A stretch of 64,000 nt of DNA from Mucilaginibacter aquaedulcis (lineage in GTDB: Bacteria > Bacteroidota > Bacteroidia > Sphingobacteriales > Sphingobacteriaceae): positions 372,001 through 436,000 of the forward strand of contig NZ_JAUFPR010000001.1 in the NCBI RefSeq assembly GCF_030409325.1, read 5' to 3'. This document shows, piece by piece, positions 1-64,000 of this stretch. The translations under genes were made by a program, and so were the position numbers. The first letter of the stretch is position 1. Each line of letters begins with the position of its first letter. The notes under the pieces are model-generated. The model did no database searches and was not told the origin of the DNA. It saw only the letters and a list, made by a program, of their open reading frames with translations.

Positions 1-999
1 CTTTAAATTATTAATAAAAAAATTAACCAGCAAGGGAATATCAGTTGGCCGCTCGCGCAGGGCGGGCAGGTAAACGGTGATGAGGTTAATGCGGTATAGC
101 AAATCTTCGCGAAAGGTAGCCTTGCTCACCATATCGTTCAGGTTTTTGTTGGTGGCGCATACCACCCGCACATCAACCGTTTTGGTACGGCTGCTGCCAA
201 GCACTTCGTAAGTCCTGTCCTGCAGCACACGCAATAGCTTTACCTGGCTGCTGGCGTCAAGGTCGCCAATTTCATCTAAAAAGATGGTGCCTTTGTTGGC
301 CATTTCAAACCGGCCGATCCTATCAAACCGGGCATCGGTAAATGCCCCGCGCACATGGCCAAACATCTCGCTTTCAAACAGCGAGGTTGAAATACCGCCC
401 AAATTCACCTTTATAAAAGGCTTATTGCGGCGCAGGCTATTTTGGTGTATGGCTTCGGCAATAAGCTCTTTGCCGGTACCGCTCTCACCCATAATGAGGA
501 TGGATGCGTCGGTTGGGGCTACCCTGCCAATGGTTTCCAGAATGTTGAGCATTTTGGGGTCTTCCCCTATAATATGCTGAAAGTTGTAGTTTTTATCGAG
601 CTGCTTACGAGTACGGTGCTCGGTTTTTTTATCCTGCAGATCAAGCAGGGTTTTAACCGATTGCAGCAGGTATTCGTTGCTCCATGGTTTGTTGATAAAA
701 TCATTGGCACCCAGTTTCATGCCTTTTACAGCCAGCTCAATACTGCCCCAGCCGGTTATTAATATCACGGGAATGGCCTGGTTTACCTGTTTTATTTCGG
801 CAAGCAGTTCAAGCCCTTCTCGGCCCGAGGTATCTATCGAAAAATTAAGATCGAGGATGATCAGTTCAGGGTTGTTTTTACGGATGATCTTTAGCGCATC
901 AACCGGATTTTCGGCACACAGGGCATTATAACCCTCGCTTTTAAGCAGCAGCAGCAGCGAGGTTCGTACAGCCAGATCGTCATCAATTACCAATATCAT
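1..999 (-). CDS. Sigma-54-dependent response regulator (NtrC family), partial
   Basis: The frame is open from ATG at 999 through base 1, so the C-terminus lies outside the window. The 333 visible codons hold a receiver domain (acidic cluster DDD at residues 6-8, probable phosphoacceptor D50 in LIILD, K104 in NKPW). A sigma-54 AAA+ domain follows, with Walker A GESGTGKE at 171-178, the GAFTDAR sigma-54 contact loop and a Walker B-like GTIFLDEIGD. Proteins of this family activate RNA polymerase-sigma54 when phosphorylated. The Fis-type DNA-binding domain expected at the C-terminus is not visible. It starts 21 nt after the second permease on the same strand, so it probably belongs to the export operon; a partner histidine kinase may follow beyond base 1. 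Confidence 0.93.
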   Translation of the reverse strand, partial: MILVIDDDLAVRTSLLLLLKSEGYNALCAENPVDALKIIRKNNPELIILDLNFSIDTSGREGLELLAEIKQVNQAIPVILITGWGSIELAVKGMKLGANDFINKPWSNEYLLQSVKTLLDLQDKKTEHRTRKQLDKNYNFQHIIGEDPKMLNILETIGRVAPTDASILIMGESGTGKELIAEAIHQNSLRRNKPFIKVNLGGISTSLFESEMFGHVRGAFTDARFDRIGRFEMANKGTIFLDEIGDLDASSQVKLLRVLQDRTYEVLGSSRTKTVDVRVVCATNKNLNDMVSKATFREDLLYRINLITVYLPALRERPTDIPLLVNFFINNLK

Positions 1000-1020
1000 A
1001 AGAGCAGGTTAATATCGTAA

Positions 1021-2211
1021 TTATTCTTCATGTAATGCCACCGCCGGATAAATTGCCGCGGCCTGCCTGCCCGGGTACAGCGAACATAACAATACCAGCA
1101 AGTAAATGAACACAATAGCCAGCAGCATGGCCGTAATATAAATACCCGCCTGTAAATTAAATACGTTAAGCAACGGAAACTGCACGGCAAAAAACGTCCC
1201 GATAATTACCGATAAGGTGGCCAGTATCAATGATTCGGCAATGAGCTGTGCCGAAACCGAATTACCGGTAGCTCCTACTGCCCTGCGCAAGCCAATTTCG
1301 GCACGGCGGCGGTTAATATTGTACCACAATACGCCAAAAATACCCAGCGATACATTGATGATCAAAAAAGCGGCTACGATACAAAATATAGTAATGGGAA
1401 CCAAAGTGCTTTTATTGGTGCTTATCCGTTTTTTTGAAAAATGTTGTATCTCAACCGATGCATCCTTCATATAATTAGCCACGGTTTTATATAGTTTGCT
1501 TTCAAAAGCGGCATCGGCATCGGGCGATACCTTGATGATCAGTTGGCCCAGCCATCGCATAGCACCGGTATCAATACGATTGTAAAGCGCCATGCCCGAT
1601 GGCAGGTAATCGCCCTTATCTTTCATATCCTGCACAACGCCTATTATTTTTATTTTTTTGATGGATGAGTTGCTGTTATCGCTTATCAATTGCCCCACCG
1701 CACTGCCATTGCCAAATAACTGCTCTTTAAGCGAGGCGTTTATAACCACAGGGCGGTAAGTACTAACCACATCCTGCTGGTTAAACCAGCGGCCCTCTAA
1801 TAAATTCATGCTGAAGGCATCGCGGTAACCATCGCCGGTTTGGTAATAGTTAACGGGGCTGTAGCTCACGCCTTTGTAACTAAGCCCGGTTGTGTTCATA
1901 CTGCTGGTAAACGGCACATTGCCCGATGCAAAACTAAGTGCCTTTATTTGCGGCATACTTTTCAGCATAGCGGTAAGGGTGGCATAATACTGCGTTACAG
2001 AATCGGTACTCTGAAACTTCTTGGCATTTTGATAATTGATAACCCACACATTATCATAACTAAAACCCATGGGCTTTTTATAGTTGCGGTAATAATATAC
2101 CAGCGATGTAAACACAGCAAAGATGACCAGGAACGAAATAAACATTTCGGTGATCAATAAAAAGTTCTGTTTCTTTTTATTCCATATGAGTTTGAATAAA
2201 TGCTTTATCAT
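1021..2211 (-). CDS. ABC transporter permease, FtsX/MacB type (second of pair)
   Basis: This 396-residue protein has one N-terminal membrane helix (about residues 18-40), a large extracytoplasmic MacB-type domain and three C-terminal helices. The motif RRRAEIGLRRAVGATG before the last helices is the typical FtsX-family cytoplasmic segment. It follows the first permease by 24 nt and is likely to form a heterodimer with it, energised by the ATPase at 3494-4159. Such MacB-like pairs work as mechanotransducers that push substrates or lipoproteins through a TolC-type channel rather than transporting across the inner membrane. The substrate cannot be read from the sequence. Confidence 0.9.
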   Translation of the reverse strand: MIKHLFKLIWNKKKQNFLLITEMFISFLVIFAVFTSLVYYYRNYKKPMGFSYDNVWVINYQNAKKFQSTDSVTQYYATLTAMLKSMPQIKALSFASGNVPFTSSMNTTGLSYKGVSYSPVNYYQTGDGYRDAFSMNLLEGRWFNQQDVVSTYRPVVINASLKEQLFGNGSAVGQLISDNSNSSIKKIKIIGVVQDMKDKGDYLPSGMALYNRIDTGAMRWLGQLIIKVSPDADAAFESKLYKTVANYMKDASVEIQHFSKKRISTNKSTLVPITIFCIVAAFLIINVSLGIFGVLWYNINRRRAEIGLRRAVGATGNSVSAQLIAESLILATLSVIIGTFFAVQFPLLNVFNLQAGIYITAMLLAIVFIYLLVLLCSLYPGRQAAAIYPAVALHEE

Positions 2212-2235
2212 ATAACTTTTGATTAAAGGTTTAAA

Positions 2236-3471
2236 TTATTGTGCCTTTAGGGCCGTTACTACATTAAGCCTCGACATTCGCCAGGCCGGGTACACGCCCG
2301 AGAGCAGGCCAAAAAACAAACAAGCCAGTAAGCTATATAGTAATACAATAGGGTTTACAGTAAGGTCAAGATCAGCTATCAGTCCGCTCCGGTTAATAAC
2401 CTGTAAAATAATTACGGTGAGGATAATGCCAATAATGCCGCCCAATATGGTGAGTATAATATTTTCGATGATAAACTGATAAACCAACGTTTTTGATGAA
2501 GCCCCAAAGGCCTTGCGCACACCAATTTCAGATGAGCGCTCCATGATACGCGTAATGTTTACATTAACCAGGTTTACCGTAGGCAGCAGCATAAACAGCA
2601 AAACAAACAGGCTTATAAAAACAATAAAACGAACATATCCATTGTTATCAGCCTTACCAAAAAACGGACGACTGTAAGTTTCAAAATAGGTATCAGCATT
2701 GGAGTGCAGGGTATCAAATGCCTTATCGGGCAGCGGTATCCTGGCCGTCATCTGTTCGTACTCGGCACGCATTTTCTCAAGCAGTTGTTCAGAGGGAGCC
2801 AGCAACACGGCAGAATAATCGCCCTGAAAGCCTTTATCCCTGTAATCCTTTTTAGATACTGTGTAAGGCAGGTACATGTTGGCGTAAAAAACCTCTTCTA
2901 ATTCTGGTACGTTCTTGATTACACCGGTTATCCTGTAGTTTATATTGTCGGCTTCTATAAACTTACCCACAACTGTTGCGCCTTCACCAAAATATTCATT
3001 CCGGGTACGTTCAGAAATTACGGCCACCCTATCTGCCCGGTTAATTTGATCGATGGTATATGGCTTGCCCTCAATAAATTGATAATTAGCCACATCCCAC
3101 AGGTGGGCATTGGTATACCGGATGTCGATAACTACCTTTTTATTATTCACATAGGCATTTGACGAGCTATTGCTGGACACAATGGCCATTTTAACCGGTG
3201 TTTTTAAACTGCCGGCATAATGAGTTAAAAAATAAAACGATGACCCACTGCTGTTTATCCACCCTTTTTTTGAGGTATAAGTTAAACGTGTGATATATAA
3301 TGACCGGTTATTTTTATCGCCAGGGTAAACCGGGTTAGTAAGCTTTTCAATAAAAGCGGTAAGCACCATCAATACCGTAAGCGTTAAGCTGATACCAAAC
3401 AGGCTGATAAACGTAAAGAACTTACGCCTGCGCAGTACCGCTATGGCTATTTTAAAATAATTTTTGAGCAT
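2236..3471 (-). CDS. ABC transporter permease, FtsX/MacB type (first of pair)
   Basis: This 411-residue protein has the same architecture as its neighbour: an N-terminal helix (FFTFISLFGISLTLTVLMVL), a periplasmic domain of about 240 residues, and three C-terminal helices preceded by RSSEIGVRKAFGASS. The two permeases resemble each other in layout but are clearly diverged, which points to a heterodimeric transporter. It lies 22 nt downstream of the ATPase gene and is probably co-transcribed with it. Confidence 0.9.
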   Translation of the reverse strand: MLKNYFKIAIAVLRRRKFFTFISLFGISLTLTVLMVLTAFIEKLTNPVYPGDKNNRSLYITRLTYTSKKGWINSSGSSFYFLTHYAGSLKTPVKMAIVSSNSSSNAYVNNKKVVIDIRYTNAHLWDVANYQFIEGKPYTIDQINRADRVAVISERTRNEYFGEGATVVGKFIEADNINYRITGVIKNVPELEEVFYANMYLPYTVSKKDYRDKGFQGDYSAVLLAPSEQLLEKMRAEYEQMTARIPLPDKAFDTLHSNADTYFETYSRPFFGKADNNGYVRFIVFISLFVLLFMLLPTVNLVNVNITRIMERSSEIGVRKAFGASSKTLVYQFIIENIILTILGGIIGIILTVIILQVINRSGLIADLDLTVNPIVLLYSLLACLFFGLLSGVYPAWRMSRLNVVTALKAQ

Positions 3472-3493
3472 GGTTTTAAGGTTAAGCGGTTAA

Positions 3494-4159
3494 TTACTGT
3501 ACTTGCGAACCATCAAATAAACGCACCAGTCGGTGGGTTTTATGGGCCATATTTTCATCGTGTGTAACCATTACTATGGTGGTACCCTCGTTGCGGTTCA
3601 GGTTGATGAGGATATCCATGATCTCGTTACCCATGGCACTGTCCAGGTTACCGGTAGGTTCATCGGCCAGAATAATTTCGGGCCTGCCTACAATAGCCCT
3701 GGCAATGGCCACGCGCTGCCTTTGTCCGCCTGATAACTGCGTAGGGAAATGCTTGATCCGGTTTGATAGACCAACCTTTGCCAATGCCTCGGTAGCCAGC
3801 TGGCGGCGCTCTTTGGCAGTGGTATCGCGGTAAAGTAGGGGCAGCTCTACATTATCAAGCACCTGCAGATCATTAATGAGGTGATAGCTTTGAAAAATGA
3901 AACCCAGTTTTTTGTTCCTGAACTGGGCCAGCTGCTTATCAGAAAGGTGATCGGTTTTTTGATCGCTTATCCGGATATCGCCTTTTGAGGGGGCATCAAG
4001 CAGCCCCATGATATTGAGCAGCGTACTTTTACCGCAACCCGATGGCCCCATGATAGATAAAAATTCGCCTTTGGCAATATCAAGATTGATGCTGCTCAGG
4101 GCCAGCGTTTCAATAGTGTCGGTGCGGTACACTTTTTCTATGTTTTTTAATTGTATCAT
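3494..4159 (-). CDS. ABC transporter ATPase, MacB/LolD-like
   Basis: The protein energises the two FtsX-type permeases downstream. It has Walker A GPSGCGKST, signature LSGGQRQRVAIARA, Walker B IILADEP and switch histidine in MVTHDE, all in canonical order. The reading frame is open to an ATG at 4222, but those extra 21 codons (residues such as NHSQLITDNSQLTTH) are encoded by a low-complexity intergenic repeat. The ATG at 4159 starts directly at the conserved MIQLKNIEKVYRT, so I chose it, giving 221 residues, the normal length for this family. Confidence 0.93.
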   Translation of the reverse strand: MIQLKNIEKVYRTDTIETLALSSINLDIAKGEFLSIMGPSGCGKSTLLNIMGLLDAPSKGDIRISDQKTDHLSDKQLAQFRNKKLGFIFQSYHLINDLQVLDNVELPLLYRDTTAKERRQLATEALAKVGLSNRIKHFPTQLSGGQRQRVAIARAIVGRPEIILADEPTGNLDSAMGNEIMDILINLNRNEGTTIVMVTHDENMAHKTHRLVRLFDGSQVQ

Positions 4160-4161
4160 TT

Positions 4162-4220
4162 TGTGAGTGGTTAGTTGTGAGTTATCAGTAATAAGCTGTG
4201 AATGATTTAGTTGATTATCC
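4162..4220. repeat. Low-complexity GTGAGTTA-type repeat at the 5' side of the ATPase gene
   Basis: The stretch carries repeated variants of GTGAGTGG, GTTAGTTGTGAG and AGCTGTGAATG. It resembles one arm of the imperfect palindromic arrays at 19541, 20249, 23613 and 63291. It lies between the TolC-like gene and the likely ATPase start and makes the ATPase frame look longer than it is. Confidence 0.5.
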
Positions 4221-4254
4221 ATGTATTTTAAATTTTTTACTATTGAATTTTGAC

Positions 4255-5712
4255 TTATTTATATGCTATTTTCTGGTTGTTTTCAAAATCATATAATGAC
4301 AGGTAGCGCAGCTGGTAATAGGCGCTCCAGAAATCGCGGAGCGAGGTAATGTAGTCGCGCTTGGCCGCGTCATTTTCGCGGAAGGCAATGCCCAGATCGG
4401 TAATATTCAGATTGCCCAGTACGTAGCGTTCGCGGGCTATCTTGTACTTTTCTGAGGCGATGCTATCAGCCTGGGCCGTGTACACCAGTTGTTCTTTCAT
4501 CAAATTAAATAGCGATACCTGGGTCACTATTCCCTGCTTAAAGTTTTGCTTATCCTGCTCAACCGTATACTCCATTAGCTGCAGGTTGGCTTGCGCCGTT
4601 TTGGTGATTGACTTTGACCTGCCCCAATCCAATATAGGCACCGATAGGGTAAGCTGTAATATTTGCTGATTTTGCGGATTATTATAGATCCCCGGGATAC
4701 TGCTTGCCGTATTTGAAAAACCCAGGTTGGCATTAAGTGTAGCTTTTAAGCCTGTTTCGCCTTTGGCTTTGGCCACATCCCTTTTGGCCTCGGCAATGCG
4801 CCTTAAAAAACCAATGGCATCCGAACGATTAGCATAAGCCTCGGCTAAAACCCTGTCTGATGTAACCTGCATGCGGCTGATGTTTTCGGGCGCTATCAAT
4901 ACTATCTTACTATCATCCTCCTGCCCGGTGTAGCTGCGCAGGTTAAGGGTGGCAATTTCAATACTGCGTTTGGCTGTACCCACATCCTTTTTGGCGGTAA
5001 TCAACTCCAATTGTAATTGCAGTATCTCGTTCTTTGTTATTTTTCCTAATTCAAACTTGGTATTGGCTATGGCCATTATTTTTTGGGTGTTGGCGTAATT
5101 GGTTTCGGCAATGTGCAAGTTAACCTGCGCCAGCAACAGATCAAAAAAATACCCCTCAACCGTAACCGCGATATTTTCCTGCGCCTCAATATAAGCCTGC
5201 TTGCTCTCGTTGTATTTTAATGGTTCAATCTTTTTATCCCATTTAAGCTGGTTAAACTGAAAAAGCGGCTGCGTATAGGCTATACTGTACGGAACGCCAT
5301 TGTATAAAGCGTTATGCCTGTCGAAATCGGTAAAGCGCTGCAACTGAGTGCGACCGTAAATGGTACCGCCGGTGGCAGTAATGCTCTGGCTAAAATCAAG
5401 CTGCAAAGCCGAATTATCATTATGAATTGGCTGAAACAATATAGTACCATCGGGCTGAAACACCTGCGAAAAAGTTTTTTGATAATCAGGCAATGTACCG
5501 GTCAATGCCAGCTGTGGTTGATAATTTGACTGATAACTACGGAACACCCAATATTTGGTTTCGCGTATGGTAGCGGCCTGCTTGGCTGCTATGGAGTTGG
5601 CCTTGGCCATTTCAACCACCTGTTGCAGGGTTAGCCGCAGGGTATCTGGCTTGCCCTGGCTAAAGGCCCTGCAGCTTACGGTTAATAACAATATGATGTA
5701 TAAAAATTTCAT
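4255..5712 (-). CDS. TolC-family outer-membrane efflux protein
   Basis: This protein of about 485 residues starts with a signal peptide (MKFLYIILLLTVSCRAFSQ). Two related helical halves follow, as in outer-membrane efflux proteins, with typical phrases such as LQQVVEMAKANS near the N-terminus and LTLSVPILDWGRSK in the second half. The ATG at 5712 puts the signal peptide at the N-terminus; the frame extends 11 codons further upstream to 5745 (residues MDRRPYILKQG), an unlikely start. It should form the trimeric outer-membrane channel for the adjacent membrane-fusion protein and ABC transporter. Confidence 0.9.
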   Translation of the reverse strand: MKFLYIILLLTVSCRAFSQGKPDTLRLTLQQVVEMAKANSIAAKQAATIRETKYWVFRSYQSNYQPQLALTGTLPDYQKTFSQVFQPDGTILFQPIHNDNSALQLDFSQSITATGGTIYGRTQLQRFTDFDRHNALYNGVPYSIAYTQPLFQFNQLKWDKKIEPLKYNESKQAYIEAQENIAVTVEGYFFDLLLAQVNLHIAETNYANTQKIMAIANTKFELGKITKNEILQLQLELITAKKDVGTAKRSIEIATLNLRSYTGQEDDSKIVLIAPENISRMQVTSDRVLAEAYANRSDAIGFLRRIAEAKRDVAKAKGETGLKATLNANLGFSNTASSIPGIYNNPQNQQILQLTLSVPILDWGRSKSITKTAQANLQLMEYTVEQDKQNFKQGIVTQVSLFNLMKEQLVYTAQADSIASEKYKIARERYVLGNLNITDLGIAFRENDAAKRDYITSLRDFWSAYYQLRYLSLYDFENNQKIAYK

Positions 5713-5816
5713 TCCCTGTTTTAATATATATGGTCTGCGATCCACTCAACCCTCCCGCCCTATGGCAGGAGGATTAACGCTATGAAGAAACTCCCTTCCC
5801 ACGGGGAGCCGAGTGG

Positions 5817-7064
5817 TTATTGATTAATGGTTATTTCTTTACTGTTTTTAAATTCGCTCATGTCTGATGTGATCACCACATCGTTGGGTTTTACACCATC
5901 CTTGATCTCGGCATAATCAAAATTGCTGAGGCCAAGGTGTACCGTGCGGCGTTCGGCCTTACCGCCATTCACTACAAAAATATCCTGTACCGCGGGGCCC
6001 TTAAACGCAGGACCGTTGGTTACCCGCATTATCTTATTATGCGTGGCCGTCACCAAAAAAACATCAACCTTCATATTGGGGCGCAGCAACTTGTTCGACC
6101 GGTCATCGAGCTGTATATCGAAAGAAATAATACTGTTTTGGATGGATGGCGAAACGTTGGTTACGTGCCCGCGCAGCTGGTTGTCATTAATGCGGATAAT
6201 TACCGGGATACCCGCATGCAGTTCATCGGCCTGGTTATCGGCCATGCTGCCCTGTACCTTAAAACTACCCAGATCGGCAATGCGGGCCAGGGTTTCGCCT
6301 TCATGTATGTTGGCACCAATGTTTTTGTTTACATAAGTGATAACACCTTTGCGTGTAGCAGTAACATCGGCCAGGTTCAATTTGCGTTGCAACGCGTTAA
6401 GATCATTTTGCTGGATGGCCGCGGCAATCTCGGCCTCCTTGATCTCGATTTGCATGGTTTTCTGCTTGTTTTTGATCTCGTTCTCCAGTTGTTTTTTCTC
6501 TAACTGGGCCACTTTCAGGTTAAGCTCGGCCTGTTCAATATCCTCGCGGGTTGCACCTCCGGCTTTGTAAAGGCGCTTGGCATTTTCAACCGCGTCAGTA
6601 AAATCGCTGATACGGAGTTGTTTAATGGCGTTGTTTGATTGTATATCGTAAAAGCTTTTGCCCAAGTCAAGCTTTAGCTTGCTGATGTCGTTACGTTTTG
6701 ATTCGAGCTGAAATTTTTGCTTGTCGTATTCGGTTTGAGTGGCCGATTTATCAAGGGTAAGGATGGATTGCCCCGCGTTCACTTTATTGCCCGCATCCAT
6801 CAGCGCGTTTTTGATAGAGGCATTGATGGGACTGGTCACAATCTCTTCAAACTCGGGCAAAACTTCGCCGGTGGCATTGATGGTATTTTCGATGTTGCCG
6901 ATCTCCACACGGCCTGTGGTAATTTCCGATGCATTTACCGACGACTTGATGAAACTCCGCAAAACCCATATAGTCAGCACCAGCCCGGTTAGGGCGGCCA
7001 GCACTACCCATACTGCCTTTTTCCGTTTTTGCGATGCAACCTCAAGCGTTATTTCCTTATCCAT
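5817..7064 (-). CDS. HlyD/MacA-type membrane-fusion protein
   Basis: This 415-residue periplasmic adaptor has an N-terminal membrane anchor (about residues 17-36, VWVVLAALTGLVLTIWVLRS). A lipoyl-like domain is split by a long coiled-coil hairpin rich in K, E, Q and L (about 115-225). The second lipoyl half and beta-barrel follow (VTATRKGVITYVNKNIGANIHEGE and onwards). It is the first gene of the operon on the minus strand and should link the FtsX-type permeases to the TolC-like channel. Confidence 0.9.
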   Translation of the reverse strand: MDKEITLEVASQKRKKAVWVVLAALTGLVLTIWVLRSFIKSSVNASEITTGRVEIGNIENTINATGEVLPEFEEIVTSPINASIKNALMDAGNKVNAGQSILTLDKSATQTEYDKQKFQLESKRNDISKLKLDLGKSFYDIQSNNAIKQLRISDFTDAVENAKRLYKAGGATREDIEQAELNLKVAQLEKKQLENEIKNKQKTMQIEIKEAEIAAAIQQNDLNALQRKLNLADVTATRKGVITYVNKNIGANIHEGETLARIADLGSFKVQGSMADNQADELHAGIPVIIRINDNQLRGHVTNVSPSIQNSIISFDIQLDDRSNKLLRPNMKVDVFLVTATHNKIMRVTNGPAFKGPAVQDIFVVNGGKAERRTVHLGLSNFDYAEIKDGVKPNDVVITSDMSEFKNSKEITINQ

Positions 7065-7238
7065 TGTTATTCTTTTTTGGATAAGGGTTTCGCAAGAGCT
7101 ATACCAATATTAACTTATTAATAATCAATAAATTAACGTTTTTAAATTTAAAAAAAGTGATCGATTCCGGACATTTTTGATGATAATGGACATGTTGGAG
7201 GGGAATGTCGAGAAGGCAGGAAATCTCATAAAAAGCTT

Positions 7239-7356
7239 GTCATTTCGATAGAGCATGAGTGGATGTGAGCGTTGTGCGAAAGAGAAATCTTATACAACCT
7301 GCAAATTCGCAGCACAAATCGTATAAGATTTCTCGTCGTTCCTACTCGAAATGACA
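7239..7356. repeat. Palindromic intergenic repeat, TGTCATTTCGA family, copy 1
   Basis: Outer arms TGTCATTTCGA (7239) and TCGAAATGACA (ending 7356) enclose inner arms AGAGAAATCTTATAC (7281) and GTATAAGATTTCTC (7321). A related element with the same inner arms lies at 17219-17302. No coding potential is convincing here. Confidence 0.8.
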
Positions 7357-7386
7357 AATTTTTCATGTTTCGCTGCCGCGGACTTT

Positions 7387-7444
7387 GAGCTGAATGTAAG
7401 TTGGAGTTCACCACATGATAGCCACCAGATACGTTTAGCTAATA
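7387..7444. repeat. Diverged repeat shared with 17135-17199
   Basis: The order of short matches GAGCTGAATGTAAG, then CCA..AGATACG, then GCTAAT is the same as in the stretch at 17135-17199. The two look like decayed copies of one element. In both places the copy lies next to a TGTCATTTCGA-family palindrome. Confidence 0.5.
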
Positions 7445-7482
7445 GTGCAGTAACGGAACATCATTGCAAGAAGGAATTTATA

Positions 7483-7624
7483 TTGTCATTGCGAGGAGGA
7501 ACGACGAAGCAAGAGCCTCACCCAACCCTCTCCAAAGGAGAGGGCTTTAAAAATATTTTGAAGTCTCCCCCTTTGGGGGAGATTTAGAGGAGGCTTATTG
7601 CCACGCTGCGCTCGCAATGACAAT
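7483..7624. repeat. Nested palindromic repeat, TTGTCATTGCGAG family, copy 1
   Basis: Outer arms TTGTCATTGCGAG (7483) and CTCGCAATGACAA enclose two further hairpins: CCCTCTCCAAAGGAGAGGG, and CTCCCCCTTTGGGGGAG. A second element with the same outer arms lies at 38952-39044 with a different interior. Confidence 0.8.
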
Positions 7625-7640
7625 TGAAAACACTTTATAA

Positions 7641-8000
7641 TCAATTATCCTTTAAATGCTTTTTGATTTTGCCCAGGAGGTCATCTATCTCGAATGGTTT
7701 GGCTAAGAAATCATCGGCTCCGGCTTCGTAGGCTGAACGCTCGATGTCGCGGCTGGCTGAGATCATGATGATGGGAATGCCGCGGGTATCCTGCTTTTGT
7801 TTAAGTACGCGGCAAATATCTCGGCCGTCGAAACCCGACATCCAAATATCTAACAATAATAGGTCAGGGTACTCATTTTGCATGGCAAGTATTGTAGCAC
7901 CATTTACTGTCGACGAAACCTGGTACCCCTCAAAATCAAGAATGATCTCTACCGCGTCCACAATCCCAGGATCGTCATCTGCGATCATGATTTTTTTCAT
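7641..8000 (-). CDS. Single-domain response regulator (CheY-like receiver)
   Basis: This 119-residue protein is a receiver domain only: acidic triad DDD at residues 8-10, phosphoacceptor D51 in LLLLDIWMSG, conserved S in IIMISAS and K in LAKPF near residue 101. The start at 8000 (MKKIMIADDD) puts the first beta-strand at the N-terminus; an in-frame ATG at 8033 would add 11 atypical residues. It lies 63 nt downstream of the multi-PAS kinase on the same strand, which is its likely phosphodonor. With no output domain, it probably acts by protein contact or in a phosphorelay. Confidence 0.9.
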   Translation of the reverse strand: MKKIMIADDDPGIVDAVEIILDFEGYQVSSTVNGATILAMQNEYPDLLLLDIWMSGFDGRDICRVLKQKQDTRGIPIIMISASRDIERSAYEAGADDFLAKPFEIDDLLGKIKKHLKDN

Positions 8001-8063
8001 ATTTTCCACTTGGTCGTACACCACAAAAATCAAGCCCCTTATTAGAAAACAATCGATTTAAAT

Positions 8064-10748
8064 TTATCCTATATTGTTTACCGGCCGGTTTACTGGTAAC
8101 GAAAAATAAAATATGGAGCCTTTTCCCTCTTCGCTATCCACCCAAATGCGGCCGCCTTCGCGTTTAATAATTTCTGAAGAAATGTATAAACCTAAGCCAA
8201 GGCCAGGGAAAGTATGCTGTTTTGCACCGCTTACACGGTAAAATTGCTCAAATACCCTTTGTTGTTTCTCCTTAGAGATACCTATCCCAAAATCCTTAAC
8301 ACTTACCACAACCTCGTCGTTATTTAAACGGGTACCAACAATAATATCTTTAGAGTGGGGTGAGTACTTAATTGCATTAGTGATCAGATTTACCAACACC
8401 TGGCTAATGCGATCCTTATCAGCATATACATTCCCGGTTGGCTGGGTATCTTCAGATAGGGTATGTTTTTGCGTGGTTCGCTGCAAATCTTCCACAACCT
8501 CGGTTATGAGCTCATTAAAATCAAACCAGGTATAATTGAACTGCAGCCTGCCCGAATTTATCTTGGTAACGTCAAGCAAATCGGCAATGAGACTGGTGAG
8601 CCGGTTTAGCTGCGCATCCATCTTTTGGATCATACCGGCCTCCTGCGTGTCGCCTTTTTTAGTCAGTATGCGTTCCAGCACCTGCGTGTAGGCTTTAATA
8701 CTGGTAACCGGCGTTTTTAACTCGTGGCTTGCTATGCCTATAAATTCATCTTTTTGCAGCTGTAACAGTCTCTGTTCGGTAATATCAATGGTTACCCCCA
8801 CCATAAGCATGGCCTTGTCACTTTCATCATAACTGGCCTTGCCCGATGCACTTACCCAGTGTATAGTACCATTGGGCCATTTCACCTGGTATTCGGCGGT
8901 GTACACACTATGGTTGGCTACCGCAGTGGTTACTTTCTGCTCCACCATATCCCGGTATTCGGGCAGTATTACGGCCATCAGGTCGGGAAAGTTAAACTGG
9001 GCGCTGGGGGCTATTCCGTAATTGGCCTTACATTGCGGGGTGCAGGTCATTAAACCGGTAGCCAGCTCAAGCTCATATGAGCCCAGGCGACCAGCCTCCA
9101 GAGCTATCTCCAAACGCTGATTGGTCTTAATCTGTTCTTCACGGGCCTTTTTACGTTCGGTAATATCGCGGCCAACTGCAAACAGGTAGGGTTTCTCGGC
9201 CAGCGTTAAACCAACCATATTAATTTCTACCGGATAAACCGAACCGTTTTTTCGCCGGTAAACAGTTTCAAACGGTGGTATGATCTCTTTTTGCGCCAGC
9301 TGAAATGATCGTTGAAATGCATCCTCATTAAACAACACGTCAACTTCCTTTAACTGTAAGCTTTCAGCTTCCTCCGCTGTATAACCCAGCTGTTCCAGTG
9401 CTTCCGGATTCAAATAATCAAGCAAACCCTCGGCGCAGGTGAGCATAAACATATCCGAGGCATTATCGGCCATGAATTTAAACCTGATCAGTTCCTCCTC
9501 ATTATTTTTTTGTTTGGTGATATCAATAACGGTACCCAGCAACCTGACAGGTTTGCGGGCATCATCGTAATAAACCTTGCCTTCTACCTCAATCCAATGT
9601 ATACTGCCGTCTGCCCATATTACCCGCGCGGTATAATACAGATTACCTGTTTTTAAACCCTGGGCATAGGCCCGTTCGCGATTATACCTGTCGTCGGGGT
9701 GTAGTTTTGCTAGGTATTTGCCATGGCCTGATGGCTCTTCTTCGCCAAAAATTACATTAAAACGCGGCGAACTGAATACCTGCCCGTTGATGAGGTTTAA
9801 ATCAAAAGTGCCCATTTCGGCAGCTTCGAGCGCCAGCCTGGCCCGCTCTTCGGCATCTTCTGTTTTACGGCGGGCAATAAACTCTTCGGTAATATCCTGC
9901 AGCGTACCGTTAAACCTGAGGGCTACACCTTCTTCATTATATTGAGCCTTACCTTTGGCTCTTACAATACGCTCAATGTGCGTATGCGGATCGATGATAG
10001 TATATTCAATATCGTATTTACCTCCCGATGAGGGCTGTAATGTGTTAGAAATTGCCTTTGCTACCCTTTCCCGGTCATGTGGGGCAATAGCGTTAATGGC
10101 ATCAGTAAGTTCAATTTCATCACCGCCTTTCAAGCCAAACCAGTGTTTTATCCTTTCGTTGCCAATAAATTTATTGGTTAGCGGGTTAAGATCCCAGGTG
10201 GCCAGTTCGGCGGCATCAATGGCAAATTCCAGTTCGTTTTTACTTTCCTTTATTTTATTAAGGCTTTGTACCTTTTCGGTAGTTTCAGTACAGGCTACAA
10301 TGATGCCGGAGGGATAGCCATTTTCGTCAATCACAGGGCTGTAGCTGAATGTCCAGTAAATATCTTCGATGGTGCCATTACGATAAAACGGTATCAGCTG
10401 ATCCTCGCTCCAGGTAGCTCCCCCACCCGATAGCACCTGGTTGATCATAGGTTCGAGGATGTGCCATATTTCGGCCCAGAAAATTTTACCGGGCTGGCCC
10501 AAAAGTGTGGGGTGCTTTCCGTTGATGCCCAGGCTTGGGCGGTAGGCATCGTTATAAAAACATATCAGATCGGGGCCCCAATACATGAACATGGGAAACC
10601 GGCTGTTTAAAACTATCCCTATAGTGGTGCGCAGACTTACCGGCCACTGATCCGGGCTACCCAATGACGTTTGCGACCAGTCATGAGCCCTGATCAGAGC
10701 GCCCATTTCGCCCCCGCCCTCTAAAAATTTATACTCGTTTTGCTGCAC
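8064..10748 (-). CDS. Multi-PAS sensor histidine kinase
   Basis: This 894-residue protein has about five successive PAS/PAC-type sensor segments (for example the one ending IIVACTETT, then repeats ending in VIDITKQK, VGRDITERKK and VTIDITEQR). A HisKA domain follows with the phosphorylatable His in ASHELKTPVTSIKAY (near residue 670). The HATPase domain has N box NLITNAIKYSP, G1 box KDFGIGIS and G2 box GLGLGLYIS. There is no signal peptide or clear membrane helix, so it is probably a cytoplasmic sensor. Signals could be redox, ligands or light; none can be assigned from sequence. It is followed by the receiver protein at 7641-8000. Confidence 0.93.
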   Translation of the reverse strand: MQQNEYKFLEGGGEMGALIRAHDWSQTSLGSPDQWPVSLRTTIGIVLNSRFPMFMYWGPDLICFYNDAYRPSLGINGKHPTLLGQPGKIFWAEIWHILEPMINQVLSGGGATWSEDQLIPFYRNGTIEDIYWTFSYSPVIDENGYPSGIIVACTETTEKVQSLNKIKESKNELEFAIDAAELATWDLNPLTNKFIGNERIKHWFGLKGGDEIELTDAINAIAPHDRERVAKAISNTLQPSSGGKYDIEYTIIDPHTHIERIVRAKGKAQYNEEGVALRFNGTLQDITEEFIARRKTEDAEERARLALEAAEMGTFDLNLINGQVFSSPRFNVIFGEEEPSGHGKYLAKLHPDDRYNRERAYAQGLKTGNLYYTARVIWADGSIHWIEVEGKVYYDDARKPVRLLGTVIDITKQKNNEEELIRFKFMADNASDMFMLTCAEGLLDYLNPEALEQLGYTAEEAESLQLKEVDVLFNEDAFQRSFQLAQKEIIPPFETVYRRKNGSVYPVEINMVGLTLAEKPYLFAVGRDITERKKAREEQIKTNQRLEIALEAGRLGSYELELATGLMTCTPQCKANYGIAPSAQFNFPDLMAVILPEYRDMVEQKVTTAVANHSVYTAEYQVKWPNGTIHWVSASGKASYDESDKAMLMVGVTIDITEQRLLQLQKDEFIGIASHELKTPVTSIKAYTQVLERILTKKGDTQEAGMIQKMDAQLNRLTSLIADLLDVTKINSGRLQFNYTWFDFNELITEVVEDLQRTTQKHTLSEDTQPTGNVYADKDRISQVLVNLITNAIKYSPHSKDIIVGTRLNNDEVVVSVKDFGIGISKEKQQRVFEQFYRVSGAKQHTFPGLGLGLYISSEIIKREGGRIWVDSEEGKGSIFYFSLPVNRPVNNIG

Positions 10749-10899
10749 CAGGGACTAAAGTTTATTTGATATGTAAAATCCTAAAGTAAGTATTTGTAGT
10801 AAATAAATTACACTACAAATTAATAATCATTACAACTTGCAACAGCCCTATTTGTTTTAGCTGTACCTATTTTCGCGCTTAACACACAGCAAAAAACAA

Positions 10900-10929
10900 A
10901 AAGCCTGTAAGCAAATACTTACAGGCTTT
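10900..10929 (-). terminator. Rho-independent terminator after the DUF1080 gene
   Basis: The arms AAAGCCTGTAAG and CTTACAGGCTTT form a perfect 12-bp stem with a 6-nt loop, followed on the minus strand by a T-rich tract. It closes the carbohydrate-oxidation locus on the minus strand. Confidence 0.8.
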
Positions 10930-10950
10930 AATATCGTTATAAAAATTGGA

Positions 10951-11724
10951 TTACAACTCGCGTACCCAGATATTTCTGAAGCTAAGCGGCTCGCTTTTAT
11001 CGCCATGAGCCTGCAGTTTTATAGGTGCGGCACCATGTTTTTTACCTTCGTAAGATGCTTTGCCTATGTATTGAGTTGGGCCTTGCAGTTCGTAACTGTT
11101 TTCAACAATAACACCGTTAAAAAATACGGTAGCTTTTGCCGGAGTTTTTACAGTACCGTCCTCGTTAAATACAGGAGCGGTCCAAACTACATCATATACG
11201 TTCCACTCACCTGGTTTAAGGCAAGGGTTTGCCAACGGAATAGCTTGTTTATACAAGCTGCCCGCCATACCGTTTACGTAAGTTTTGTTTTTGTATGAAT
11301 CTAAAACCTGTAATTCGTAACCGGCATCGCCTTTACCTAATGAGGCTAAAAATATACCACTGTTACCACGGGCCTGGCCGGTACCATCAATGCTGGCCGG
11401 TACGCGCCACTCAATATGCAGCTGGTAGTTAGTGAATTTTCTTTTGGTTTCGATATTGCCTTTAGTTTTATCAACGGTAAGGATGCCGCCTTTAACTGTC
11501 CATGAAGCAGGAGTTTGATCGGCTACAGAAACCCACTCGTCCTGGTTTTTGCCATCAAATAAAACGATAGCATCAGATGGGGCTCCGCCCTGTACTTTAG
11601 CGGGAACTACCTCTTTAGGTTCTGGCTGCCAGGTTTCAGTATCTTCGGGTTTGCCGGTTTGCTGCGCGTTAGCCACAAAAAAACTTCCTGCTAAAAGCGC
11701 TGTAAGTATTAATGGATATTTCAT
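10951..11724 (-). CDS. DUF1080 (3-keto-disaccharide hydrolase-like) secreted protein
   Basis: The 257-residue protein has a clear signal peptide (MKYPLILTALLAGSFFVANAQQ) and a concanavalin-like jelly roll with the DUF1080 hallmarks LFDGKNQDEWVS near residue 55, NSGIFL near 122, YELQVLDSY and a terminal FRNIWVREL. Members of this family have been linked to cleavage or hydration of 3-keto-glycosides in Bacteroidota. It is the last gene of a locus rich in GMC dehydrogenases, Gfo/Idh oxidoreductases and TIM-barrel proteins, which fits that role. The exact substrate is not visible. Confidence 0.85.
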   Translation of the reverse strand: MKYPLILTALLAGSFFVANAQQTGKPEDTETWQPEPKEVVPAKVQGGAPSDAIVLFDGKNQDEWVSVADQTPASWTVKGGILTVDKTKGNIETKRKFTNYQLHIEWRVPASIDGTGQARGNSGIFLASLGKGDAGYELQVLDSYKNKTYVNGMAGSLYKQAIPLANPCLKPGEWNVYDVVWTAPVFNEDGTVKTPAKATVFFNGVIVENSYELQGPTQYIGKASYEGKKHGAAPIKLQAHGDKSEPLSFRNIWVREL

Positions 11725-11739
11725 ATTGGTTTTATTGGT

Positions 11740-12615
11740 TTAAACGTGTAGGGTGTTTTTTAAGTAATCGGCACTTTTGGCAATGCTCACATACGGGTCA
11801 ATATTGGTGTAGTTTTCCTGCTCAACAATATAATGCTGAATGCCAGCAAGCTTAGCTTTGCTTAGTATGGTTTTAAAATCAATATCGCCGGTGCCAATTT
11901 CGGTGTTCAGTTCGGCATTTGTTTTATCACGATCTTTGATGTGTACAAACTTAAAACGACCCGGGTGTTTCTGGAATATAGCCAGCGGATCCTGCCCGGC
12001 GCGTACAACCCAGTACAGGTCCATCTCCATATTTACCAGCTTAGGATCGGTGTTGTTCAATATTACATCATAAAAAGTAGTATCACCAACCGGCTGCCAC
12101 TCAAAATTGTGGTTGTGGTAACCCAACTTTAAGCCAGATTCCTTGCAGATCTCGGCAATCTTGTTCATTTTTTCGGCAACGCCTTTGCAATCATCAACCG
12201 TTTTAATAAAGTTGTGGTTTAACGAAGGGATAATGATATAGGTTTGACCAATAGTGTTGGCTACTTCAATGTAAGCTTTCAGATCGTCGGTACTGCCATC
12301 GCCAAAATACTGATCAAGGCCATAGTGACCGCTTGGAGTTTTCAGGCCGTTATCTTTTAACAGTTGGCTAAAATCTTTACCTGGTAAACCCCAATAACCG
12401 GTTTCTTTATTAAAACCAAAGGTTTCAACCTCTTTGTAGCCGGCTTTTGCAACCTGTGCTATTACACCTTTTACATCCTTAGGCAACTGATCGCGCAAGC
12501 TGTATAATTGCAGCCCCACGCCGTTGGCGCTTTTGGCCGATAGAAAGTTTGGTTTCATCATTACACCTGCTGTAATTAGGCCAGCCTGTGCTAAAAAAGT
12601 TCTTCTGGTTGTCAT
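11740..12615 (-). CDS. Exported sugar phosphate isomerase/epimerase-like TIM-barrel protein
   Basis: The 291-residue protein begins with a Tat-like signal (MTTRRTFLAQAGLITAGVMM), so it probably acts outside the cytoplasm. The AP-endonuclease-2/xylose-isomerase-like barrel shows VGLQLYSLRDQL, GYHNHNFEWQP, NMEMDLYWVVRAG and FVHIKDRD, with E, H and D residues placed as metal ligands. Despite the family name, an extracytoplasmic member is unlikely to act on sugar phosphates; in 3-keto-sugar loci such proteins act as lyases, hydratases or epimerases. It is 15 nt upstream of the DUF1080 gene and closely resembles the protein at 26230-27147. Confidence 0.85.
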   Translation of the reverse strand: MTTRRTFLAQAGLITAGVMMKPNFLSAKSANGVGLQLYSLRDQLPKDVKGVIAQVAKAGYKEVETFGFNKETGYWGLPGKDFSQLLKDNGLKTPSGHYGLDQYFGDGSTDDLKAYIEVANTIGQTYIIIPSLNHNFIKTVDDCKGVAEKMNKIAEICKESGLKLGYHNHNFEWQPVGDTTFYDVILNNTDPKLVNMEMDLYWVVRAGQDPLAIFQKHPGRFKFVHIKDRDKTNAELNTEIGTGDIDFKTILSKAKLAGIQHYIVEQENYTNIDPYVSIAKSADYLKNTLHV

Positions 12616-12664
12616 GTAGTTTATTGGTTAGTGTATTGTTTAGAGCAAAATATGAGCGTAAGGT

Positions 12665-13561
12665 TTAAACATCACAAATATGAACCGCCTTGGTTAGCGA
12701 AGCTATCTTATCCGGATTTTTTGGAATGAACTCCTGCGCCACATAACCTTTATGCCCGGTGGCTACAATAGCCTTCATAATAGCCGGGTAATACAGCTCC
12801 TGTGTTTCATCAATTTCGTTACGGCCGGGCACACCACCGGTATGGTAGTGAGATATGTATTGGTGATGATCACGAATATTGCGGATCACATCGCCTTCAT
12901 CAATCTGCATATGATAAATATCATACAGCAGTTTAAAGTTTTCTGAACCCAGCCTTCTGCATAGTTCGGCACCCCATGATACACGGTCGCACTGGTAATC
13001 TTTATGGTCAATTTTGCTGTTAAGCAGTTCCATTACCAATACAACATTATGTTTTTCGGCGAGGGCTACCAGTGGTTTTAAACCTTCAACGCAGTTGTTC
13101 CAACCGGTTTCATCGTCTTTGCCACGGCGGCTGCCGCTAAAGCATATCAGTTGTTTATAACCTGCCTCAGCAACCTTCGGTATCATTTCCGAATAGTTTT
13201 TTTGCAGCTGGGCATGAAACTGTTTATCACCAAAACCATCGGTAAGGTTAATTTCGGCCCCGTTGCACATGGACGAATACAGGCCGTATTTTTTAAGTGT
13301 AGGCCAATCCTTGGGCCCCACCAGGTCTATCCCTTTTATGCCGATAGCTTTGGCAGCAATGCACAGCTCTTCAACCGTCATGCTGCTGTAGCACCATTGG
13401 CATACCGCATGGTTAATATTACCCTTTAAAGTATCAGCTGCCATTTGTTTATCCTTTTCGGGTTGGGTAAATGAAGTTACTAACACACCCGACGCCGCTA
13501 TGGTAGCGGTGCCAGCAAGCATTTTCTTTATAGCCGATCTCCGGTTTTGATTTGATGCCAT
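12665..13561 (-). CDS. Hydroxypyruvate isomerase-like TIM-barrel protein, exported
   Basis: The 298-residue protein starts with an RR-containing signal (MASNQNRRSAIKKMLAGTATIAASG). The barrel has NHAVCQWCYSSMTVEELC, ICFSGSRRG, VVLVMELLNSKIDH, LLYDIYHMQIDEGD, ISHYHTGGVPGRNEID and VAQEFIP, a pattern typical of hydroxypyruvate-isomerase-like members of the xylose-isomerase-like superfamily. E, D, H and E ligands for a divalent metal are present. It is separated by only 5 nt from the transporter at 13567-14808, so co-transcription is likely. A role in processing oxidised sugars is inferred from context. Confidence 0.82.
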   Translation of the reverse strand: MASNQNRRSAIKKMLAGTATIAASGVLVTSFTQPEKDKQMAADTLKGNINHAVCQWCYSSMTVEELCIAAKAIGIKGIDLVGPKDWPTLKKYGLYSSMCNGAEINLTDGFGDKQFHAQLQKNYSEMIPKVAEAGYKQLICFSGSRRGKDDETGWNNCVEGLKPLVALAEKHNVVLVMELLNSKIDHKDYQCDRVSWGAELCRRLGSENFKLLYDIYHMQIDEGDVIRNIRDHHQYISHYHTGGVPGRNEIDETQELYYPAIMKAIVATGHKGYVAQEFIPKNPDKIASLTKAVHICDV

Positions 13562-13566
13562 GGTTA

Positions 13567-14808
13567 TTAGATTTTGGTTTCGGCAATAGCTTCACCAGCC
13601 TTTTTATCCTTAAAGAAGAGTATGAACATGATAAATACTACAGCCGCGATGCCTGCAGGTATCAACCATATCATTTTCCAATCGTGCCCGGCTGGGCTGT
13701 TATAGCTGTCAGAAATTAAACCGGCTATATAAAAGCCGATAAGCATACCAACACCGTAAGTAGCCAGGGTGATCATGCCCTGAGCAGCACTTTTGTATTG
13801 GATACCGGCCTTAGAGTCGGTGTAGATCTGTCCGGATACAAAGAAGAAATCGTAACATACACCGTGCAGTGCTATACCTATAATAAGCAGGAAGCTTAAT
13901 TCGCCGGCGTTACCGTAGGCAAACATGGTATACCTTACGGCCCAAGCCAGCATACCTACCAGGATTGTCCATTTAAAGCCGAATTTTTTAAAGAAGATAG
14001 GCAAGCAAAGTAAAAACAATACTTCCGAACCCTGGCCAATGGTCATTTTCCCGGTTGGGTTCTCCACTTTAATATCAGCTAAAAATGCACCCGCGTTTTG
14101 ATAATAAAAAGCCAGCGGTATACAGATTAGGATAGATGCCACGAAAAATATAGCGAAGTTTTTGTCTTTCAACAGTTTTAAAGCATCAAGGCCAAGCATT
14201 TGGCCCACATTCACTTTTTGCCCTTTGGCAACCTTCGGCGGGGTGCTTGGCAATGTAAAACTGAACAATCCTAAAATCAACGATGCTATACCGGCCATCA
14301 GGAAGGTATTTCTTAAAAAGCCCTGGCTTATACCATCCGGTGAATCCCAGTGAAATAAATAGCTGATAGCAATACCGGCCAATATCCAGCCGATGGTTCC
14401 CCAAACGCGTATTGACGAGAATTCTTTCTCAGGGTCGGTCATTTGATTAAACGATACCGAATTTACCAGCGCCAGTGTTGGCATGTATAATACCATGTAA
14501 CCTAATACATACGGGTAAAATAACGATACATCGGGCGCTTTGTACATCTGGTACATTAAAGCAGCACCCAGGATATGTAATACCCCGAGAATTTTTTCTG
14601 CATTAAAATACCTGTCGGCAATTAAGCCAATAATGAAGGGCGCTATGATGGCCCCCCATGATTGAGTTGAAAATACCGAACCTGCCTGTACTCCTGTGGC
14701 ATGTAATGTTTTATCTAAAAATGTACCTAATGTAACAAACCATGCTCCCCAGATAAAAAACTCGAGGAACATCATGGTAGAAAGTTTTACCCTGATTCCA
14801 GTGGTCAT
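13567..14808 (-). CDS. Nucleoside:H+ symporter-type MFS transporter
   Basis: The 413-residue protein has about twelve hydrophobic helices. The N-terminus MTTGIRVKLSTMMFLEFFIWGAW is typical of the NupG/XapB nucleoside-permease branch of the MFS. In Bacteroidota these proteins often sit in sugar loci and may carry sugars rather than nucleosides. Its position between the TIM-barrel genes and the cytochrome suggests import of oxidised or cleaved sugar products; the actual substrate is unknown. Confidence 0.8.
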   Translation of the reverse strand: MTTGIRVKLSTMMFLEFFIWGAWFVTLGTFLDKTLHATGVQAGSVFSTQSWGAIIAPFIIGLIADRYFNAEKILGVLHILGAALMYQMYKAPDVSLFYPYVLGYMVLYMPTLALVNSVSFNQMTDPEKEFSSIRVWGTIGWILAGIAISYLFHWDSPDGISQGFLRNTFLMAGIASLILGLFSFTLPSTPPKVAKGQKVNVGQMLGLDALKLLKDKNFAIFFVASILICIPLAFYYQNAGAFLADIKVENPTGKMTIGQGSEVLFLLCLPIFFKKFGFKWTILVGMLAWAVRYTMFAYGNAGELSFLLIIGIALHGVCYDFFFVSGQIYTDSKAGIQYKSAAQGMITLATYGVGMLIGFYIAGLISDSYNSPAGHDWKMIWLIPAGIAAVVFIMFILFFKDKKAGEAIAETKI

Positions 14809-14838
14809 AAATTATTTTATAAAGTAGATAAAATCAGG

Positions 14839-15282
14839 TTATTTCTTTAATGATAAAACGTATTTAACCATTTCTTTAGCGTCATCTAATGATAAAGCAG
14901 GGTGTGGAGTCATTGGGATATCGCCCCAGTTACCTTTACCACCTGCAATTACTTTTTTAGCCAGGGTTTCGATGTTGGCATCGGTAGCCTCATATTTAGC
15001 AGCTACGTCCTGAAATGCAGGGCCAATAAGCTTGGTATCAACCTTGTGGCAGGTATTGCAATCAGATGCAGCAAGTAAACCTTCGCCAGCTTTTGAACCT
15101 GCCGAACCGCCGGTTGGCTCCGCGCCTGTTTTGCTTACAACGGTATCAGCATCAGAGTTGCTGGCTTTTGCAGTTTGATTTGCTGCCTGAGTACTGTCAG
15201 TGCCACCTGATTTGTCTGATGAACTGCCGCCGCAAGCAGTAACTACCGCACTGATACAAAGAATAAAAAATGCCTTTTTCAT
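14839..15282 (-). CDS. Lipoprotein class I cytochrome c
   Basis: The 147-residue protein has a lipoprotein signal with candidate lipid-bearing C17 (ISAVVTAC), a flexible Ser/Thr/Gly/Ala-rich linker to about residue 66, then a single heme site C75-N-T-C78-H79 (CNTCHK). The downstream GDIPMTPHP segment offers a Met ligand. Length and layout fit a small membrane-anchored electron carrier. Within this locus it is the natural acceptor for electrons from the two FAD dehydrogenases at 21800 and 23775. Confidence 0.9.
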   Translation of the reverse strand: MKKAFFILCISAVVTACGGSSSDKSGGTDSTQAANQTAKASNSDADTVVSKTGAEPTGGSAGSKAGEGLLAASDCNTCHKVDTKLIGPAFQDVAAKYEATDANIETLAKKVIAGGKGNWGDIPMTPHPALSLDDAKEMVKYVLSLKK

Positions 15283-15417
15283 ACGTGTTTTTTTTAGTAA
15301 TAACCAGTCAGAAAGATATCTGTTTTTTACAATTACTATTCCTGATGGTCTGTTAGTTGGTTTAATAGATTAATAATGGGTGAAAAATACAATTTTTTAT
15401 ATAATAAAGTGTACTTT

Positions 15418-16698
15418 TTACACGGCAATTGTAGTTAAAGGCGCTGTTTTGTTTTTGCCGCGCATGTAAAATACCAAACCGGCAAAAGCAACGATCAGTA
15501 CCAGCGGAATAGCAAGCGTTAAGTGCAGCACATCCGGACCGGCCAAACTTTTTGCCGATTCAAGTGCCTTAGCCATATCTGTACCGGGCGCAGCCTTCAG
15601 GTATACAGCCGGATCGGCCCCTGCTGGTAGTTTTGAGGCTACAATGCCATCATAATATTTACCCATTACAATAGTATATAACGATACGGCAAACATGCCC
15701 GCACCCCCCATCAGGTTTAAGCCTAAAGCGCCTGATTTTGGAATATTCTCTGAAACGAAGCCCAGCATGGTTGGCCAGAAAAAGCAAACGCCCATACCAA
15801 AAATGATGGCTGCCAAAAATATAATGTCGCCGGTCATGGTGCTCAGCAGGTACAAGCCCAGGGCTGCCAGTGTGGTTGATATTAACAATACCATTTGAGG
15901 CGAAAAGCGTTTAAGCACCGGCTTGGCAAAGGCACGGCCTACTACCATTACACCGGTATCCAACGTTAATAGCAGCAGCGCGTTGCTGGTTACATTTTTT
16001 AATAATACATCAAGCCACTGGCCGGTAAACAGCTCGGTAATTGCTGTACCAAACATGCAAATGAACATGAAGATAAACAATGGCGATGCCACCGCCTTAT
16101 ACATACCTGCTGTTGATACGCCCGATGCCACACGTTCCGTTACCGGAAAATCGAGCCTTGAAAATAAATAGCCATATATTAATGTAGGTATCAGCATCAT
16201 GCCTACCTGTACCTGCCAGTTTAAACCGATAAGCTTAAACAGCGTTACGATAAGCGTACCGATAACTATACCGCCCGGAAACCATAAATGGAAATGACTT
16301 AGTTTGGTTGTTTTGTTTTCGGTATATAACGAGGTTACCAGTGGGTTGCAGGCAGCTTCAACGGTACCGTTAGCAATGCCGATAACCAGGGTAGAGAAAA
16401 ACAGTGTCCAATACCCGGTAGCGAAGATAGTTAATAATATACCTGTTAAGTGAAACAGGAACGCCATAACCAGCAAGCGTTTCATGCCTATAATATCTAC
16501 AATGATACCGCCAATAACTACAGCCAGTGGGAAACCCCAGAAAGCGGTTGCTGTTATTGTTCCTAACTGGGAGGCATTTAATTCAAACTTTGTGCCCAGA
16601 TCGCCCAAAATACCGGCACGAATGCCGAATGATAAAGATGTTACCAACAGGGATAAACAACTGGCCCTGAAGAGCTGTGTACGGTTAATGGTTTGCAT
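15418..16698 (-). CDS. MFS transporter
   Basis: The 426-residue protein has twelve predicted helices and MFS loop features such as GIIVDIIGMKRLLV between helices 2 and 3. The overall pattern resembles sugar-type MFS proteins in Bacteroidota (FucP/NagP-like), but I cannot pin the subfamily. It sits inside the carbohydrate-oxidation locus, 135 nt upstream of the cytochrome gene, and is likely to import a sugar or a product of the pathway. Confidence 0.8.
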   Translation of the reverse strand: MQTINRTQLFRASCLSLLVTSLSFGIRAGILGDLGTKFELNASQLGTITATAFWGFPLAVVIGGIIVDIIGMKRLLVMAFLFHLTGILLTIFATGYWTLFFSTLVIGIANGTVEAACNPLVTSLYTENKTTKLSHFHLWFPGGIVIGTLIVTLFKLIGLNWQVQVGMMLIPTLIYGYLFSRLDFPVTERVASGVSTAGMYKAVASPLFIFMFICMFGTAITELFTGQWLDVLLKNVTSNALLLLTLDTGVMVVGRAFAKPVLKRFSPQMVLLISTTLAALGLYLLSTMTGDIIFLAAIIFGMGVCFFWPTMLGFVSENIPKSGALGLNLMGGAGMFAVSLYTIVMGKYYDGIVASKLPAGADPAVYLKAAPGTDMAKALESAKSLAGPDVLHLTLAIPLVLIVAFAGLVFYMRGKNKTAPLTTIAV

Positions 16699-16770
16699 TT
16701 AAAAAGATATTTAGGTGAAAATTGGTTAATTGGTATACCAAATATAATGCTTTTATTAATCCGCGGTACC

Positions 16771-16860
16771 TGTCATGCTGAACTTGTTTCAGCATCCCAT
16801 ATGATGGGCTTTCCCGTTGGTACTCAGCGTGTGGGATCCCGAAATAAATTCGGGATGACG
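16771..16860. repeat. Palindromic intergenic repeat, TGTCATGCTGAA family
   Basis: The element starts TGTCATGCTGAACTTGTTTC with a hairpin AAC..GTT region and ends CCCGAAATAAATTCGGGATGACG. A shorter relative (CCTGAAACAAGTTCAGGATGAC) lies at 61721-61744. Non-coding. Confidence 0.7.
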
Positions 16861-16901
16861 TTCTTTTACCTCAGCCGTTATTGATGTTCGGAATATTTTC
16901 A

Positions 16902-17022
16902 ATTCCCTCCTTAGGGAGGGGTGTGGTGGAATTGTGTAATGGCAGGGAGGGGTTTTTACGCAATTTCAAACGAATAAGTCTGCCCCTGAAACCCCTCCCT
17001 ACACCCTCCCAAGGGAGGGAAT
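16902..17022. repeat. Nested palindromic repeat built from CCCTCC/GGGAGG arms
   Basis: Outer arms ATTCCCTCCTTAGGGAGG (16902) and CCTCCCAAGGGAGGGAAT (ending 17022) enclose inner arms AGGGAGGGGTTT and AAACCCCTCCCT. It has the same palindrome-within-palindrome plan as the elements at 7483, 38883 and 44420. Confidence 0.75.
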
Positions 17023-17134
17023 CGCACAGGCTCTCACTCTTTTATTTCTTCCGACACCTAATAGTGACAACATCTATATTGGCTAAGACGACGTTCCTTT
17101 TTGCTCTGCAGCGAGCTTTTAGCTTCAGCTTTCA

Positions 17135-17199
17135 GCTGAATGTAAGCTGAAAGCTTACTTCATGGTAACCACGAGATACGCTGCGCTAATCTCGTGGTA
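17135..17199. repeat. Diverged repeat shared with 7387-7444
   Basis: GCTGAATGTAAG, CCACGAGATACG and GCTAATC occur in the same order as in the copy at 7387. Here they form a longer hairpin: ACCACGAGAT pairs with ATCTCGTGGT. Confidence 0.5.
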
Positions 17200-17218
17200 G
17201 TAATTTTTTTATTCACAA

Positions 17219-17302
17219 TGTCATTTCAACCAAAGGGAGAAATCTTATACAATCGGCATAACCGATGTAGAAGATCTCTCCTCGTTCCTCGTTCGAGATG
17301 AC
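17219..17302. repeat. Palindromic intergenic repeat, TGTCATTTCGA family, copy 2
   Basis: The element runs from TGTCATTTCAAC to GAGATGACA and contains AGAAATCTTATAC, matching the inner arm of the copy at 7239-7356. It lies just downstream of the TIM-barrel gene that ends at 17314. Confidence 0.75.
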
Positions 17303-17313
17303 ACTTTGATAAT

Positions 17314-18366
17314 TTATATTCCCAGTGTTTTGCGGTTGAACGCATCGTCTGAACCGGATGCTGCAAAATCGTCAAAAGCACGTTCTGTAACCCGGATAAT
17401 ATGATCCTTGATAAATGGGGCACCTTCTCTTGCTCCATCTTCCGGATGTTTAAGCGCGCATTCCCACTCTAATACGGCCCATCCTTTATAATCATATTGG
17501 GTAAGCTTGCTAAATATTCCTTTAAAATCTACCTGACCATCGCCCAGTGAGCGGAAACGGCCGGCGCGGTCAACCCAGTTTTGGTAACCACCATATACAC
17601 CCTGCCTTCCGGTTGGGTTAAACTCGGCATCCTTAACGTGGAACATTTTTATGCGTTCGTGGTAAATGTCGATGTATTCCAGGTAATCCAGGCACTGCAA
17701 TACAAAATGCGATGGATCATAAAGCAGGTTGGCACGTTTGTGATTGTTCACTCTCTCCAGGAACATTTCATAAGTGATACCGTCATGCAGATCTTCGCCC
17801 GGATGGATCTCGTAGCAAAGGTCGATGCCGTTTTCTTCGTACACGTCAAGGATCGGTGTCCAGCGTTTAGCGAGCTCGTCAAAAGCGGTATCAACAATAC
17901 CTGCAGGGCGTTGCGGCCATGGGTAAACCATTGGCCAAAGCAGGGCACCGCTAAAGGTTACCGAAGCATTTAAGCCTAAGTTGCGAGAAGCCTGCGCAGC
18001 ATATTTCAATTGCTGTACGGCCCATTTTTGCCTTTCGGCAGGGTTGTTACGATAAGCTTCAGGTGCAAAACCATCAAAAAGCGCATCATATACCGGGTTA
18101 ACGGCTACCAGCTGGCCTTGCAGGTGGGTTGATAGTTCGGTGATCTCTAACCCGGCAGCGTTTACGATGCCTTTGATCTCATCGGCATAGGTTTTACTTT
18201 CGGCCGCTTTTTGCAGGTCGATAAAACGTGCATCAAGTGTTGGCAGCTGAACTCCTTTGTAGCCCAAATCTGCTGCCCATTTACAAATAGACTCCAGACT
18301 GTTAAACGGTGCTGCGTCGCCTATAAATTGCGCAATAAATATTCCCGGTCCTTTTATCGTAGTCAT
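17314..18366 (-). CDS. Cytoplasmic sugar phosphate isomerase/epimerase-like TIM-barrel protein
   Basis: This 350-residue barrel lacks a signal peptide, unlike the other three TIM-barrel proteins of the locus. Visible motifs are GVQLPTLDARF, ITELSTHLQGQL, LCYEIHPGEDLHDG, LLYDPSHFVLQ, FHVKDAEFNPTGRQG and AVLEWECALKHPEDG, with E, D, H and E residues placed as metal ligands. The gene is 7 nt downstream of the Gfo/Idh/MocA gene at 18374-19525, a pairing common in sugar catabolism. It may epimerise or rearrange the oxidised sugar after uptake. Confidence 0.85.
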   Translation of the reverse strand: MTTIKGPGIFIAQFIGDAAPFNSLESICKWAADLGYKGVQLPTLDARFIDLQKAAESKTYADEIKGIVNAAGLEITELSTHLQGQLVAVNPVYDALFDGFAPEAYRNNPAERQKWAVQQLKYAAQASRNLGLNASVTFSGALLWPMVYPWPQRPAGIVDTAFDELAKRWTPILDVYEENGIDLCYEIHPGEDLHDGITYEMFLERVNNHKRANLLYDPSHFVLQCLDYLEYIDIYHERIKMFHVKDAEFNPTGRQGVYGGYQNWVDRAGRFRSLGDGQVDFKGIFSKLTQYDYKGWAVLEWECALKHPEDGAREGAPFIKDHIIRVTERAFDDFAASGSDDAFNRKTLGI

Positions 18367-18373
18367 AATGTTT

Positions 18374-19525
18374 TTATATAGAAAAATCTGTCCACTTTTT
18401 ATCTGATTTGCCCGAGGCTATCACATTTTCAATAAATGCCATACCACGTACGCCTTCTTTTATTCCCGGGTAATCCAGTTCTTCAGGAGTTGGTGTTTTC
18501 CCTTCAATACCTGCTTTTACCGTTAAGGCAAAGTTGCGATACAGGTTGCCAAATGCCTCCAGATAACCTTCCGGGTGACCAGCAGGTGTGCGGGTATTAT
18601 GCTGCGCGAACGAGCTGGTGTAACCACCGCCTGTACGCCAAACCTCCATCGGTTTATCGGTATACATTAAGGTAAGCGAGTTAGCATCGGCCTGGTGCCA
18701 TTCTAAACCGCCTTTTTCGCCATATACACGTATCTTAACATTGTTTTCTTCACCGGCGGCAATCTGGGTAGCGGTTAGTACGCCGCTTGCGCCGTTGTTG
18801 AACTTCAGCAGCGCGGCACCGTCATCATCCAGTTTACGGCCCGGTACTACTACATTGATATCGGCACAGATTTTAGTAACCTCTAAACCACTCACATACT
18901 CAGCCAGGTTAAAGGCATGGGTACCAATATCGCCCATAGCACCCGCAATACCGCTTTTACCCGGATCGGTGCGCCATGAGGCTTGTTTATTATCATCCCC
19001 TTCCAGAAAGCTGCTGAGCCATCCCTGCGGATACTCCACATAAACTTTACGAATGGTTCCTAATTTTCCAGATTTAATGAGTTGTTTGGCCTCTTTGATC
19101 ATTGGGTAGCCGGTGTAGGTGTGGGTAAGGCAAAACAGTTTGCCTGTAGCCTGTACTACCTTTTCCAGCTCTTTGGCCTCGGCCAGCGAAAATGTCATGG
19201 GTTTATCCAAAACAACGTGGAAGCCGTTTTCAAGGGCTGCTTTTGCCGGTTCAAAGTGTACGTGGTTTGGTGTTACAATACTGATCACCTGTACACGCTC
19301 ATCCTCGGGCAGTTGTTTTTCTTTTTCAATAAGCTCGGTATACGAGCTGTAAACGCGGTTGGGCTGTAAGCCTAATAACACACCGCTGGCTTTTGATTTT
19401 TCGGCATTGCTGCTGAAAGCACCGCAAACCAATTCATACTCGCCATCTATACGGGCGGCAATGCGATGCACGGCGCCAATAAACGCGCCCTGACCGCCGC
19501 CGATCATTCCTAATCTTAATTTCAT
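18374..19525 (-). CDS. Cytoplasmic Gfo/Idh/MocA-family oxidoreductase
   Basis: The 383-residue protein has an N-terminal Rossmann motif (RLGMIGGGQGAFIG) and the EKP-type catalytic signature seen here as LDKPMTFSLAEAKEL. Its C-terminal beta-sheet domain includes GDIGTHAFNLAEYVSG, with D and H positioned as in sugar dehydrogenases. There is no export signal. In the cluster it could reduce 3-keto-sugars to the parent sugar using NAD(P)H, or interconvert inositol-like substrates. It is co-directional with and 7 nt from the TIM-barrel gene at 17314. Confidence 0.88.
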   Translation of the reverse strand: MKLRLGMIGGGQGAFIGAVHRIAARIDGEYELVCGAFSSNAEKSKASGVLLGLQPNRVYSSYTELIEKEKQLPEDERVQVISIVTPNHVHFEPAKAALENGFHVVLDKPMTFSLAEAKELEKVVQATGKLFCLTHTYTGYPMIKEAKQLIKSGKLGTIRKVYVEYPQGWLSSFLEGDDNKQASWRTDPGKSGIAGAMGDIGTHAFNLAEYVSGLEVTKICADINVVVPGRKLDDDGAALLKFNNGASGVLTATQIAAGEENNVKIRVYGEKGGLEWHQADANSLTLMYTDKPMEVWRTGGGYTSSFAQHNTRTPAGHPEGYLEAFGNLYRNFALTVKAGIEGKTPTPEELDYPGIKEGVRGMAFIENVIASGKSDKKWTDFSI

Positions 19526-19540
19526 TTGTAATTTAATAAG

Positions 19541-19641
19541 GGTATCAAGTAGTTAGTATCAGGTATCAAGATTAGCTATTGGCATCAAATACGAAGAGAA
19601 TTTTTCTTTGTCCTGATACTTGATACTAACTACTTGATACC
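19541..19641. repeat. Imperfect palindromic array (GGTATCAAGTAGTTAGTATC type)
   Basis: The left arm begins GGTATCAAGTAGTTAGTATC and the right arm ends GATACTAACTACTTGATACC, with a 40-nt centre. Each arm is itself made of short degenerate repeats of GTATCA. It fills the gap between two minus-strand genes. Confidence 0.8.
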
Positions 19642-19660
19642 AAAACTTGCCACTAATTTA

Positions 19661-20227
19661 TCACGTAGCCCAGGCTTTGTCGCCTTTTTTGTATGGAACG
19701 TTACCATCATAGCGTCCGGGTACGGCAATGTAGCGCAGGGCCTTAGTTGCACCAACTTCAGAAGTAAAGAAGCCCAGCAGGGTTAATTCTTTCATCATTC
19801 TGAAATAATGGTTAGGGTCTTCGGCTTTTTTGTTTTTGGTATATTCCTTTTGCTCAGCATCCAGTTCTGTAAGCAGCTCTGTGCGCTGTTTAGCATCGGC
19901 TTCCATAAACTTTTTGCCTAATTTTTTCTTGCTGGCTTCATCAAGGTCAGAGATACCTTTTACAAACACTTTCTGATCTTCAGGTTTGTAGCAATCCTGA
20001 ACCATCAGTGCCATAAATGCACCAACATTGGCCGCTTTAGCGCCCGGTGTACTGGTAGCAGGTAAAATGGTTTCGCCAATTTCATTGAACAAAGCAACGT
20101 TGTCTTGATCAAACAGTTCGTTTACCTTTTTTGAGGTTGATTTACAGCCCGAGATAAAAAACTCGGCACCTATAATGGTTCCTCCAAGTATTAAACCAAC
20201 CCTGCCAATAGCTTCTCTTCTATTCAT
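19661..20227 (-). CDS. Gluconate 2-dehydrogenase subunit 3-family protein (dehydrogenase small subunit)
   Basis: The 188-residue protein starts with a Tat-like signal (MNRREAIGRVGLILGGTIIG) and shows family features ALFNEIGETILPATSTPGAKAANVGAFMALMVQDCY and a C-terminal ALRYIAVPGRYDGNVPYK. In FAD-dependent glucose and glucoside dehydrogenases such small subunits accompany the GMC catalytic subunit and carry it across the membrane, since the GMC subunit has no signal of its own. It probably partners one of the two GMC proteins here, most simply that at 21800-23479. Confidence 0.85.
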   Translation of the reverse strand: MNRREAIGRVGLILGGTIIGAEFFISGCKSTSKKVNELFDQDNVALFNEIGETILPATSTPGAKAANVGAFMALMVQDCYKPEDQKVFVKGISDLDEASKKKLGKKFMEADAKQRTELLTELDAEQKEYTKNKKAEDPNHYFRMMKELTLLGFFTSEVGATKALRYIAVPGRYDGNVPYKKGDKAWAT

Positions 20228-20248
20228 AATTTGGTTATTGATTTACGT

Positions 20249-20325
20249 TAATTATTGGGTTATTGAATTATTGGATTATTGAATAATGACCTTTTCAAAT
20301 CATTAACCCAATAATCCAGTTATTG
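20249..20325. repeat. Imperfect palindromic array (TTATTGGGTTATTGAATTA type)
   Basis: The left arm consists of repeated TTATTG(G/A)(G/A)TTATT units, and the right arm ATTAACCCAATAATCCAGTT is its approximate reverse complement. The architecture matches the arrays at 19541, 23613 and 63291, but the base sequence differs. Confidence 0.75.
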
Positions 20326-20335
20326 CTTTTAAAGC

Positions 20336-21766
20336 TTACGCTTTTAATTTAAAGCCATCAGGATAATCCCTTTGGATGTATTTGTTAACCGCATCAAAGT
20401 TGGTAACCTTCATTGCTTTGTTATCCCATAGCAATTTAATATCACCACCTTGCAGGTCATGACCGCGTACGGCAAGGTTAGCCATTAACAAGGCCTCAGT
20501 AAGCGGACCAGCTTTATCAAATGATGAGCTTAGTTCAGTTTTACCGTATCCGGCTATACAGCCTTCAACCCACTGCGCGTAGTGACCTTCGGCACCGCCC
20601 GGTACACGAGCCCATTTTTTAGGCGCGTTTGCACTTGCAGTAAGTGATTTTGGCAACAGTGTTGCAGCATCAGAATAAGTGCTGGCATACATTTTACCTT
20701 TTGTACCAATAAACAGTGTACCGTTACCTTCTTCGCCGCCAAATTTTTCATTAGCTTCTAATTCAGCAGGCCTTTCAGGTGTAATACCACCATCCATCCA
20801 GTGCATGGTTACATCACCTTTGGTTTTATCTGTTTTAGGGAAAGTTAAAGTGATGTGGCTTGACGGAGGGCAGCTTTCAGGGAAACGGCCTTTTTTAAAC
20901 TCATCAACATAAACACTGCCTACGCTGGCCTGTACATCTTTAACATATTGTAAACCCAGTACACGGAAAGGAGCTTCAACAAGGTGGCAGCCCATATCGC
21001 CCAGGGCGCCGGTTCCGTAATCCCACCATCCGCGCCAGTTAAACGGCACCAGTTTATCTACGTAATCTTTTTTAGGAGCAGTACCTAACCACAGATTCCA
21101 ATCAAGCTCTTTAGGAATGTTTGGATCTGGCTGAGGCCATGCTATACCCTGAGGCCATACGGGGCGGTTTGTCCAGCAGTAAACGGTATGTACATCACCA
21201 ATCAAGTCGGCATCATACCATTCAGACATCAGGCGGGTACCATCATTTGATGAACCCTGGTTACCCATTTGGGTAACTACTTTATATTTTTTAGCAGCTT
21301 CTGTTAATAAACGGGCTTCCCAGATATCATGAGTCATTGGTTTTTGCACGTAAACGTGTTTACCTAACTGCATGGCACTGTAAGTGATGATAGCGTGGTT
21401 ATGATCTGGCGTTGAGATAGATACAGCATCAAAGTGTTTTGATTCTTTCTCAAACATTTCGCGCCAGTCTTTATAATACTTGGCTTTAGGGAAGTTGCCA
21501 CGTGTTTTAGCCGATCTTCTGTCGTCCACGTCGCATAGGTAGGCAATCTCTGCCTTCCCGCTTTTGTAAAAGTTGGCAATATCGCTCTGTCCTTTACCAC
21601 CGGCACCAACGCCGGCAATAAGTAAACGGTCGCTTGGGGCTGTGTAGCCTTTACCGCCCAGTACAAAACGCGGCACGATCATAAAGCTGGCCGCAGCAAT
21701 TGTACCTTTTTTCAGAAACTCCCGCCTTGATGCATTGGGAGTACTTTTGTCCTGTTCTTCAGTCAT
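20336..21766 (-). CDS. Exported Gfo/Idh/MocA-family oxidoreductase
   Basis: The 476-residue protein has a Tat-type N-terminus (ASRREFLKKGTIAAASFMIVPRFVLG), so it is probably exported folded with its cofactor. The Rossmann motif LLIAGVGAGGKGQSD, the catalytic VQKPMTHDIWEARLL, and GALGDMGCHLVEAPFRVL identify the family. Exported members from this group have been reported to oxidise or reduce glycosides at C3 using a tightly held nicotinamide cofactor. It lies between the GMC gene at 21800 and the small subunit at 19661, supporting a role in the same pathway. Confidence 0.88.
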   Translation of the reverse strand: MTEEQDKSTPNASRREFLKKGTIAAASFMIVPRFVLGGKGYTAPSDRLLIAGVGAGGKGQSDIANFYKSGKAEIAYLCDVDDRRSAKTRGNFPKAKYYKDWREMFEKESKHFDAVSISTPDHNHAIITYSAMQLGKHVYVQKPMTHDIWEARLLTEAAKKYKVVTQMGNQGSSNDGTRLMSEWYDADLIGDVHTVYCWTNRPVWPQGIAWPQPDPNIPKELDWNLWLGTAPKKDYVDKLVPFNWRGWWDYGTGALGDMGCHLVEAPFRVLGLQYVKDVQASVGSVYVDEFKKGRFPESCPPSSHITLTFPKTDKTKGDVTMHWMDGGITPERPAELEANEKFGGEEGNGTLFIGTKGKMYASTYSDAATLLPKSLTASANAPKKWARVPGGAEGHYAQWVEGCIAGYGKTELSSSFDKAGPLTEALLMANLAVRGHDLQGGDIKLLWDNKAMKVTNFDAVNKYIQRDYPDGFKLKA

Positions 21767-21799
21767 GGGTAATTTTGAATTATGAATATCTGAATTAAA

Positions 21800-23479
21800 T
21801 TAGATTTCTTTCTTTTTTAAAGCATCAACAGCATAGTTGGCCGCACGGGCGGTCATAGCCATATAAGTAAGTGAAGGGTTTTGGCATGCTGCCGATGTCA
21901 TGAATGAACCATCAGTAACAAATACGTTCTTGGCATCCCAAACCTGGTTCCATTTGTTAAGTACCGATGTTTTAGGATCACGGCCCATACGTGCAGTGCC
22001 CATTTCATGGATACCACGGCCCAGGAACGGATTATCGCTATGGCTTTTTACATCTTTAGCACCCATAGCTTCCAGCATTTCCTTAGCATCCTTTTCTATT
22101 TCGATACGCATTTTAAGCTCGTTCTCTTTCAGTTCGGCATCAAATGCTAAAACAGGTAGTCCCCATTTATCTTTCTTGGTTTTATCAAGGGTGATCTTGT
22201 TTTCGTGGTATGGCAATGTTTCGCCAAAGCCCCCCATACCCAGCTGCCATGAACCTGGTTCGGTAAGGGCGTCTTTAAAGCCACCGCCAATGTTCATTTC
22301 GGCAATATCACGGCTCCAGCCTTCGCGGCTTGCAGCGCCCTGGTAACCAAAGCCACGGATGTAATCACGTTTTTCGCCATTCAGGTTGCGGTAACGCGGA
22401 ATGTAGAAACCATTTGCCCTGCGGCCGAAATAGTATTTATCCTCGTAACCTTCTATCCTGCCCGATGCACCTACGTTAAGGTGGTGATCCATTACGTTAT
22501 GGCCAAGCTCGCCGCTGCTGCTGCCAAGGCCATCAGGCCATATGTCGGTAGCAGAATTCATCATGATCCAGGTTGAGTTGAATGTTGACGCGTTAAGGAA
22601 AACTACTTTTGCAAAGTATTCATAGGTTTGGTTGGTTTCGGCATCCAGGATCTCTACGCCTTTTGCTTTTTTGGTATCCTTATCGTACAATATTTTGGTA
22701 ACGATTGACCATGGCCTAACTGTTAAATTACCTGTTGCCATAGCAGCCGGCAATGTAGCCGATTGTGTACTGAAGTAAGCCCCGAACGGACAACCCAGCC
22801 AGCATTTGTTGCGGTACTGGCAATTGGTACGGTTGTTATGCGGCACGGTGATATTGGCGGTACGGCCAATAATCATGTGACGGGCTTCTTTATAATATTC
22901 TTTTAATCTTTTTGATACGTCTTTTTCTACCACGTTCATTTCCATTGGCGGCATAAAATCGCCATCCGGAAGTATAGGTAAACCATCTCTGTTACCAGAT
23001 ATGCCTGCAAATTTCTCTGCGTAGCTATACCAAGGAGCAACATCGGCATAGCGGATAGGCCAGTCAACAGCGATACCATCTTTTAAGTTGGCTTCAAAAT
23101 CAACATCGGCCCAACGGTATGATTGCCTGCCCCACATGAGTGAGCGGCCACCTACGTGGTATCCTCTAAACCAGTCAAATCTTTTTATCTCGGTGTACGG
23201 GCTATCCTTATCGCTTGCCCAATAATCTAAATTTGTTTCATTTAGCGGGTAATCGCGCTTTAATACCGGGTAATCCTCAATCATTTTCTGTGTGCGCCCG
23301 CCTCTGTGAGGAAACTCCCAGGGAGCTTTGTTGGCATTTACATAATCTTTAACATGCTCGATGTTACGACCGCGCTCCAGCATAATGGTTTTCAAACCTT
23401 TTTCTGTTAGTTCCTTGGCAGCCCACCCGCCTGAAATTCCTGAGCCAACGACTATAGCGTCATAAGTGTTTGCAGACAT
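21800..23479 (-). CDS. GMC-family FAD dehydrogenase with probable Fe-S cluster (first)
   Basis: The 559-residue protein has an N-terminal FAD-binding motif (GSGISGGWAAKEL) and a C-terminal GMC segment HEMGTARMG..NVFVTDGSFMTSAACQNPSLTYMAMTARA. C220, C226 and C230 (CQYRNKCWLGC) form C-x5-C-x3-C, the spacing known for the 3Fe-4S cluster of FAD-dependent glucose dehydrogenase. That argues for a dehydrogenase feeding electrons to a cytochrome rather than an oxidase. No signal peptide is present; export would rely on the Tat-bearing small subunit. Substrate is probably a sugar or glycoside (C3 oxidation inferred from context). Confidence 0.9.
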   Translation of the reverse strand: MSANTYDAIVVGSGISGGWAAKELTEKGLKTIMLERGRNIEHVKDYVNANKAPWEFPHRGGRTQKMIEDYPVLKRDYPLNETNLDYWASDKDSPYTEIKRFDWFRGYHVGGRSLMWGRQSYRWADVDFEANLKDGIAVDWPIRYADVAPWYSYAEKFAGISGNRDGLPILPDGDFMPPMEMNVVEKDVSKRLKEYYKEARHMIIGRTANITVPHNNRTNCQYRNKCWLGCPFGAYFSTQSATLPAAMATGNLTVRPWSIVTKILYDKDTKKAKGVEILDAETNQTYEYFAKVVFLNASTFNSTWIMMNSATDIWPDGLGSSSGELGHNVMDHHLNVGASGRIEGYEDKYYFGRRANGFYIPRYRNLNGEKRDYIRGFGYQGAASREGWSRDIAEMNIGGGFKDALTEPGSWQLGMGGFGETLPYHENKITLDKTKKDKWGLPVLAFDAELKENELKMRIEIEKDAKEMLEAMGAKDVKSHSDNPFLGRGIHEMGTARMGRDPKTSVLNKWNQVWDAKNVFVTDGSFMTSAACQNPSLTYMAMTARAANYAVDALKKKEI

Positions 23480-23612
23480 ATTTATTCGGTTAAATGGTTT
23501 TGTTTGTTAATTGGTTACTCTGCTAAATGTATGAATAAAAATTATTTTACAAATACTTCATTGTGTTTTTTTTACACAAAGGGTTTGTTGGTTTTAAATA
23601 GTGAACTATTAT

Positions 23613-23772
23613 AAGTTATGAGTAGTGGGTTTTGAGTTATGAGTACTGAATTTTGAGTATTACTTCTCTTCACTCAAAACTCATCACTTAAAACTGGTTC
23701 CTCATCACTCAAAATTGATAACTTAACAGTATCGCCTGCCAAATTTATATTTAAAACTCAATACTCAAAACC
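23613..23772. repeat. Imperfect palindromic array (GAGTTATGAGTAGTG type)
   Basis: The left half repeats (A/G)AGTTATGAGTA; the right half repeats its complement (CACTCAAAACTCATCACTTAAAAC and similar). It fills most of the 295-nt gap between the two GMC genes. Confidence 0.8.
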
Positions 23773-23774
23773 TA

Positions 23775-25490
23775 TTATGCGATATTTCCTTTTTTCATTT
23801 CACTAACGGCATGGTCAACAGCGCGGGCTGTTAAGGCCATATAAGTTAACGATGGGTTTTGGCAGGATGTGGAGGTCATGCAGGCGCCATCGGTAACAAA
23901 CACATTGTTAACGGCATGCATCTGGTTCCACTTATTCAGTATTGATGTTTTAGGATCATTACCCATACGTGCGCCGCCCATTTCGTGAATATCCAAACCG
24001 GGAGCACGATGATCGCTCTCGGCTTTAATATTGGTGAACCCTGCGCTTGTAAACATTTCTGTTAACTGCTCAATATAATCCTTCTTCATCTTGGCATCGT
24101 TATCATCATAATCCATCGAGATCTTCAATAACGGTACGCCCCAGTCGTCTTTCAGTTTATCATCCAGTTTTACGTAGCTGGCTTCTTTAGGTATGGTTTC
24201 GCCCATCATGTGCGAGCCTACCGACCATGGACCAAGATCATTTTTAGCCAGGTTTTCTTTCAGGCTGCTGCCCACGCCATCCCAGCTGCGGTTTTGGCGC
24301 CTGTAAGCACTAAAACCAGCAGCATAGCCACGTAAAAAACCTGTTTCCTGTTTGTGCAGATTCCTGAACCTCGGGATATAGCCGCCACCTGCCGGGTTGC
24401 GGCCGTCGGTAGTCCATTCCAACAGGCCATCATATTCGGCACTCATGTGAGCCGAATAGTTATGGAAGGCCACATATTTGCCCAGCACACCGCTATCGTT
24501 ACCTAAACCATTAGGGAAACGGTGCGATGTAGAGTTTAACAGCACCAGGTTAGTATTCATTGCCGCGGCATTCACGAAGATAACCTTGGCATAATATTCA
24601 ATGGCTTCCTTAGTGTTGGTATCAATTATACGTACGCCGGTAGCCTTACCTTTACTTTCATCATAAATGATGGATTGCACCACCGAATGCGGCCTCAGGG
24701 TTAAGTTACCCGATTTTAAGGCCCATGGAATGGTTGACGCGTTGGCGCTGAAATAGCCGCCGAACGGACAGCCACGCTGACATAAGATACGTTCCTGACA
24801 TTGTGCCCTGCCCTGATCAAGATGGATCTGGTTGGGTTTTGATAAATGCGCGCAGCGTGCGCTGATCACATGCCGGTTATATTTACTTTTAACATGTTTG
24901 CTAAAGTACTGCTCAACGCTGTTTAGTGGGAAGGCTGGCAAGAACTCGCCATCGGGAAGCTCGGCCAGGCCATCTTTATTGCCCGATATCCCAGCAAATT
25001 TTTCAACATAGCTGTACCATGGTGCAATATCGGCATAGCGGATAGGCCAATCCACAGCAAAGCCATCACGAGCGGGGCCCTCAAAATCAAAATCGCTCCA
25101 GCGCTGTGTTTGCCTGGCCCATAATAATGACTTGCCCCCTACCTGATACCCGCGAATCCAGTCAAACGGTTTATCCTGTATGTATGGGTGTTCTTTATCC
25201 TTTACAAAAAAGTGAGCGGCATCTTCATGGAAAGCGTAGCAGCGGTTTACCACCGGGTTCGCTTCCTGAACGGCCATCGGCATTTCGCCACGGTGCTCAA
25301 ACTCCCAGGGGTACATATTGGTGGTTGGATAATCCTTAATATGTTTTACATCCCGCCCTCTTTCCAGTATCAGGGTTTTATATCCTTTATCGGTAAATTC
25401 CTTAGCAGCCCAGCCACCACTCATCCCCGACCCAATTACAATGGCATCAAAAGTACGTTCCTTAACACTATCTATATTTAAATTGGCCAT
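23775..25490 (-). CDS. GMC-family FAD dehydrogenase with probable Fe-S cluster (second)
   Basis: The 571-residue paralogue of the protein at 21800 has FAD motif GSGMSGGWAAKEF, Fe-S-type C231, C237, C241 (CQERILCQRGC, again C-x5-C-x3-C) and the C-terminal block HEMGGARMG..NVFVTDGACMTSTSCQNPSLTYMALTARA. It has no signal peptide. The small-subunit gene lies immediately upstream with a 6-nt gap, so the two are very likely translated from one message and form one enzyme. Two paralogous enzymes in one locus suggest different substrates or anomers. Confidence 0.9.
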   Translation of the reverse strand: MANLNIDSVKERTFDAIVIGSGMSGGWAAKEFTDKGYKTLILERGRDVKHIKDYPTTNMYPWEFEHRGEMPMAVQEANPVVNRCYAFHEDAAHFFVKDKEHPYIQDKPFDWIRGYQVGGKSLLWARQTQRWSDFDFEGPARDGFAVDWPIRYADIAPWYSYVEKFAGISGNKDGLAELPDGEFLPAFPLNSVEQYFSKHVKSKYNRHVISARCAHLSKPNQIHLDQGRAQCQERILCQRGCPFGGYFSANASTIPWALKSGNLTLRPHSVVQSIIYDESKGKATGVRIIDTNTKEAIEYYAKVIFVNAAAMNTNLVLLNSTSHRFPNGLGNDSGVLGKYVAFHNYSAHMSAEYDGLLEWTTDGRNPAGGGYIPRFRNLHKQETGFLRGYAAGFSAYRRQNRSWDGVGSSLKENLAKNDLGPWSVGSHMMGETIPKEASYVKLDDKLKDDWGVPLLKISMDYDDNDAKMKKDYIEQLTEMFTSAGFTNIKAESDHRAPGLDIHEMGGARMGNDPKTSILNKWNQMHAVNNVFVTDGACMTSTSCQNPSLTYMALTARAVDHAVSEMKKGNIA

Positions 25491-25496
25491 GTTGTA

Positions 25497-26051
25497 TTAA
25501 ACTGCTTGTTTTTTAACCGGGTAAAATGCATTGTACCTGCCTGGTACCAATTCATAAACCACTTGTTTGGTCATAAAGTATTTAGAGGTGGTGTAACCGT
25601 TAACGGTTTGGCCCTTAACCAGGTTGTAAAAGGTTTTAAGCTCTGGTGGGTAGGTGGTGCTTTTAGGGTCTTTCCTATCCTTATCAATGGCTAAAAGTAT
25701 TTCTTCGCGCTGTTTGGCATCGCAATCGCTGAATGAGCGGTTATTTTGTTTTTTAACCAGATCAGTAAACTGGCCCATGCCGGTTATAAAATCCTGCTGA
25801 TCTTTTTTGGTACAGCAATCATCAACCATTTTTAGTACAAACAGGTGCAGCTGCAGATCCTTTGCGCCGGGCGTAGTGGTTTTAGGGATAATGGTTTCGG
25901 CCATATCACCTATCAGCTTTTCCTGATCGGCATCAATGTTAATATTTTTGAGGCCGATAGATGCCTTGCCCTTTTCCTGCATACAGGATGGCAGTATGGC
26001 GGCCCCTCCAATAATTAAAGCCAGATTTTTTATAACAGTACGCCTGTTCAT
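25497..26051 (-). CDS. Gluconate 2-dehydrogenase subunit 3-family protein (partner of second GMC)
   Basis: The 184-residue protein has a Tat/lipoprotein-like N-terminus (MNRRTVIKNLALIIGGAAILPSC), with C23 a possible lipid attachment site. The family core GDMAETIIPKTTTPGAKDLQLHLFVLKMVDDCC and C-terminal KQVVYELVPGRYNAFYP follow. It is 6 nt upstream of the GMC gene at 23775 and probably chaperones and exports it. It is diverged from the homologue at 19661, so the two small subunits are probably not interchangeable. Confidence 0.85.
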   Translation of the reverse strand: MNRRTVIKNLALIIGGAAILPSCMQEKGKASIGLKNINIDADQEKLIGDMAETIIPKTTTPGAKDLQLHLFVLKMVDDCCTKKDQQDFITGMGQFTDLVKKQNNRSFSDCDAKQREEILLAIDKDRKDPKSTTYPPELKTFYNLVKGQTVNGYTTSKYFMTKQVVYELVPGRYNAFYPVKKQAV

Positions 26052-26229
26052 ATATGGTAAATGGTTTTAGCAGCGCTTATTCGGATAGAAGGAACAACTA
26101 ATTGCACCTTGGATTTCTATTTAATATACTATGCCTGGATTTATAAACGATTTTCAAACTTAATAAAATTAGCAGCTTAAAAAAGAGCCAAACCTAAAAA
26201 TTATTGTGAGTGAATGTACCTTATTAATA

Positions 26230-27147
26230 TCAATAACCCCATTTTTTCATGATTTGTAAATCAATTTTTACACAATCAACGGGGTCTTTTCCCTGGTATG
26301 ATTCCTGCTCAATGATAAACAGCGTGGTACCGCCCTTTTTGCTGGCTGCCTTTACCACCTCTTTAACAGGCAATAAACCCGAGCCTAATATGGTGCTTTC
26401 GGTATCATCGCCGTCTGCTTTCATGGCAACCTTAATTTCATCCTTTACGTGCATTGATTCAAAGCGGCCAGGATATTTGTTTATAAAATCAAGCGCCACA
26501 CCGCCGGTGCTGAACATGTTACCCATATCCATTTGCTGGGCTACCAATGCAGGATCAGTGTTCTGGATGATGAAATCATACAGGGTAATGTCGCCAACTT
26601 TGGTACTGATCTCGAAGTTGTGGTTATGATAGCCAAACTTCATTCCCGATTTTTTACATAGCTCGCCGCATTTATTAAACTGCTCCATAAAGCGTTTTAA
26701 GCCTTCGGTATCTTTACGCAGGCTTTCATCAAGCCATGGGCTTATCACATAACGCTGACCAACGGTGGCAGCATCTTCAATGGTATATTTCCATTTATCG
26801 GTAAAATCATTTTTAGAGGCGTCCCAGTCCTGGGCGGTCATTACGGTGTGGCCGCTGGGCATTTTCAATTCCAGATCGGTCAGTACCTTTTTAAATTCCT
26901 TTGCGGTATAACCATAAAACTTACGATCAATATAATTGGCATGTTCCACATGGTGATAACCTGCGTCGGCCAGTTTTTTAAGTGTTCCCTGCGGATCTGT
27001 TTTCATGGCATCGCGCACGCTGTAAAGCTGCACACCAACGCGCTGAAGGCGTTTTTGGTCGGCGGCTAATAAATTATCGGGCAATAAGGCGGCACCTGCT
27101 AAAGCCAGGGCACCTGTTTTCAGAAATGATCTGCGGGTGGTTTGCAT
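26230..27147 (-). CDS. Exported sugar phosphate isomerase/epimerase-like TIM-barrel protein
   Basis: The 305-residue protein opens with a Tat-type signal (MQTTRRSFLKTGALALAGAALLPDNLLA). Its barrel motifs VGVQLYSVRDAM, FGYHNHNFEIS, AQQMDMGNMFSTGG and SMHVKDEIK parallel those of the protein at 11740-12615, so the two are paralogues at opposite ends of the locus. A lyase, hydratase or epimerase role on 3-keto-sugars is inferred from neighbours. Confidence 0.85.
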   Translation of the reverse strand: MQTTRRSFLKTGALALAGAALLPDNLLAADQKRLQRVGVQLYSVRDAMKTDPQGTLKKLADAGYHHVEHANYIDRKFYGYTAKEFKKVLTDLELKMPSGHTVMTAQDWDASKNDFTDKWKYTIEDAATVGQRYVISPWLDESLRKDTEGLKRFMEQFNKCGELCKKSGMKFGYHNHNFEISTKVGDITLYDFIIQNTDPALVAQQMDMGNMFSTGGVALDFINKYPGRFESMHVKDEIKVAMKADGDDTESTILGSGLLPVKEVVKAASKKGGTTLFIIEQESYQGKDPVDCVKIDLQIMKKWGY

Positions 27148-27250
27148 GATGTATTATTTTAAGGTTAATTATTAGTGCAAAAAGAAATTAAAATCAAGAT
27201 ACAAGAAAATTGCCGACAAAAACAAATAACAGCCTATTCTATGCATTCAA

Positions 27251-28786
27251 TTATTTACTCATCGGAAATACCGGGAACAACAATTGCGAATTGCTCACAA
27301 AAGCAATGTGCTTACTATCCGGCGACCATGACGGGGTGTTGATGGTACCCTGCCCGCCATACAAATAGGCAACCACTTTTGACGGGCCGCCGCCTACCGG
27401 CATTACCCGTATAAATACGTGTTTGTAAAAAGGGTGATCGCCCGGTTCAACTTCATTTTTGAGGAAGGTGATATAGCAGATCCACTTACCATCGGGCGAT
27501 ACGTGCGGAAACCAATTGTTATGATCATCATTGGTGATCTGGGTTTGCTCGCTGCCATCAGCCTTCATACGCCAAACCTGCATTAAGCCGCTGCGAACCG
27601 AATTAAAGTAGATGTATTTGCCATCGGGTGTGTACTCGGGGCCATCATCCAAACCGGGAGTATTGGTAAGCCGCTCCTCCGGGCCGCCGCCTGATGGTAT
27701 GCGGTAAACATCAAACTCCTTACCCCGCTGTCCGCAAAATACTATATACTTGCCATCGGGCGACCAGCCATGCATATAGCTCGCGCCTACCCCCACAGCC
27801 GAAATTCTTTTGGCATCGCCGCCTGTAACCGGAACGGTATAGCCTATAGAGGGGCCGCCATCGCCACTGCTGATGGCCAGCATTTTACCATCAAAGGATA
27901 GTACGTGATCGTTATTATTATTTTTTGCCTGGCCTGTATTCAGCACCGTTGGTTCGCCGGTTTTAAGGTTGAATTTGTACAGGGAGCCTTCGCTGTTATA
28001 AATGAGCGATGAACCATCATGCATCCAGTTTGGAGCCTGCAATGATTTTGGCGACTGGTATATTACCGTGCTGTTTTGCGTGGCCATATCCAGCAGCTCA
28101 ATACTGCTGCCCAGGTACTGTTTATAAGCTACCAGTGTGGCCGGCGCCGGTACAACTATACGGGTATTACTAAATGTGGCTTTCTCAGATACGTTGGCAT
28201 TGTGCGAGCAGATGAATATACCTACATAAACATCATCGCCCAGGTCAACATCGCTTACCTCTTCGGTGGTAAACATATCGCCTTTGCGCGCTACCGACAT
28301 GGTGTAGGTGTTGCCCTTACGTTCCAGTTGTATCACATCGGCGCCGGTAACGGCCGATTTTTTTTCTTCGGTGATGCCGCCTACGGTTTTGCGGTATTGC
28401 AGCGAGGTTAAGCCATCGCCATGCACAACCGCGTTAATATGCTTTGAATTAGAATCAAGCGATGTGCGGATCATCAAGCCCACCTTACGATGCGCCTCAA
28501 CGCCTTTGCCTATAAAGGCCGCATTGGTACGCAAAATAAAATCGCCTTTCATGCGCTTCCACACAAAATGAAAAGCATCGGCATTGGCCCATATGTTATT
28601 CCCCGAGCCCTCCAAATGGTACTGCTGCAGTTTAGGATCATATTGCGCGTTTCCCTTATGTTTTACAACACCCACATCGGTTTGGGATTCAAATATGCCC
28701 ACACCGGCTGTTTGAGCATTTACTTGTTTACTAAAAAGCACAAAGCATGGCAAACAAAAAATCAGGTAGAATAATTTGGTACGCAT
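27251..28786 (-). CDS. Secreted TolB/WD40-like beta-propeller protein with N-terminal DUF1349-like domain
   Basis: The 511-residue protein has a signal peptide ending ...FSKQVNAQ. An N-terminal concanavalin-like domain (about 25-210; FHFVWKRMKGDFILRTNAAF, HRKVGLMIRTSLDSNSKH) is followed by TolB-like repeats with the WSPDGKYIVF, YTPDGKYIYFNS, VSPDGKWICYI and WSPDSKHIAFVS blades. Such proteins are common in Bacteroidota carbohydrate loci and may bind glycans at the cell surface. It is the most upstream minus-strand gene of the locus and could be the first gene of its transcript. Confidence 0.82.
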   Translation of the reverse strand: MRTKLFYLIFCLPCFVLFSKQVNAQTAGVGIFESQTDVGVVKHKGNAQYDPKLQQYHLEGSGNNIWANADAFHFVWKRMKGDFILRTNAAFIGKGVEAHRKVGLMIRTSLDSNSKHINAVVHGDGLTSLQYRKTVGGITEEKKSAVTGADVIQLERKGNTYTMSVARKGDMFTTEEVSDVDLGDDVYVGIFICSHNANVSEKATFSNTRIVVPAPATLVAYKQYLGSSIELLDMATQNSTVIYQSPKSLQAPNWMHDGSSLIYNSEGSLYKFNLKTGEPTVLNTGQAKNNNNDHVLSFDGKMLAISSGDGGPSIGYTVPVTGGDAKRISAVGVGASYMHGWSPDGKYIVFCGQRGKEFDVYRIPSGGGPEERLTNTPGLDDGPEYTPDGKYIYFNSVRSGLMQVWRMKADGSEQTQITNDDHNNWFPHVSPDGKWICYITFLKNEVEPGDHPFYKHVFIRVMPVGGGPSKVVAYLYGGQGTINTPSWSPDSKHIAFVSNSQLLFPVFPMSK

Positions 28787-28928
28787 TGGTTTGGTGTTTA
28801 TGTTACACTATATAATTGGTTCACTAAGTTATAAATTACATTGGTAAATAAAATAGTAGTATTTTAAATATCATACATGTTACATATACTCATTTTCAGG
28901 CTTATGGTGATGCGGGTATAAAGCAAAA

Positions 28929-28957
28929 AAGGCCCGACAGATTATTATCGGACCCTT
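28929..28957 (-). terminator. Terminator after the desaturase gene
   Basis: On the minus strand, GGTCCGATAA pairs imperfectly with CTGTCGGGCC, followed by TTTTTT. It lies 21 nt downstream of the desaturase stop. Confidence 0.7.
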
Positions 28958-28977
28958 TTATTTTATGTTAAAAGCTA

Positions 28978-30051
28978 TTATTCGGTTACCAGCAGCGGAT
29001 TAACTTTATTAGGATATTCGGCAACAGGTACAACTACCTTCGCGGTGCAATACTCCAGCAAAAATTGTTTTTTAGAATCGCGGTACGAACTTACGGCACC
29101 TATCATGCTCAAAAATTTAATATAACACCAGGCCAGATCAAACTGGTATGGCTTAAAGCCTGAACGCGCACTTTTTGGGAACAGGTGATGGTTATTGTGC
29201 CATTCGCCGGCAACATAACCCGGCCATAACTGGTTGATCGACATATCCTCGCGGTTATGATCAACACCATCGCGGCGTTTATCCTGCCCTTTGCCATGTC
29301 CCTCGTAATTAAAGGTACGTACACCAACGGCCCAGATACCGGCCGAACCAAAAACCGCACAAGCCAGGCCCATGCCACCCATCAGGAAAAATGCCGCGAA
29401 CCAAAAACCCCAGTTCAGAATGATACCAGCAATGGTACGGTATGGGTTGGCAATAGTTCCCCATTTTTGATACTGCGCATAGGTATTGGGTTTTATACCT
29501 GTATGTTTCATCAGGTTAATGCAGCGTTTATAATCGGCTTCGCTTAGTTTACGCGCAACAGGCTGGTGATTTACATCGGCCAGGAAGCAATACATAAAAC
29601 CACCCTGCGCGTTGTATGGATCACCGGGCTGATCAGACAAAGCGTGATGCACGTGATGCGAGATAGCGTAAATCTCTTCAGGAATAATTTTAAGCGTTAA
29701 GTTTTGTGTAAAGAAACGCCAGAATTTATTGCTGAAAGTGTAAGCCCCATGAGTGCAATACCGGTGGTGCCAGATGGTGCCATGCGTACCCATGATGATC
29801 ATGCTGTACACAAACGCCACTATTAAACCGGTTATACTGAAATATTTAAATATAAATAAGGATAAAAAAGGCACTAATGACAGTACCAGGAACCAGCTCA
29901 GGAACGAGAGCCAGTTTTTTTTGTCTTTAAATACGTTTAGTCTTGAAAAAAATTCTTTTACAATTTTGCCATTAGATGGTTTAGCAAGGTTACCATCTTC
30001 ATCCGTCCAGCCGTACGAAGGCGGTTCCAGCACCGAGTTTAAAAAAGCCAT
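28978..30051 (-). CDS. Acyl-CoA/acyl-lipid fatty acid desaturase
   Basis: The 357-residue membrane protein carries the three His boxes of di-iron desaturases: HRYCTH (H-x4-H), HHVHH (H-x2-HH) and HNNHH (H-x2-HH, in EWHNNHHLFP). Membrane helices are placed between boxes as in delta-9 desaturases. It should introduce a double bond into membrane fatty acyl chains. It stands alone with its own terminator; no regulator is adjacent. Confidence 0.9.
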   Translation of the reverse strand: MAFLNSVLEPPSYGWTDEDGNLAKPSNGKIVKEFFSRLNVFKDKKNWLSFLSWFLVLSLVPFLSLFIFKYFSITGLIVAFVYSMIIMGTHGTIWHHRYCTHGAYTFSNKFWRFFTQNLTLKIIPEEIYAISHHVHHALSDQPGDPYNAQGGFMYCFLADVNHQPVARKLSEADYKRCINLMKHTGIKPNTYAQYQKWGTIANPYRTIAGIILNWGFWFAAFFLMGGMGLACAVFGSAGIWAVGVRTFNYEGHGKGQDKRRDGVDHNREDMSINQLWPGYVAGEWHNNHHLFPKSARSGFKPYQFDLAWCYIKFLSMIGAVSSYRDSKKQFLLEYCTAKVVVPVAEYPNKVNPLLVTE

Positions 30052-30135
30052 TAAGTTTTGGGAGATTAATTTATGTAGAGGATTTTATTTGGTTCACAAT
30101 GTAGGTGAAAAATATCACCTTATTGTCATTTTTTA

Positions 30136-30572
30136 AATATAAATACGTTCATTGCCAATCCCTACTAAAACTTAAACCCTTTTCGGAATAGTCCTTCGGG
30201 TTGTAAGTGGGATATGTTTACTTGAGCTATGAGGTTTGAGATGATCGGCGATGAGATGATAAGGCTTTTCAACTATTGACAGTTATACGCAACTGTTAAC
30301 GTTCTTGTTCAGGACTCTTTGGTATATAAACTCCAAAGTTGAACTTATATTTCAATAAAGAAATAATTTTGTCAGAAAAATGTCATGGACAGCCTGACCG
30401 TTGATTGAAGTGATCTTGACCGTTGATTTATTTGATTTCGATGATTTCGTTGATTTTTTGCCTGAACTATGATTTTCAGGATCTAAGGCTTGCCGCTATT
30501 TCTTTTTGAAAGCAAACTTAAAAAAATCCCGAAATCCAATAAATCCGTTTAATCCTGGTTCAGACAAAAAGA
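30136..30572. repeat. Non-coding region with a degenerate repeat
   Basis: I find no credible gene in this stretch. From about 30405 it holds TTGACCGTTGATT repeats, a small hairpin CCTGAACTATGATTTTCAGG, and the run AATCCCGAAATCCAATAAAT ending in a GGTTCAGACAAA motif. Such sequence reads like a decayed intergenic repeat. A shorter similar fragment appears around 46120-46165 (CTGAATCCTATAATTCGTTT). Confidence 0.4.
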
Positions 30573-31142
30573 CTACTCCCCCGCTACCAGGCAGCGCTCG
30601 CCCATGAGCAGTTCAATGCAATGCTCGTAGTTGTCGGGCATCTGGATACGCTCTACCTCCTGCATGTAGCTTTGTTTGATCTCTTTGCGGCGGCGGGCTT
30701 CAATAAAACGCCTTACCTGCTCGCGGTTTTCGAGGATGAGGCCGGGCACTTTTACGGGTTTGTTGTTCTCATCTTTGGCTACCATGGTAAAATAGCTGGT
30801 GTTGGTATGCAGCACCGAGTTATTCTTGATATTTTCTGATATCACCCTGATGCCTACCACCAGTGAGGTTTTACCAACATAATTAACCGAGGCCATGAGC
30901 GATACCAGTTCACCCACCTCCACCGGGTGTAAAAAATCCACGGTATCAATGGAGGCGGTTACGCAGTAGTTTCCGGCGTGTTTGGCGGCGCATACGTAGG
31001 CCACCTTATCCATCAATGATAGCAAGATGCCCCCGTGTATCTTACCACCAAAATTGGAGTATGAGGGGATCATCAATTCGGTAATGGTGGTTTGCGAAAA
31101 ACCCACGGTTTTATAGTCGGACTGGTCAGTTAAGGCTGTCAT
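30573..31142 (-). CDS. Acyl-CoA thioesterase, hotdog fold (YciA/BACH-like)
   Basis: The 189-residue protein shows the hotdog pattern GGKIHGGILLSLMDKVAYVCAAKHAG, TASIDTVDFLHPVEVGELV and GKTSLVVGIRV. The D in LMDKVAY is the expected catalytic acid. After about residue 130 comes an additional helical tail (ENREQVRRFIEARRRKEIKQSYMQEVERI). It hydrolyses acyl-CoA to free acid and CoA; chain-length preference is not visible. Confidence 0.88.
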   Translation of the reverse strand: MTALTDQSDYKTVGFSQTTITELMIPSYSNFGGKIHGGILLSLMDKVAYVCAAKHAGNYCVTASIDTVDFLHPVEVGELVSLMASVNYVGKTSLVVGIRVISENIKNNSVLHTNTSYFTMVAKDENNKPVKVPGLILENREQVRRFIEARRRKEIKQSYMQEVERIQMPDNYEHCIELLMGERCLVAGE

Positions 31143-31272
31143 GATGGTTAAGTTGTATTTATTACAAGTTTAAGCATCAAAAATTATTTTTTGCAACAAT
31201 TGTATTACATACACTTAATCATTTAAACTAAATTAAACCTTTGCGGTCAATAGCGTAAAATTAACCTGAACT

Positions 31273-34074
31273 ATGACCCAACGCGTACTGCTTATATTTT
31301 TTCTTTGTTTGTTTTTTATAGGCCGTACTATGGCTCAGCAGGGTCGACAGGTTATTGGTTCGGTTACAGATACTACTGGCACCGTGCCTGGCATTAATGT
31401 AAAGCTTACTTCTGATAAGGATAGCATATCCGTGGCTACAGGTACTACGGGGATGTTCAGCTTTCCGGCTGTGCTATCAAAAACTTTTAAAATAACGGTA
31501 AGCGGTATCGGCTACCAAACGCTGGTGCGCCGCTATGTGATGGATGATGCGACGGGCCCCATCAAGCTTGACCCGATCAAGGTAAAAGTACAAACCAACT
31601 TTTTAAAAACCGTTAAAGTAGTAGCCGAGGCCAACCCCATCACCATAAAAGAGGATACGGTTGAGTATAAAGCCAGTTCGTATAAAGTGCGTGAGGGTTC
31701 GCCGGTAGAGGATTTACTTAAAAAACTACCCGGTGTAAGTGTTGATAACAATGGCAATGTTACCGCGCATGGCAAACAGGTAACCAAGGTACGGGTTAAC
31801 GGCAAAGATTATTTTACCGGCGATGTGCAAACCGCCACCCAAAACCTGCCTGCCGATATTGTGGAGAACATTCAGGTAATTGATGATTACGGCGACCAGG
31901 CCAACCTCACCGGCATCAAAACCGGCGACCCTGATAAGATACTGAACATCACCATTCAGAAAGGTAAAAGCCGTGGCAACTTTGGCCAGGGCAGCGTAGG
32001 TGTTGGTAACGACGACCGTTACCAGGCCCGCCTGTCGGCCAATTCATTTTTAGATGCCCGCCAAATAGCGGTTATAGGCACGCTTAACAACACCAATACC
32101 AACTCGTTTAACCTTGGTGGCAGCGGTGGCGGCGGCGGAAGGGCCGGCCGGGGCGGTGGTGGCGGCAGCGGCGGATCGCAGATCAGTACGGCAAACGGCA
32201 TAACTACCAACCGCTCAATCGGTACCAACTACCGTGATGACTGGAGCAAAAAAATGACCGTTTATGGCAGCTACAGCTTCGCCGATAAAGATAAGGACCA
32301 AAGCACCATCACCCAACAGCAAAACCAATTTCAATCGGGTACGCTGATCAACAATGATAACAGCGACGATAAAAATCACGGCATTAACCACCGTTTTGAT
32401 TTTAATATGGAGTATAAGATAGATACTTCTAATTACCTTAAAATAAACCCGAGCTTCTCTTACGGCATATCAAACGATGTAAGTACCGATGTTTTCAGCA
32501 ACATGCGCAACAGCAGCGTAGTTACGGGTAATGAGCTGGCCCTAACAGATGCCACATCACAAAGCGGAAACCTGAATGTGTTATACAACCATAAGTTTCA
32601 TAAAAAGGGTCGTAACTTTAGCATGAATGCCGTATTTGGTGTAAGTAAAAGCGATCAGGGCTTAAATGACCAGTATACTACTAAACAAGATACCGTTACC
32701 ACGCAGCTTTTTCAGCAAATAAATTCTAACAACAACTCGCAACGGGTAAGCGTGCATTTATCATACATGGAGCCTATCGGTAAATCAACCTACCTGGAGG
32801 GCAATTATAATTACAGCTATACCAATACCGATAACAACCGCTATAACTACCGTGTTGACCCAATCACAGGCAAACAAACCTATGTAGATTCATTAAGCAC
32901 AATTTACAACAGCCAGTTTATTACCAACCGTTTCGGCATAAATTTGAGGGGGATAGGTGCCAAATATAATTACACCATAGGTATGGCAGTACAGCCATCA
33001 ACCCTTAACGGCGAGGCCCATGCCCAGCGTTTTAATACCAATACCTTTAATTATATCCCTACGGCAAGGTTTATTTATAATTTTTCGCGCAATCACTCCT
33101 TCACCATTAATTACAGCGGTTCAAACAGCCAGCCATCTTTTACGCAGCTGCAGTTACAGCCCGATTACTCGAACCCGCAAAACCGGGTTTACGGTAACCC
33201 TGATCTGAAGCCATCGTTTACCAATAACATCAACCTGCGTTATAACCAGTTTGATATTGAAAGCGGTAACTCCCTGTTCACCAATCTGTCGTTTTCCGAA
33301 ACGCAAAACGCTATTGTTACTAATACCAGCCCGGTTTATAATGCCAATGCGGCCGGGCACAGTACATCAACAAAAGATAGTACCATACAGGAAACCCATT
33401 ACCTGAATACCAATGGTCTTTACAATGTGAGTGGTAATTACGCCTTTTCAAAACCCTTTGCCAACCGCAAATTCACGATAACGGCAAGCGGCAGCGCTGG
33501 TTACAGCAATAACGTATCTTACATTGAAGATCAACGCAATACCGGTAAAAACTGGGTACTGAGCCAGGGCTTAAAATTACGTACAGATATTGACAGCGTT
33601 ATGGATACCGAAATAAGCGGTAATTACAGCATCAATACTACCCGTTACAGCCTGCCATCGTCCCTGAATACCGATGCCAGCACCTGGACGCTGGGTATAG
33701 ACGGGCGCAACTACTTTTTTTACAGCTGGGTGCTGGGTTATAACTTAACCCAAACCATTAACCATGGTTTTAGCAGCACGGTGAAAGCCAACCCTACCCT
33801 GCTGAGTACTTACCTCGAATATCAATTCCTGGCAAAACATATCGCGTCGTTACGCTTTCAGGCCTTTGACCTTTTTGACGAGAATAAGGGCGTAAGCCGT
33901 ACAGTATCCGGCAACCAGATCATTGATACCCGTACCAACAGGCTGGGCAGGTATTTTATGCTCAGCTTTAGCTTGCGCTTGCAAAAATTTAAAGGCAGTC
34001 GCCCGGGTAGCAGTGGCGGCGGCCGACGAGGTGGTATGGGTGGTGGTAGTCGGCGCGGCGGTGGCCGGGGCTGA
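31273..34074 (+). CDS. TonB-dependent receptor-like outer-membrane beta-barrel with carboxypeptidase-like domain
   Basis: The 933-residue protein has a signal peptide ending TMAQ, a carboxypeptidase-like regulatory domain (VIGSVTDTTGTVPGINVKLTSDKD..., about 25-105) and a plug-like region (KLPGVSVDNNGNVTAHGKQVTKVRVNGKDYFTG). The remainder is barrel strands. A Gly-rich linker near 275-295 and a C-terminal tail GSSGGGRRGGMGGGSRRGG are unusual low-complexity parts. It resembles the outer-membrane family-b proteins of Bacteroidota rather than classic SusC; no SusD partner is adjacent, so a nutrient cannot be assigned. Confidence 0.85.
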   Translation: MTQRVLLIFFLCLFFIGRTMAQQGRQVIGSVTDTTGTVPGINVKLTSDKDSISVATGTTGMFSFPAVLSKTFKITVSGIGYQTLVRRYVMDDATGPIKLDPIKVKVQTNFLKTVKVVAEANPITIKEDTVEYKASSYKVREGSPVEDLLKKLPGVSVDNNGNVTAHGKQVTKVRVNGKDYFTGDVQTATQNLPADIVENIQVIDDYGDQANLTGIKTGDPDKILNITIQKGKSRGNFGQGSVGVGNDDRYQARLSANSFLDARQIAVIGTLNNTNTNSFNLGGSGGGGGRAGRGGGGGSGGSQISTANGITTNRSIGTNYRDDWSKKMTVYGSYSFADKDKDQSTITQQQNQFQSGTLINNDNSDDKNHGINHRFDFNMEYKIDTSNYLKINPSFSYGISNDVSTDVFSNMRNSSVVTGNELALTDATSQSGNLNVLYNHKFHKKGRNFSMNAVFGVSKSDQGLNDQYTTKQDTVTTQLFQQINSNNNSQRVSVHLSYMEPIGKSTYLEGNYNYSYTNTDNNRYNYRVDPITGKQTYVDSLSTIYNSQFITNRFGINLRGIGAKYNYTIGMAVQPSTLNGEAHAQRFNTNTFNYIPTARFIYNFSRNHSFTINYSGSNSQPSFTQLQLQPDYSNPQNRVYGNPDLKPSFTNNINLRYNQFDIESGNSLFTNLSFSETQNAIVTNTSPVYNANAAGHSTSTKDSTIQETHYLNTNGLYNVSGNYAFSKPFANRKFTITASGSAGYSNNVSYIEDQRNTGKNWVLSQGLKLRTDIDSVMDTEISGNYSINTTRYSLPSSLNTDASTWTLGIDGRNYFFYSWVLGYNLTQTINHGFSSTVKANPTLLSTYLEYQFLAKHIASLRFQAFDLFDENKGVSRTVSGNQIIDTRTNRLGRYFMLSFSLRLQKFKGSRPGSSGGGRRGGMGGGSRRGGGRG

Positions 34075-34130
34075 TTTTTATAACGGTGTTTTGCTATTCA
34101 GTAAAACCTGTTTTATATTTACCCAAATTG

Positions 34131-34826
34131 ATGAGTTTGAAAAACCTTATTTTACTCCTTGCAGCCATTTTTTATCTCAACACCGGTTTCGGGCAGGAAA
34201 CTACGGTAGTAAAGCATAAGCTTACCGATGGTGTTACCGAAAAAATATCAGTATTAAAAAGTGATAAAGGCATTCGTCAGGGTTTGTACCAGGCCGTAAG
34301 CGATGAGGGCAGAGCTGTAGCCAGCGGCAACTTTGAACACGATAAAAAGGTAGGCGTTTGGCATTTTTATGATATGCGCGGCCGTCTGGTTCAAAACTAC
34401 GACTATACCAAAAAGCAACTATTGTACGAGGCCTTAGAAGATACTACCTCAAACCTGCGGTATTTTGTTGATAAGATTTTAACCGATACCGACCGCACCA
34501 CCAAGCCGGTTAAGCCCGGCGGCCGGTATTTTGGATACATCCCTTATTTAAAATTATTTAAGCTGCCCCAATCTCTTATGGGAATTGATCGTTTGCAATC
34601 GGTAGCCGTGATTGAATTGCTGGTGAGCCCCTACGGCCGCCTGGCCGATTATAAGGTACACCTGTATAGCGGCCCTACCTACGAAAAGGTATTTAACATG
34701 AACCTGAATGCCCTTAACGAAGAGGATAAGATATTTATACCCGCCACCATTAACAATGAGCCTGTAGGCTGTCGCATCATGATCAGATGCAGCATTGATA
34801 ACTATGGCGGGATCGGCTTTTTTTAG
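34131..34826 (+). CDS. Secreted protein of unknown function with MORN/YwqK-like repeats
   Basis: The start at 34131 gives MSLKNLILLLAAIFYLNTGFGQE, a clean signal peptide; the open frame begins 15 codons earlier. The 231 residues include two MORN/YwqK-like turns (GLYQAVSDEGRAVASGNFEHDKKVG and VWHFYDMRGRLVQNYDY). The C-terminal part (VIELLVSPYGRLADYKVHLYSG) resembles the TonB C-terminal-like fold of some Bacteroidota proteins, but this is weak. It follows the outer-membrane protein by 56 nt and may be co-transcribed. Confidence 0.7.
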   Translation: MSLKNLILLLAAIFYLNTGFGQETTVVKHKLTDGVTEKISVLKSDKGIRQGLYQAVSDEGRAVASGNFEHDKKVGVWHFYDMRGRLVQNYDYTKKQLLYEALEDTTSNLRYFVDKILTDTDRTTKPVKPGGRYFGYIPYLKLFKLPQSLMGIDRLQSVAVIELLVSPYGRLADYKVHLYSGPTYEKVFNMNLNALNEEDKIFIPATINNEPVGCRIMIRCSIDNYGGIGFF

Positions 34827-34856
34827 CCGGATAATTTATACGTCAGTCACACCTAA

Positions 34857-36092
34857 TTAATGGAATATATATGCTATTCCTGCTTGTAAACTGCTTGCCC
34901 GCATACTTGAAGCCATACTCGCAGACGGTATATAGACGGCTGAGATATCAAACTGTTTTGCAAGTACAACTCCTATTTTAACAGGGAAAGAAATCCAGGC
35001 CGACGATACATCCAATACGTCGTTGGTGGTTTGGTTGGAGTAATTATTGTGATACACATTACCCGTGTATTTTGAAAAATTTGCGGCAACGCCTCCGTCA
35101 ATATAAAATTTAAAATTAACCGCGTTGTACAAGTTATACTGTATCTGCGGATTCAGTGCAACCACATACTGATCAAAACCATAAACTGATTTTGATAAAG
35201 GCCGCGAATCTAAATAGGAATCAACATTGGTTGTGTATGTATTTTTTGTGCCTGAAATCTCAACTTTTAAAACCAGCTTACCAACAGCCGGGTTAGGATA
35301 AAAATTCAACCCCGCTACCACTTTTGGAAATACTGAAGTATGCGAAGTTGCATTATAAAATGGATAATCGGTACCTCGTGGCTTAAATGTGGTTGAGTTT
35401 AACAGAAGGCCGACATAAAATCTTACAGAAGGCTCTCCTGAAGCGTTTTTAGCAGCGTTGGTATTGTTTATTTTATGAATTATGGCATTGATATCTTCTG
35501 CATTGTAATGCGCTTGATCAATCATGCTTAAAAAATCACCGGTAGAAGCATTATACTTATTTGCCAGCTCCATTAACTGGGCTTTATAGCCGTCTTCATT
35601 CCTTGTGTTATTTCCCTGTTCTTCAGTAAAATAAATCCTGAAGATAAGCTCTGAAATATTACCGGTATGATTATCCTTCACAAAAAACCGGGTCTTGATA
35701 TTATCTACGTATAAATATAAGTTAACATGAGGACCTGCTTGCTCTAACTTAAGGAAAATGCTTTTGTTTATAAAACTGGTATCGCGACCAACAGAGATCT
35801 TTGATACATCAATTTTATCCGTACTTATTTTCCCCGAATATCTCAGATAAGAGGAAATGTTATTAATTTGAAAAGCTTTTATTTCTGTTACCGTTAATAT
35901 CCTGGTACCCGCGTTTTGTTCTTTTTTAAATGTGATTTCACCGGGATACAGGGCATCCTTTAAATCAATTAAGCCGTGCGTAGTATCTCCTTTTAAGCTT
36001 ACCACATAACCTGGTTTAAAATTACTTTGCGCGAATGAAAAAAACGGAAAAAACAGCAATGCTGCTAATGAGAGTTTGAAAAAGAGCTTCAT
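34857..36092 (-). CDS. Secreted protein of unknown function, probable outer-membrane barrel
   Basis: The start at 36092 puts a signal peptide first (MKLFFKLSLAALLFFPFFSFAQ); an ATG 11 codons upstream is less likely. The roughly 411 residues show an N-terminal region GYVVSLKGDTTHGLIDLKDALYPGEITFK seen in many Sphingobacteriaceae hypothetical proteins. The C-terminal half has alternating strands and ends ASSLQAGIAYIFH, with an aromatic last residue typical of outer-membrane barrels. No specific function can be assigned. Confidence 0.72.
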   Translation of the reverse strand: MKLFFKLSLAALLFFPFFSFAQSNFKPGYVVSLKGDTTHGLIDLKDALYPGEITFKKEQNAGTRILTVTEIKAFQINNISSYLRYSGKISTDKIDVSKISVGRDTSFINKSIFLKLEQAGPHVNLYLYVDNIKTRFFVKDNHTGNISELIFRIYFTEEQGNNTRNEDGYKAQLMELANKYNASTGDFLSMIDQAHYNAEDINAIIHKINNTNAAKNASGEPSVRFYVGLLLNSTTFKPRGTDYPFYNATSHTSVFPKVVAGLNFYPNPAVGKLVLKVEISGTKNTYTTNVDSYLDSRPLSKSVYGFDQYVVALNPQIQYNLYNAVNFKFYIDGGVAANFSKYTGNVYHNNYSNQTTNDVLDVSSAWISFPVKIGVVLAKQFDISAVYIPSASMASSMRASSLQAGIAYIFH

Positions 36093-36182
36093 GAAAGTGA
36101 TAAAATTTAGATTTAGTTTCCGCAAGATATAAGATTATTTTAATATCCTATAGCGCTGATACAGAATTAACAAAAACAAAAA

Positions 36183-36208
36183 AAGCCCGTTATTTACATA
36201 ACGGGCTT
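36183..36208 (-). terminator. Rho-independent terminator after the FKBP gene
   Basis: AAGCCCGTTAT and ATAACGGGCTT form a perfect 11-bp stem with a TTAC loop, followed by a T-rich tract on the minus strand. Confidence 0.85.
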
Positions 36209-36232
36209 CCTGATATAATTTTAATACTAAAA

Positions 36233-36730
36233 TTAGTGAGCGTGGTGACCATCCGCGCCGTGCGCGTGGCCATGTGATAACTCTTCTGGAGTTGCAGGGC
36301 GTACATTTAATATGCTGCCTTTAAAGTGCAGTTCCTGGCCAGCCATCGGGTGGTTAAGGTCAACAATTACTGCATCTTCACCAACAGATACTACCTGAGC
36401 CTGGAAACGGTTACCGTTGTTATCTTGTAAAGGCAAAACACTGCCAATTTCAGGAATTTCCTGACCCTGGAACATATCTTTAGGCAGGTTGGCTACAGCT
36501 TCCTGATCATACTCTCCGTAAGCATCCTGTGCCGAAAGACGAAACTCATAAGTATCGCCGGTTGATAGCGTGCTCAGGTTTTCTTCAAACTTTGGAAGCA
36601 TCTGGCCGGCTCCAAATAAAAAGGTTAGCGGTTGTTCTTGAGTGGCACTTTCTGCTAAAGTTTCGGTACCGTTCTGGTCAACATACAAGTCGTAAGTTAA
36701 TGACACTACGTGCTGAGGTTCAATTTTCAT
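36233..36730 (-). CDS. FKBP-type peptidyl-prolyl isomerase, SlyD-like
   Basis: The 165-residue cytoplasmic protein has the SlyD-type start VVSLTYDLYVDQNGT, PLTFLFGAGQMLPKFEENL and the insert-in-flap region QDAYGEYDQEAVANLPKDMF. VDLNHPMAGQELHFKGSI completes the FKBP fold. A His-rich tail (HGHAHGADGHHAH) should bind nickel or other metals, as in SlyD. It catalyses cis-trans proline isomerisation and acts as a folding helper. Confidence 0.9.
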   Translation of the reverse strand: MKIEPQHVVSLTYDLYVDQNGTETLAESATQEQPLTFLFGAGQMLPKFEENLSTLSTGDTYEFRLSAQDAYGEYDQEAVANLPKDMFQGQEIPEIGSVLPLQDNNGNRFQAQVVSVGEDAVIVDLNHPMAGQELHFKGSILNVRPATPEELSHGHAHGADGHHAH

Positions 36731-36754
36731 TGTAAAGTGATTTTAAATAAGCAA

Positions 36755-38773
36755 TCAGGCTTCTGCCACTTGTTTTAGGGCTTCGGCCGTGTTATTAGCA
36801 GGTAATCCGCAGGTTTTATCTTTACAAACAAAAATTTGTGTTGATTTACCAAACTTATCCTGTAGCAAAGGTAAACTTCCTTTTTTACCACCCAATATTA
36901 TTTTATTGGGTATGTAATTATTTTCCATTTCCTGCCGCACAGTTTCGGCGTCGTGCCCTGTAATCGCAATTTCATAGGTGCCAAACACTTCTTCCAGCAA
37001 TAATATAGTCCAGTTTGAATAGGCTGTACCATATTTAGCCAGTTGCGGCATAATGTTGCGTAACAGCTGCGCCGAAACCGCTGCATAACTTTCATTATCA
37101 AAAAGCAAGCCTAACTTTTTAAGGTTACGTGCCATTACCGAATTACTGGAAGGTATCACCCCATCCATAATTTCGTTTTTACGGGCTATCAATTGCTCAT
37201 CGTCATCGGCCGTGTAGTAGAAAATACCATTTGCTTCGTCATAATAATGCTCTATAGCAGTATCGGTAAGGCCTTTGGCCTTATGCAGCCATTCTTCATC
37301 AAAGGTAACTTCGTAAAGGGCTATCAGCGCGTCGATAATATTGGCATAATCATCTAAAAAAGCAACCTGTGCGTCATCTGCTGACTTATTGCTATTATAA
37401 ACCCTTATCAGCCTGCCATTTTGACTTATCATATTCATCATCATGAACGATGCGTTTTCAAGGGCCAGCTCCAAATAGCCTGATTTATTAAATGCACGGT
37501 AAGCATCGCAAAGCCCCTTTAGCATCAAACCATTCCACGACGCCAGAATCTTGTTATCCAAGCCGGGCCTTACCCGCTTGCTGCGCACCTCGAACACTTT
37601 TTGGCGCGAAGCATCTATTTTTTCTAAAAGATCATCAACACCGAGGCCCAGTTTCGCGGCCAGCTGCTCATCGGTTTCCTTGCGGAACAGTACGTTGGAG
37701 TGTTCCTCTTCCCAGTTACCATCTTCAGTGATATGATAATATATGCAGAAAAGTTCAGCATCATCGGCACTAAGAATCTCTTCAATTTCAGTCTTGGTAA
37801 ATATGTAGAATTTGCCCTCAACGCCTTCACTATCCGCATCAAGCGCCGAGTAAAAACCCAGCTGGGGTGACACCAGCTCGCGGGTACAAAAATCAATGAT
37901 CTCGTCAACAATTTGCTCATACAGCGCATCGGGCTGCCAGGTGTACGCTTCGGCATACAGGCTAATAAGCTGGGCATTATCATACAGCATTTTTTCAAAG
38001 TGCGGCACATGCCAGCGGCCATCAACTGAGTAGCGTGCAAAGCCGCCGCCAATATGATCATATATCCCCCCGAAAGCCATCTTATGCAAGGTAAGTTTCA
38101 CCTGGGCAGCAATGGCATCATCCTTCATCAAATGGGCATAACGCATAAGCAACTGCCAGTTGCCTGGCTGTGGAAACTTAGGTGCGCTGCCCGTGCCGCC
38201 CTCGTGCTTATCAAAATAGCGGGTCCAATTGTCGGCAATAAGCTCCAGGTCGGCTTTGGTATATTCGGGCTGTTCGGCAATAAACTCCACCGATTCATAT
38301 TTCTGGATACCTTCGGTAAGTCGCACAGCATACTCTTCGGCCTCTTCTGGTTTTTGTTTATAAAAATCGGCCAGGTTAAACAGCAGCGATGTCCAGTCGT
38401 TTTTGCGGAAATAAGTACCGCCATAAATAGGCCGCTGATCGGGCAGGCAAATGCAATTGAGCGGCCAGCCGCCGCGTCCGCTCATTAAAGTAACGGCACT
38501 CATGTAAATCTGGTCAACATCGGGGCGTTCTTCCCTGTCAACCTTAATACAAACAAAGTATTCGTTCATTACGGCAGCTACAGCCTCATCTTCAAAACTT
38601 TCATGTTCCATTACGTGGCACCAGTGGCAGGCCGAATAGCCAATACTCACCAATATCAGTTTATTTTCGGCTTTGGCCTTGTCAAGGGCCTCCTTGCCCC
38701 AAGGGTACCAGTTAACCGGGTTATTGGCATGTTGTAATAAATAAGGCGATGTTGAATTGGCCAAACGATTCAT
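36755..38773 (-). CDS. DUF255/YyaL-type thioredoxin-domain protein
   Basis: The 672-residue protein begins [25 protein letters not shown], with a thioredoxin-like fold carrying C-H-W-C in [15 protein letters not shown] (near residue 50). It continues with an (alpha/alpha)-barrel typical of N-acylglucosamine-epimerase-like proteins ([35 protein letters not shown]). This matches the widespread YyaL/spermatogenesis-associated-protein-20 family, for which no firm biochemical role is established. Length is normal. Confidence 0.88.
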
Positions 38774-38882
38774 AGTATATGTAGTTTGATTGCAAAGGTG
38801 CAGATATAATTACACCTGTAATGTATATAGGTTTTAAGTTTAAAAAGTTTTTACCGGGGAGTGTTAATTTTTGAAGAAAACT

Positions 38883-39117
38883 ACTCACCCCGACAACGCT
38901 GCGCTTGTCGACCCTCTCTTCAGCTTCGCTGGAAAGAGGGTGAAAACAAGTTTGTCATTGCGAGCGTAGCGTAGCAATCGCGAACTGTATAGAGAAAACC
39001 TGCATAGTTCGCGATTGCTTCGTCGTTCCTCCTCGCAATGACAAATTTCCTTTTCATTCCCTCTTTCCGCCGCAGGCGAAGAGAGGGATGGCAAGCGAAG
39101 CGATGCCAGGGTGAGTT
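38883..39117. repeat. Composite nested palindromic element containing a TTGTCATTGCGAG copy
   Basis: Outer arms ACTCACCCCGAC and CCAGGGTGAGTT enclose CCCTCTCTTCAGCTTCGCTG with its partner near 39061. Within that, at 38952-39044, is a second palindrome with ends TTGTCATTGCGAG and CTCGCAATGACAA and inner arms AGCAATCGCGAACT and AGTTCGCGATTGCT. This looks like one element inserted in the loop of another. The outer shell recurs at 44420-44710 with a different interior. Confidence 0.8.
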
Positions 39118-39238
39118 GTTCGGTAACATTCCCATTACCAACCGCCTTAAATTCCCTTATACGCAATCGGTTAAGCAAACAAATTACCAAACTCACAAAT
39201 TATTTTGGTTTATTTGCGCCTTTATTACAAAAAATTAA

Positions 39239-41203
39239 ATGCGCTATTTAAAACTGATCAACATTTTTAGCGCCTTTGCCTTGTTTCAGCTAACAAACCC
39301 GGCATTGGCCCAAACAACAGATACTGTAAAATATAATCACCAGGATATTTTTGGCCCCATTACCTGGCCCGTTACCGGGCAAGGCACACGCTCAAACAAC
39401 GGACAACCATCACCCACCTACTGGCAAAACCGCGCCGACTACCAGATCAAAGCATCCCTTAACGAAGGCCGCGACACTACCATAACCGGCGAAGTTACCA
39501 TCAACTACACCAATAACAGCCCCGATAAGCTTGATTACCTGTGGCTGCAGCTTGATCAGAACTTGTTTAAACCAGATTCGCGCGGGGCGGCTACTACCCC
39601 AATATCCGGCGACCGTTTTGATGTGCGTGGTTTTAGCCGTGGCGGTTACCATATTGGTACCGTAACCGTTACTTACAAGGGCGCAACTTATAACGTTACC
39701 CCGGTAATTACCGATGCCCGCATGCAATTGCGTTTAAACACTCCGCTTGATGGCAAAGGCGAAAAGATGCAGGTAAAGATCAATTATGATTTTGCCATTC
39801 CGTTTTATGGTGCCGACCGTATGGGCCGCAAAAAATTTAAACAAGGCTACGTTTACGAAATTGCCGAATGGTACCCGCGCATGTGCGTTTATGACGATGC
39901 CGAAGGCTGGAACACCTTGCCTTATATGGGACTGGGCGAGTTTTACTGCGAATACGGCGATTTTGACTATTACATAACCGCACCTGCCAACATGATCGTG
40001 GTTGGTTCGGGCGATCTGCAGAACCCGCAGGAGGTACTTAGCCCCGAGCAATTAAGCAGGCTGAACAAGGCCAAAGCCAGCGATAAAACCCAGATGATCA
40101 TTTCAGCCGATGAGGTTGGCAAAGCTGCTACCCGTCCGTTCAAAGGCACCTTAACCTGGCACTATAAAATGGAAAACAGCCGCGATATTGCCTGGGGCGC
40201 GTCAAACGCGTTTATTTGGGATGCCGCGCAGGTAAACTTCCCCTCGGGCCGTAAAGGTGTGGCCATGTCGGCCTATCCTGTTGAAAGCTCTGGCAGCGAT
40301 GCCTGGGGCCGTTCAACCGAGTACCTGAAAAACAGCATGGAAATTTACTCAAAAGCTTATTTTGAATACCCGTGGAACTCGGCCGTTAACGTATCGGGCG
40401 TGGCTTTGGGTATGGAATATCCGGGCGCCATATTTTGCCTCAGCAACCTTAAAAAAGGACAGCTTTGGGGTGATGTTACGCATGAGATAGGCCACAACTG
40501 GTTCCCGATGATCGTAGGATCAAACGAGCGCAAATACATGTGGCAGGACGAAGGCTTTAACACCTTTATTAATGAATACGCCAGCCAGCAGTTCAACAAC
40601 GGCGAATATGACGACAAATCTAAACACGCCCAAACCATACTGGCCGGTTTCAGAAGAAGCAAGGACCCACTTATGACTGCTCCAGAGGCCATCGGCCTTA
40701 ATGATTACGGTCAGTATTATGAAAAAACCGCTTTAGGCTTGGATATGCTGCGCAATGTAGTGCTTGGCCCCGATCGTTTTGATTACGCCTTCCGCGAATA
40801 CGTAAAACACTGGGCGTTTAAACACCCGCTGCCTTATGATTTTTTCAGGGCCATGAACGATGCTGCAGGCGAAGACCTGAACTGGTTTTGGAAACCATGG
40901 TTCTTTACTACCTGGAAGCTTGACCAGGCCATCACCAATGTTAAATATATTGATGATAACGCTGCTAAGGGAGCATTGATCACTTTGACCAACAACGAGA
41001 AAATGGCCATGCCTGTCGATCTGAAAATTACCCAGGCCAACGGCACTACCGAAACCCTGCATCTGCCCGTAAACGTATGGCAGCGCGGTGGTGTGTGGAC
41101 ATTTAAATACCCAAGCACATCAACCATCAAAAGCATTGTGATCGACCCTGATCATCAATTACCAGATGTTGATCTCAGAAATAACGCTTATTACGGTAAC
41201 TAA
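39239..41203 (+). CDS. Secreted M1-family zinc metallopeptidase
   Basis: The 654-residue protein has a signal peptide (ending ALAQ). The zinc site is H415-E-I-G-H419 with E438 placed 18 residues later (HEIGHNWFP...WQDEGFN), exactly the M1 HExxH-x18-E pattern. [12 protein letters not shown] upstream corresponds to the exopeptidase GxMEN-type motif. It is probably a periplasmic or secreted aminopeptidase. Its 3' end overlaps that of the convergent gene at 41200 by 4 nt. Confidence 0.9.
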
Positions 41204-42453
41204 TCATTATTCAAATTGATATTACGATAGCGGTGGAGATTTTCTTCATCGCTATTTTTTTTGACTGTACCAGCTATTTTAAATTCGATAAACCTAATGG
41301 ACCCAAAGTTGGCTTTGATTGTGATCAGCTTTTGAGAGCTGCCTTTACCCAGGCTGCCTGTGTAGGTTTTGGTTGAATTTTTATCATCCTTAACGGATGC
41401 ATCATTCATGTGGTTCATATTAACCTTCGCATTGTCATAACTAAAACTTCCGTAGTTAGTGGTAATATCAAAATTGGCATTCTCGTTATCGGCCGTGGTT
41501 AATTTTAAGGTGGAATACGCTGAGTTGATATCCAGGCTTTTTAAGCCTTTATCGAGTCCGTTAATTTGTACATCGCCGCAAAATTTAGCCTTGATATTTC
41601 CTGAAGTATGTATCCTGCCTATTTTGGATGAACCGTAGCTGATACTCAGGTTCAGTTTATCACTTTCCAATAAATTAAGCTTGCCATAAGCCACATCCAA
41701 AATACTTCCGCAAAGATTTTCAATATCGGCGCTGCCGTATCGCACCTTAATATCATTAAGTGTGTTTGACAATCTGCCTGCTTTCAGGTTACCATAAAAA
41801 TTAGTGATGCTAAGTTTACCATCCAGATTAGGTAATATGGTATTGCCATAACGGTTATTTACCACCAGGGCATTTTTCGCGGGCATGTATACCATATAAT
41901 TTACCTCAATTTTTTTTATGCGGCTTTTACCATCACCCTGCCAAAGCTCGGTGCCTTTACCGCTGTCATCGCCAATTAAAGTTTTAAACGACACCAAAGC
42001 ATCAGTCTTATGGCCGGTTATATTAATTATATCCAAAAATTGTTGGGCGTCGGTTTCATTATCAGCATAAATTTTCATCTGCACCTCTACCTTAAACTCA
42101 GGCTTGTTCCAGGTGTTTACAGTGATACGGCCAAAGGAGTTATCTATTTTAAGTTCTCCACTGGCATCCGTCGGGTAGGTTTTGCTGTACGTTTTGGTCT
42201 TTAGTTTTACCTCGCCGCTTTCAAGCCTGCTTTCCATATCACTATTTTCCCCATCCATATCAAAATGTTTTGACATCGGAAAATCAGGGATAAGCATGGG
42301 CATCAGTACATCGGCAAGGGTATCCAGGCTTTTACCCGGCCGGCCGTTTGCATCTCCGTTATCTGTATCTGATGTTGCCTGAGCAAACAGGTTGCTTGCT
42401 GTAAATAACAGCCCCATTAATAATAAGGTTAGCGCTGATGATTTTACTTTCAT
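41200..42453 (-). CDS. Secreted putative adhesin-like repeat protein (DUF4097-like)
   Basis: The 417-residue protein has a signal peptide (ASNLFAQ) and a right-handed repetitive beta pattern: [81 protein letters not shown], each with a YG turn. This fits the DUF4097/putative-auto-transporter adhesin head fold. Function is unknown; it may sit on the periplasmic or outer face. Confidence 0.72.
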
Positions 42454-42591
42454 GGTATAGGTTTATTTAAATTATTAATACGGATAGTCATTTGTTTCAA
42501 CAGCAAATGACAACGCATTTTTCACCATGTTGCAGCAAATTAAAATAATAAATAAGGCTTAGCCATTTTTTTTATACTTTCCTTGCAAATT

Positions 42592-44418
42592 ATGAAAAGA
42601 TACAGTTTGATGCTGTTTGCCGCCCTCCTATGCGGAAACTTCAGGACATGGGCACAGGTGAGCAAAGCTTTTTACCCGGCTAATCGCAGCCTATCGCCCG
42701 GTAAAATGGTTTATTATATTGACCCGGTAAAAGGCGACGATAAAAATACAGGCGCCAATAGTCAGCATCCCTGGAAAACTTTCAAAGGCATCAACAGCCG
42801 CACCCTTTCACCCGGCGACAAGATCAACGTACTGCCTGGTGATTTCCACCAATCGTTAACGCTTAACGGCCGTGGCAACAGCAAGGCTCCTGTTATCCTG
42901 AACTTTGCGCCCGGTACTTATCACTTTTTTCCGGATGGTGCTTTTAAAAAGCAGTTCCACATTACCAATACCAATGATGTGTCTTATGGCCTCAAGGCCG
43001 TTGCTTTATATATTAATAATAGCAGTTTTGTAACGGTGAAAGCCAGCGGAGCTAAAATGCTGATGCACGGCAAAATGATAGAAACCTGCGTAGACCACAG
43101 CCAAAACATCAGCATCAGCGGTATTACTTATGATTATTACCGCCCTACCGTTTCTGAGTTACAGGTAACCAACACCGGCGATCATTTTGCCGACCTCCAG
43201 ATCCACCCCGATTCAAAATACAGTATTACCGATAGCCTGCTTACCTGGCAGGGCGAAGGCTGGAGCTACAAATCTATCGACCTATGGCAGGTACTCGACC
43301 CAAAAACCGGCGACCTTCACCGTACCGATATTGCCATGGCCGGTATTAAATATGCTCAAACGGCACCTAATACTGTGCGCGCTTACTTTGCACAAAACCC
43401 CGGCTTTAAAACCGGCCTCATTTACCAAAACCGCGATGTTACCCGCGATTGTGCTGGTATTTTTATGCGCAACAGCAAATACATCAGCCTTAAAAACATT
43501 AACATTTATTTCATGCATGGCATGGGCGTGGTAAGCCAGTTTTGCCAAAACATCAGCATGGATAAGGTAAGTGTGAGGCCCGAAGCCGGTTCTGGCAAAA
43601 CCTGCGCCGCCTGGGCCGATATCCTCCATTTTTCGGCTTGCCGCGGGCTGATCGTGATCAGCAACTCTTATTTATCGGGTGCCAATGACGATGCCATCAA
43701 CATTCACGGCACTTATTTGCGTATCATTAATTCGCCCAAGCCTAACCAGGTTCTGGTGCGTTTTATGCACAACCAAACTTATGGTTTTGATGCTTTTAAT
43801 AAAGGCGATAGCGTGGCCTTTATTCACCCGGAAACTTTGCATCAATACAGCGACAATGTAATACTGGCCACCAAAAAGATAAACGATAAGGATTTCCTGC
43901 TTACATTGAAACAACCCCTTCCCAAAGGTATTAGCCCGCTTGATGTACTGGAAAACACAACCTGGACACCACAGGTTTGGATCCACCATGATACCATTGC
44001 CAAAATACCTACACGCGGTGTGCTGGTTACCTCGCGCAGAAAGATGGTTATAGAGAATTGCATTTTTCAACACCCTCATCAAAGTGGCATATCGGTAGCC
44101 AATGACGCTGCCAACTGGTACGAATCGGGTATGGTGCGTGATCTTACCATCCGCAATAATCATTTTATAGATTGCGGTGAACCGGCCATCATATTCTGCC
44201 CTGAAAACACCCGCTCGGCCGGGCCTGTACATCAGCATATAACAATTACTAATAACCGGTTTAGCTTACAGGGAGTACAGGTGCTTTCGGCAAAAAGTAC
44301 GGCCAATATTAAATTCGTCGGCAATACCATCAAAACTGAAAAACCCGCAGATATAAAGGAGATGATCGTTTTAAAAGATTGCCCGGGGATTGAGATTGCG
44401 GGGAATAGGGTTGAGTAG
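42592..44418 (+). CDS. Secreted parallel beta-helix protein, GH110 (alpha-1,3-galactosidase)-like
   Basis: The ATG at 42592 gives a clear signal peptide (MKRYSLMLFAALLCGNFRTWAQ); the open frame extends to a TTG three codons earlier. The 608 residues contain a pectate-lyase-like start (YYIDPVKGDDKNTGANSQHPWKTFKGI) and beta-helix coils. GAKMLMHGKMIETCVDHSQNISISG and ADILHFSACRGLIVISNSYLSGANDDAINIHGTY resemble GH110 galactosidases of Bacteroidota. The acidic pair DD in GANDDAINIHG lies where GH110 catalytic acids are expected. Substrate would be alpha-1,3-linked galactose, if the assignment holds. Confidence 0.68.
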   Translation: MKRYSLMLFAALLCGNFRTWAQVSKAFYPANRSLSPGKMVYYIDPVKGDDKNTGANSQHPWKTFKGINSRTLSPGDKINVLPGDFHQSLTLNGRGNSKAPVILNFAPGTYHFFPDGAFKKQFHITNTNDVSYGLKAVALYINNSSFVTVKASGAKMLMHGKMIETCVDHSQNISISGITYDYYRPTVSELQVTNTGDHFADLQIHPDSKYSITDSLLTWQGEGWSYKSIDLWQVLDPKTGDLHRTDIAMAGIKYAQTAPNTVRAYFAQNPGFKTGLIYQNRDVTRDCAGIFMRNSKYISLKNINIYFMHGMGVVSQFCQNISMDKVSVRPEAGSGKTCAAWADILHFSACRGLIVISNSYLSGANDDAINIHGTYLRIINSPKPNQVLVRFMHNQTYGFDAFNKGDSVAFIHPETLHQYSDNVILATKKINDKDFLLTLKQPLPKGISPLDVLENTTWTPQVWIHHDTIAKIPTRGVLVTSRRKMVIENCIFQHPHQSGISVANDAANWYESGMVRDLTIRNNHFIDCGEPAIIFCPENTRSAGPVHQHITITNNRFSLQGVQVLSAKSTANIKFVGNTIKTEKPADIKEMIVLKDCPGIEIAGNRVE

Positions 44419-44419
44419 A

Positions 44420-44710
44420 GACTCACCCCGCCTGCGCTCCGCTGGGCGACCCTCTCTTCGCCTTTGGCGTAAAGAGGGTGAGGAATTTTTCCAGAGTGCG
44501 TTGTTTTTGTTACTTCATCCATTTTTCCGTCCCATTCGCTGTCGCAAGCGTCCCGCTTGTGGTATCCTCTTTTGGGCAATAACAAAACAATGCTAATCAT
44601 AATGACCACAAGCGGGACGCTTACTGTAGCGGCAGTGATAAGTTCTTTTTGCCCTCTTTTCAGCGAAGCTGAAGAGAGGGCCGACAAGCGTAGCGACGTC
44701 GGGGTGAGTC
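44420..44710. repeat. Composite nested palindromic element containing a GCAAGCGTCCCGCTTGTGG copy
   Basis: Outer arms ACTCACCCCG and CGGGGTGAGT with CCCTCTCTTC/GAAGAGAGGG match the outer shell of 38883-39117. Inside (44537-44631) is a different palindrome with GCAAGCGTCCCGCTTGTGG and CCACAAGCGGGACGC arms. That inner palindrome also occurs alone at 61640-61715. No gene is credible in this 409-nt gap. Confidence 0.8.
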
Positions 44711-44827
44711 TATCCCAGCAATAGTTCATGCACAGCCTAAAGCAACCTTTCTCCCTCCTTCAAAACTTTTTGAAATATTTTCAGAAAACTTTCCTTATAT
44801 ATGCCCCGAATAACCAATTTTGCATTT

Positions 44828-46021
44828 ATGATCATTGAACCCAAAATACGCGGCTTTATTTGTTTAACTACACATCCAAAAGGCTGCGAGCAAAACGTAA
44901 TCAATCAAATCAACTACGTTAAATCAAAACCAGCCGTTAACGGCACTAAAAAAGCGCTCATCATTGGCGCATCTACCGGTTTTGGTTTGTCATCACGTAT
45001 CACCAGCGCATTTGAATCGGGCGCGGCAACTATAGGTGTTTATTTTGAAAAACCACCTGCGCCGGGCAAACCCGGATCGGCCGGATGGTACAACACCGCC
45101 GCTTTTGAGAAACAGGCACAGGAAGCTGGTCTATACGCCAAAAGCATCAACGGCGATGCGTTTTCTGACGAAGTAAAACAAAAAACCATCGATCTTATTA
45201 AAGCCGACTTAGGCCAGGTTGACCTGGTAATATACAGCCTGGCATCGCCACGCAGAACAAACCCTAAAACCGGTATTACACATAGTTCTGTGCTGAAACC
45301 TATTGGTGAGGTTTTCACTGACAAAACAGTTGATTTTCATACTGGCGTGGTTTCTGAGGTTTCCATCAACCCTGCCAATGAGGAAGAAATTGCCAATACC
45401 GTTGCCGTTATGGGCGGCGAGGACTGGCAGTTTTGGATAGACGACCTGAAAGCCGCCGGTGTACTCGCCGATGGAGCCATCACCATTGCTTATTCCTACA
45501 TTGGCCCTAAGGTAACCGAAAAAGTTTACAGCAAAGGCACTATTGGCCGCGCAAAGGATCACCTAAGTGCAACCGCCAAATTAATTAATGATAAACTGAA
45601 GGATATTAACGGCAAAGCGCTTATTTCGGTAAACAAAGCTCTGGTGACGCAAGCAAGCTCGGCCATTCCGGTTATTCCGCTATATATTTCGTTGCTGTAT
45701 AAAGTAATGAAGGCCGAAGGTACCCATGAGGGTTGCATTGAGCAAATACAACGTTTATTTGAGCAACGCCTGTACACCGGCGGTACTATACCTACCGATG
45801 CGGAAGGCAGAATACGTATAGACGACTGGGAACTGAACCCAGAAGTACAAGCAAAAGTGGCCGACCTGTGGACTAAAGCAACCACAGAAACCCTGCCTGA
45901 ACTTGGCGACCTTAAAGGTTATAAAACCGACTTCCTAAACCTGTTTGGTTTTGACGTACCGGGCATAAACTACCAGGAAGATGTTAATGAAATAGTAGCT
46001 ATACCTGGTTTGGTAAGCTAA
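44828..46021 (+). CDS. fabV: Enoyl-[acyl-carrier-protein]/trans-2-enoyl-CoA reductase FabV
   Basis: The start at 44828 (MIIEPKIRGFICLTTHPKGCEQNV) matches the conserved FabV N-terminus, giving 397 residues, normal for the family. The nucleotide-binding site is ALIIGASTGFGLSSRIT near residue 45. The active-site region ITIAYSYIGPKVTEKVYSKGTIGRAK holds the Tyr-x8-Lys type catalytic pair. It reduces enoyl thioesters with NAD(P)H in fatty acid elongation. FabV enzymes are known for low triclosan sensitivity. Confidence 0.92.
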   Translation: MIIEPKIRGFICLTTHPKGCEQNVINQINYVKSKPAVNGTKKALIIGASTGFGLSSRITSAFESGAATIGVYFEKPPAPGKPGSAGWYNTAAFEKQAQEAGLYAKSINGDAFSDEVKQKTIDLIKADLGQVDLVIYSLASPRRTNPKTGITHSSVLKPIGEVFTDKTVDFHTGVVSEVSINPANEEEIANTVAVMGGEDWQFWIDDLKAAGVLADGAITIAYSYIGPKVTEKVYSKGTIGRAKDHLSATAKLINDKLKDINGKALISVNKALVTQASSAIPVIPLYISLLYKVMKAEGTHEGCIEQIQRLFEQRLYTGGTIPTDAEGRIRIDDWELNPEVQAKVADLWTKATTETLPELGDLKGYKTDFLNLFGFDVPGINYQEDVNEIVAIPGLVS

Positions 46022-46268
46022 TATTACCACGCATACAGATTTAATACACAGATTTACGAAGTTTTTAAAACTTCGTAAATCTTACTAAGTGATCTCTTCC
46101 CGCATTGAGATAAAATCTCTGAATCCTATAATTCGTTTAATCGAGAATACAGACAATTCCCGCTCCTCTCCCAATTGTTGATATTTTTATTCACACCTTT
46201 ATCAATCTTACTTCCCCCTTTCAGCTCAAAACCTTAATTTCGCTGTTTCAAGAAAAGAGGAACAGATT

Positions 46269-48566
46269 TTGGATTATTTACAGGGTTTAAACCCCGAACA
46301 AAGGGCAGCGGTTGAACAAACCGAAGGGCCGGTAATGATCATTGCCGGTGCCGGATCAGGCAAAACAAGGGTTATTACTTATAGGGTAGCTCACCTTGTA
46401 CATAAAGGTGTTGATTCCTTTAACATCCTGGTGTTAACCTTTACCAATAAGGCCGCGCGCGAAATGCGCGAGCGTATTACCCATGTGGTAGGTTCTGAGG
46501 CTAAAAATATATGGATGGGTACCTTCCACTCGGTTTTCGCGAAAATACTGAGGGTTGAGGCCGAAAAAATTGGCTACCCAAGCAATTTTACTATTTATGA
46601 TACCGACGATAGTAAGAGTGTACTCCGCGCCATTTTAAAAGAATTGAACCTTGACGATAAGCTGTACAATGTAAACTTTGTGCTCAACCGCATATCGGCA
46701 TCAAAAAACAACCTGATCTCCTGGCAGGAATATAACAAGAACGAGCAGATACAGGCCGACGATTTTTCGAGCGGCCGCGGTCAATTGGGTAAAATTTACG
46801 AAATGTATGCCACCCGTTGCTACCGTGCCGGAGCCATGGATTTTGACGACCTGTTGTATAAAACCAACGAACTGTTAAAGCTGCATCCTGACGTGCTAAA
46901 CAAATACCAGCACAAGTTTAAATACCTGATGGTGGATGAGTATCAGGATACCAACTTTTCGCAATATCTTATTGTAAAAAAACTGGCGGCCGTTAACGAA
47001 AACCTTTGTGTTGTGGGTGATGATGCCCAGAGTATCTATGCTTTCCGCGGCGCCAATATCCAGAATATCCTCAACTTTGAAAAGGATTACCCCGATTTGA
47101 AGGTGTTTAAACTGGAGCAAAACTACCGCTCAACCCAAAATATTGTGCATGTTGCCAACAGCATCATCAGCAATAATAAGGAGCAGCTTAAAAAGAACGT
47201 TTTTTCTGAAAAGGAAGCTGGGGATAAAATAAAGGTGATGCGCGCCTTCAGCGATAACGAAGAAGGTAAGGTAGTGGCCGAAACCATTATGCAGGACCGC
47301 AGCCTAAAGGGCCGCAAGTGGCATGATTTTGCCATTCTGTACCGCACCAACGCTCAATCGCGCTCAATGGAGGAGGCCCTGCGTAAACTGGGTATCCCCT
47401 ATAAAATTTACGGAGGTTTGTCTTTCTACCAGCGTAAGGAGATCAAGGACCTGATAGCTTATTTCAGGCTCACCTTTAACCCTAATGATGAGGAAGCATT
47501 AAAGCGTGTTATCAATTACCCGAAACGTGGAATTGGGGACACCTCTGTTGACAAGATTATTGTAAGCGCCGATCAGCACCAAATAACTCCATGGGAGGTA
47601 ATTGTAGAGCCAACCAAATATTTAGAGGGTAAAATTTCGGGCGCGGTAAGCACATTTGCTACCATGATCCAGAGCTTTCAGGTGCTGGCCAAAACCAAGT
47701 CGGCCTATGAGTCGGCTTTGTATATTGCACAGCACTCGGGCCTTTTGAAAGACCTTTATGAAGATAAATCTGTAGAGGGCTTAAACCGCTACGAAAACAT
47801 ACAGGAGTTACTGAACGGTATCAAGGAATTTTCTGAACGTGAGGATATTGAGGAAAAAGGCCTTGATATTTTCATGCAGGATGTTGCCCTGCTTACCAAT
47901 GATGATAAGGACAAAGACAAAGATGCCGATACTGTATCATTAATGACCATACACTCCAGCAAAGGTTTGGAGTTTCCGCAGGTGTATGTAGTAGGTTTAG
48001 AAGAAAACCTGTTCCCATCACAAATGTCGCTCAATTCGCGCAGTGATTTGGAGGAAGAGCGCCGTTTGTTTTACGTAGCCGTAACCCGTGCCGAAAGCAA
48101 GCTTACCATTAGCTACGCCACCTCAAGGTTTAAGTTTGGAACGCTTATTAGCTGCGAGCCAAGCCGTTTTCTGGATGAGATTGATGCCAAATACCTGGAG
48201 CTTGATTATAGCGCCAAACCATCAGCCGCTAATAATCCGTTTTTTGATGATGAGCGCAAAGCCTGGACGGGTGCGCCAAAACAAGCAGACGCGTTTTCAA
48301 AACCTAAGGCTGCAACATCGGCCCCGGTTAAAACTACTTCTATACTGGCCAAGGCACACGTACCTTCGGCCAACTTTAAACCGTCTGATACCTCAAACCT
48401 GCAGGTGGGTATGGAAGTGGAGCACGAACGCTTTGGTTTTGGCAAGGTAATAAGTCTTGAAGGTAACAAACCTGATATTAAAGCTACCATATTTTTTAAG
48501 GAAATTGGGCAAAAACAGCTGCTGTTGAAATTCGCGAAATTGTACATTATCAGCAACATAAACTAA
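46269..48566 (+). CDS. UvrD/PcrA-family ATP-dependent DNA helicase
   Basis: The 765-residue SF1A helicase has the Q-motif LNPEQRAAV, Walker A GAGSGKT near residue 26, LVLTFTNKAAREM (motif Ia), Walker B YLMVDEYQDTN, VGDDAQSIYAFRGA (III), FKLEQNYRST (IV), VSLMTIHSSKGLEFPQVYVVGLEE (V) and LFYVAVTRA (VI). The C-terminus (VGMEVEHERFGFGKVISLEG) matches the PcrA Tudor-like domain. The start codon is TTG at 46269, preceded by AAGAGGA; no in-frame ATG fits the conserved DYLQGLNPEQ start. Roles are nucleotide-excision repair and displacement of proteins from DNA. Confidence 0.93.
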   Translation: MDYLQGLNPEQRAAVEQTEGPVMIIAGAGSGKTRVITYRVAHLVHKGVDSFNILVLTFTNKAAREMRERITHVVGSEAKNIWMGTFHSVFAKILRVEAEKIGYPSNFTIYDTDDSKSVLRAILKELNLDDKLYNVNFVLNRISASKNNLISWQEYNKNEQIQADDFSSGRGQLGKIYEMYATRCYRAGAMDFDDLLYKTNELLKLHPDVLNKYQHKFKYLMVDEYQDTNFSQYLIVKKLAAVNENLCVVGDDAQSIYAFRGANIQNILNFEKDYPDLKVFKLEQNYRSTQNIVHVANSIISNNKEQLKKNVFSEKEAGDKIKVMRAFSDNEEGKVVAETIMQDRSLKGRKWHDFAILYRTNAQSRSMEEALRKLGIPYKIYGGLSFYQRKEIKDLIAYFRLTFNPNDEEALKRVINYPKRGIGDTSVDKIIVSADQHQITPWEVIVEPTKYLEGKISGAVSTFATMIQSFQVLAKTKSAYESALYIAQHSGLLKDLYEDKSVEGLNRYENIQELLNGIKEFSEREDIEEKGLDIFMQDVALLTNDDKDKDKDADTVSLMTIHSSKGLEFPQVYVVGLEENLFPSQMSLNSRSDLEEERRLFYVAVTRAESKLTISYATSRFKFGTLISCEPSRFLDEIDAKYLELDYSAKPSAANNPFFDDERKAWTGAPKQADAFSKPKAATSAPVKTTSILAKAHVPSANFKPSDTSNLQVGMEVEHERFGFGKVISLEGNKPDIKATIFFKEIGQKQLLLKFAKLYIISNIN

Positions 48567-48711
48567 GGGTTAAGCCTGTTTTCGTGTAATTATTTCCCCA
48601 CACTTCACACTTTCCCGTTAAATTACGCAATAAATGAGCGTTTTTTAACGGGAAGAAATGATGGCATACCATTTGGATATGTTTGCTTACTTAATTGAGA
48701 GGAAACATATT

Positions 48712-49080
48712 ATGAGCGACAGCACTAAAAAGCAAACCAATAAATCAGTAGGAAAAAATATAAGGACATTACGCCATAAACATGGATGGAGCCAGGAAGA
48801 TGTAGCAAACCGTTTAGGTATATCTATCCCCGCCTTTTCAAAAATTGAAACCGGAGTAACTGATATTAATTTATCAAGACTGGAACAAATTGCCAACATC
48901 TTTGAAATTAATGTGGCTCAAATATTAGTGATCGATTCTGAAGAAATCGACCTTACTCCTTCAAACCTGAGCATTGCCCAGAAAAAACTTCTTGACCGCG
49001 AATCGGAAATTGCAAACCTGCAACGTAAGGTGATTTTACTTTATGAAGAATTGCGCAACAAAAGCATTTTAGCATTATAA
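48712..49080 (+). CDS. XRE-family transcriptional regulator with C-terminal coiled coil
   Basis: The ATG at 48712 follows a GAGAGGA ribosome site, giving 122 residues; an upstream in-frame ATG at 48658 is less likely. The HTH_3 domain (GKNIRTLRHKHGWSQEDVANRLGISIPAFSKIETGVTDINLSRLEQIANIFEI) spans about 14-66. A helical tail (KKLLDRESEIANLQRKVILLYEELR) should dimerise. It has no TPR or ligand domain. It could bind the dyads in the following 225-nt gap, and is separated by one gene from the divergent TPR/peptide pair. Its target is unknown. Confidence 0.88.
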   Translation: MSDSTKKQTNKSVGKNIRTLRHKHGWSQEDVANRLGISIPAFSKIETGVTDINLSRLEQIANIFEINVAQILVIDSEEIDLTPSNLSIAQKKLLDRESEIANLQRKVILLYEELRNKSILAL

Positions 49081-49093
49081 TAATGATAAAAAT

Positions 49094-49140
49094 GTGTTCT
49101 GTAAACCTTACAGTTCACAATTTTACCATACATATGTATG
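49094..49140. promoter_or_regulatory. Two dyads downstream of the XRE gene (candidate operators)
   Basis: CTGTAAACCTTACAG (49099-49113), flanked by GTG and CAC, is an inverted repeat, and CATACATATGTATG (49127-49140) is a perfect 14-bp palindrome followed by ATGTATGT. They lie between the XRE gene and the small gene at 49306. They may bind a dimeric regulator, possibly the XRE protein; there is no T tract typical of a terminator. Confidence 0.4.
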
Positions 49141-49286
49141 TACAGAATGTATGTAAAGCCGTTCGCCGTAATTAAATACAGGTTAACAATATTTAATTAC
49201 AGGAAATTTTATATTTTAAAATAAGATAAATAAATCAATTTTCAAATTATATCCATTTTAATCCAAAATTGGAGTAAAAATTGTGG

Positions 49287-49314
49287 CATATACATTTTAT
49301 AATAAATGTATATG
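49287..49314 (+). promoter_or_regulatory. Hairpin overlapping the start of the 49306 gene
   Basis: CATATACATTT and AAATGTATATG form a perfect 11-bp inverted repeat with a 6-nt loop (TATAAT). Both candidate start codons of the next gene (ATG at 49306 and at 49312) lie in the 3' arm. If formed in RNA it would hide the start; on DNA it could be an operator. Confidence 0.45.
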
Positions 49315-49614
49315 TCAAATTATCTTATATCTATTTCAAAAAACCAGGCTTTGAAAGATGGTACCATCCATGACCCTAAGAGCAAACTTAAGGTTAAGGC
49401 GTTTGACCTTGTAAAGTCGAGGTTTAAGCCGCGCCAGGGCGAAGTAAGATTTTTTGTTACCGCCGGTGATGATACCCTTGCCTTTGAAACCGAAGGCTAC
49501 GACAAACACCGCCAGCTGCTGATATTGCAAATGATATCCTGGTATTGCATTTATCTGGGGCTTATTGAGGCGCAGATCCACTCATCACTTCCAAGAGCGT
49601 TTAGTCTCTATTAG
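49306..49614 (+). CDS. Small protein of unknown function
   Basis: The 102 residues (or 100 from ATG 49312) have no signal peptide: SNYLISISKNQALKDGTIHDPKSKLKVKAFDLVKSRFKPRQGEVRFFVTAGDDTLAFETEGYDKHRQLLILQ is a soluble, mixed alpha/beta stretch (about residues 4-74), followed by a hydrophobic MISWYCIYLGLIEAQI. I do not recognise the family. Its stop lies 15 nt from the end of the convergent TPR gene. Codon use and a plausible hydrophobic core suggest it is real, but evidence is modest. Confidence 0.6.
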   Translation: MYMSNYLISISKNQALKDGTIHDPKSKLKVKAFDLVKSRFKPRQGEVRFFVTAGDDTLAFETEGYDKHRQLLILQMISWYCIYLGLIEAQIHSSLPRAFSLY

Positions 49615-49629
49615 TAAGGTTTCTTTTAT

Positions 49630-51084
49630 TTATGATAAGCTGCCTGGGGTTGGTGCTTTGTGTGAGGGCGTGTGCAGCATATCGCTCATTTCAATTATTT
49701 TTTCGTCAATTTCCGATACGCATTTATCCATCATGTTGATGCATTCCTGCTGATCAACAAGGCCCTCTTTTTCAAGGTTTATCAACCCGCGCAAGGTAGC
49801 AATAGGTCCCCTGATCTGGTGCGAAAGATAGGATGAGTGTTCTGAGAGCTTTTTGTTCTTGATCTGCAAATCCTTGGTACGCTCGTCAATAATCTCTTCC
49901 AGGTGATGGTTAATACGATCGAGGTTATCTTTTTGCCTTAACACCTCCTCGTTAAGCATAGTAAGCTGCGCGTTGGTTTTTGCTTTGCGTTTAACGTTAC
50001 CAAACAACAAACCGATAACAACAAGCAACAGGCCTGCAACGGTACAAACCGCCCAAAATCTTGAGCGGTCATAAGCTTGACGTTCGGCCACACGTTCATT
50101 TTCTTTAACCTGCTCCTCCTGGCGGCGCTTGGCCTCAATAAGTTTCATCTGAACCGATGTATTGAGCTTATAGGTGGTACTGTCAATACGGTATACCTCC
50201 TGCAGGTAAAACAGGGCGCGCTCAAAGTTTTTACGGTTAAACTCAAGTTCGTAAGCGGTATGTTTATAATCGTAATCAAGCTTAGGGTCTTTAACCAGCT
50301 GGGTATAAGCTATACCTTCCTTTACAATTTTTTCGGCTTCGTCGTATTTTTTCTGGCTTATATATATAGATGCGATAGTTAGGTTTACGCTGGCTACAGA
50401 TTCATTAAGATCCTGGCGCTTAGCTGCTACGTTAGCTTTCAACAAAAACTCCAGCGCTTTATCATGCTGGTTTAAGCGCTGATAAACTACCCCTTTATTC
50501 AACAAACACTGAACAAGGTTTACAGAATCCTTTAGCTTTTCAAAAACAACGGTGCTTTGATCATAAAACTTAAGCGCCTGGTGCAGGCTGTTTTTGCGAA
50601 TGTAAACGTTGCCCAGGTTAAGACCCAGCGAAGCTATCAGCCGCTCATCCCCTATACGGGTGGCTATATCAAGTGATTTCTTGAGGTAATCAAGCGACCG
50701 GTTATAATCATGATCTCTGAATAATATACCTATATTATTATAAACCTTGGCCTCGCCTGCCAGGTTATTAGCCTTAACAAAGTAGGTAATACCTATCAGG
50801 TAATTATCGAAAGATTGTTCGGGCTGGTCAAGATAATATCTTCCTATACCCAAAACACGATAAGCCTCACCAATACCATTATAATAATTTAACTTTTTAG
50901 CAAGGGCCAAAGCCTTGGAGGCATCGGCAACTGTTTGCTCCGGATCAATTAACCGGTTGGCAAAAGCCTGCTTGTTTAAACTAATTACAGTAGCAGTGTC
51001 ACTTACCGATACATCATTAAACCCCTTTGCATATACACCGAGTGATACAAAAAAGACCAATAGAAATGTATAGGTTTTTTTCAT
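49630..51084 (-). CDS. TPR sensor protein with histidine-kinase dimerisation helix but no ATPase domain
   Basis: The 484-residue protein has a signal peptide (MKKTYTFLLVFFVSLGVYAKG). About seven TPR-like helical repeats follow to about residue 310 (for example GEAYRVLGIGRYYLDQPEQSFDNYLIGI and VQCLLNKGVVYQRLNQHDKALEFLLKA). A membrane helix spans about 343-364, then a coiled coil, then a HisKA-like segment with H422 in LSHQIRGPIATLRGL. It stops about 60 residues later, where the HATPase domain should start. It is divergent from the KRDLG peptide operon. Periplasmic TPRs next to secreted peptides suggest a peptide sensor; that is inference. A frameshifted kinase domain is not visible downstream. 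Confidence 0.85.
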   Translation of the reverse strand: MKKTYTFLLVFFVSLGVYAKGFNDVSVSDTATVISLNKQAFANRLIDPEQTVADASKALALAKKLNYYNGIGEAYRVLGIGRYYLDQPEQSFDNYLIGITYFVKANNLAGEAKVYNNIGILFRDHDYNRSLDYLKKSLDIATRIGDERLIASLGLNLGNVYIRKNSLHQALKFYDQSTVVFEKLKDSVNLVQCLLNKGVVYQRLNQHDKALEFLLKANVAAKRQDLNESVASVNLTIASIYISQKKYDEAEKIVKEGIAYTQLVKDPKLDYDYKHTAYELEFNRKNFERALFYLQEVYRIDSTTYKLNTSVQMKLIEAKRRQEEQVKENERVAERQAYDRSRFWAVCTVAGLLLVVIGLLFGNVKRKAKTNAQLTMLNEEVLRQKDNLDRINHHLEEIIDERTKDLQIKNKKLSEHSSYLSHQIRGPIATLRGLINLEKEGLVDQQECINMMDKCVSEIDEKIIEMSDMLHTPSHKAPTPGSLS

Positions 51085-51181
51085 TAAAGCACTATTACGT
51101 TCAATTTATTGTGAAAGTTATGAATTATGATGTAATATATCTAATTACAATCACAAAAAAGGTGTTAAAATTTATTTTATT

Positions 51182-51219
51182 TTTTTTTGTATTATATCAA
51201 AAAACATATTTATATTTGC
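51182..51219 (+). promoter_or_regulatory. Bacteroidota-type promoter of the KRDLG peptide operon, with long leader
   Basis: A T-run ending TTTG (51186-51189) lies 21 nt before TATATTTG (51211-51218), close to the TTTG-N19-TAnnTTTG consensus. Transcription would start near 51226 and leave a leader of about 435 nt before the first precursor. That leader is very A+T-rich, with a TTAAGCTG/CAGCTTAA hairpin (51302-51323) and one 17-codon ORF (ATG at 51260) that I do not call. The spacing is 2 nt longer than the consensus. Confidence 0.5.
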
Positions 51220-51662
51220 TTCGTTAATCAATTGATACACAATAGATTAGTGAAGTATTATGACGATTTTAATAATATTTTTTAGGCATAAAGGTGGCCG
51301 TTTAAGCTGCTGAAAACAGCTTAAAAACACAAAAGGCGATTATATGTGACTATTATACTATCTGATTGATAAAAAAAAACAAAAAAATATATAAAGCGAT
51401 TGATTTAAAAGATATAAAGACTATTCCTAAAGCTACTATTTTGTTTCAATAAACAATACGAATTATTACGAAGAAACTAAAATATTTTTAAAGAAACAGT
51501 TAATTATCACATTGAAAATCAACGTAAAACAGCTATAAAAGTACTTAATAATTTTTAAATACAGAGAATAAACCTACGGTCTCTCTGCAACATTGAATAT
51601 TAGTTACAATATTATTACACAACAGTTAATTGAATGGAATATCAATATAAATATTAACCAAC

Positions 51663-51806
51663 ATGAAAAGAACTATTTTACTCGCCCTGCTTATAGTAAG
51701 CACCGGAGTTTTGTCATCATCATCAAAAAGCACCCCTGAAGCAGTGGTTGCAAGTTTTGGTAAAACAACAGCAGCATTTAAAAGGGATTTGGGCAGCGCC
51801 GATTAA
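51663..51806 (+). CDS. KRDLG-type small secreted peptide precursor 1
   Basis: This 47-residue ORF starts MKRTILLALLIVSTGVLSSS, a typical export signal, has a short linker (STPEAVVASFGKTTAA) and ends FKRDLGSAD. The same ending closes the next ORF and, with Asn for the first Ser, the third (KRDLGNAD). The C-terminal motif is the repeated core of the large protein at 52253. If cleaved after KR it would release the hexapeptide DLGSAD. The four ORFs in a row with one shared motif argue strongly that this one is translated. The family is not one I recognise. Confidence 0.8.
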   Translation: MKRTILLALLIVSTGVLSSSSKSTPEAVVASFGKTTAAFKRDLGSAD

Positions 51807-51856
51807 GCACCCCCGCAAACCTCTCACAATATTAACCATATAAAATTTATATAGTC

Positions 51857-52000
51857 ATGAAAAAAACGATCCTCTTTATCCTGGCCCTAATTTTTACAGG
51901 CGTCATTTCATCTTGCAAAAAAGAAACAACAAGGATAAATTTTGCCATGGTGCATTCATTTGCCAACGGATTTAAAAGAGATCTGGGCAGCGCCGACTGA
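51857..52000 (+). CDS. KRDLG-type small secreted lipoprotein-like peptide precursor 2
   Basis: This 47-residue ORF starts MKKTILFILALIFTGVISSC, where C20 could be a lipobox cysteine (ISSC, not a perfect L-A-G-C consensus), and ends FKRDLGSAD. It aligns end to end with precursor 1, and its C20 aligns with a Ser there, so one could be lipidated and the other released. The gene starts 50 nt after precursor 1. A C-terminal peptide cut from a lipoprotein recalls enterococcal sex pheromones; this is an analogy only. Confidence 0.8.
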   Translation: MKKTILFILALIFTGVISSCKKETTRINFAMVHSFANGFKRDLGSAD

Positions 52001-52043
52001 TCCTCAACACATGACTATAAAAACTAAATCAAACCACGGGAAC

Positions 52044-52184
52044 ATGAAAAAACTGATCATCATAGCAATTGCCAGCCTGAGTGTTGTAACAGTTCGCGAT
52101 CAAAAAGAAAATGTAAAAGCCAACATGAGCGCCATCAACTTCACGCTGTTTGGTCCCAAAAGAGATTTAGGCAACGCAGATTAA
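52044..52184 (+). CDS. KRDLG-type small secreted peptide precursor 3
   Basis: This 46-residue ORF starts MKKLIIIAIASLSVVTV, a shorter signal, has a linker RDQKENVKANMSAINFTL and ends FGPKRDLGNAD. The preceding G-P and the Asn make it intermediate between precursors 1-2 and the multi-copy protein (SGPKRDLGNGD). It suggests how the repeated gene could have arisen from a single-copy one. It starts 43 nt after precursor 2. Confidence 0.8.
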   Translation: MKKLIIIAIASLSVVTVRDQKENVKANMSAINFTLFGPKRDLGNAD

Positions 52185-52252
52185 ACAACTACATCAACAT
52201 AAAATTAACAACCCACAAAAATATTCATCCCCCTACTAATTAAAAAAATATC

Positions 52253-53410
52253 ATGAAAAAGTCAACCATTATAGCAGCCTTAGCCCTAAGCACATTCCTA
52301 ACCTCAGTAGTTAACATTTCAAATGCATCAACAACCGATGGCAGCAAAACAACAACAGCTGCATCTGGTCCGAAAAGAGATTTAGGTAACGGCGACGCTG
52401 TTTCTGGCCCAAAAAGAGATTTGGGTAATGGTGACTTTGCTTCTGGTCCAAAAAGAGATTTAGGTAACGGTGATTTCGCTGCCGTATCTGGTCCGAAAAG
52501 AGATTTAGGTAATGGTGATTTTGCTTCTGGTCCGAAAAGAGATTTAGGTAACGGTGACTTCGCTGCCGTGTCTGGTCCAAAAAGAGATTTAGGTAATGGT
52601 GATTTCGCATCAGGTCCGAAAAGAGATTTAGGTAACGGTGATTTCGCTGCCGTGTCTGGTCCAAAAAGAGATTTGGGTAATGGTGATTTTGCATCAGGTC
52701 CGAAAAGAGATTTAGGTAATGGTGATTTTGCTGCCGTGTCTGGTCCAAAAAGAGATTTAGGCAACGGTGATTTTGCTGCCGTGTCTGGTCCAAAAAGAGA
52801 TTTAGGTAATGGTGACTTTGCTTCTGGTCCAAAAAGAGATTTAGGTAACGGTGACTTCGCTGCCGTGTCTGGTCCAAAAAGAGATTTAGGTAATGGCGAT
52901 TTCGCATCAGGTCCGAAAAGAGATTTAGGTAACGGTGACTTTGCTGCCGTGTCTGGTCCAAAAAGAGATTTAGGCAATGGTGATTTCGCATCAGGTCCAA
53001 AAAGAGATTTAGGTAATGGTGATTTTGCATCAGGCCCGAAAAGAGATTTAGGTAATGGTGATTTCGCTGCCGTATCTGGTCCAAAAAGAGATTTAGGTAA
53101 CGGTGACTTCGCTGCCGTGTCTGGTCCAAAAAGAGATTTAGGTAATGGTGATTTCGCATCAGGTCCGAAAAGAGATTTAGGTAACGGTGATTTCGCTGCC
53201 GTATCTGGTCCGAAAAGAGATTTAGGTAACGGTGATTTCGCTGCCGTATCTGGTCCGAAAAGAGATTTAGGTAATGGTGATTTTGCTTCTGGTCCGAAAA
53301 GAGATTTGGGTAACGGTGATTTCGCATCAGGTCCGAAAAGAGATTTGGGTAACGGTGATTTCGCATCAGGTCCGAAAAGAGATTTAGGTAACGGTGACTT
53401 TACTGCATAA
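52253..53410 (+). CDS. Multi-copy secreted peptide precursor with 25 KRDLGNGD repeats
   Basis: The 385-residue protein is a signal peptide and linker (37 residues, MKKSTIIAALALSTFLTSVV...TTTAA) followed only by 25 tandem copies of SGPKRDLGNGD. Copies are joined by FA (12), FAAV (11), AV (first) or, at the C-terminus, FTA. The 11-residue core is invariant in all 25 copies although codons differ. There is no Cys, Trp, Tyr or Met in the repeats. Each core has one dibasic KR; cutting there would give DLGNGDFASGP or DLGNGDFAAVSGP peptides plus the KR. It is the last gene of the four-gene group and is followed by a strong terminator. I know no described family with this repeat. Confidence 0.9.
   Translation: MKKSTIIAALALSTFLTSVVNISNASTTDGSKTTTAASGPKRDLGNGDAVSGPKRDLGNGDFASGPKRDLGNGDFAAVSGPKRDLGNGDFASGPKRDLGNGDFAAVSGPKRDLGNGDFASGPKRDLGNGDFAAVSGPKRDLGNGDFASGPKRDLGNGDFAAVSGPKRDLGNGDFAAVSGPKRDLGNGDFASGPKRDLGNGDFAAVSGPKRDLGNGDFASGPKRDLGNGDFAAVSGPKRDLGNGDFASGPKRDLGNGDFASGPKRDLGNGDFAAVSGPKRDLGNGDFAAVSGPKRDLGNGDFASGPKRDLGNGDFAAVSGPKRDLGNGDFAAVSGPKRDLGNGDFASGPKRDLGNGDFASGPKRDLGNGDFASGPKRDLGNGDFTA
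52364..53407 (+). repeat. Tandem array of 39/45-nt coding units (25 copies)
   Basis: Units of 39 nt (13 codons) and 45 nt (15 codons) often alternate, so an 84-nt dyad is the probable larger unit (four dyads in a row in copies 2-9, then irregular). Lys is always AAA and Arg always AGA, while Gly, Pro, Leu, Asn, Asp, Phe and Ser codons vary in their third base. Confidence 0.9.
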
Positions 53411-53438
53411 GTATATATATAATATATAGGGGTTGACT

Positions 53439-53486
53439 AAAACAGCAAGAGGCCATGCTATTTACAGCATGGCCTCTTGCTGTTTT
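53439..53486 (+). terminator. Strong terminator after the peptide operon
   Basis: AAAACAGCAAGAGGCCATGC (with one more T) pairs perfectly with its complement over 21 bp around the loop ATTTAC, with T-rich flank on both strands. It ends the four-gene KRDLG operon. Confidence 0.9.
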
Positions 53487-53503
53487 AAATCAATAAACAT
53501 CAA

Positions 53504-53511
53504 TATATTTG
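53504..53511 (+). promoter_or_regulatory. Bacteroidota -7 element upstream of the M20 peptidase gene
   Basis: TATATTTG matches the TAnnTTTG box. It lies just after the terminator and 16 nt before the ATG at 53528, so the dipeptidase would have its own promoter and a very short leader. The -33 element is weak. Confidence 0.45.
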
Positions 53512-53527
53512 CTGCAAATTGATAACT

Positions 53528-54898
53528 ATGCAGCATATAAAACAGTATGTAAACGATAACAAACAACGTTTACTCGACGAATTGTTTGAACTTTTGCGTT
53601 TCCCTTCGGTTAGCGCCGATCCTAAATACCAGGCAGACGTATTAAAGACTGCCGATTACGTGGCGCAGAAACTACGCGACGCTGGTGCCGATAATGTTGA
53701 GGTTTGCCCAACTGCCGGCTATCCTATAGTATATGGCGAAAAAATAATTGACCCAGCCAAACCTACGGTACTGGTTTACGGGCATTATGATGTACAACCG
53801 CCAGATCCGCTTGAACTTTGGAAAACCCCTCCCTTTGAACCTACCGTTCGCGATGGTAAAATATACGCCCGCGGTGCCTGTGATGATAAGGGTCAGTTTT
53901 ATATGCATGTAAAAGCATTTGAATTGATGATGCAAACCGACACACTACCCTGCAACATCAAATTCATGATTGAGGGCGAAGAAGAGGTTGGTTCATCAAA
54001 CCTGGCTATTTTTGTAAAAGAGAACAAAGCCCGGTTAAAGGCTGATGTAGTGCTGATATCCGATACCTCCATGATCAGCATGGAACACCCCTCGTTAGAA
54101 ACCGGCTTGCGCGGTTTATCATATCTTGAAGTTGAAGTAACCGGCCCTAACCGCGATCTGCACTCTGGTGTATACGGCGGAGCCGTAGCTAATCCGGCTA
54201 CTATCCTGGCCAAAATGATAGCTTCCCTGCATGATGAAAATAACCATATAGCTATCCCTGGCTTTTATGATGATGTTGTTGAGTTAACACCGGCCGAACG
54301 TACCGCGCTTAACAACGCGCCTTATAATGAAGAAGAATATAAGAAAGACCTGGATGTGCAGGAGCTTTGGGGCGAAAAAGGATATACCACTTTTGAGCGT
54401 ACCGGCACTCGCCCTACCCTGGAGGTAAACGGCATTTGGGGCGGATACATTGGCGAAGGTGCCAAAACCGTATTGCCATCAAAGGCCAGCGCGAAAATAT
54501 CTATGCGCCTGGTACCTAACCAAACCAGTGAAAAAATAACCGAACTGTTTACTAAACATTTCCTGAGTATTGCACCTAAAACCGTTAAGGTAAAGGTAAC
54601 GCCACATCATGGCGGCGAGCCTGCAGTAACACCTACAGATAGTGTTGCTTATCGCGCCGCTCAAAAAGCCATCGCAGAATCATTCGGGAAAGAGCCTATA
54701 CCTACACGTGGTGGCGGCAGCATCCCGATTGTAGCACTTTTTGAAGCAGAGCTGGGCCTAAAAACTGTATTGATGGGCTTTGGCCTTGACAGCGACGCGC
54801 TACATTCGCCAAACGAAAAGTATGATATCTTCAATTATTACAAAGGCATTGAAACCATCCCATTGTTTCACAAGTACTTTGCACAGCTAAGCGAGTAA
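53528..54898 (+). CDS. Cytoplasmic M20-family dipeptidase
   Basis: The 456-residue metallopeptidase (start ATG 53528, three codons inside the open frame) has metal ligands in VYGHYDVQP (H), ARGACDDKG (bridging D), EGEEEVGS (E, with catalytic Glu just before), LISDTS (D) and DALHSPNE (H). There is no signal peptide. It should hydrolyse dipeptides or short peptides with a free N-terminus. Placement directly after the peptide-precursor operon invites a role in degrading imported peptides, but it is separated by a terminator and has its own promoter. Confidence 0.9.
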   Translation: MQHIKQYVNDNKQRLLDELFELLRFPSVSADPKYQADVLKTADYVAQKLRDAGADNVEVCPTAGYPIVYGEKIIDPAKPTVLVYGHYDVQPPDPLELWKTPPFEPTVRDGKIYARGACDDKGQFYMHVKAFELMMQTDTLPCNIKFMIEGEEEVGSSNLAIFVKENKARLKADVVLISDTSMISMEHPSLETGLRGLSYLEVEVTGPNRDLHSGVYGGAVANPATILAKMIASLHDENNHIAIPGFYDDVVELTPAERTALNNAPYNEEEYKKDLDVQELWGEKGYTTFERTGTRPTLEVNGIWGGYIGEGAKTVLPSKASAKISMRLVPNQTSEKITELFTKHFLSIAPKTVKVKVTPHHGGEPAVTPTDSVAYRAAQKAIAESFGKEPIPTRGGGSIPIVALFEAELGLKTVLMGFGLDSDALHSPNEKYDIFNYYKGIETIPLFHKYFAQLSE

Positions 54899-54950
54899 AA
54901 GTGAGCAAATACGAGCAATAAACAGAGAAAAACGCTCTCCTTAAATACAT

Positions 54951-54997
54951 AAAGGGCTTTTACACAGCAACATTGCTGTGTAAAAGCCCTTTTTTGC
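54951..54997 (+). terminator. Terminator after the M20 peptidase gene
   Basis: AAAGGGCTTTTACACAGCA pairs with TGCTGTGTAAAAGCCCTTT (19 bp) around a 4-nt loop, followed by TTTTT. Confidence 0.9.
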
Positions 54998-55510
54998 TAT
55001 GCCAATAATTAAACTTTTATAGTTTAATTACTCCTGCCATCCTAATTTGAACATAATTTTCTTAAAAAGAAATTTTAAATCCTATAGTTGTAGTCATTTA
55101 TTTTTTTTCACAAAAATAAAAAAGGCAATTATTTTAATTATATTTACTTGTATACAAGATAGTTAGTGTATAAAGTACGTTATTTACTATTTTTATTCTG
55201 TTGAAAGTAGATTGATACAAATCGGGTAATAAACAAAAATTCACAGAAGAAAACGTTTAAGTAACAACAACACGATAAATTAAAAATGGCATGTGTTAGT
55301 GTATTACATACACGTATATTATTATTAAAATAATTTTGCAATATATATAAATAAGATGCAATCATATTTATATATTCAGAAGAATGGCTATTGGTGATAA
55401 AAAAATTATTTCAATTAAAAAAAACTAAAATGACATTTTTTAACTTTCTAATTAAATGGATCAATTAAATAGAAACCCATTATTTATCACATATTAAAAG
55501 GAACACTATC
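54998..55510. other. A+T-rich intergenic region without a gene
   Basis: I see no credible ORF here. There is a perfect TTGTATACAA palindrome at about 55148 and long A/T runs. The region probably contains the promoter of the small gene at 55511, but I could not fix a -33/-7 pair with confidence. Confidence 0.5.
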
Positions 55511-55636
55511 ATGGAAACCAAAGAAAAATCAAAGAGCGAAGCCGCCAAGGAAACCAGGGACCCCAAAGTAATTAAGGCCGAAAAACATACTCCCGCAAAA
55601 AGCGCGAGTAAGCTGAAAAGAAAACCGCTTTTATAG
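55511..55636 (+). CDS. Small highly charged basic protein
   Basis: This 41-residue ORF (METKEKSKSEAAKETRDPKV then IKAEKHTPAKSASKLKRKPLL) is preceded by AAAGGA 9 nt before the ATG and followed at once by a terminator. This gives it a complete transcription unit. It is rich in Lys and Glu, has no signal peptide and is probably disordered; a nucleic-acid or ribosome-associated role is possible but not shown. Family not recognised. Confidence 0.65.
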   Translation: METKEKSKSEAAKETRDPKVIKAEKHTPAKSASKLKRKPLL

Positions 55637-55646
55637 CATCATAGCC

Positions 55647-55679
55647 AGGCATTGAGTAAAATCAATGCCTGTTTTGTTT
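55647..55679 (+). terminator. Terminator after the 41-residue gene
   Basis: AGGCATTGA and TCAATGCCT form a perfect 9-bp stem with loop GTAAAA, followed by GTTTTGTTT. Confidence 0.85.
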
Positions 55680-55682
55680 CAT

Positions 55683-56792
55683 CTAAACCTCAAACCTTTC
55701 ACAACCGGCTAAAAAATCGTCGCTGGCATCTGCTCCTATACCTGTATCGTCGCCAATATCCAACTTATAGCCGTTGTAGGTTACACCGCCAATGCAGGGG
55801 TCCTGCAAATGACCCAGCATGCAGGTATCCATATCGTAAAACTTAATATTAAGGCTGGCATAAACAAAATGAAGCTTTGCACTCAGGCCTATACGGCTCT
55901 CTAACATACCGCCCATCATACAGGCAATACCTTTTGAGGCGGCTTCGTCATGTATTTTTTTTGCTTCCCATAGCCCGCCCGATTTTGCCAGCTTAATATT
56001 GATATAATGGCAGGAGCCGCTGTTGATCTGCTTGCGGGCATCATGGTGGTTGTACACGCTCTCGTCGGCCATAATTTTTACCGGTGAATGCCTCATGAGT
56101 TGCGGCAGATAATCATCGTACCAGGTGCGCATAGGTTGTTCGCAAAATTCAATATCATAAGGCCCCATAGCTTGCAGGGCAAAAACAGCCTCTTCAAAGC
56201 TCCAGCCCTGGTTGGCATCAATACGAATCTTTAATTCGCTGCCCGCGGCCTCACGGATCTGCTTTATACGCTCTACGTCTTCTATCGCATTCTTGCCGAG
56301 CTTCACCTTCAGTATATTTGCTCCCGAAGCCTTAAAATCAAGTGCCTTAAGCGCCATAGCATGCGGACCAGCTATCCCTATTGTAATGTCTGATTCTACT
56401 TCGCGCTTCGCGCCACCCAAAAAACGATATAGTGGTAAACCGGCATTTTTGGCGGCAATATCAAACAGGGCCATATCAAAAGCGCTTTTGATGGTGGAGT
56501 TACCGGCTATAAAATCATGCAGCTGTTGTAAACGGGAGGGGATATCCAGGGCATCCTTTCCTTTCCAAAGCTTTGCAAATTCACGGGCCAGCACCAGGCA
56601 GGTATCCTGCGTTTCGCCGGTAATGAACTGAAACGCGGCACATTCACCTACGCCATAAAAGCCGGCATCGGTATGTACCCTGATAAAAACATTCTGAGCA
56701 TAATCCATCGTCCCCGTGGCAATGGTAAAAGGTTCCATGGGGATGCTGAAACGGTATATATCTATATGGGTGATGATCACTTTATTATTCAC
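55683..56792 (-). CDS. Dipeptide epimerase-like enolase-superfamily enzyme
   Basis: The 369-residue protein has the muconate-lactonising/AE-epimerase fold: the acid/base K-x-K motif in ILKVKLGK, metal ligands in RIDANQGW (D), FCEQPM (E) and MADESV (D), and the second general base in NIKLAKSGG (K). This set is typical of L-Ala-D/L-Glu and related dipeptide epimerases. It should invert a residue in a dipeptide, usually in peptidoglycan recycling. It ends close to the terminator of the 41-residue gene. The exact dipeptide cannot be deduced. Confidence 0.82.
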   Translation of the reverse strand: MNNKVIITHIDIYRFSIPMEPFTIATGTMDYAQNVFIRVHTDAGFYGVGECAAFQFITGETQDTCLVLAREFAKLWKGKDALDIPSRLQQLHDFIAGNSTIKSAFDMALFDIAAKNAGLPLYRFLGGAKREVESDITIGIAGPHAMALKALDFKASGANILKVKLGKNAIEDVERIKQIREAAGSELKIRIDANQGWSFEEAVFALQAMGPYDIEFCEQPMRTWYDDYLPQLMRHSPVKIMADESVYNHHDARKQINSGSCHYINIKLAKSGGLWEAKKIHDEAASKGIACMMGGMLESRIGLSAKLHFVYASLNIKFYDMDTCMLGHLQDPCIGGVTYNGYKLDIGDDTGIGADASDDFLAGCERFEV

Positions 56793-57117
56793 GAAGCTGT
56801 AATAATTAATTTGTCGATAAAAAAATAAACCTATTAACTATTTGTGGTATTGCCAAAAGTATAGCCAAATTACCTTAGGCACACCGGCAATGAATACGCG
56901 TTTTTATATCATGTCCTCCTTCAGTCAGCAGATGAGCTTCGGGTGAAAACAGGCGGAACATGTTGGGTTGTGGGCGGGAAGGGCATAGCAAATATTTGCA
57001 GAAGCGTTGATTTATGTGCGAACGAAGTGGGGCAACTTTTTGCAGCCCGTGGTTCTGACTGTTTTGCAGGGTAAAAGCCTGTGCGGCAAAGAAGCCTTTC
57101 TGCTGAAAGCCTTTTTG

Positions 57118-57143
57118 GTTACTTTTGTGGCCACAAAAGTAAC
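57118..57143. repeat. Perfect 26-bp palindrome
   Basis: GTTACTTTTGTGG is followed directly by its exact reverse complement CCACAAAAGTAAC, with no loop. It lies in the 635-nt gap between the epimerase and DUF4290 genes, next to a promoter. The rest of 56875-57250 has open frames without protein character. It may be a repeat remnant or an operator. Confidence 0.7.
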
Positions 57144-57281
57144 TGGGCCCTCCCGCGGCCAAGAGTGGGTATACTACAGGGGCGGTACATCATGCTCAAA
57201 AACTCACCGCTACCCAATACACATAAAATCAATAATAGTTAAATAGCAATTTAACTTTATTGTAACATTTCATACCATTTA

Positions 57282-57312
57282 TTTGCATACTAATACTAAT
57301 ACATTATATTTG
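57282..57312 (+). promoter_or_regulatory. Consensus Bacteroidota promoter for the DUF4290 gene
   Basis: TTTG (57282-57285), a 19-nt spacer, then TATATTTG (57305-57312) match TTTG-N19-TAnnTTTG exactly. The start codon at 57428 is about 110 nt further on. Confidence 0.75.
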
Positions 57313-57427
57313 CGTTACTACTATATCAGTACAATTCAATTTTAGCCTCTTTTACCCTACTCTTTCACAGGGACTTGTCAGGCTAACTTAAAACTTCCTT
57401 ACTAATAACAATACAATAAGCATTAAT

Positions 57428-58174
57428 ATGGCTCAGCAAAACACGCCTGCAAATTTTGATTATAACTCAACCAGGAATAAACTTATCCTGTCTGAATATG
57501 GCCGCAACGTACAAAATATGGTTAAGTACATTGTAGCGCTACCCACTAAAGAAGAACGTAACCGCTACGCCCAGGTAGTAATTGACCTGATGGGCTTTTT
57601 AAACCCGCACCTGCGCGACGTTGCCGACTTTAAACACAAACTTTGGGATCACCTGCACATCATATCAGATTATCAGATTGATGTAGATTCGCCTTATCCA
57701 AAGCCATCTCCGGAGGCTATTCATATTAAGCCGCAGCCTTTAAGATACCCCAACCAGCGCATTAAATACAAGCACTATGGCAAAACCATTGAGCTGATGA
57801 TAGAAAAGGCAAAAGCCATTGAAGATCCTGACCGTAAGCGCCACATGGTACAAGCCATAGCCAACTTCATGAAAATGGCCTATGTACAATGGAACAAAGA
57901 TTCCGTTTCGGACGAAAGCATCCTGGCCGATCTTTTTGCCTTATCAGGCGGTACACTAAAACTGGAAGAAAACGTTAACCTTAACCGTGTTGAGTTCAGG
58001 CCTAACAACTTCTCCAACCAAAACAACAATAATAACAACAACAACCGCGGACGCTCAAACAATAACCAAAATAACCGTGGCGGCGGTGGTGGCGGTCGCA
58101 CTAATAACAACAACCAACGCAACAACAATCAAAACAACCGCAACAGAAACAGCGGCGGTTCTAAAAAATACTAA
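57428..58174 (+). CDS. DUF4290 protein with Asn/Arg/Gly-rich tail
   Basis: The 248-residue protein has a DUF4290 core of about 200 residues (FDYNSTRNKLILSEYGRNVQNMVKYIVALP, HLRDVADFKHKLWDHLHIISDYQIDVDSPYP, GKTIELMIEKAKAI, ANFMKMAYVQWNKDSVSDESILADLFALSGG). The final 50 residues are almost only Asn, Arg, Gly and Gln, like an RNA-binding RGG-type or disordered tail. Function is unknown in the family. It precedes murA on the same strand, as often in Bacteroidota, with a terminator in between. Confidence 0.88.
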   Translation: MAQQNTPANFDYNSTRNKLILSEYGRNVQNMVKYIVALPTKEERNRYAQVVIDLMGFLNPHLRDVADFKHKLWDHLHIISDYQIDVDSPYPKPSPEAIHIKPQPLRYPNQRIKYKHYGKTIELMIEKAKAIEDPDRKRHMVQAIANFMKMAYVQWNKDSVSDESILADLFALSGGTLKLEENVNLNRVEFRPNNFSNQNNNNNNNNRGRSNNNQNNRGGGGGGRTNNNNQRNNNQNNRNRNSGGSKKY

Positions 58175-58227
58175 ACACTATTGATCGGTTGGGCAGAACC
58201 AAGCCGTCAAAAATTAATACTCCTGGA

Positions 58228-58266
58228 ATGGCCCGGTATCTTGAAAAGGTGATCGGGCCGTTTTTA
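58228..58266 (+). terminator. Terminator after the DUF4290 gene
   Basis: GGCCCG pairs with CGGGCC around a 17-nt interior with partial extra pairing, followed by GTTTTTAT. Confidence 0.7.
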
Positions 58267-58615
58267 TAAAAAGGCTAACAACAACCCAAAGTAGCTAAAA
58301 ACATGTTAGCTGTTTGAATATCAGCTTTTTAAAGTTTTTAAACCTTTCAAAAAAGTGTTTGAAAGCAAAATCCAGCTTATTTTTTGATGAATTACTGAGC
58401 ATTTTGGCGTTATTTTGATCATTTTTTGAGCAGTTTTTTGTTAAAATAAAAACTTTAAAAAGTTTACCGGGTTAACCAACCGGCAACTGCATCAATGAAC
58501 TAAAGGGCACTAACAGAATGTCCATTTATTTTATAATCTTTGCCGGTAAATTGGCATCTGCTTGCTAATTTGAATGTATTAAAAATGAATAGTGACCTAT
58601 CAATTATAAACTCCT
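58267..58615. other. Leader region of murA with a distant inverted repeat
   Basis: No gene is visible. CTTTTTAAAGTTTTT (about 58327) and AAAAACTTTAAAAAG (about 58446) are a perfect 15-bp inverted repeat about 100 nt apart. They could form a large A+T-rich stem or mark the ends of a small repeat; no riboswitch could be recognised. Confidence 0.4.
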
Positions 58616-59923
58616 ATGACTAACGCATTTGTGATAAACGGCGGGAAACCGTTAAAGGGTGAAATTACTCCGCAGGGAGCAAAGAATGAAGCTTTACAGG
58701 TAATTTCGGCAGTTTTACTAACCGACCAAAAAGTTACCATCAGCAATATACCCGATATAAAGGACGTAAATAAACTGATTGAGCTATTGGGCGATATGGG
58801 AGTGATTGTGGAGAAGATTGCCGACGATACCTATAATTTTACAGCCAAAGATATTGACCAGGATTTTTTCCAGTCAGAAACTTTTAAATCAAAAGGCGGA
58901 GGCCTGCGTGGTTCTATCATGATTGTGGGCCCGCTGCTGGCGCGTTTTGGCAAAGCATCAATACCAAAACCAGGGGGCGACAAAATTGGCCGCAGACGCC
59001 TGGATACGCATTTCCTGGGCTTTGAAAAGCTTGGCGCGCAATTTAACTATAACCCTGCCGATGGCTTTTTTAATGTAGATGCATCTAATCTGCAGGGTAC
59101 TTACATCCTGCTTGATGAAGCCTCGGTAACCGGTACTGCCAATATTGTGATGGCAGCTGTTTTGGCTAAAGGCGTAACCACCATTTACAACGCTGCCTGC
59201 GAGCCATACTTACAGCAGCTTTGCAAAATGCTGAACAGAATGGGCGCCAAAATTAGCGGTATTGGCTCAAACCTATTAACCATTGAGGGTGTAACTTACT
59301 TAGGCGGCACTGATCACCGTTTACTGCCGGATATGATTGAGATAGGCTCATTTATTGGCCTTGCTGCCATGACCGGTTCTGAAATAACCATCAAGGATGT
59401 GAAATACCCTGAACTGGGTATGATACCTGATGTATTTAAGCGCCTGGGTATAAAGCTTGAACTGCGCGGCGATGATATTTTTATCCCTGCACAAGATCAT
59501 TACGAAATAGAAACTTTTATAGACGGATCGATCATGACCGTTGCCGATGCTCCATGGCCAGGCTTTACGCCTGACCTGATCAGCATTTTGCTGGTGGTAG
59601 CCATACAGGCCAAAGGCTCGGTACTTATTCACCAGAAAATGTTTGAGAGCCGTTTATTCTTTGTGGATAAACTGCTGGATATGGGTGCCCAGATCATCCT
59701 GTGCGATCCGCATCGTGCTACCGTTATAGGCCTGGATAAACAAGTACAACTGCGCGGCATTTCCATGACCTCCCCCGACATCAGGGCCGGTGTGGCTTTG
59801 CTGATAGCTGCGCTATCGGCCCAGGGGCAGTCAACCATTTACAATATTGAGCAAATTGAGCGTGGCTATCAGCATATTGATACCCGCCTTAAAGCGCTTG
59901 GCGCGGATATTACCCGCATATAA
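58616..59923 (+). CDS. murA: UDP-N-acetylglucosamine 1-carboxyvinyltransferase MurA, Cys-to-Asp variant
   Basis: The 435-residue enzyme catalyses the first committed step of peptidoglycan synthesis, transfer of enolpyruvate from PEP to UDP-GlcNAc. The start MTNAFVINGGKPLKGEITPQGAKNEAL (KN pair) is typical. The loop that normally reads PGGC reads KPGGD122KIGRRR, so the fosfomycin-reactive Cys is replaced by Asp (codon GAC at 58979-58981). The catalytic Asp in APWPGFTPDL and the Arg in SPDIRAGVALL are kept, so the enzyme should be active. A strong terminator follows. Confidence 0.95.
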   Translation: MTNAFVINGGKPLKGEITPQGAKNEALQVISAVLLTDQKVTISNIPDIKDVNKLIELLGDMGVIVEKIADDTYNFTAKDIDQDFFQSETFKSKGGGLRGSIMIVGPLLARFGKASIPKPGGDKIGRRRLDTHFLGFEKLGAQFNYNPADGFFNVDASNLQGTYILLDEASVTGTANIVMAAVLAKGVTTIYNAACEPYLQQLCKMLNRMGAKISGIGSNLLTIEGVTYLGGTDHRLLPDMIEIGSFIGLAAMTGSEITIKDVKYPELGMIPDVFKRLGIKLELRGDDIFIPAQDHYEIETFIDGSIMTVADAPWPGFTPDLISILLVVAIQAKGSVLIHQKMFESRLFFVDKLLDMGAQIILCDPHRATVIGLDKQVQLRGISMTSPDIRAGVALLIAALSAQGQSTIYNIEQIERGYQHIDTRLKALGADITRI

Positions 59924-59937
59924 TCAGCTCAATGTGC

Positions 59938-59983
59938 CAAGCAAAAAGCATAAACCCTAAGTACGGTTTATGCTTTTTGCTTG
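59938..59983 (+). terminator. Strong terminator after murA
   Basis: AAGCAAAAAGCATAAACC pairs perfectly with GGTTTATGCTTTTTGCTT, extended by one C-G pair, around an 8-nt loop. It is A/T-rich on both sides and could act in both directions. Confidence 0.85.
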
Positions 59984-60075
59984 TTAAATATTTTTTATAG
60001 CTTTAGACTCTCAGCATTTAGCTTTTGCCCCTAAAAAGCTTTTGCCAAAAAATACTTTAGAGCCTATAAAAACCA

Positions 60076-61635
60076 ATGCCATACAAAAACCGAAAATCAA
60101 CCTATGCTTATTTCATACTGATTTTTGTATTTGTAAAAATTGTCTTGAACCTTTTTGCCATAGGCCATTTTGGTTTCCATCGCGATGAATTTCTGCACCT
60201 GGTTTTGGCCGATCATTTAGATTGGGGTTATAAGGAAGTACCTCCATTTATAGCGCTGGTAGCCAAGCTTTCTATCACATTATTCGGTGATTCTGTTTTT
60301 GCCGCCCGTATTTTCCCAACCATTTTCAGCGGGCTTATTATCTGGTTTACCGGGCTGATCACCGTTGAGTTTGGCGGTAAAAAATTTGCTATAACCTTAA
60401 CCTGCCTGGCGCTCATATTTTCGCCGGCATTTGCGGCAAGCGGTTACCTTTTTCAACCTGTTGTGTTTGATCAGTTTTGGTGGGTACTAACGGTTTGGCT
60501 GCTCATCAAATACTTAAACACTACCGATGTTAAGTACCTGTACTGGCTTGGTCTGGCGGTTGGCCTGGGTATGCTTACCAAGTATACAATGGCGTTTTTT
60601 ACCTTCGCTCTCATTATAGGTATACTCATCAGCAAACAACGTAAGCTGCTATTTAACAAGCATATTTTGGGTGCTGCGGTGGTTGCATTTTTAGTATGCC
60701 TGCCTAATTTATTCTGGCAAATTCATCATCACTGGCCCTTAATACACCATATGAAAGAGCTGCGTGAGGAACAGTTAAACTATATTACCCCGGCCCAATT
60801 TATTGAGCAGCAACTGTTGGTACATGGCATAGCGCTGTTTGTTTGGTTTACAGGGCTGCTGTTCCTGATATTTTCATTCAGACTGCGCAATTTTCAGTTT
60901 TTAGCCATTGCCTACGCCTTAATATTCATTTTTTTACTGGAAATGGATGGCAAAAACTACTACCTGTTTGGGGCCTACCCTATGCTGTTTGCCGCCGGCG
61001 GCTTTGGCTTTGAGCGCCTGCTGAAAACCAAGGGCTATGCCTTACGCACACTTGCTGTTATATTCTTTGTACTACCCAACCTGCTCCTGTTCCCGGTACT
61101 GCTGCCGGTTCTATCTATTGAACGTACATTGGCCTTTTTCAGGTTTATCAGTAAAAATATCCCTGCAACAAATTTTATAGTTACCTGGGAAGATCAAAAG
61201 ATGCATCCCCTAACCCAAGACTATGCCGATATGTTTGGCTGGGATGAATTAGCTAAAAAAGTGGGCGAAGCATATAATAACCTCACTCCCGATCAGCAAA
61301 AGCAAACCCTCATATATGCCGATAATTATGGCGAGGCAGGCGCACTACACCATTACCGCAAACAATTCAATTATCCCGGGGTAATATCATTGAACAGCAG
61401 TTTTGCGCTCTGGGCACCCGATATCCTGAAATGTAAATACCTGATCTACGTTGATGATGGTGACAACGTGAAACAATTTGTGGCCGGAAAAATGATAGGC
61501 TCGTTCAAAAAACTGGGCGAAATTGACCATTATCTCGCCCGCGAAAAAGGCACCGGTATATACCTCATCACCGATATTAAAGCTCCGCTGCAGGAAAGAT
61601 ACACCAAGGAACTGGCTAGGAAAAGGAAGGAGTAG
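60076..61635 (+). CDS. ArnT/PMT-like membrane glycosyltransferase (GT39/GT83 type)
   Basis: The 519-residue protein has ten or more membrane helices. The acidic pair in the first external loop (GFHRDEFLHLVLADHLDWGYKEVPPF) is the conserved D-E motif that binds metal or polyprenyl-phosphate sugar in this fold. The C-terminal 160 residues form a soluble domain (VTWEDQKMHPLTQDYADMFGW). Such enzymes transfer a sugar from a polyprenyl phosphate donor to a lipid or protein on the outer side of the inner membrane. Acceptor and sugar are not known. Confidence 0.82.
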   Translation: MPYKNRKSTYAYFILIFVFVKIVLNLFAIGHFGFHRDEFLHLVLADHLDWGYKEVPPFIALVAKLSITLFGDSVFAARIFPTIFSGLIIWFTGLITVEFGGKKFAITLTCLALIFSPAFAASGYLFQPVVFDQFWWVLTVWLLIKYLNTTDVKYLYWLGLAVGLGMLTKYTMAFFTFALIIGILISKQRKLLFNKHILGAAVVAFLVCLPNLFWQIHHHWPLIHHMKELREEQLNYITPAQFIEQQLLVHGIALFVWFTGLLFLIFSFRLRNFQFLAIAYALIFIFLLEMDGKNYYLFGAYPMLFAAGGFGFERLLKTKGYALRTLAVIFFVLPNLLLFPVLLPVLSIERTLAFFRFISKNIPATNFIVTWEDQKMHPLTQDYADMFGWDELAKKVGEAYNNLTPDQQKQTLIYADNYGEAGALHHYRKQFNYPGVISLNSSFALWAPDILKCKYLIYVDDGDNVKQFVAGKMIGSFKKLGEIDHYLAREKGTGIYLITDIKAPLQERYTKELARKRKE

Positions 61636-61639
61636 TTTC

Positions 61640-61715
61640 CGCTACCGCAAGCGTCCCGCTTGTGGTAAACATTTGGCTAATCATGATGGCCACAAGCGGG
61701 ACGCTTGCGGTAGCG
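61640..61715. repeat. Palindromic repeat, GCAAGCGTCCCGCTTGTGG family, solo copy
   Basis: The arm CTACCGCAAGCGTCCCGC, continued by TTGTGG, pairs perfectly with the right arm over 26 bp. The loop contains TAATCATGATGG; the copy inside 44420-44710 has TAATCATAATGA at the same place. It is a family with conserved arms and conserved loop. Confidence 0.85.
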
Positions 61716-61720
61716 TAAGA

Positions 61721-61744
61721 GATCCTGAAACAAGTTCAGGATGA
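61721..61744. repeat. Short hairpin related to the 16771 repeat
   Basis: ATCCTGAAACAAGTTCAGGAT is a hairpin matching the CTGAACTTGTTTCAG part of the element at 16771. It abuts the 61640 repeat. Confidence 0.6.
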
Positions 61745-61774
61745 CGTTTTGGGTAGAAAACTATAGTCATCAAA

Positions 61775-61806
61775 CAAAAAGGTGCCATGCATCAGCATAA
61801 CACCTT
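61775..61806 (-). terminator. Terminator after the cystathionine beta-synthase-like gene
   Basis: On the minus strand AAGGTGTTATGC pairs with GCATGGCACCTT (two G-T pairs) around TGAT, followed by TTTTG. Confidence 0.75.
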
Positions 61807-61849
61807 ATATCTTTTGTCTTTTTATCCTTAATCTTTGATCGCGAATCCC

Positions 61850-63211
61850 CTAAGCTGATATCGCGTTGATGATATCGTATTGGGTGATGATCTCGATTTT
61901 GCCCTGCTCGTCTTCAACCAGTACGGCAATGTTGTCTTTGTTGATCATGGTTGATATTTTGTCGATAGAAGTGTTCAGATCAACAAATGGGAACGGGGCG
62001 GTAGTTATGTTTTTGATCGGCTGCGATTTGATGGAAGGGTTTTCGATCAGCGAATCCAGGATATCACTCTCGGTGATCTTACCGATTACCATACCTTTTT
62101 GGGTCACCGGTATCTGCGATATATTGAGTGATTTAATGGTATTTATAGCCTCCAGCACGGTTTTCTCACAGTCGATGGTAATAATCTCCTGTACATCTTT
62201 TTTGCTGATGATATCGCGGGCGGTAAGCTTGCCGTCTTTCAGGAATCCGCGGTCACGCAGCCAGTCGTCATTATACATTTTGCCCAGGTAGCGGGTACCA
62301 TGGTCGGGGAATATGATCACTACTACATCACCTTCCTTAAACTTATCCTTCATTTGCAGTGTACCTGCTACAGCTGATCCGGTTGAGTTACCTGCGAAAA
62401 TTCCTTCCTTACGGGCAATTTCGCGGGTCATAAGGGCGGCGTCCTTATCGGTCACCTTTTCAAAATGATCAATAAGGCTAAAGTCAACATTCTGCGGTAA
62501 AAAATCTTCGCCTATACCTTCGGTAATGTAGGGATAGATCTCGTTCTTATCCATGATACCGGTTTCCTTGTATTTTTTAAATACAGAACCGTAAGTATCA
62601 ATACCCAGCACCTGTATGTTAGGATTTTTCTCTTTAAGGTAACGTGCCGTACCTGAGATGGTACCGCCGGTGCCCACGCCTACTACCAAATGCGTGATCT
62701 TACCCTCAGTTTGTTCCCATATTTCGGGACCGGTTTGCTCATAATGCGCCTGCGAGTTGCTCAGGTTATCATACTGGTTAGGTTTCCATGAATTGGGCAC
62801 TTCGCGCTCCAAACGGGAAGAAACAGAATAGTATGAACGTGGGTCTTCCGGCTCTACGTTAGTAGGGCAAACAATTACCTCGGCGCCAAAGGCACGCAGG
62901 GCGTCAAACTTTTCTTTTGATTGTTTATCGGTACTGGTAAAAATACATTTGTAACCTTTTATAACGGCGGCAATGGCCAGGCCCATTCCCGTATTGCCCG
63001 ATGTACCTTCAATAATAGTACCTCCCGGTTTCAATTTGCCACTTGCCTCAGCATCTTCTATCATTTTAAGGGCCATGCGATCCTTAATAGAATTACCGGG
63101 GTTGGTGGTTTCTATCTTAGCCAGCACTATAGCCGGGATATCCTTTGTAACCTTGTTTAACTTAACCAGAGGCGTATGGCCAATGGTTTCTAATATATTG
63201 TTATACCACAT
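61850..63211 (-). CDS. Cystathionine beta-synthase-like PLP enzyme with two CBS domains
   Basis: The 453-residue protein has a cysteine-synthase-fold N-terminal domain: PLP lysine in NPGNSIKDRMALKM, phosphate loop GTSGNTG (IIEGTSGNTGMGLAIA), and VVGVGTGGTISGTARYLKE. After a catalytic domain of about 320 residues come two CBS modules (VLEAINTIKSLNISQIPV and DKISTMINKDNIAVLVEDEQGKIEIIT). It makes cystathionine from serine and homocysteine or works as a cysteine synthase; the CBS pair suggests regulation by adenosyl ligands. No heme-binding N-terminal extension is present. Confidence 0.9.
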   Translation of the reverse strand: MWYNNILETIGHTPLVKLNKVTKDIPAIVLAKIETTNPGNSIKDRMALKMIEDAEASGKLKPGGTIIEGTSGNTGMGLAIAAVIKGYKCIFTSTDKQSKEKFDALRAFGAEVIVCPTNVEPEDPRSYYSVSSRLEREVPNSWKPNQYDNLSNSQAHYEQTGPEIWEQTEGKITHLVVGVGTGGTISGTARYLKEKNPNIQVLGIDTYGSVFKKYKETGIMDKNEIYPYITEGIGEDFLPQNVDFSLIDHFEKVTDKDAALMTREIARKEGIFAGNSTGSAVAGTLQMKDKFKEGDVVVIIFPDHGTRYLGKMYNDDWLRDRGFLKDGKLTARDIISKKDVQEIITIDCEKTVLEAINTIKSLNISQIPVTQKGMVIGKITESDILDSLIENPSIKSQPIKNITTAPFPFVDLNTSIDKISTMINKDNIAVLVEDEQGKIEIITQYDIINAISA

Positions 63212-63290
63212 AAATTAATCGTCTACAAACCCGGTATACTTAGCCGGATAATCCCTCAAAATTAAGTTTCTTAAATGATATATTGGCATA

Positions 63291-63420
63291 GTTCATGGTT
63301 AATTTGTTCATTGGTTCAATCGTTCATTAGTTCATTGGTCTATTCTAAAACCAATAAACATTGGAATAATCAATTCAAACTTCGCACCAATGAACTAATG
63401 AACAAGTAAACCAATGAACC
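63291..63420. repeat. Imperfect palindromic array (GTTCATTGGTTCA type)
   Basis: The left arm repeats GTTCATTGGT/GTTCATTAGT; the right arm repeats ACCAATGAAC/AATGAAC. The same design as the arrays at 19541, 20249 and 23613, with different base sequence. Confidence 0.8.
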
Positions 63421-63422
63421 AC

Positions 63423-64000
63423 TTAGAACTTCAGGTGCTTAACGGTTAAGCCGTTATTGATCAGTTGTTTTAACGATTCGATACCAATGTGCAGGTGGGT
63501 TTCCACGAACTGTTCAGTTACTGTTGAATCACTTTCGGCAGTTTTAACACCTTCCGGGATCATGGGCTGGTCAGATACCAGCAGCAGCGCTCCTGTTGGT
63601 ATCTTGTTGGCGAAACCGGTTGTAAAAATGGTGGCGGTTTCCATATCAACGGCCATGGCCCGTAAATCTTTCAGGTATTTTTTAAAAGTTTTATCGTGCT
63701 CCCAAACCCGGCGATTGGTGGTGTAGCAGGTACCTGTCCAATAATCACGCGAGTAATCACGAATGGTGGTTGATATGGCTTTCTGCAAGGCAAATGAGGG
63801 CAATGCGGGCACTTCTGGCGGCAAATAATCATTAGATGTACCTTCGCCCCTGATGGCTGCAATTGGCAGTATCAGGTCGCCTACGTTATTCTTTTTCTTT
63901 AGTCCGCCGCATTTACCTAAAAATATAACAGCTTTAGGGTGTATAGCAGTAAGCAGATCCATCACGGTAGCTGCTACCGAGCTGCCCATACCAAAGTTAA
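63423..64000 (-). CDS. amn: AMP nucleosidase, partial (5' end outside window)
   Basis: The frame is open to the window end; before the visible M at 63989 it reads N-F-G, so the start lies beyond 64000. The visible part has NFGMGSSVAATVMDLL, AVIFLGKCGGLKK, RAMAVDMETATIFTTGF and LLLVSDQPMIPEGVKT, which match the nucleoside phosphorylase-type fold of AMP nucleosidase, with E in VDMETA as the ribose-binding residue and D in SDQP as the purine-site acid. It splits AMP into adenine and ribose 5-phosphate in purine turnover. Confidence 0.82.
   Translation of the reverse strand, partial: NFGMGSSVAATVMDLLTAIHPKAVIFLGKCGGLKKKNNVGDLILPIAAIRGEGTSNDYLPPEVPALPSFALQKAISTTIRDYSRDYWTGTCYTTNRRVWEHDKTFKKYLKDLRAMAVDMETATIFTTGFANKIPTGALLLVSDQPMIPEGVKTAESDSTVTEQFVETHLHIGIESLKQLINNGLTVKHLKF

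Follow-up and report, generated by a model that had tools for sequence, protein, structure and literature searches.

When four consecutive genes of a bacterium encode predicted exported proteins that share one octapeptide, KRDLG[SN][AG]D, with a single copy in three of them and 25 copies in the fourth, a simple question has to be asked: what is this octapeptide for? The locus lies in a stretch of 64,000 nucleotides from Mucilaginibacter aquaedulcis (hereafter, the window), to which the coordinates given below refer. The four ORFs that a sequence-only reading of this DNA had proposed for positions 51663-53410 are all present there, each with a predicted export signal. ORF A (51663..51806, plus strand, 47 aa) has a predicted signal peptide and one terminal octamer KRDLGSAD (...FKRDLGSAD). 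ORF B (51857..52000, plus strand, 47 aa) has the same end (...FKRDLGSAD) behind a lipoprotein-type signal with the lipobox ISSC, and ORF C (52044..52184, plus strand, 46 aa) combines a predicted signal peptide with the terminal octamer KRDLGNAD (...PKRDLGNAD); a longer, TTG-started ORF is in the same frame as ORF C, which, by eye, is devoid of the lipobox present in its counterpart in locus L072. ORF D (52253..53410, plus strand, 385 aa), again with a predicted signal peptide, holds exactly the 25 copies of SGPKRDLGNGD that had been counted before, mostly with FA or FAAV spacers: the residues after the 25 units are FA in 12 cases, FAAV in 11, and AV and FTA in one case each. The accompanying claim that all four proteins carry the motif at the C-terminus is correct for A, B and C, which end on it, but not for D, which ends three residues past its last motif.

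Could such a cluster have arisen by chance, and are the short ORFs genes at all? The back-translated motif has 28 matches in the 6.13-Mb genome, and since all of them fall in the cluster, on the same strand, and the reversed pattern yields none, chance can be dismissed. The earlier proposal that the small ORFs are genes is borne out for A and B by the low pN/pS ratios of their octamers. In ORF B (19 orthologues), the ratio is 0.06 for the octamer, 0.48 for the propeptide and 0.22 for the signal; in ORF A (7 orthologues), the respective values are 0.00, 0.18 and 0.33, with 0.19 for the whole ORF. By this comparative evidence, ORFs A and B behave as genes, and in ORF B the octamer is under the strongest purifying selection. 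The suggestion of a new precursor class holds in the form of a family of small proteins with predicted export signals, whose members in the cluster match no Pfam or NCBIfam model above its curated cut-off. A sub-threshold Pfam match of ORF A to the CvfB winged helix (51663-51803, E=1.8e-4) is not shared by B, C or D and is probably due to chance. The protein database search with ORF D produced only three weak matches, to repeat proteins with the Pfam domain PF21300, one of them carrying the source name 'Grass antifreeze beta roll'; the single-sequence model of ORF D (pLDDT 42) shows no fold, which is consistent with disorder but is not proof of it. Among the 120 listed of the 179 relatives of the precursors, no Pfam domains were found, and those relatives that are named are mostly a 'hypothetical protein' or 'uncharacterized'. 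Being short and repeat-rich, precursor genes are easily missed or broken in assemblies; the repeat gene holds runs of N or contig ends in loci L060, L063, L064, L067 and L068.

The precursors A-D look like one operon, as judged from a promoter-like site, short gaps and a hairpin after D. The site matches the Bacteroidota-type pattern TTTG-N-TATATTTG (51186..51218, plus strand) and is a possible start of the precursor operon; its TATATTTG part sits in a conserved block in 21 aligned loci of the KRDLG clade, and full matches to the promoter pattern within 250 bp of the first precursor occur in 23 of 112 loci, as against 2.2 expected. Some 440 nt (51219-51660), poorly conserved and with a 9-bp hairpin at 51301-51325, separate this site from ORF A. 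Consecutive precursors are spaced by a median of 52 nt (412 gaps, all loci), and D is followed by a perfect 22-nt inverted repeat with a 6-nt loop (53438..53487, no strand assigned), a probable terminator; sub-threshold Rfam matches of this repeat to microRNAs were taken as spurious.

Which of the neighbouring genes could belong with the precursors? Divergently to the cluster is encoded a 484-aa protein (TPR-DHp; 49630..51084, minus strand) with a predicted signal peptide, seven TPRs (residues ~34-300), one TM helix (~343-362) and a HisKA/DHp domain with His422 and no HATPase, which is our receptor candidate. The distance between its gene and ORF A is similar across the KRDLG clade (520-607 nt). 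Further on this side are a UvrD/PcrA helicase identified by Pfam (46269..48566, plus strand; 96 of 101 loci in the genus and 18 of 20 in the rest of the family), a syntenic landmark outside the system, an XRE-type HTH protein (48658..49080, plus strand) and, between the XRE and TPR genes, a conserved 102-aa protein without a Pfam match (c2, 49306-49614). XRE (97 of 101 genus loci, 0 of 20 family loci) and c2 (92 of 101 and 0 of 20) were rejected as regulators, being confined to the genus. Downstream of the cluster is a conserved neighbour, an M20 dipeptidase (Pfam Peptidase_M20; 53519..54898, plus strand). Among loci with sufficient flank, it lies at a distance of up to 5.2 kb in 72 of the 92 from the genus and in all 18 from the rest of the family. 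It is probably not a part of the system, since it is absent within that distance in the other 20 genus loci and is kept, ~0.8 kb after UvrD, in the receptor-less genome G137, though it may have a role. Close to it is an MR_MLE enzyme (Pfam; 55683-56792), which we take to be a dipeptide epimerase; the two might act in murein-peptide recycling, which would account for M20 at this place without involving the octapeptide. The gene families found in at least 15 of the 21 fully listed loci are UvrD, XRE, c2, TPR, M20, the repeat precursor, the MR_MLE enzyme and DUF4290. Among the families common to most of these loci, no modifying or export enzyme was recognised, c2 and DUF4290 being families without a known function.

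How widespread is this arrangement? The KRDLG pattern has matches in 23 of 149 genomes of the genus; two of these (G016 and G044), inside unrelated long ORFs, are false and were dropped, which leaves 21 true loci, and L058, from the same genome as L067, was left out of the counts. The flanks of the 21 loci are alike, with the UvrD helicase, XRE, c2, the divergent TPR gene and the precursors, and with M20 in 19. Searches based on the precursors found little, a scan of genome contigs giving one locus, because the octamers differ between species; the TPR gene is the better bait. With the TPR-DHp protein as bait, the gene was found in 138 of 149 genus genomes (E<=1e-40) and in 156 of 399 family genomes, from 11 of 25 genera (E<=1e-60), and all eight matches of a scan of the class (395 genomes, E<=1e-35) belong to Sphingobacteriaceae. 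A motif score recognised 524 precursor genes upstream of the TPR gene; they belong to 98 of the 101 genus loci and to 14 of the 20 in the rest of the family. On the opposite side of that gene, taken as the control, 2 of 121 loci reached the score (831 signal-like ORFs). These loci also served to train the score, which is anchored on Asp, so that the Asp of the scored octamers is fixed by construction. These counts take 101 loci of the 138 TPR-positive genus genomes, many others being at contig ends, and 20 of the 52 TPR-positive genomes outside the genus. The genus loci that fail the score are L188-L190. Of the six family loci without it, two (L198 and L214) run into contig ends; the small lipoproteins of L199, L205 and L206 have diverged at the end, and that of L210 lacks the motif. 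Loci L245-L247, outside the genus and beyond the 20 counted, have precursors by eye.

The presence of precursors follows that of the TPR gene also across whole genomes. At E<=1e-10, a cut-off set afterwards, with the counts made by hand, the precursor profile matches 95 of 156 TPR-positive genomes vs 1 of 243 TPR-negative ones; at E<=1e-3, it matches 380 of 399 genomes, mostly, in our reading, through common lipoprotein signals. The profile reaches 1.7e-9 in the TPR-negative genome G156, which is 76% complete. In the TPR-negative genomes G137, G211, G258, G266, G270 and G271, neither the TPR gene nor precursors were found in the flank of UvrD (in G266, within a 3' flank of 0.5 kb only); G262, which has no UvrD match, stands outside this comparison. 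Some cases do not fit the pairing of ligand and receptor: G134, a divergent genome of the genus, has two tandem TPR-DHp genes with no precursor nearby (L240, 110-3212), G055 has a second TPR copy with none nearby, and no precursors are seen alongside the genes of two 583-aa TPR/HATPase proteins, one of which has 0.85 kb of upstream sequence only.

What is conserved in the precursors, and what varies? The 1729 motif copies comprise 68 distinct dominant octamers in 112 loci, the dominant octamer being the commonest last copy per gene, with ties broken arbitrarily. Besides KRDLG forms, the genus has KRDLATAD, KKDLGQAD, KKDIGTAD, KKDVGTAD, KKDVSSAD, KKDIGQAD, KKNTGSAD, KHNTGSSD, KNDVGNGD, KQDLGQAD, KNNLATAD, KKELGTAD, RTALGNAD, KGTLSQAD, KTDVGQGD and others; outside the genus, precursors end with sequences like DKGNLGTWD, DKKDMGGWD or DKRDLGTGD, or have IRDIGTWD shortly before the end. 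The position frequencies, from a scan anchored on Asp, are K 60%, K 48%, D 74%, L 52% or I 30%, G 57%, T 50% and A 83%. Homologues with the motif at the end of the ORF, as anticipated, do exist: 283 of 312 single-copy precursors stop at the motif Asp, and the conserved unit is, therefore, K-x-[DN]-[LIV]-G-[TS]-A-D rather than the DLGNGDFASGP core inferred from the repeats of D. Nor did the idea of cutting at dibasic KR, after the manner of Kex2 and alpha-factor, survive, the K[KR] pair being the start of the conserved octamer and present in the dominant octamer of 64 of 112 loci only. Residues beyond the last motif are found in 136 of 524 precursors; therefore, either trimming occurs or a free C-terminus is not needed. 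Single- and multi-copy genes do occur together, as had been expected: at least two precursor genes are present in 75 of 101 genus loci and a gene of at least 10 copies in 41, with up to 29 copies per protein and up to 12 precursor genes per locus. In many loci (e.g. L115, L118, L136 and L245), the last precursor has a leader of its own and ends in a more conserved sequence, namely KSDIATAD or KSDLATAD in the genus and DKRLASWD in another genus, also when the remaining octamers are not the same; this end is, perhaps, a second, common signal.

Within a genome, the octamers resemble each other more than the rest of the precursors would suggest: at leader identities of 0.1-0.5, octamer identity is 0.71-0.79 within genomes vs 0.47-0.57 between them, and 65 of the 72 genus loci that have pairs with divergent leaders contain such a pair sharing at least 6 of 8 octamer residues. 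Since identical octamers differ by a mean of 4.6 synonymous changes per 24 nt, it appears that they are held alike by selection at the protein level. A quartet test was mixed, with 2087 quartets for within-genome sharing, 3440 for orthologues and 1477 ties (323 vs 188 by genome pair). The octamers also diverge along with the TPR sensor domain. In Mantel tests on 93 and 89 loci, those with usable neighbours, octamer distance correlates with the distance of the TPR sensor domain after correction for UvrD, the cytoplasmic domain, XRE and c2 (partial r 0.271, p 0.001; rank-based, 0.163, p 0.004). On the tree, octamer and sensor domain change along the same branches (partial r 0.42). c2 correlates weakly with octamer divergence, too, and site-by-site covariation between octamer and TPR positions gave nothing beyond chance, with no site pairs resolved. 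The sensor evolves fast: the mean distance is 0.486 for the TPR sensor part, as compared to 0.160 for the cytoplasmic part and 0.132 for UvrD.

The TPR-DHp protein has, by prediction, the build of a transmembrane sensor. Pfam finds TPR_12 (E=7e-22) and, slightly under the cut-off, HisKA (E=2e-5, 24.8 bits vs 26.9), and neither a HATPase nor an HTH domain in the protein of the window. All 121 relatives, of 454-493 aa, stop after the DHp domain; every one of them has the His of position 422, set in SHQIRGP or a close variant, and hydrophobicity indicates a hydrophobic N-terminus in 118 and a TM segment in 121. The model (mean pLDDT 84, mostly >90 in the TPR part, pTM 0.62) has seven TPRs, and the modelled domain resembles the peptide receptors Rap and NprR: among the matches listed, the close solved folds include APPBP2-degron, RapF-PhrF, phage Rap-pheromone, RapJ-CSF, NprR-NprX and LGN-peptide, and also APC/C and separase. 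The TPR 'carboxylate clamp' of HOP binds EEVD, and a similar clamp for the terminal Asp of the octamer may be entertained as an idea only. R76, N117 and N156 of the TPR domain are nearly invariant and N196 is strongly conserved; by analogy, these Asn residues are candidates to be set beside the interface residue N225 of RapJ, which is required for the response to the peptide (PMC3601965).

Taken together, linkage and joint absence with the TPR-DHp gene, octamers common to unlike precursors, and correlated divergence with the sensor domain lead us to consider it probable that the octapeptide is a lineage-private peptide ligand and the neighbouring periplasmic TPR protein its receptor; the precursor genes and their conserved octamers complete the sequence-level basis of this proposal. 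The precursors would be exported by Sec or as lipoproteins, and the octapeptide would be shown or released outside the inner membrane. There, the predicted periplasmic TPR domain could bind it, with the Asp of the motif at or near the peptide C-terminus, and the signal would pass through the membrane to the DHp domain. As this domain keeps its His without an ATPase domain, a partner kinase or response regulator would be required for the output. The above 583-aa proteins with His_kinase and HATPase domains (L242, 3546-5297; L243, 6587-8338) are possible partners; their relationship to the receptor candidate is confined to the TPR part. Through repeat genes like D, a single protein would supply more copies of the ligand, and population or kin sensing is the likeliest use. 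Thus, of the functions suggested at the outset, signalling is the best reading, whereas that of a modified natural product is weakened by the lack of a recognised modifying enzyme among the families common to most loci.

Other readings of the same data have to be weighed. The octamers might bind the TPR protein within the envelope of the very cell that makes them, as a lipoprotein-reporting or quality-control switch. A simple expression recognises a lipobox in 162 of 524 precursors, ORF B among them, and in 34 of the 42 outside the genus, which are mostly small lipoprotein-like proteins, so that, with lipidation predicted, many octamers may stay tethered to the membrane near the receptor; however, the same expression finds none in 362 of 524, and a cell monitoring its own envelope needs no lineage-specific divergence of the octamer, so we hold such a switch to be unlikely, if worth keeping in mind. 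That divergence, as well as the joint presence and absence, would suit antagonistic octapeptides, of the kin-exclusion or bacteriocin-like kind, just as well as pheromones, the TPR protein being then an immunity or self-recognition factor and the diversification an arms race. Yet the predicted transmembrane signalling build, with the DHp His in 121 of 121 relatives, is unexpected in an immunity protein, and the families common to most loci include no visible export or modification gene; antagonism, accordingly, seems to us distinctly unlikely.

The repeats themselves invite two further explanations. Multi-core graspetides and fungal repeat precursors carry many cores, and the precursors could be RiPPs with the octamer as a core that is cross-linked or otherwise modified, as might be surmised from the repetition, from the K, D and S/T residues of the octamer, and from its being far more conserved than the propeptide. 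The predicted Sec and lipoprotein export signals, the absence of any recognised RiPP enzyme from the families common to most of the 21 locus neighbourhoods, and the absence of a Pfam or NCBIfam precursor family speak against this; besides, the K, S and T positions vary (see the K and T frequencies above), in poor agreement with a fixed cross-link, and we consider a RiPP very unlikely. Equally slight is, in our judgement, the probability of structural or surface polymers, i.e. adhesive, cryoprotective or matrix repeats for which the small proteins would be anchors or end caps. Up to 29 scored copies per protein would suit a polymer, and so would the PF21300 repeat proteins as the only, weak, database matches of ORF D; but no gene exceeds three copies in 25 of 101 genus loci, nor two in the 20 family loci, the ORF D model without a fold is weak evidence to the same effect, and the linkage and correlated divergence with the TPR sensor would be left unexplained.

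The genomes of more than 100 species offer a linked pair of candidates for ligand and receptor, and their dozens of naturally occurring octamers amount to a ready set of specificity variants. A more far-reaching proposal, which we make tentatively and with less than even confidence, is that of a Gram-negative pherotype system in Sphingobacteriaceae. Lineage-private octapeptides, multiplied by as many as 12 genes and as many as 29 copies in each, would be matched by TPR receptors on the outer face of the inner membrane, themselves devoid of a kinase domain; to our knowledge, this would be the first case of peptide signalling in Bacteroidota. Beyond what the sequence-only reading had envisaged are the adjoining TPR receptor candidate and the switching of octamers across the genus and family. 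Among the open-access papers listed, none appeared to deal with peptide pheromones of these bacteria or with the precursor-TPR system, nor did those containing the text 'KRDLG' concern these genes.

How does the putative system compare with the known ones? By analogy, it would work like the peptide pheromones with TPR receptors (RRNPP), signalling itself being what we infer. The RRNPP receptors of Bacillota are cytoplasmic, have an HTH or phosphatase output and respond to re-imported peptides. The modelled TPR superhelix resembles the solved Rap and NprR receptors of the Rap-Phr and NprR-NprX pairs, but here a signal peptide and a TM helix are predicted, the TPR domain is fused to a DHp domain, and there is no N-terminal HTH (Pfam, protein of the window); moreover, one octamer is common to several unlike precursors, with up to 29 copies per protein, and the host is Gram-negative. 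Since the TPR domain is predicted to be on the other side of the membrane, the system falls outside the RRNPP family. Like yeast alpha-factor, which is made from a Kex2-cut tandem repeat precursor, it repeats a short peptide in tandem within a single exported precursor; unlike there, the dibasic pair belongs to the conserved unit itself and is missing in 48 of 112 dominant octamers, and single-copy forms mostly end at Asp. The enterococcal sex pheromones, too, are peptide signals from small lipoprotein precursors, but they derive from the lipoprotein signal sequence, whereas here the conserved part is the C-terminus. With classical sensor kinases the receptor candidate shares a DHp domain with a phosphoacceptor His and differs from them in having no C-terminal HATPase in 121 of 121 cases. 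A further likeness is to FimS of Porphyromonas gingivalis, also a periplasmic TPR sensor, whose NCBIfam model matches residues 109-380 (E=1.9e-15, 56 bits vs the cut-off of 600). FimS is reported to be the sensor of a two-component pair with the regulator FimR; in the part of the description available to us, its signal is stated to be unknown and no linked peptide genes are named (PMC11053733). If the pherotype reading is true, short peptides with a C-terminal Asp would be a candidate class of ligands for orphan TPR sensors of Bacteroidota, FimS included.
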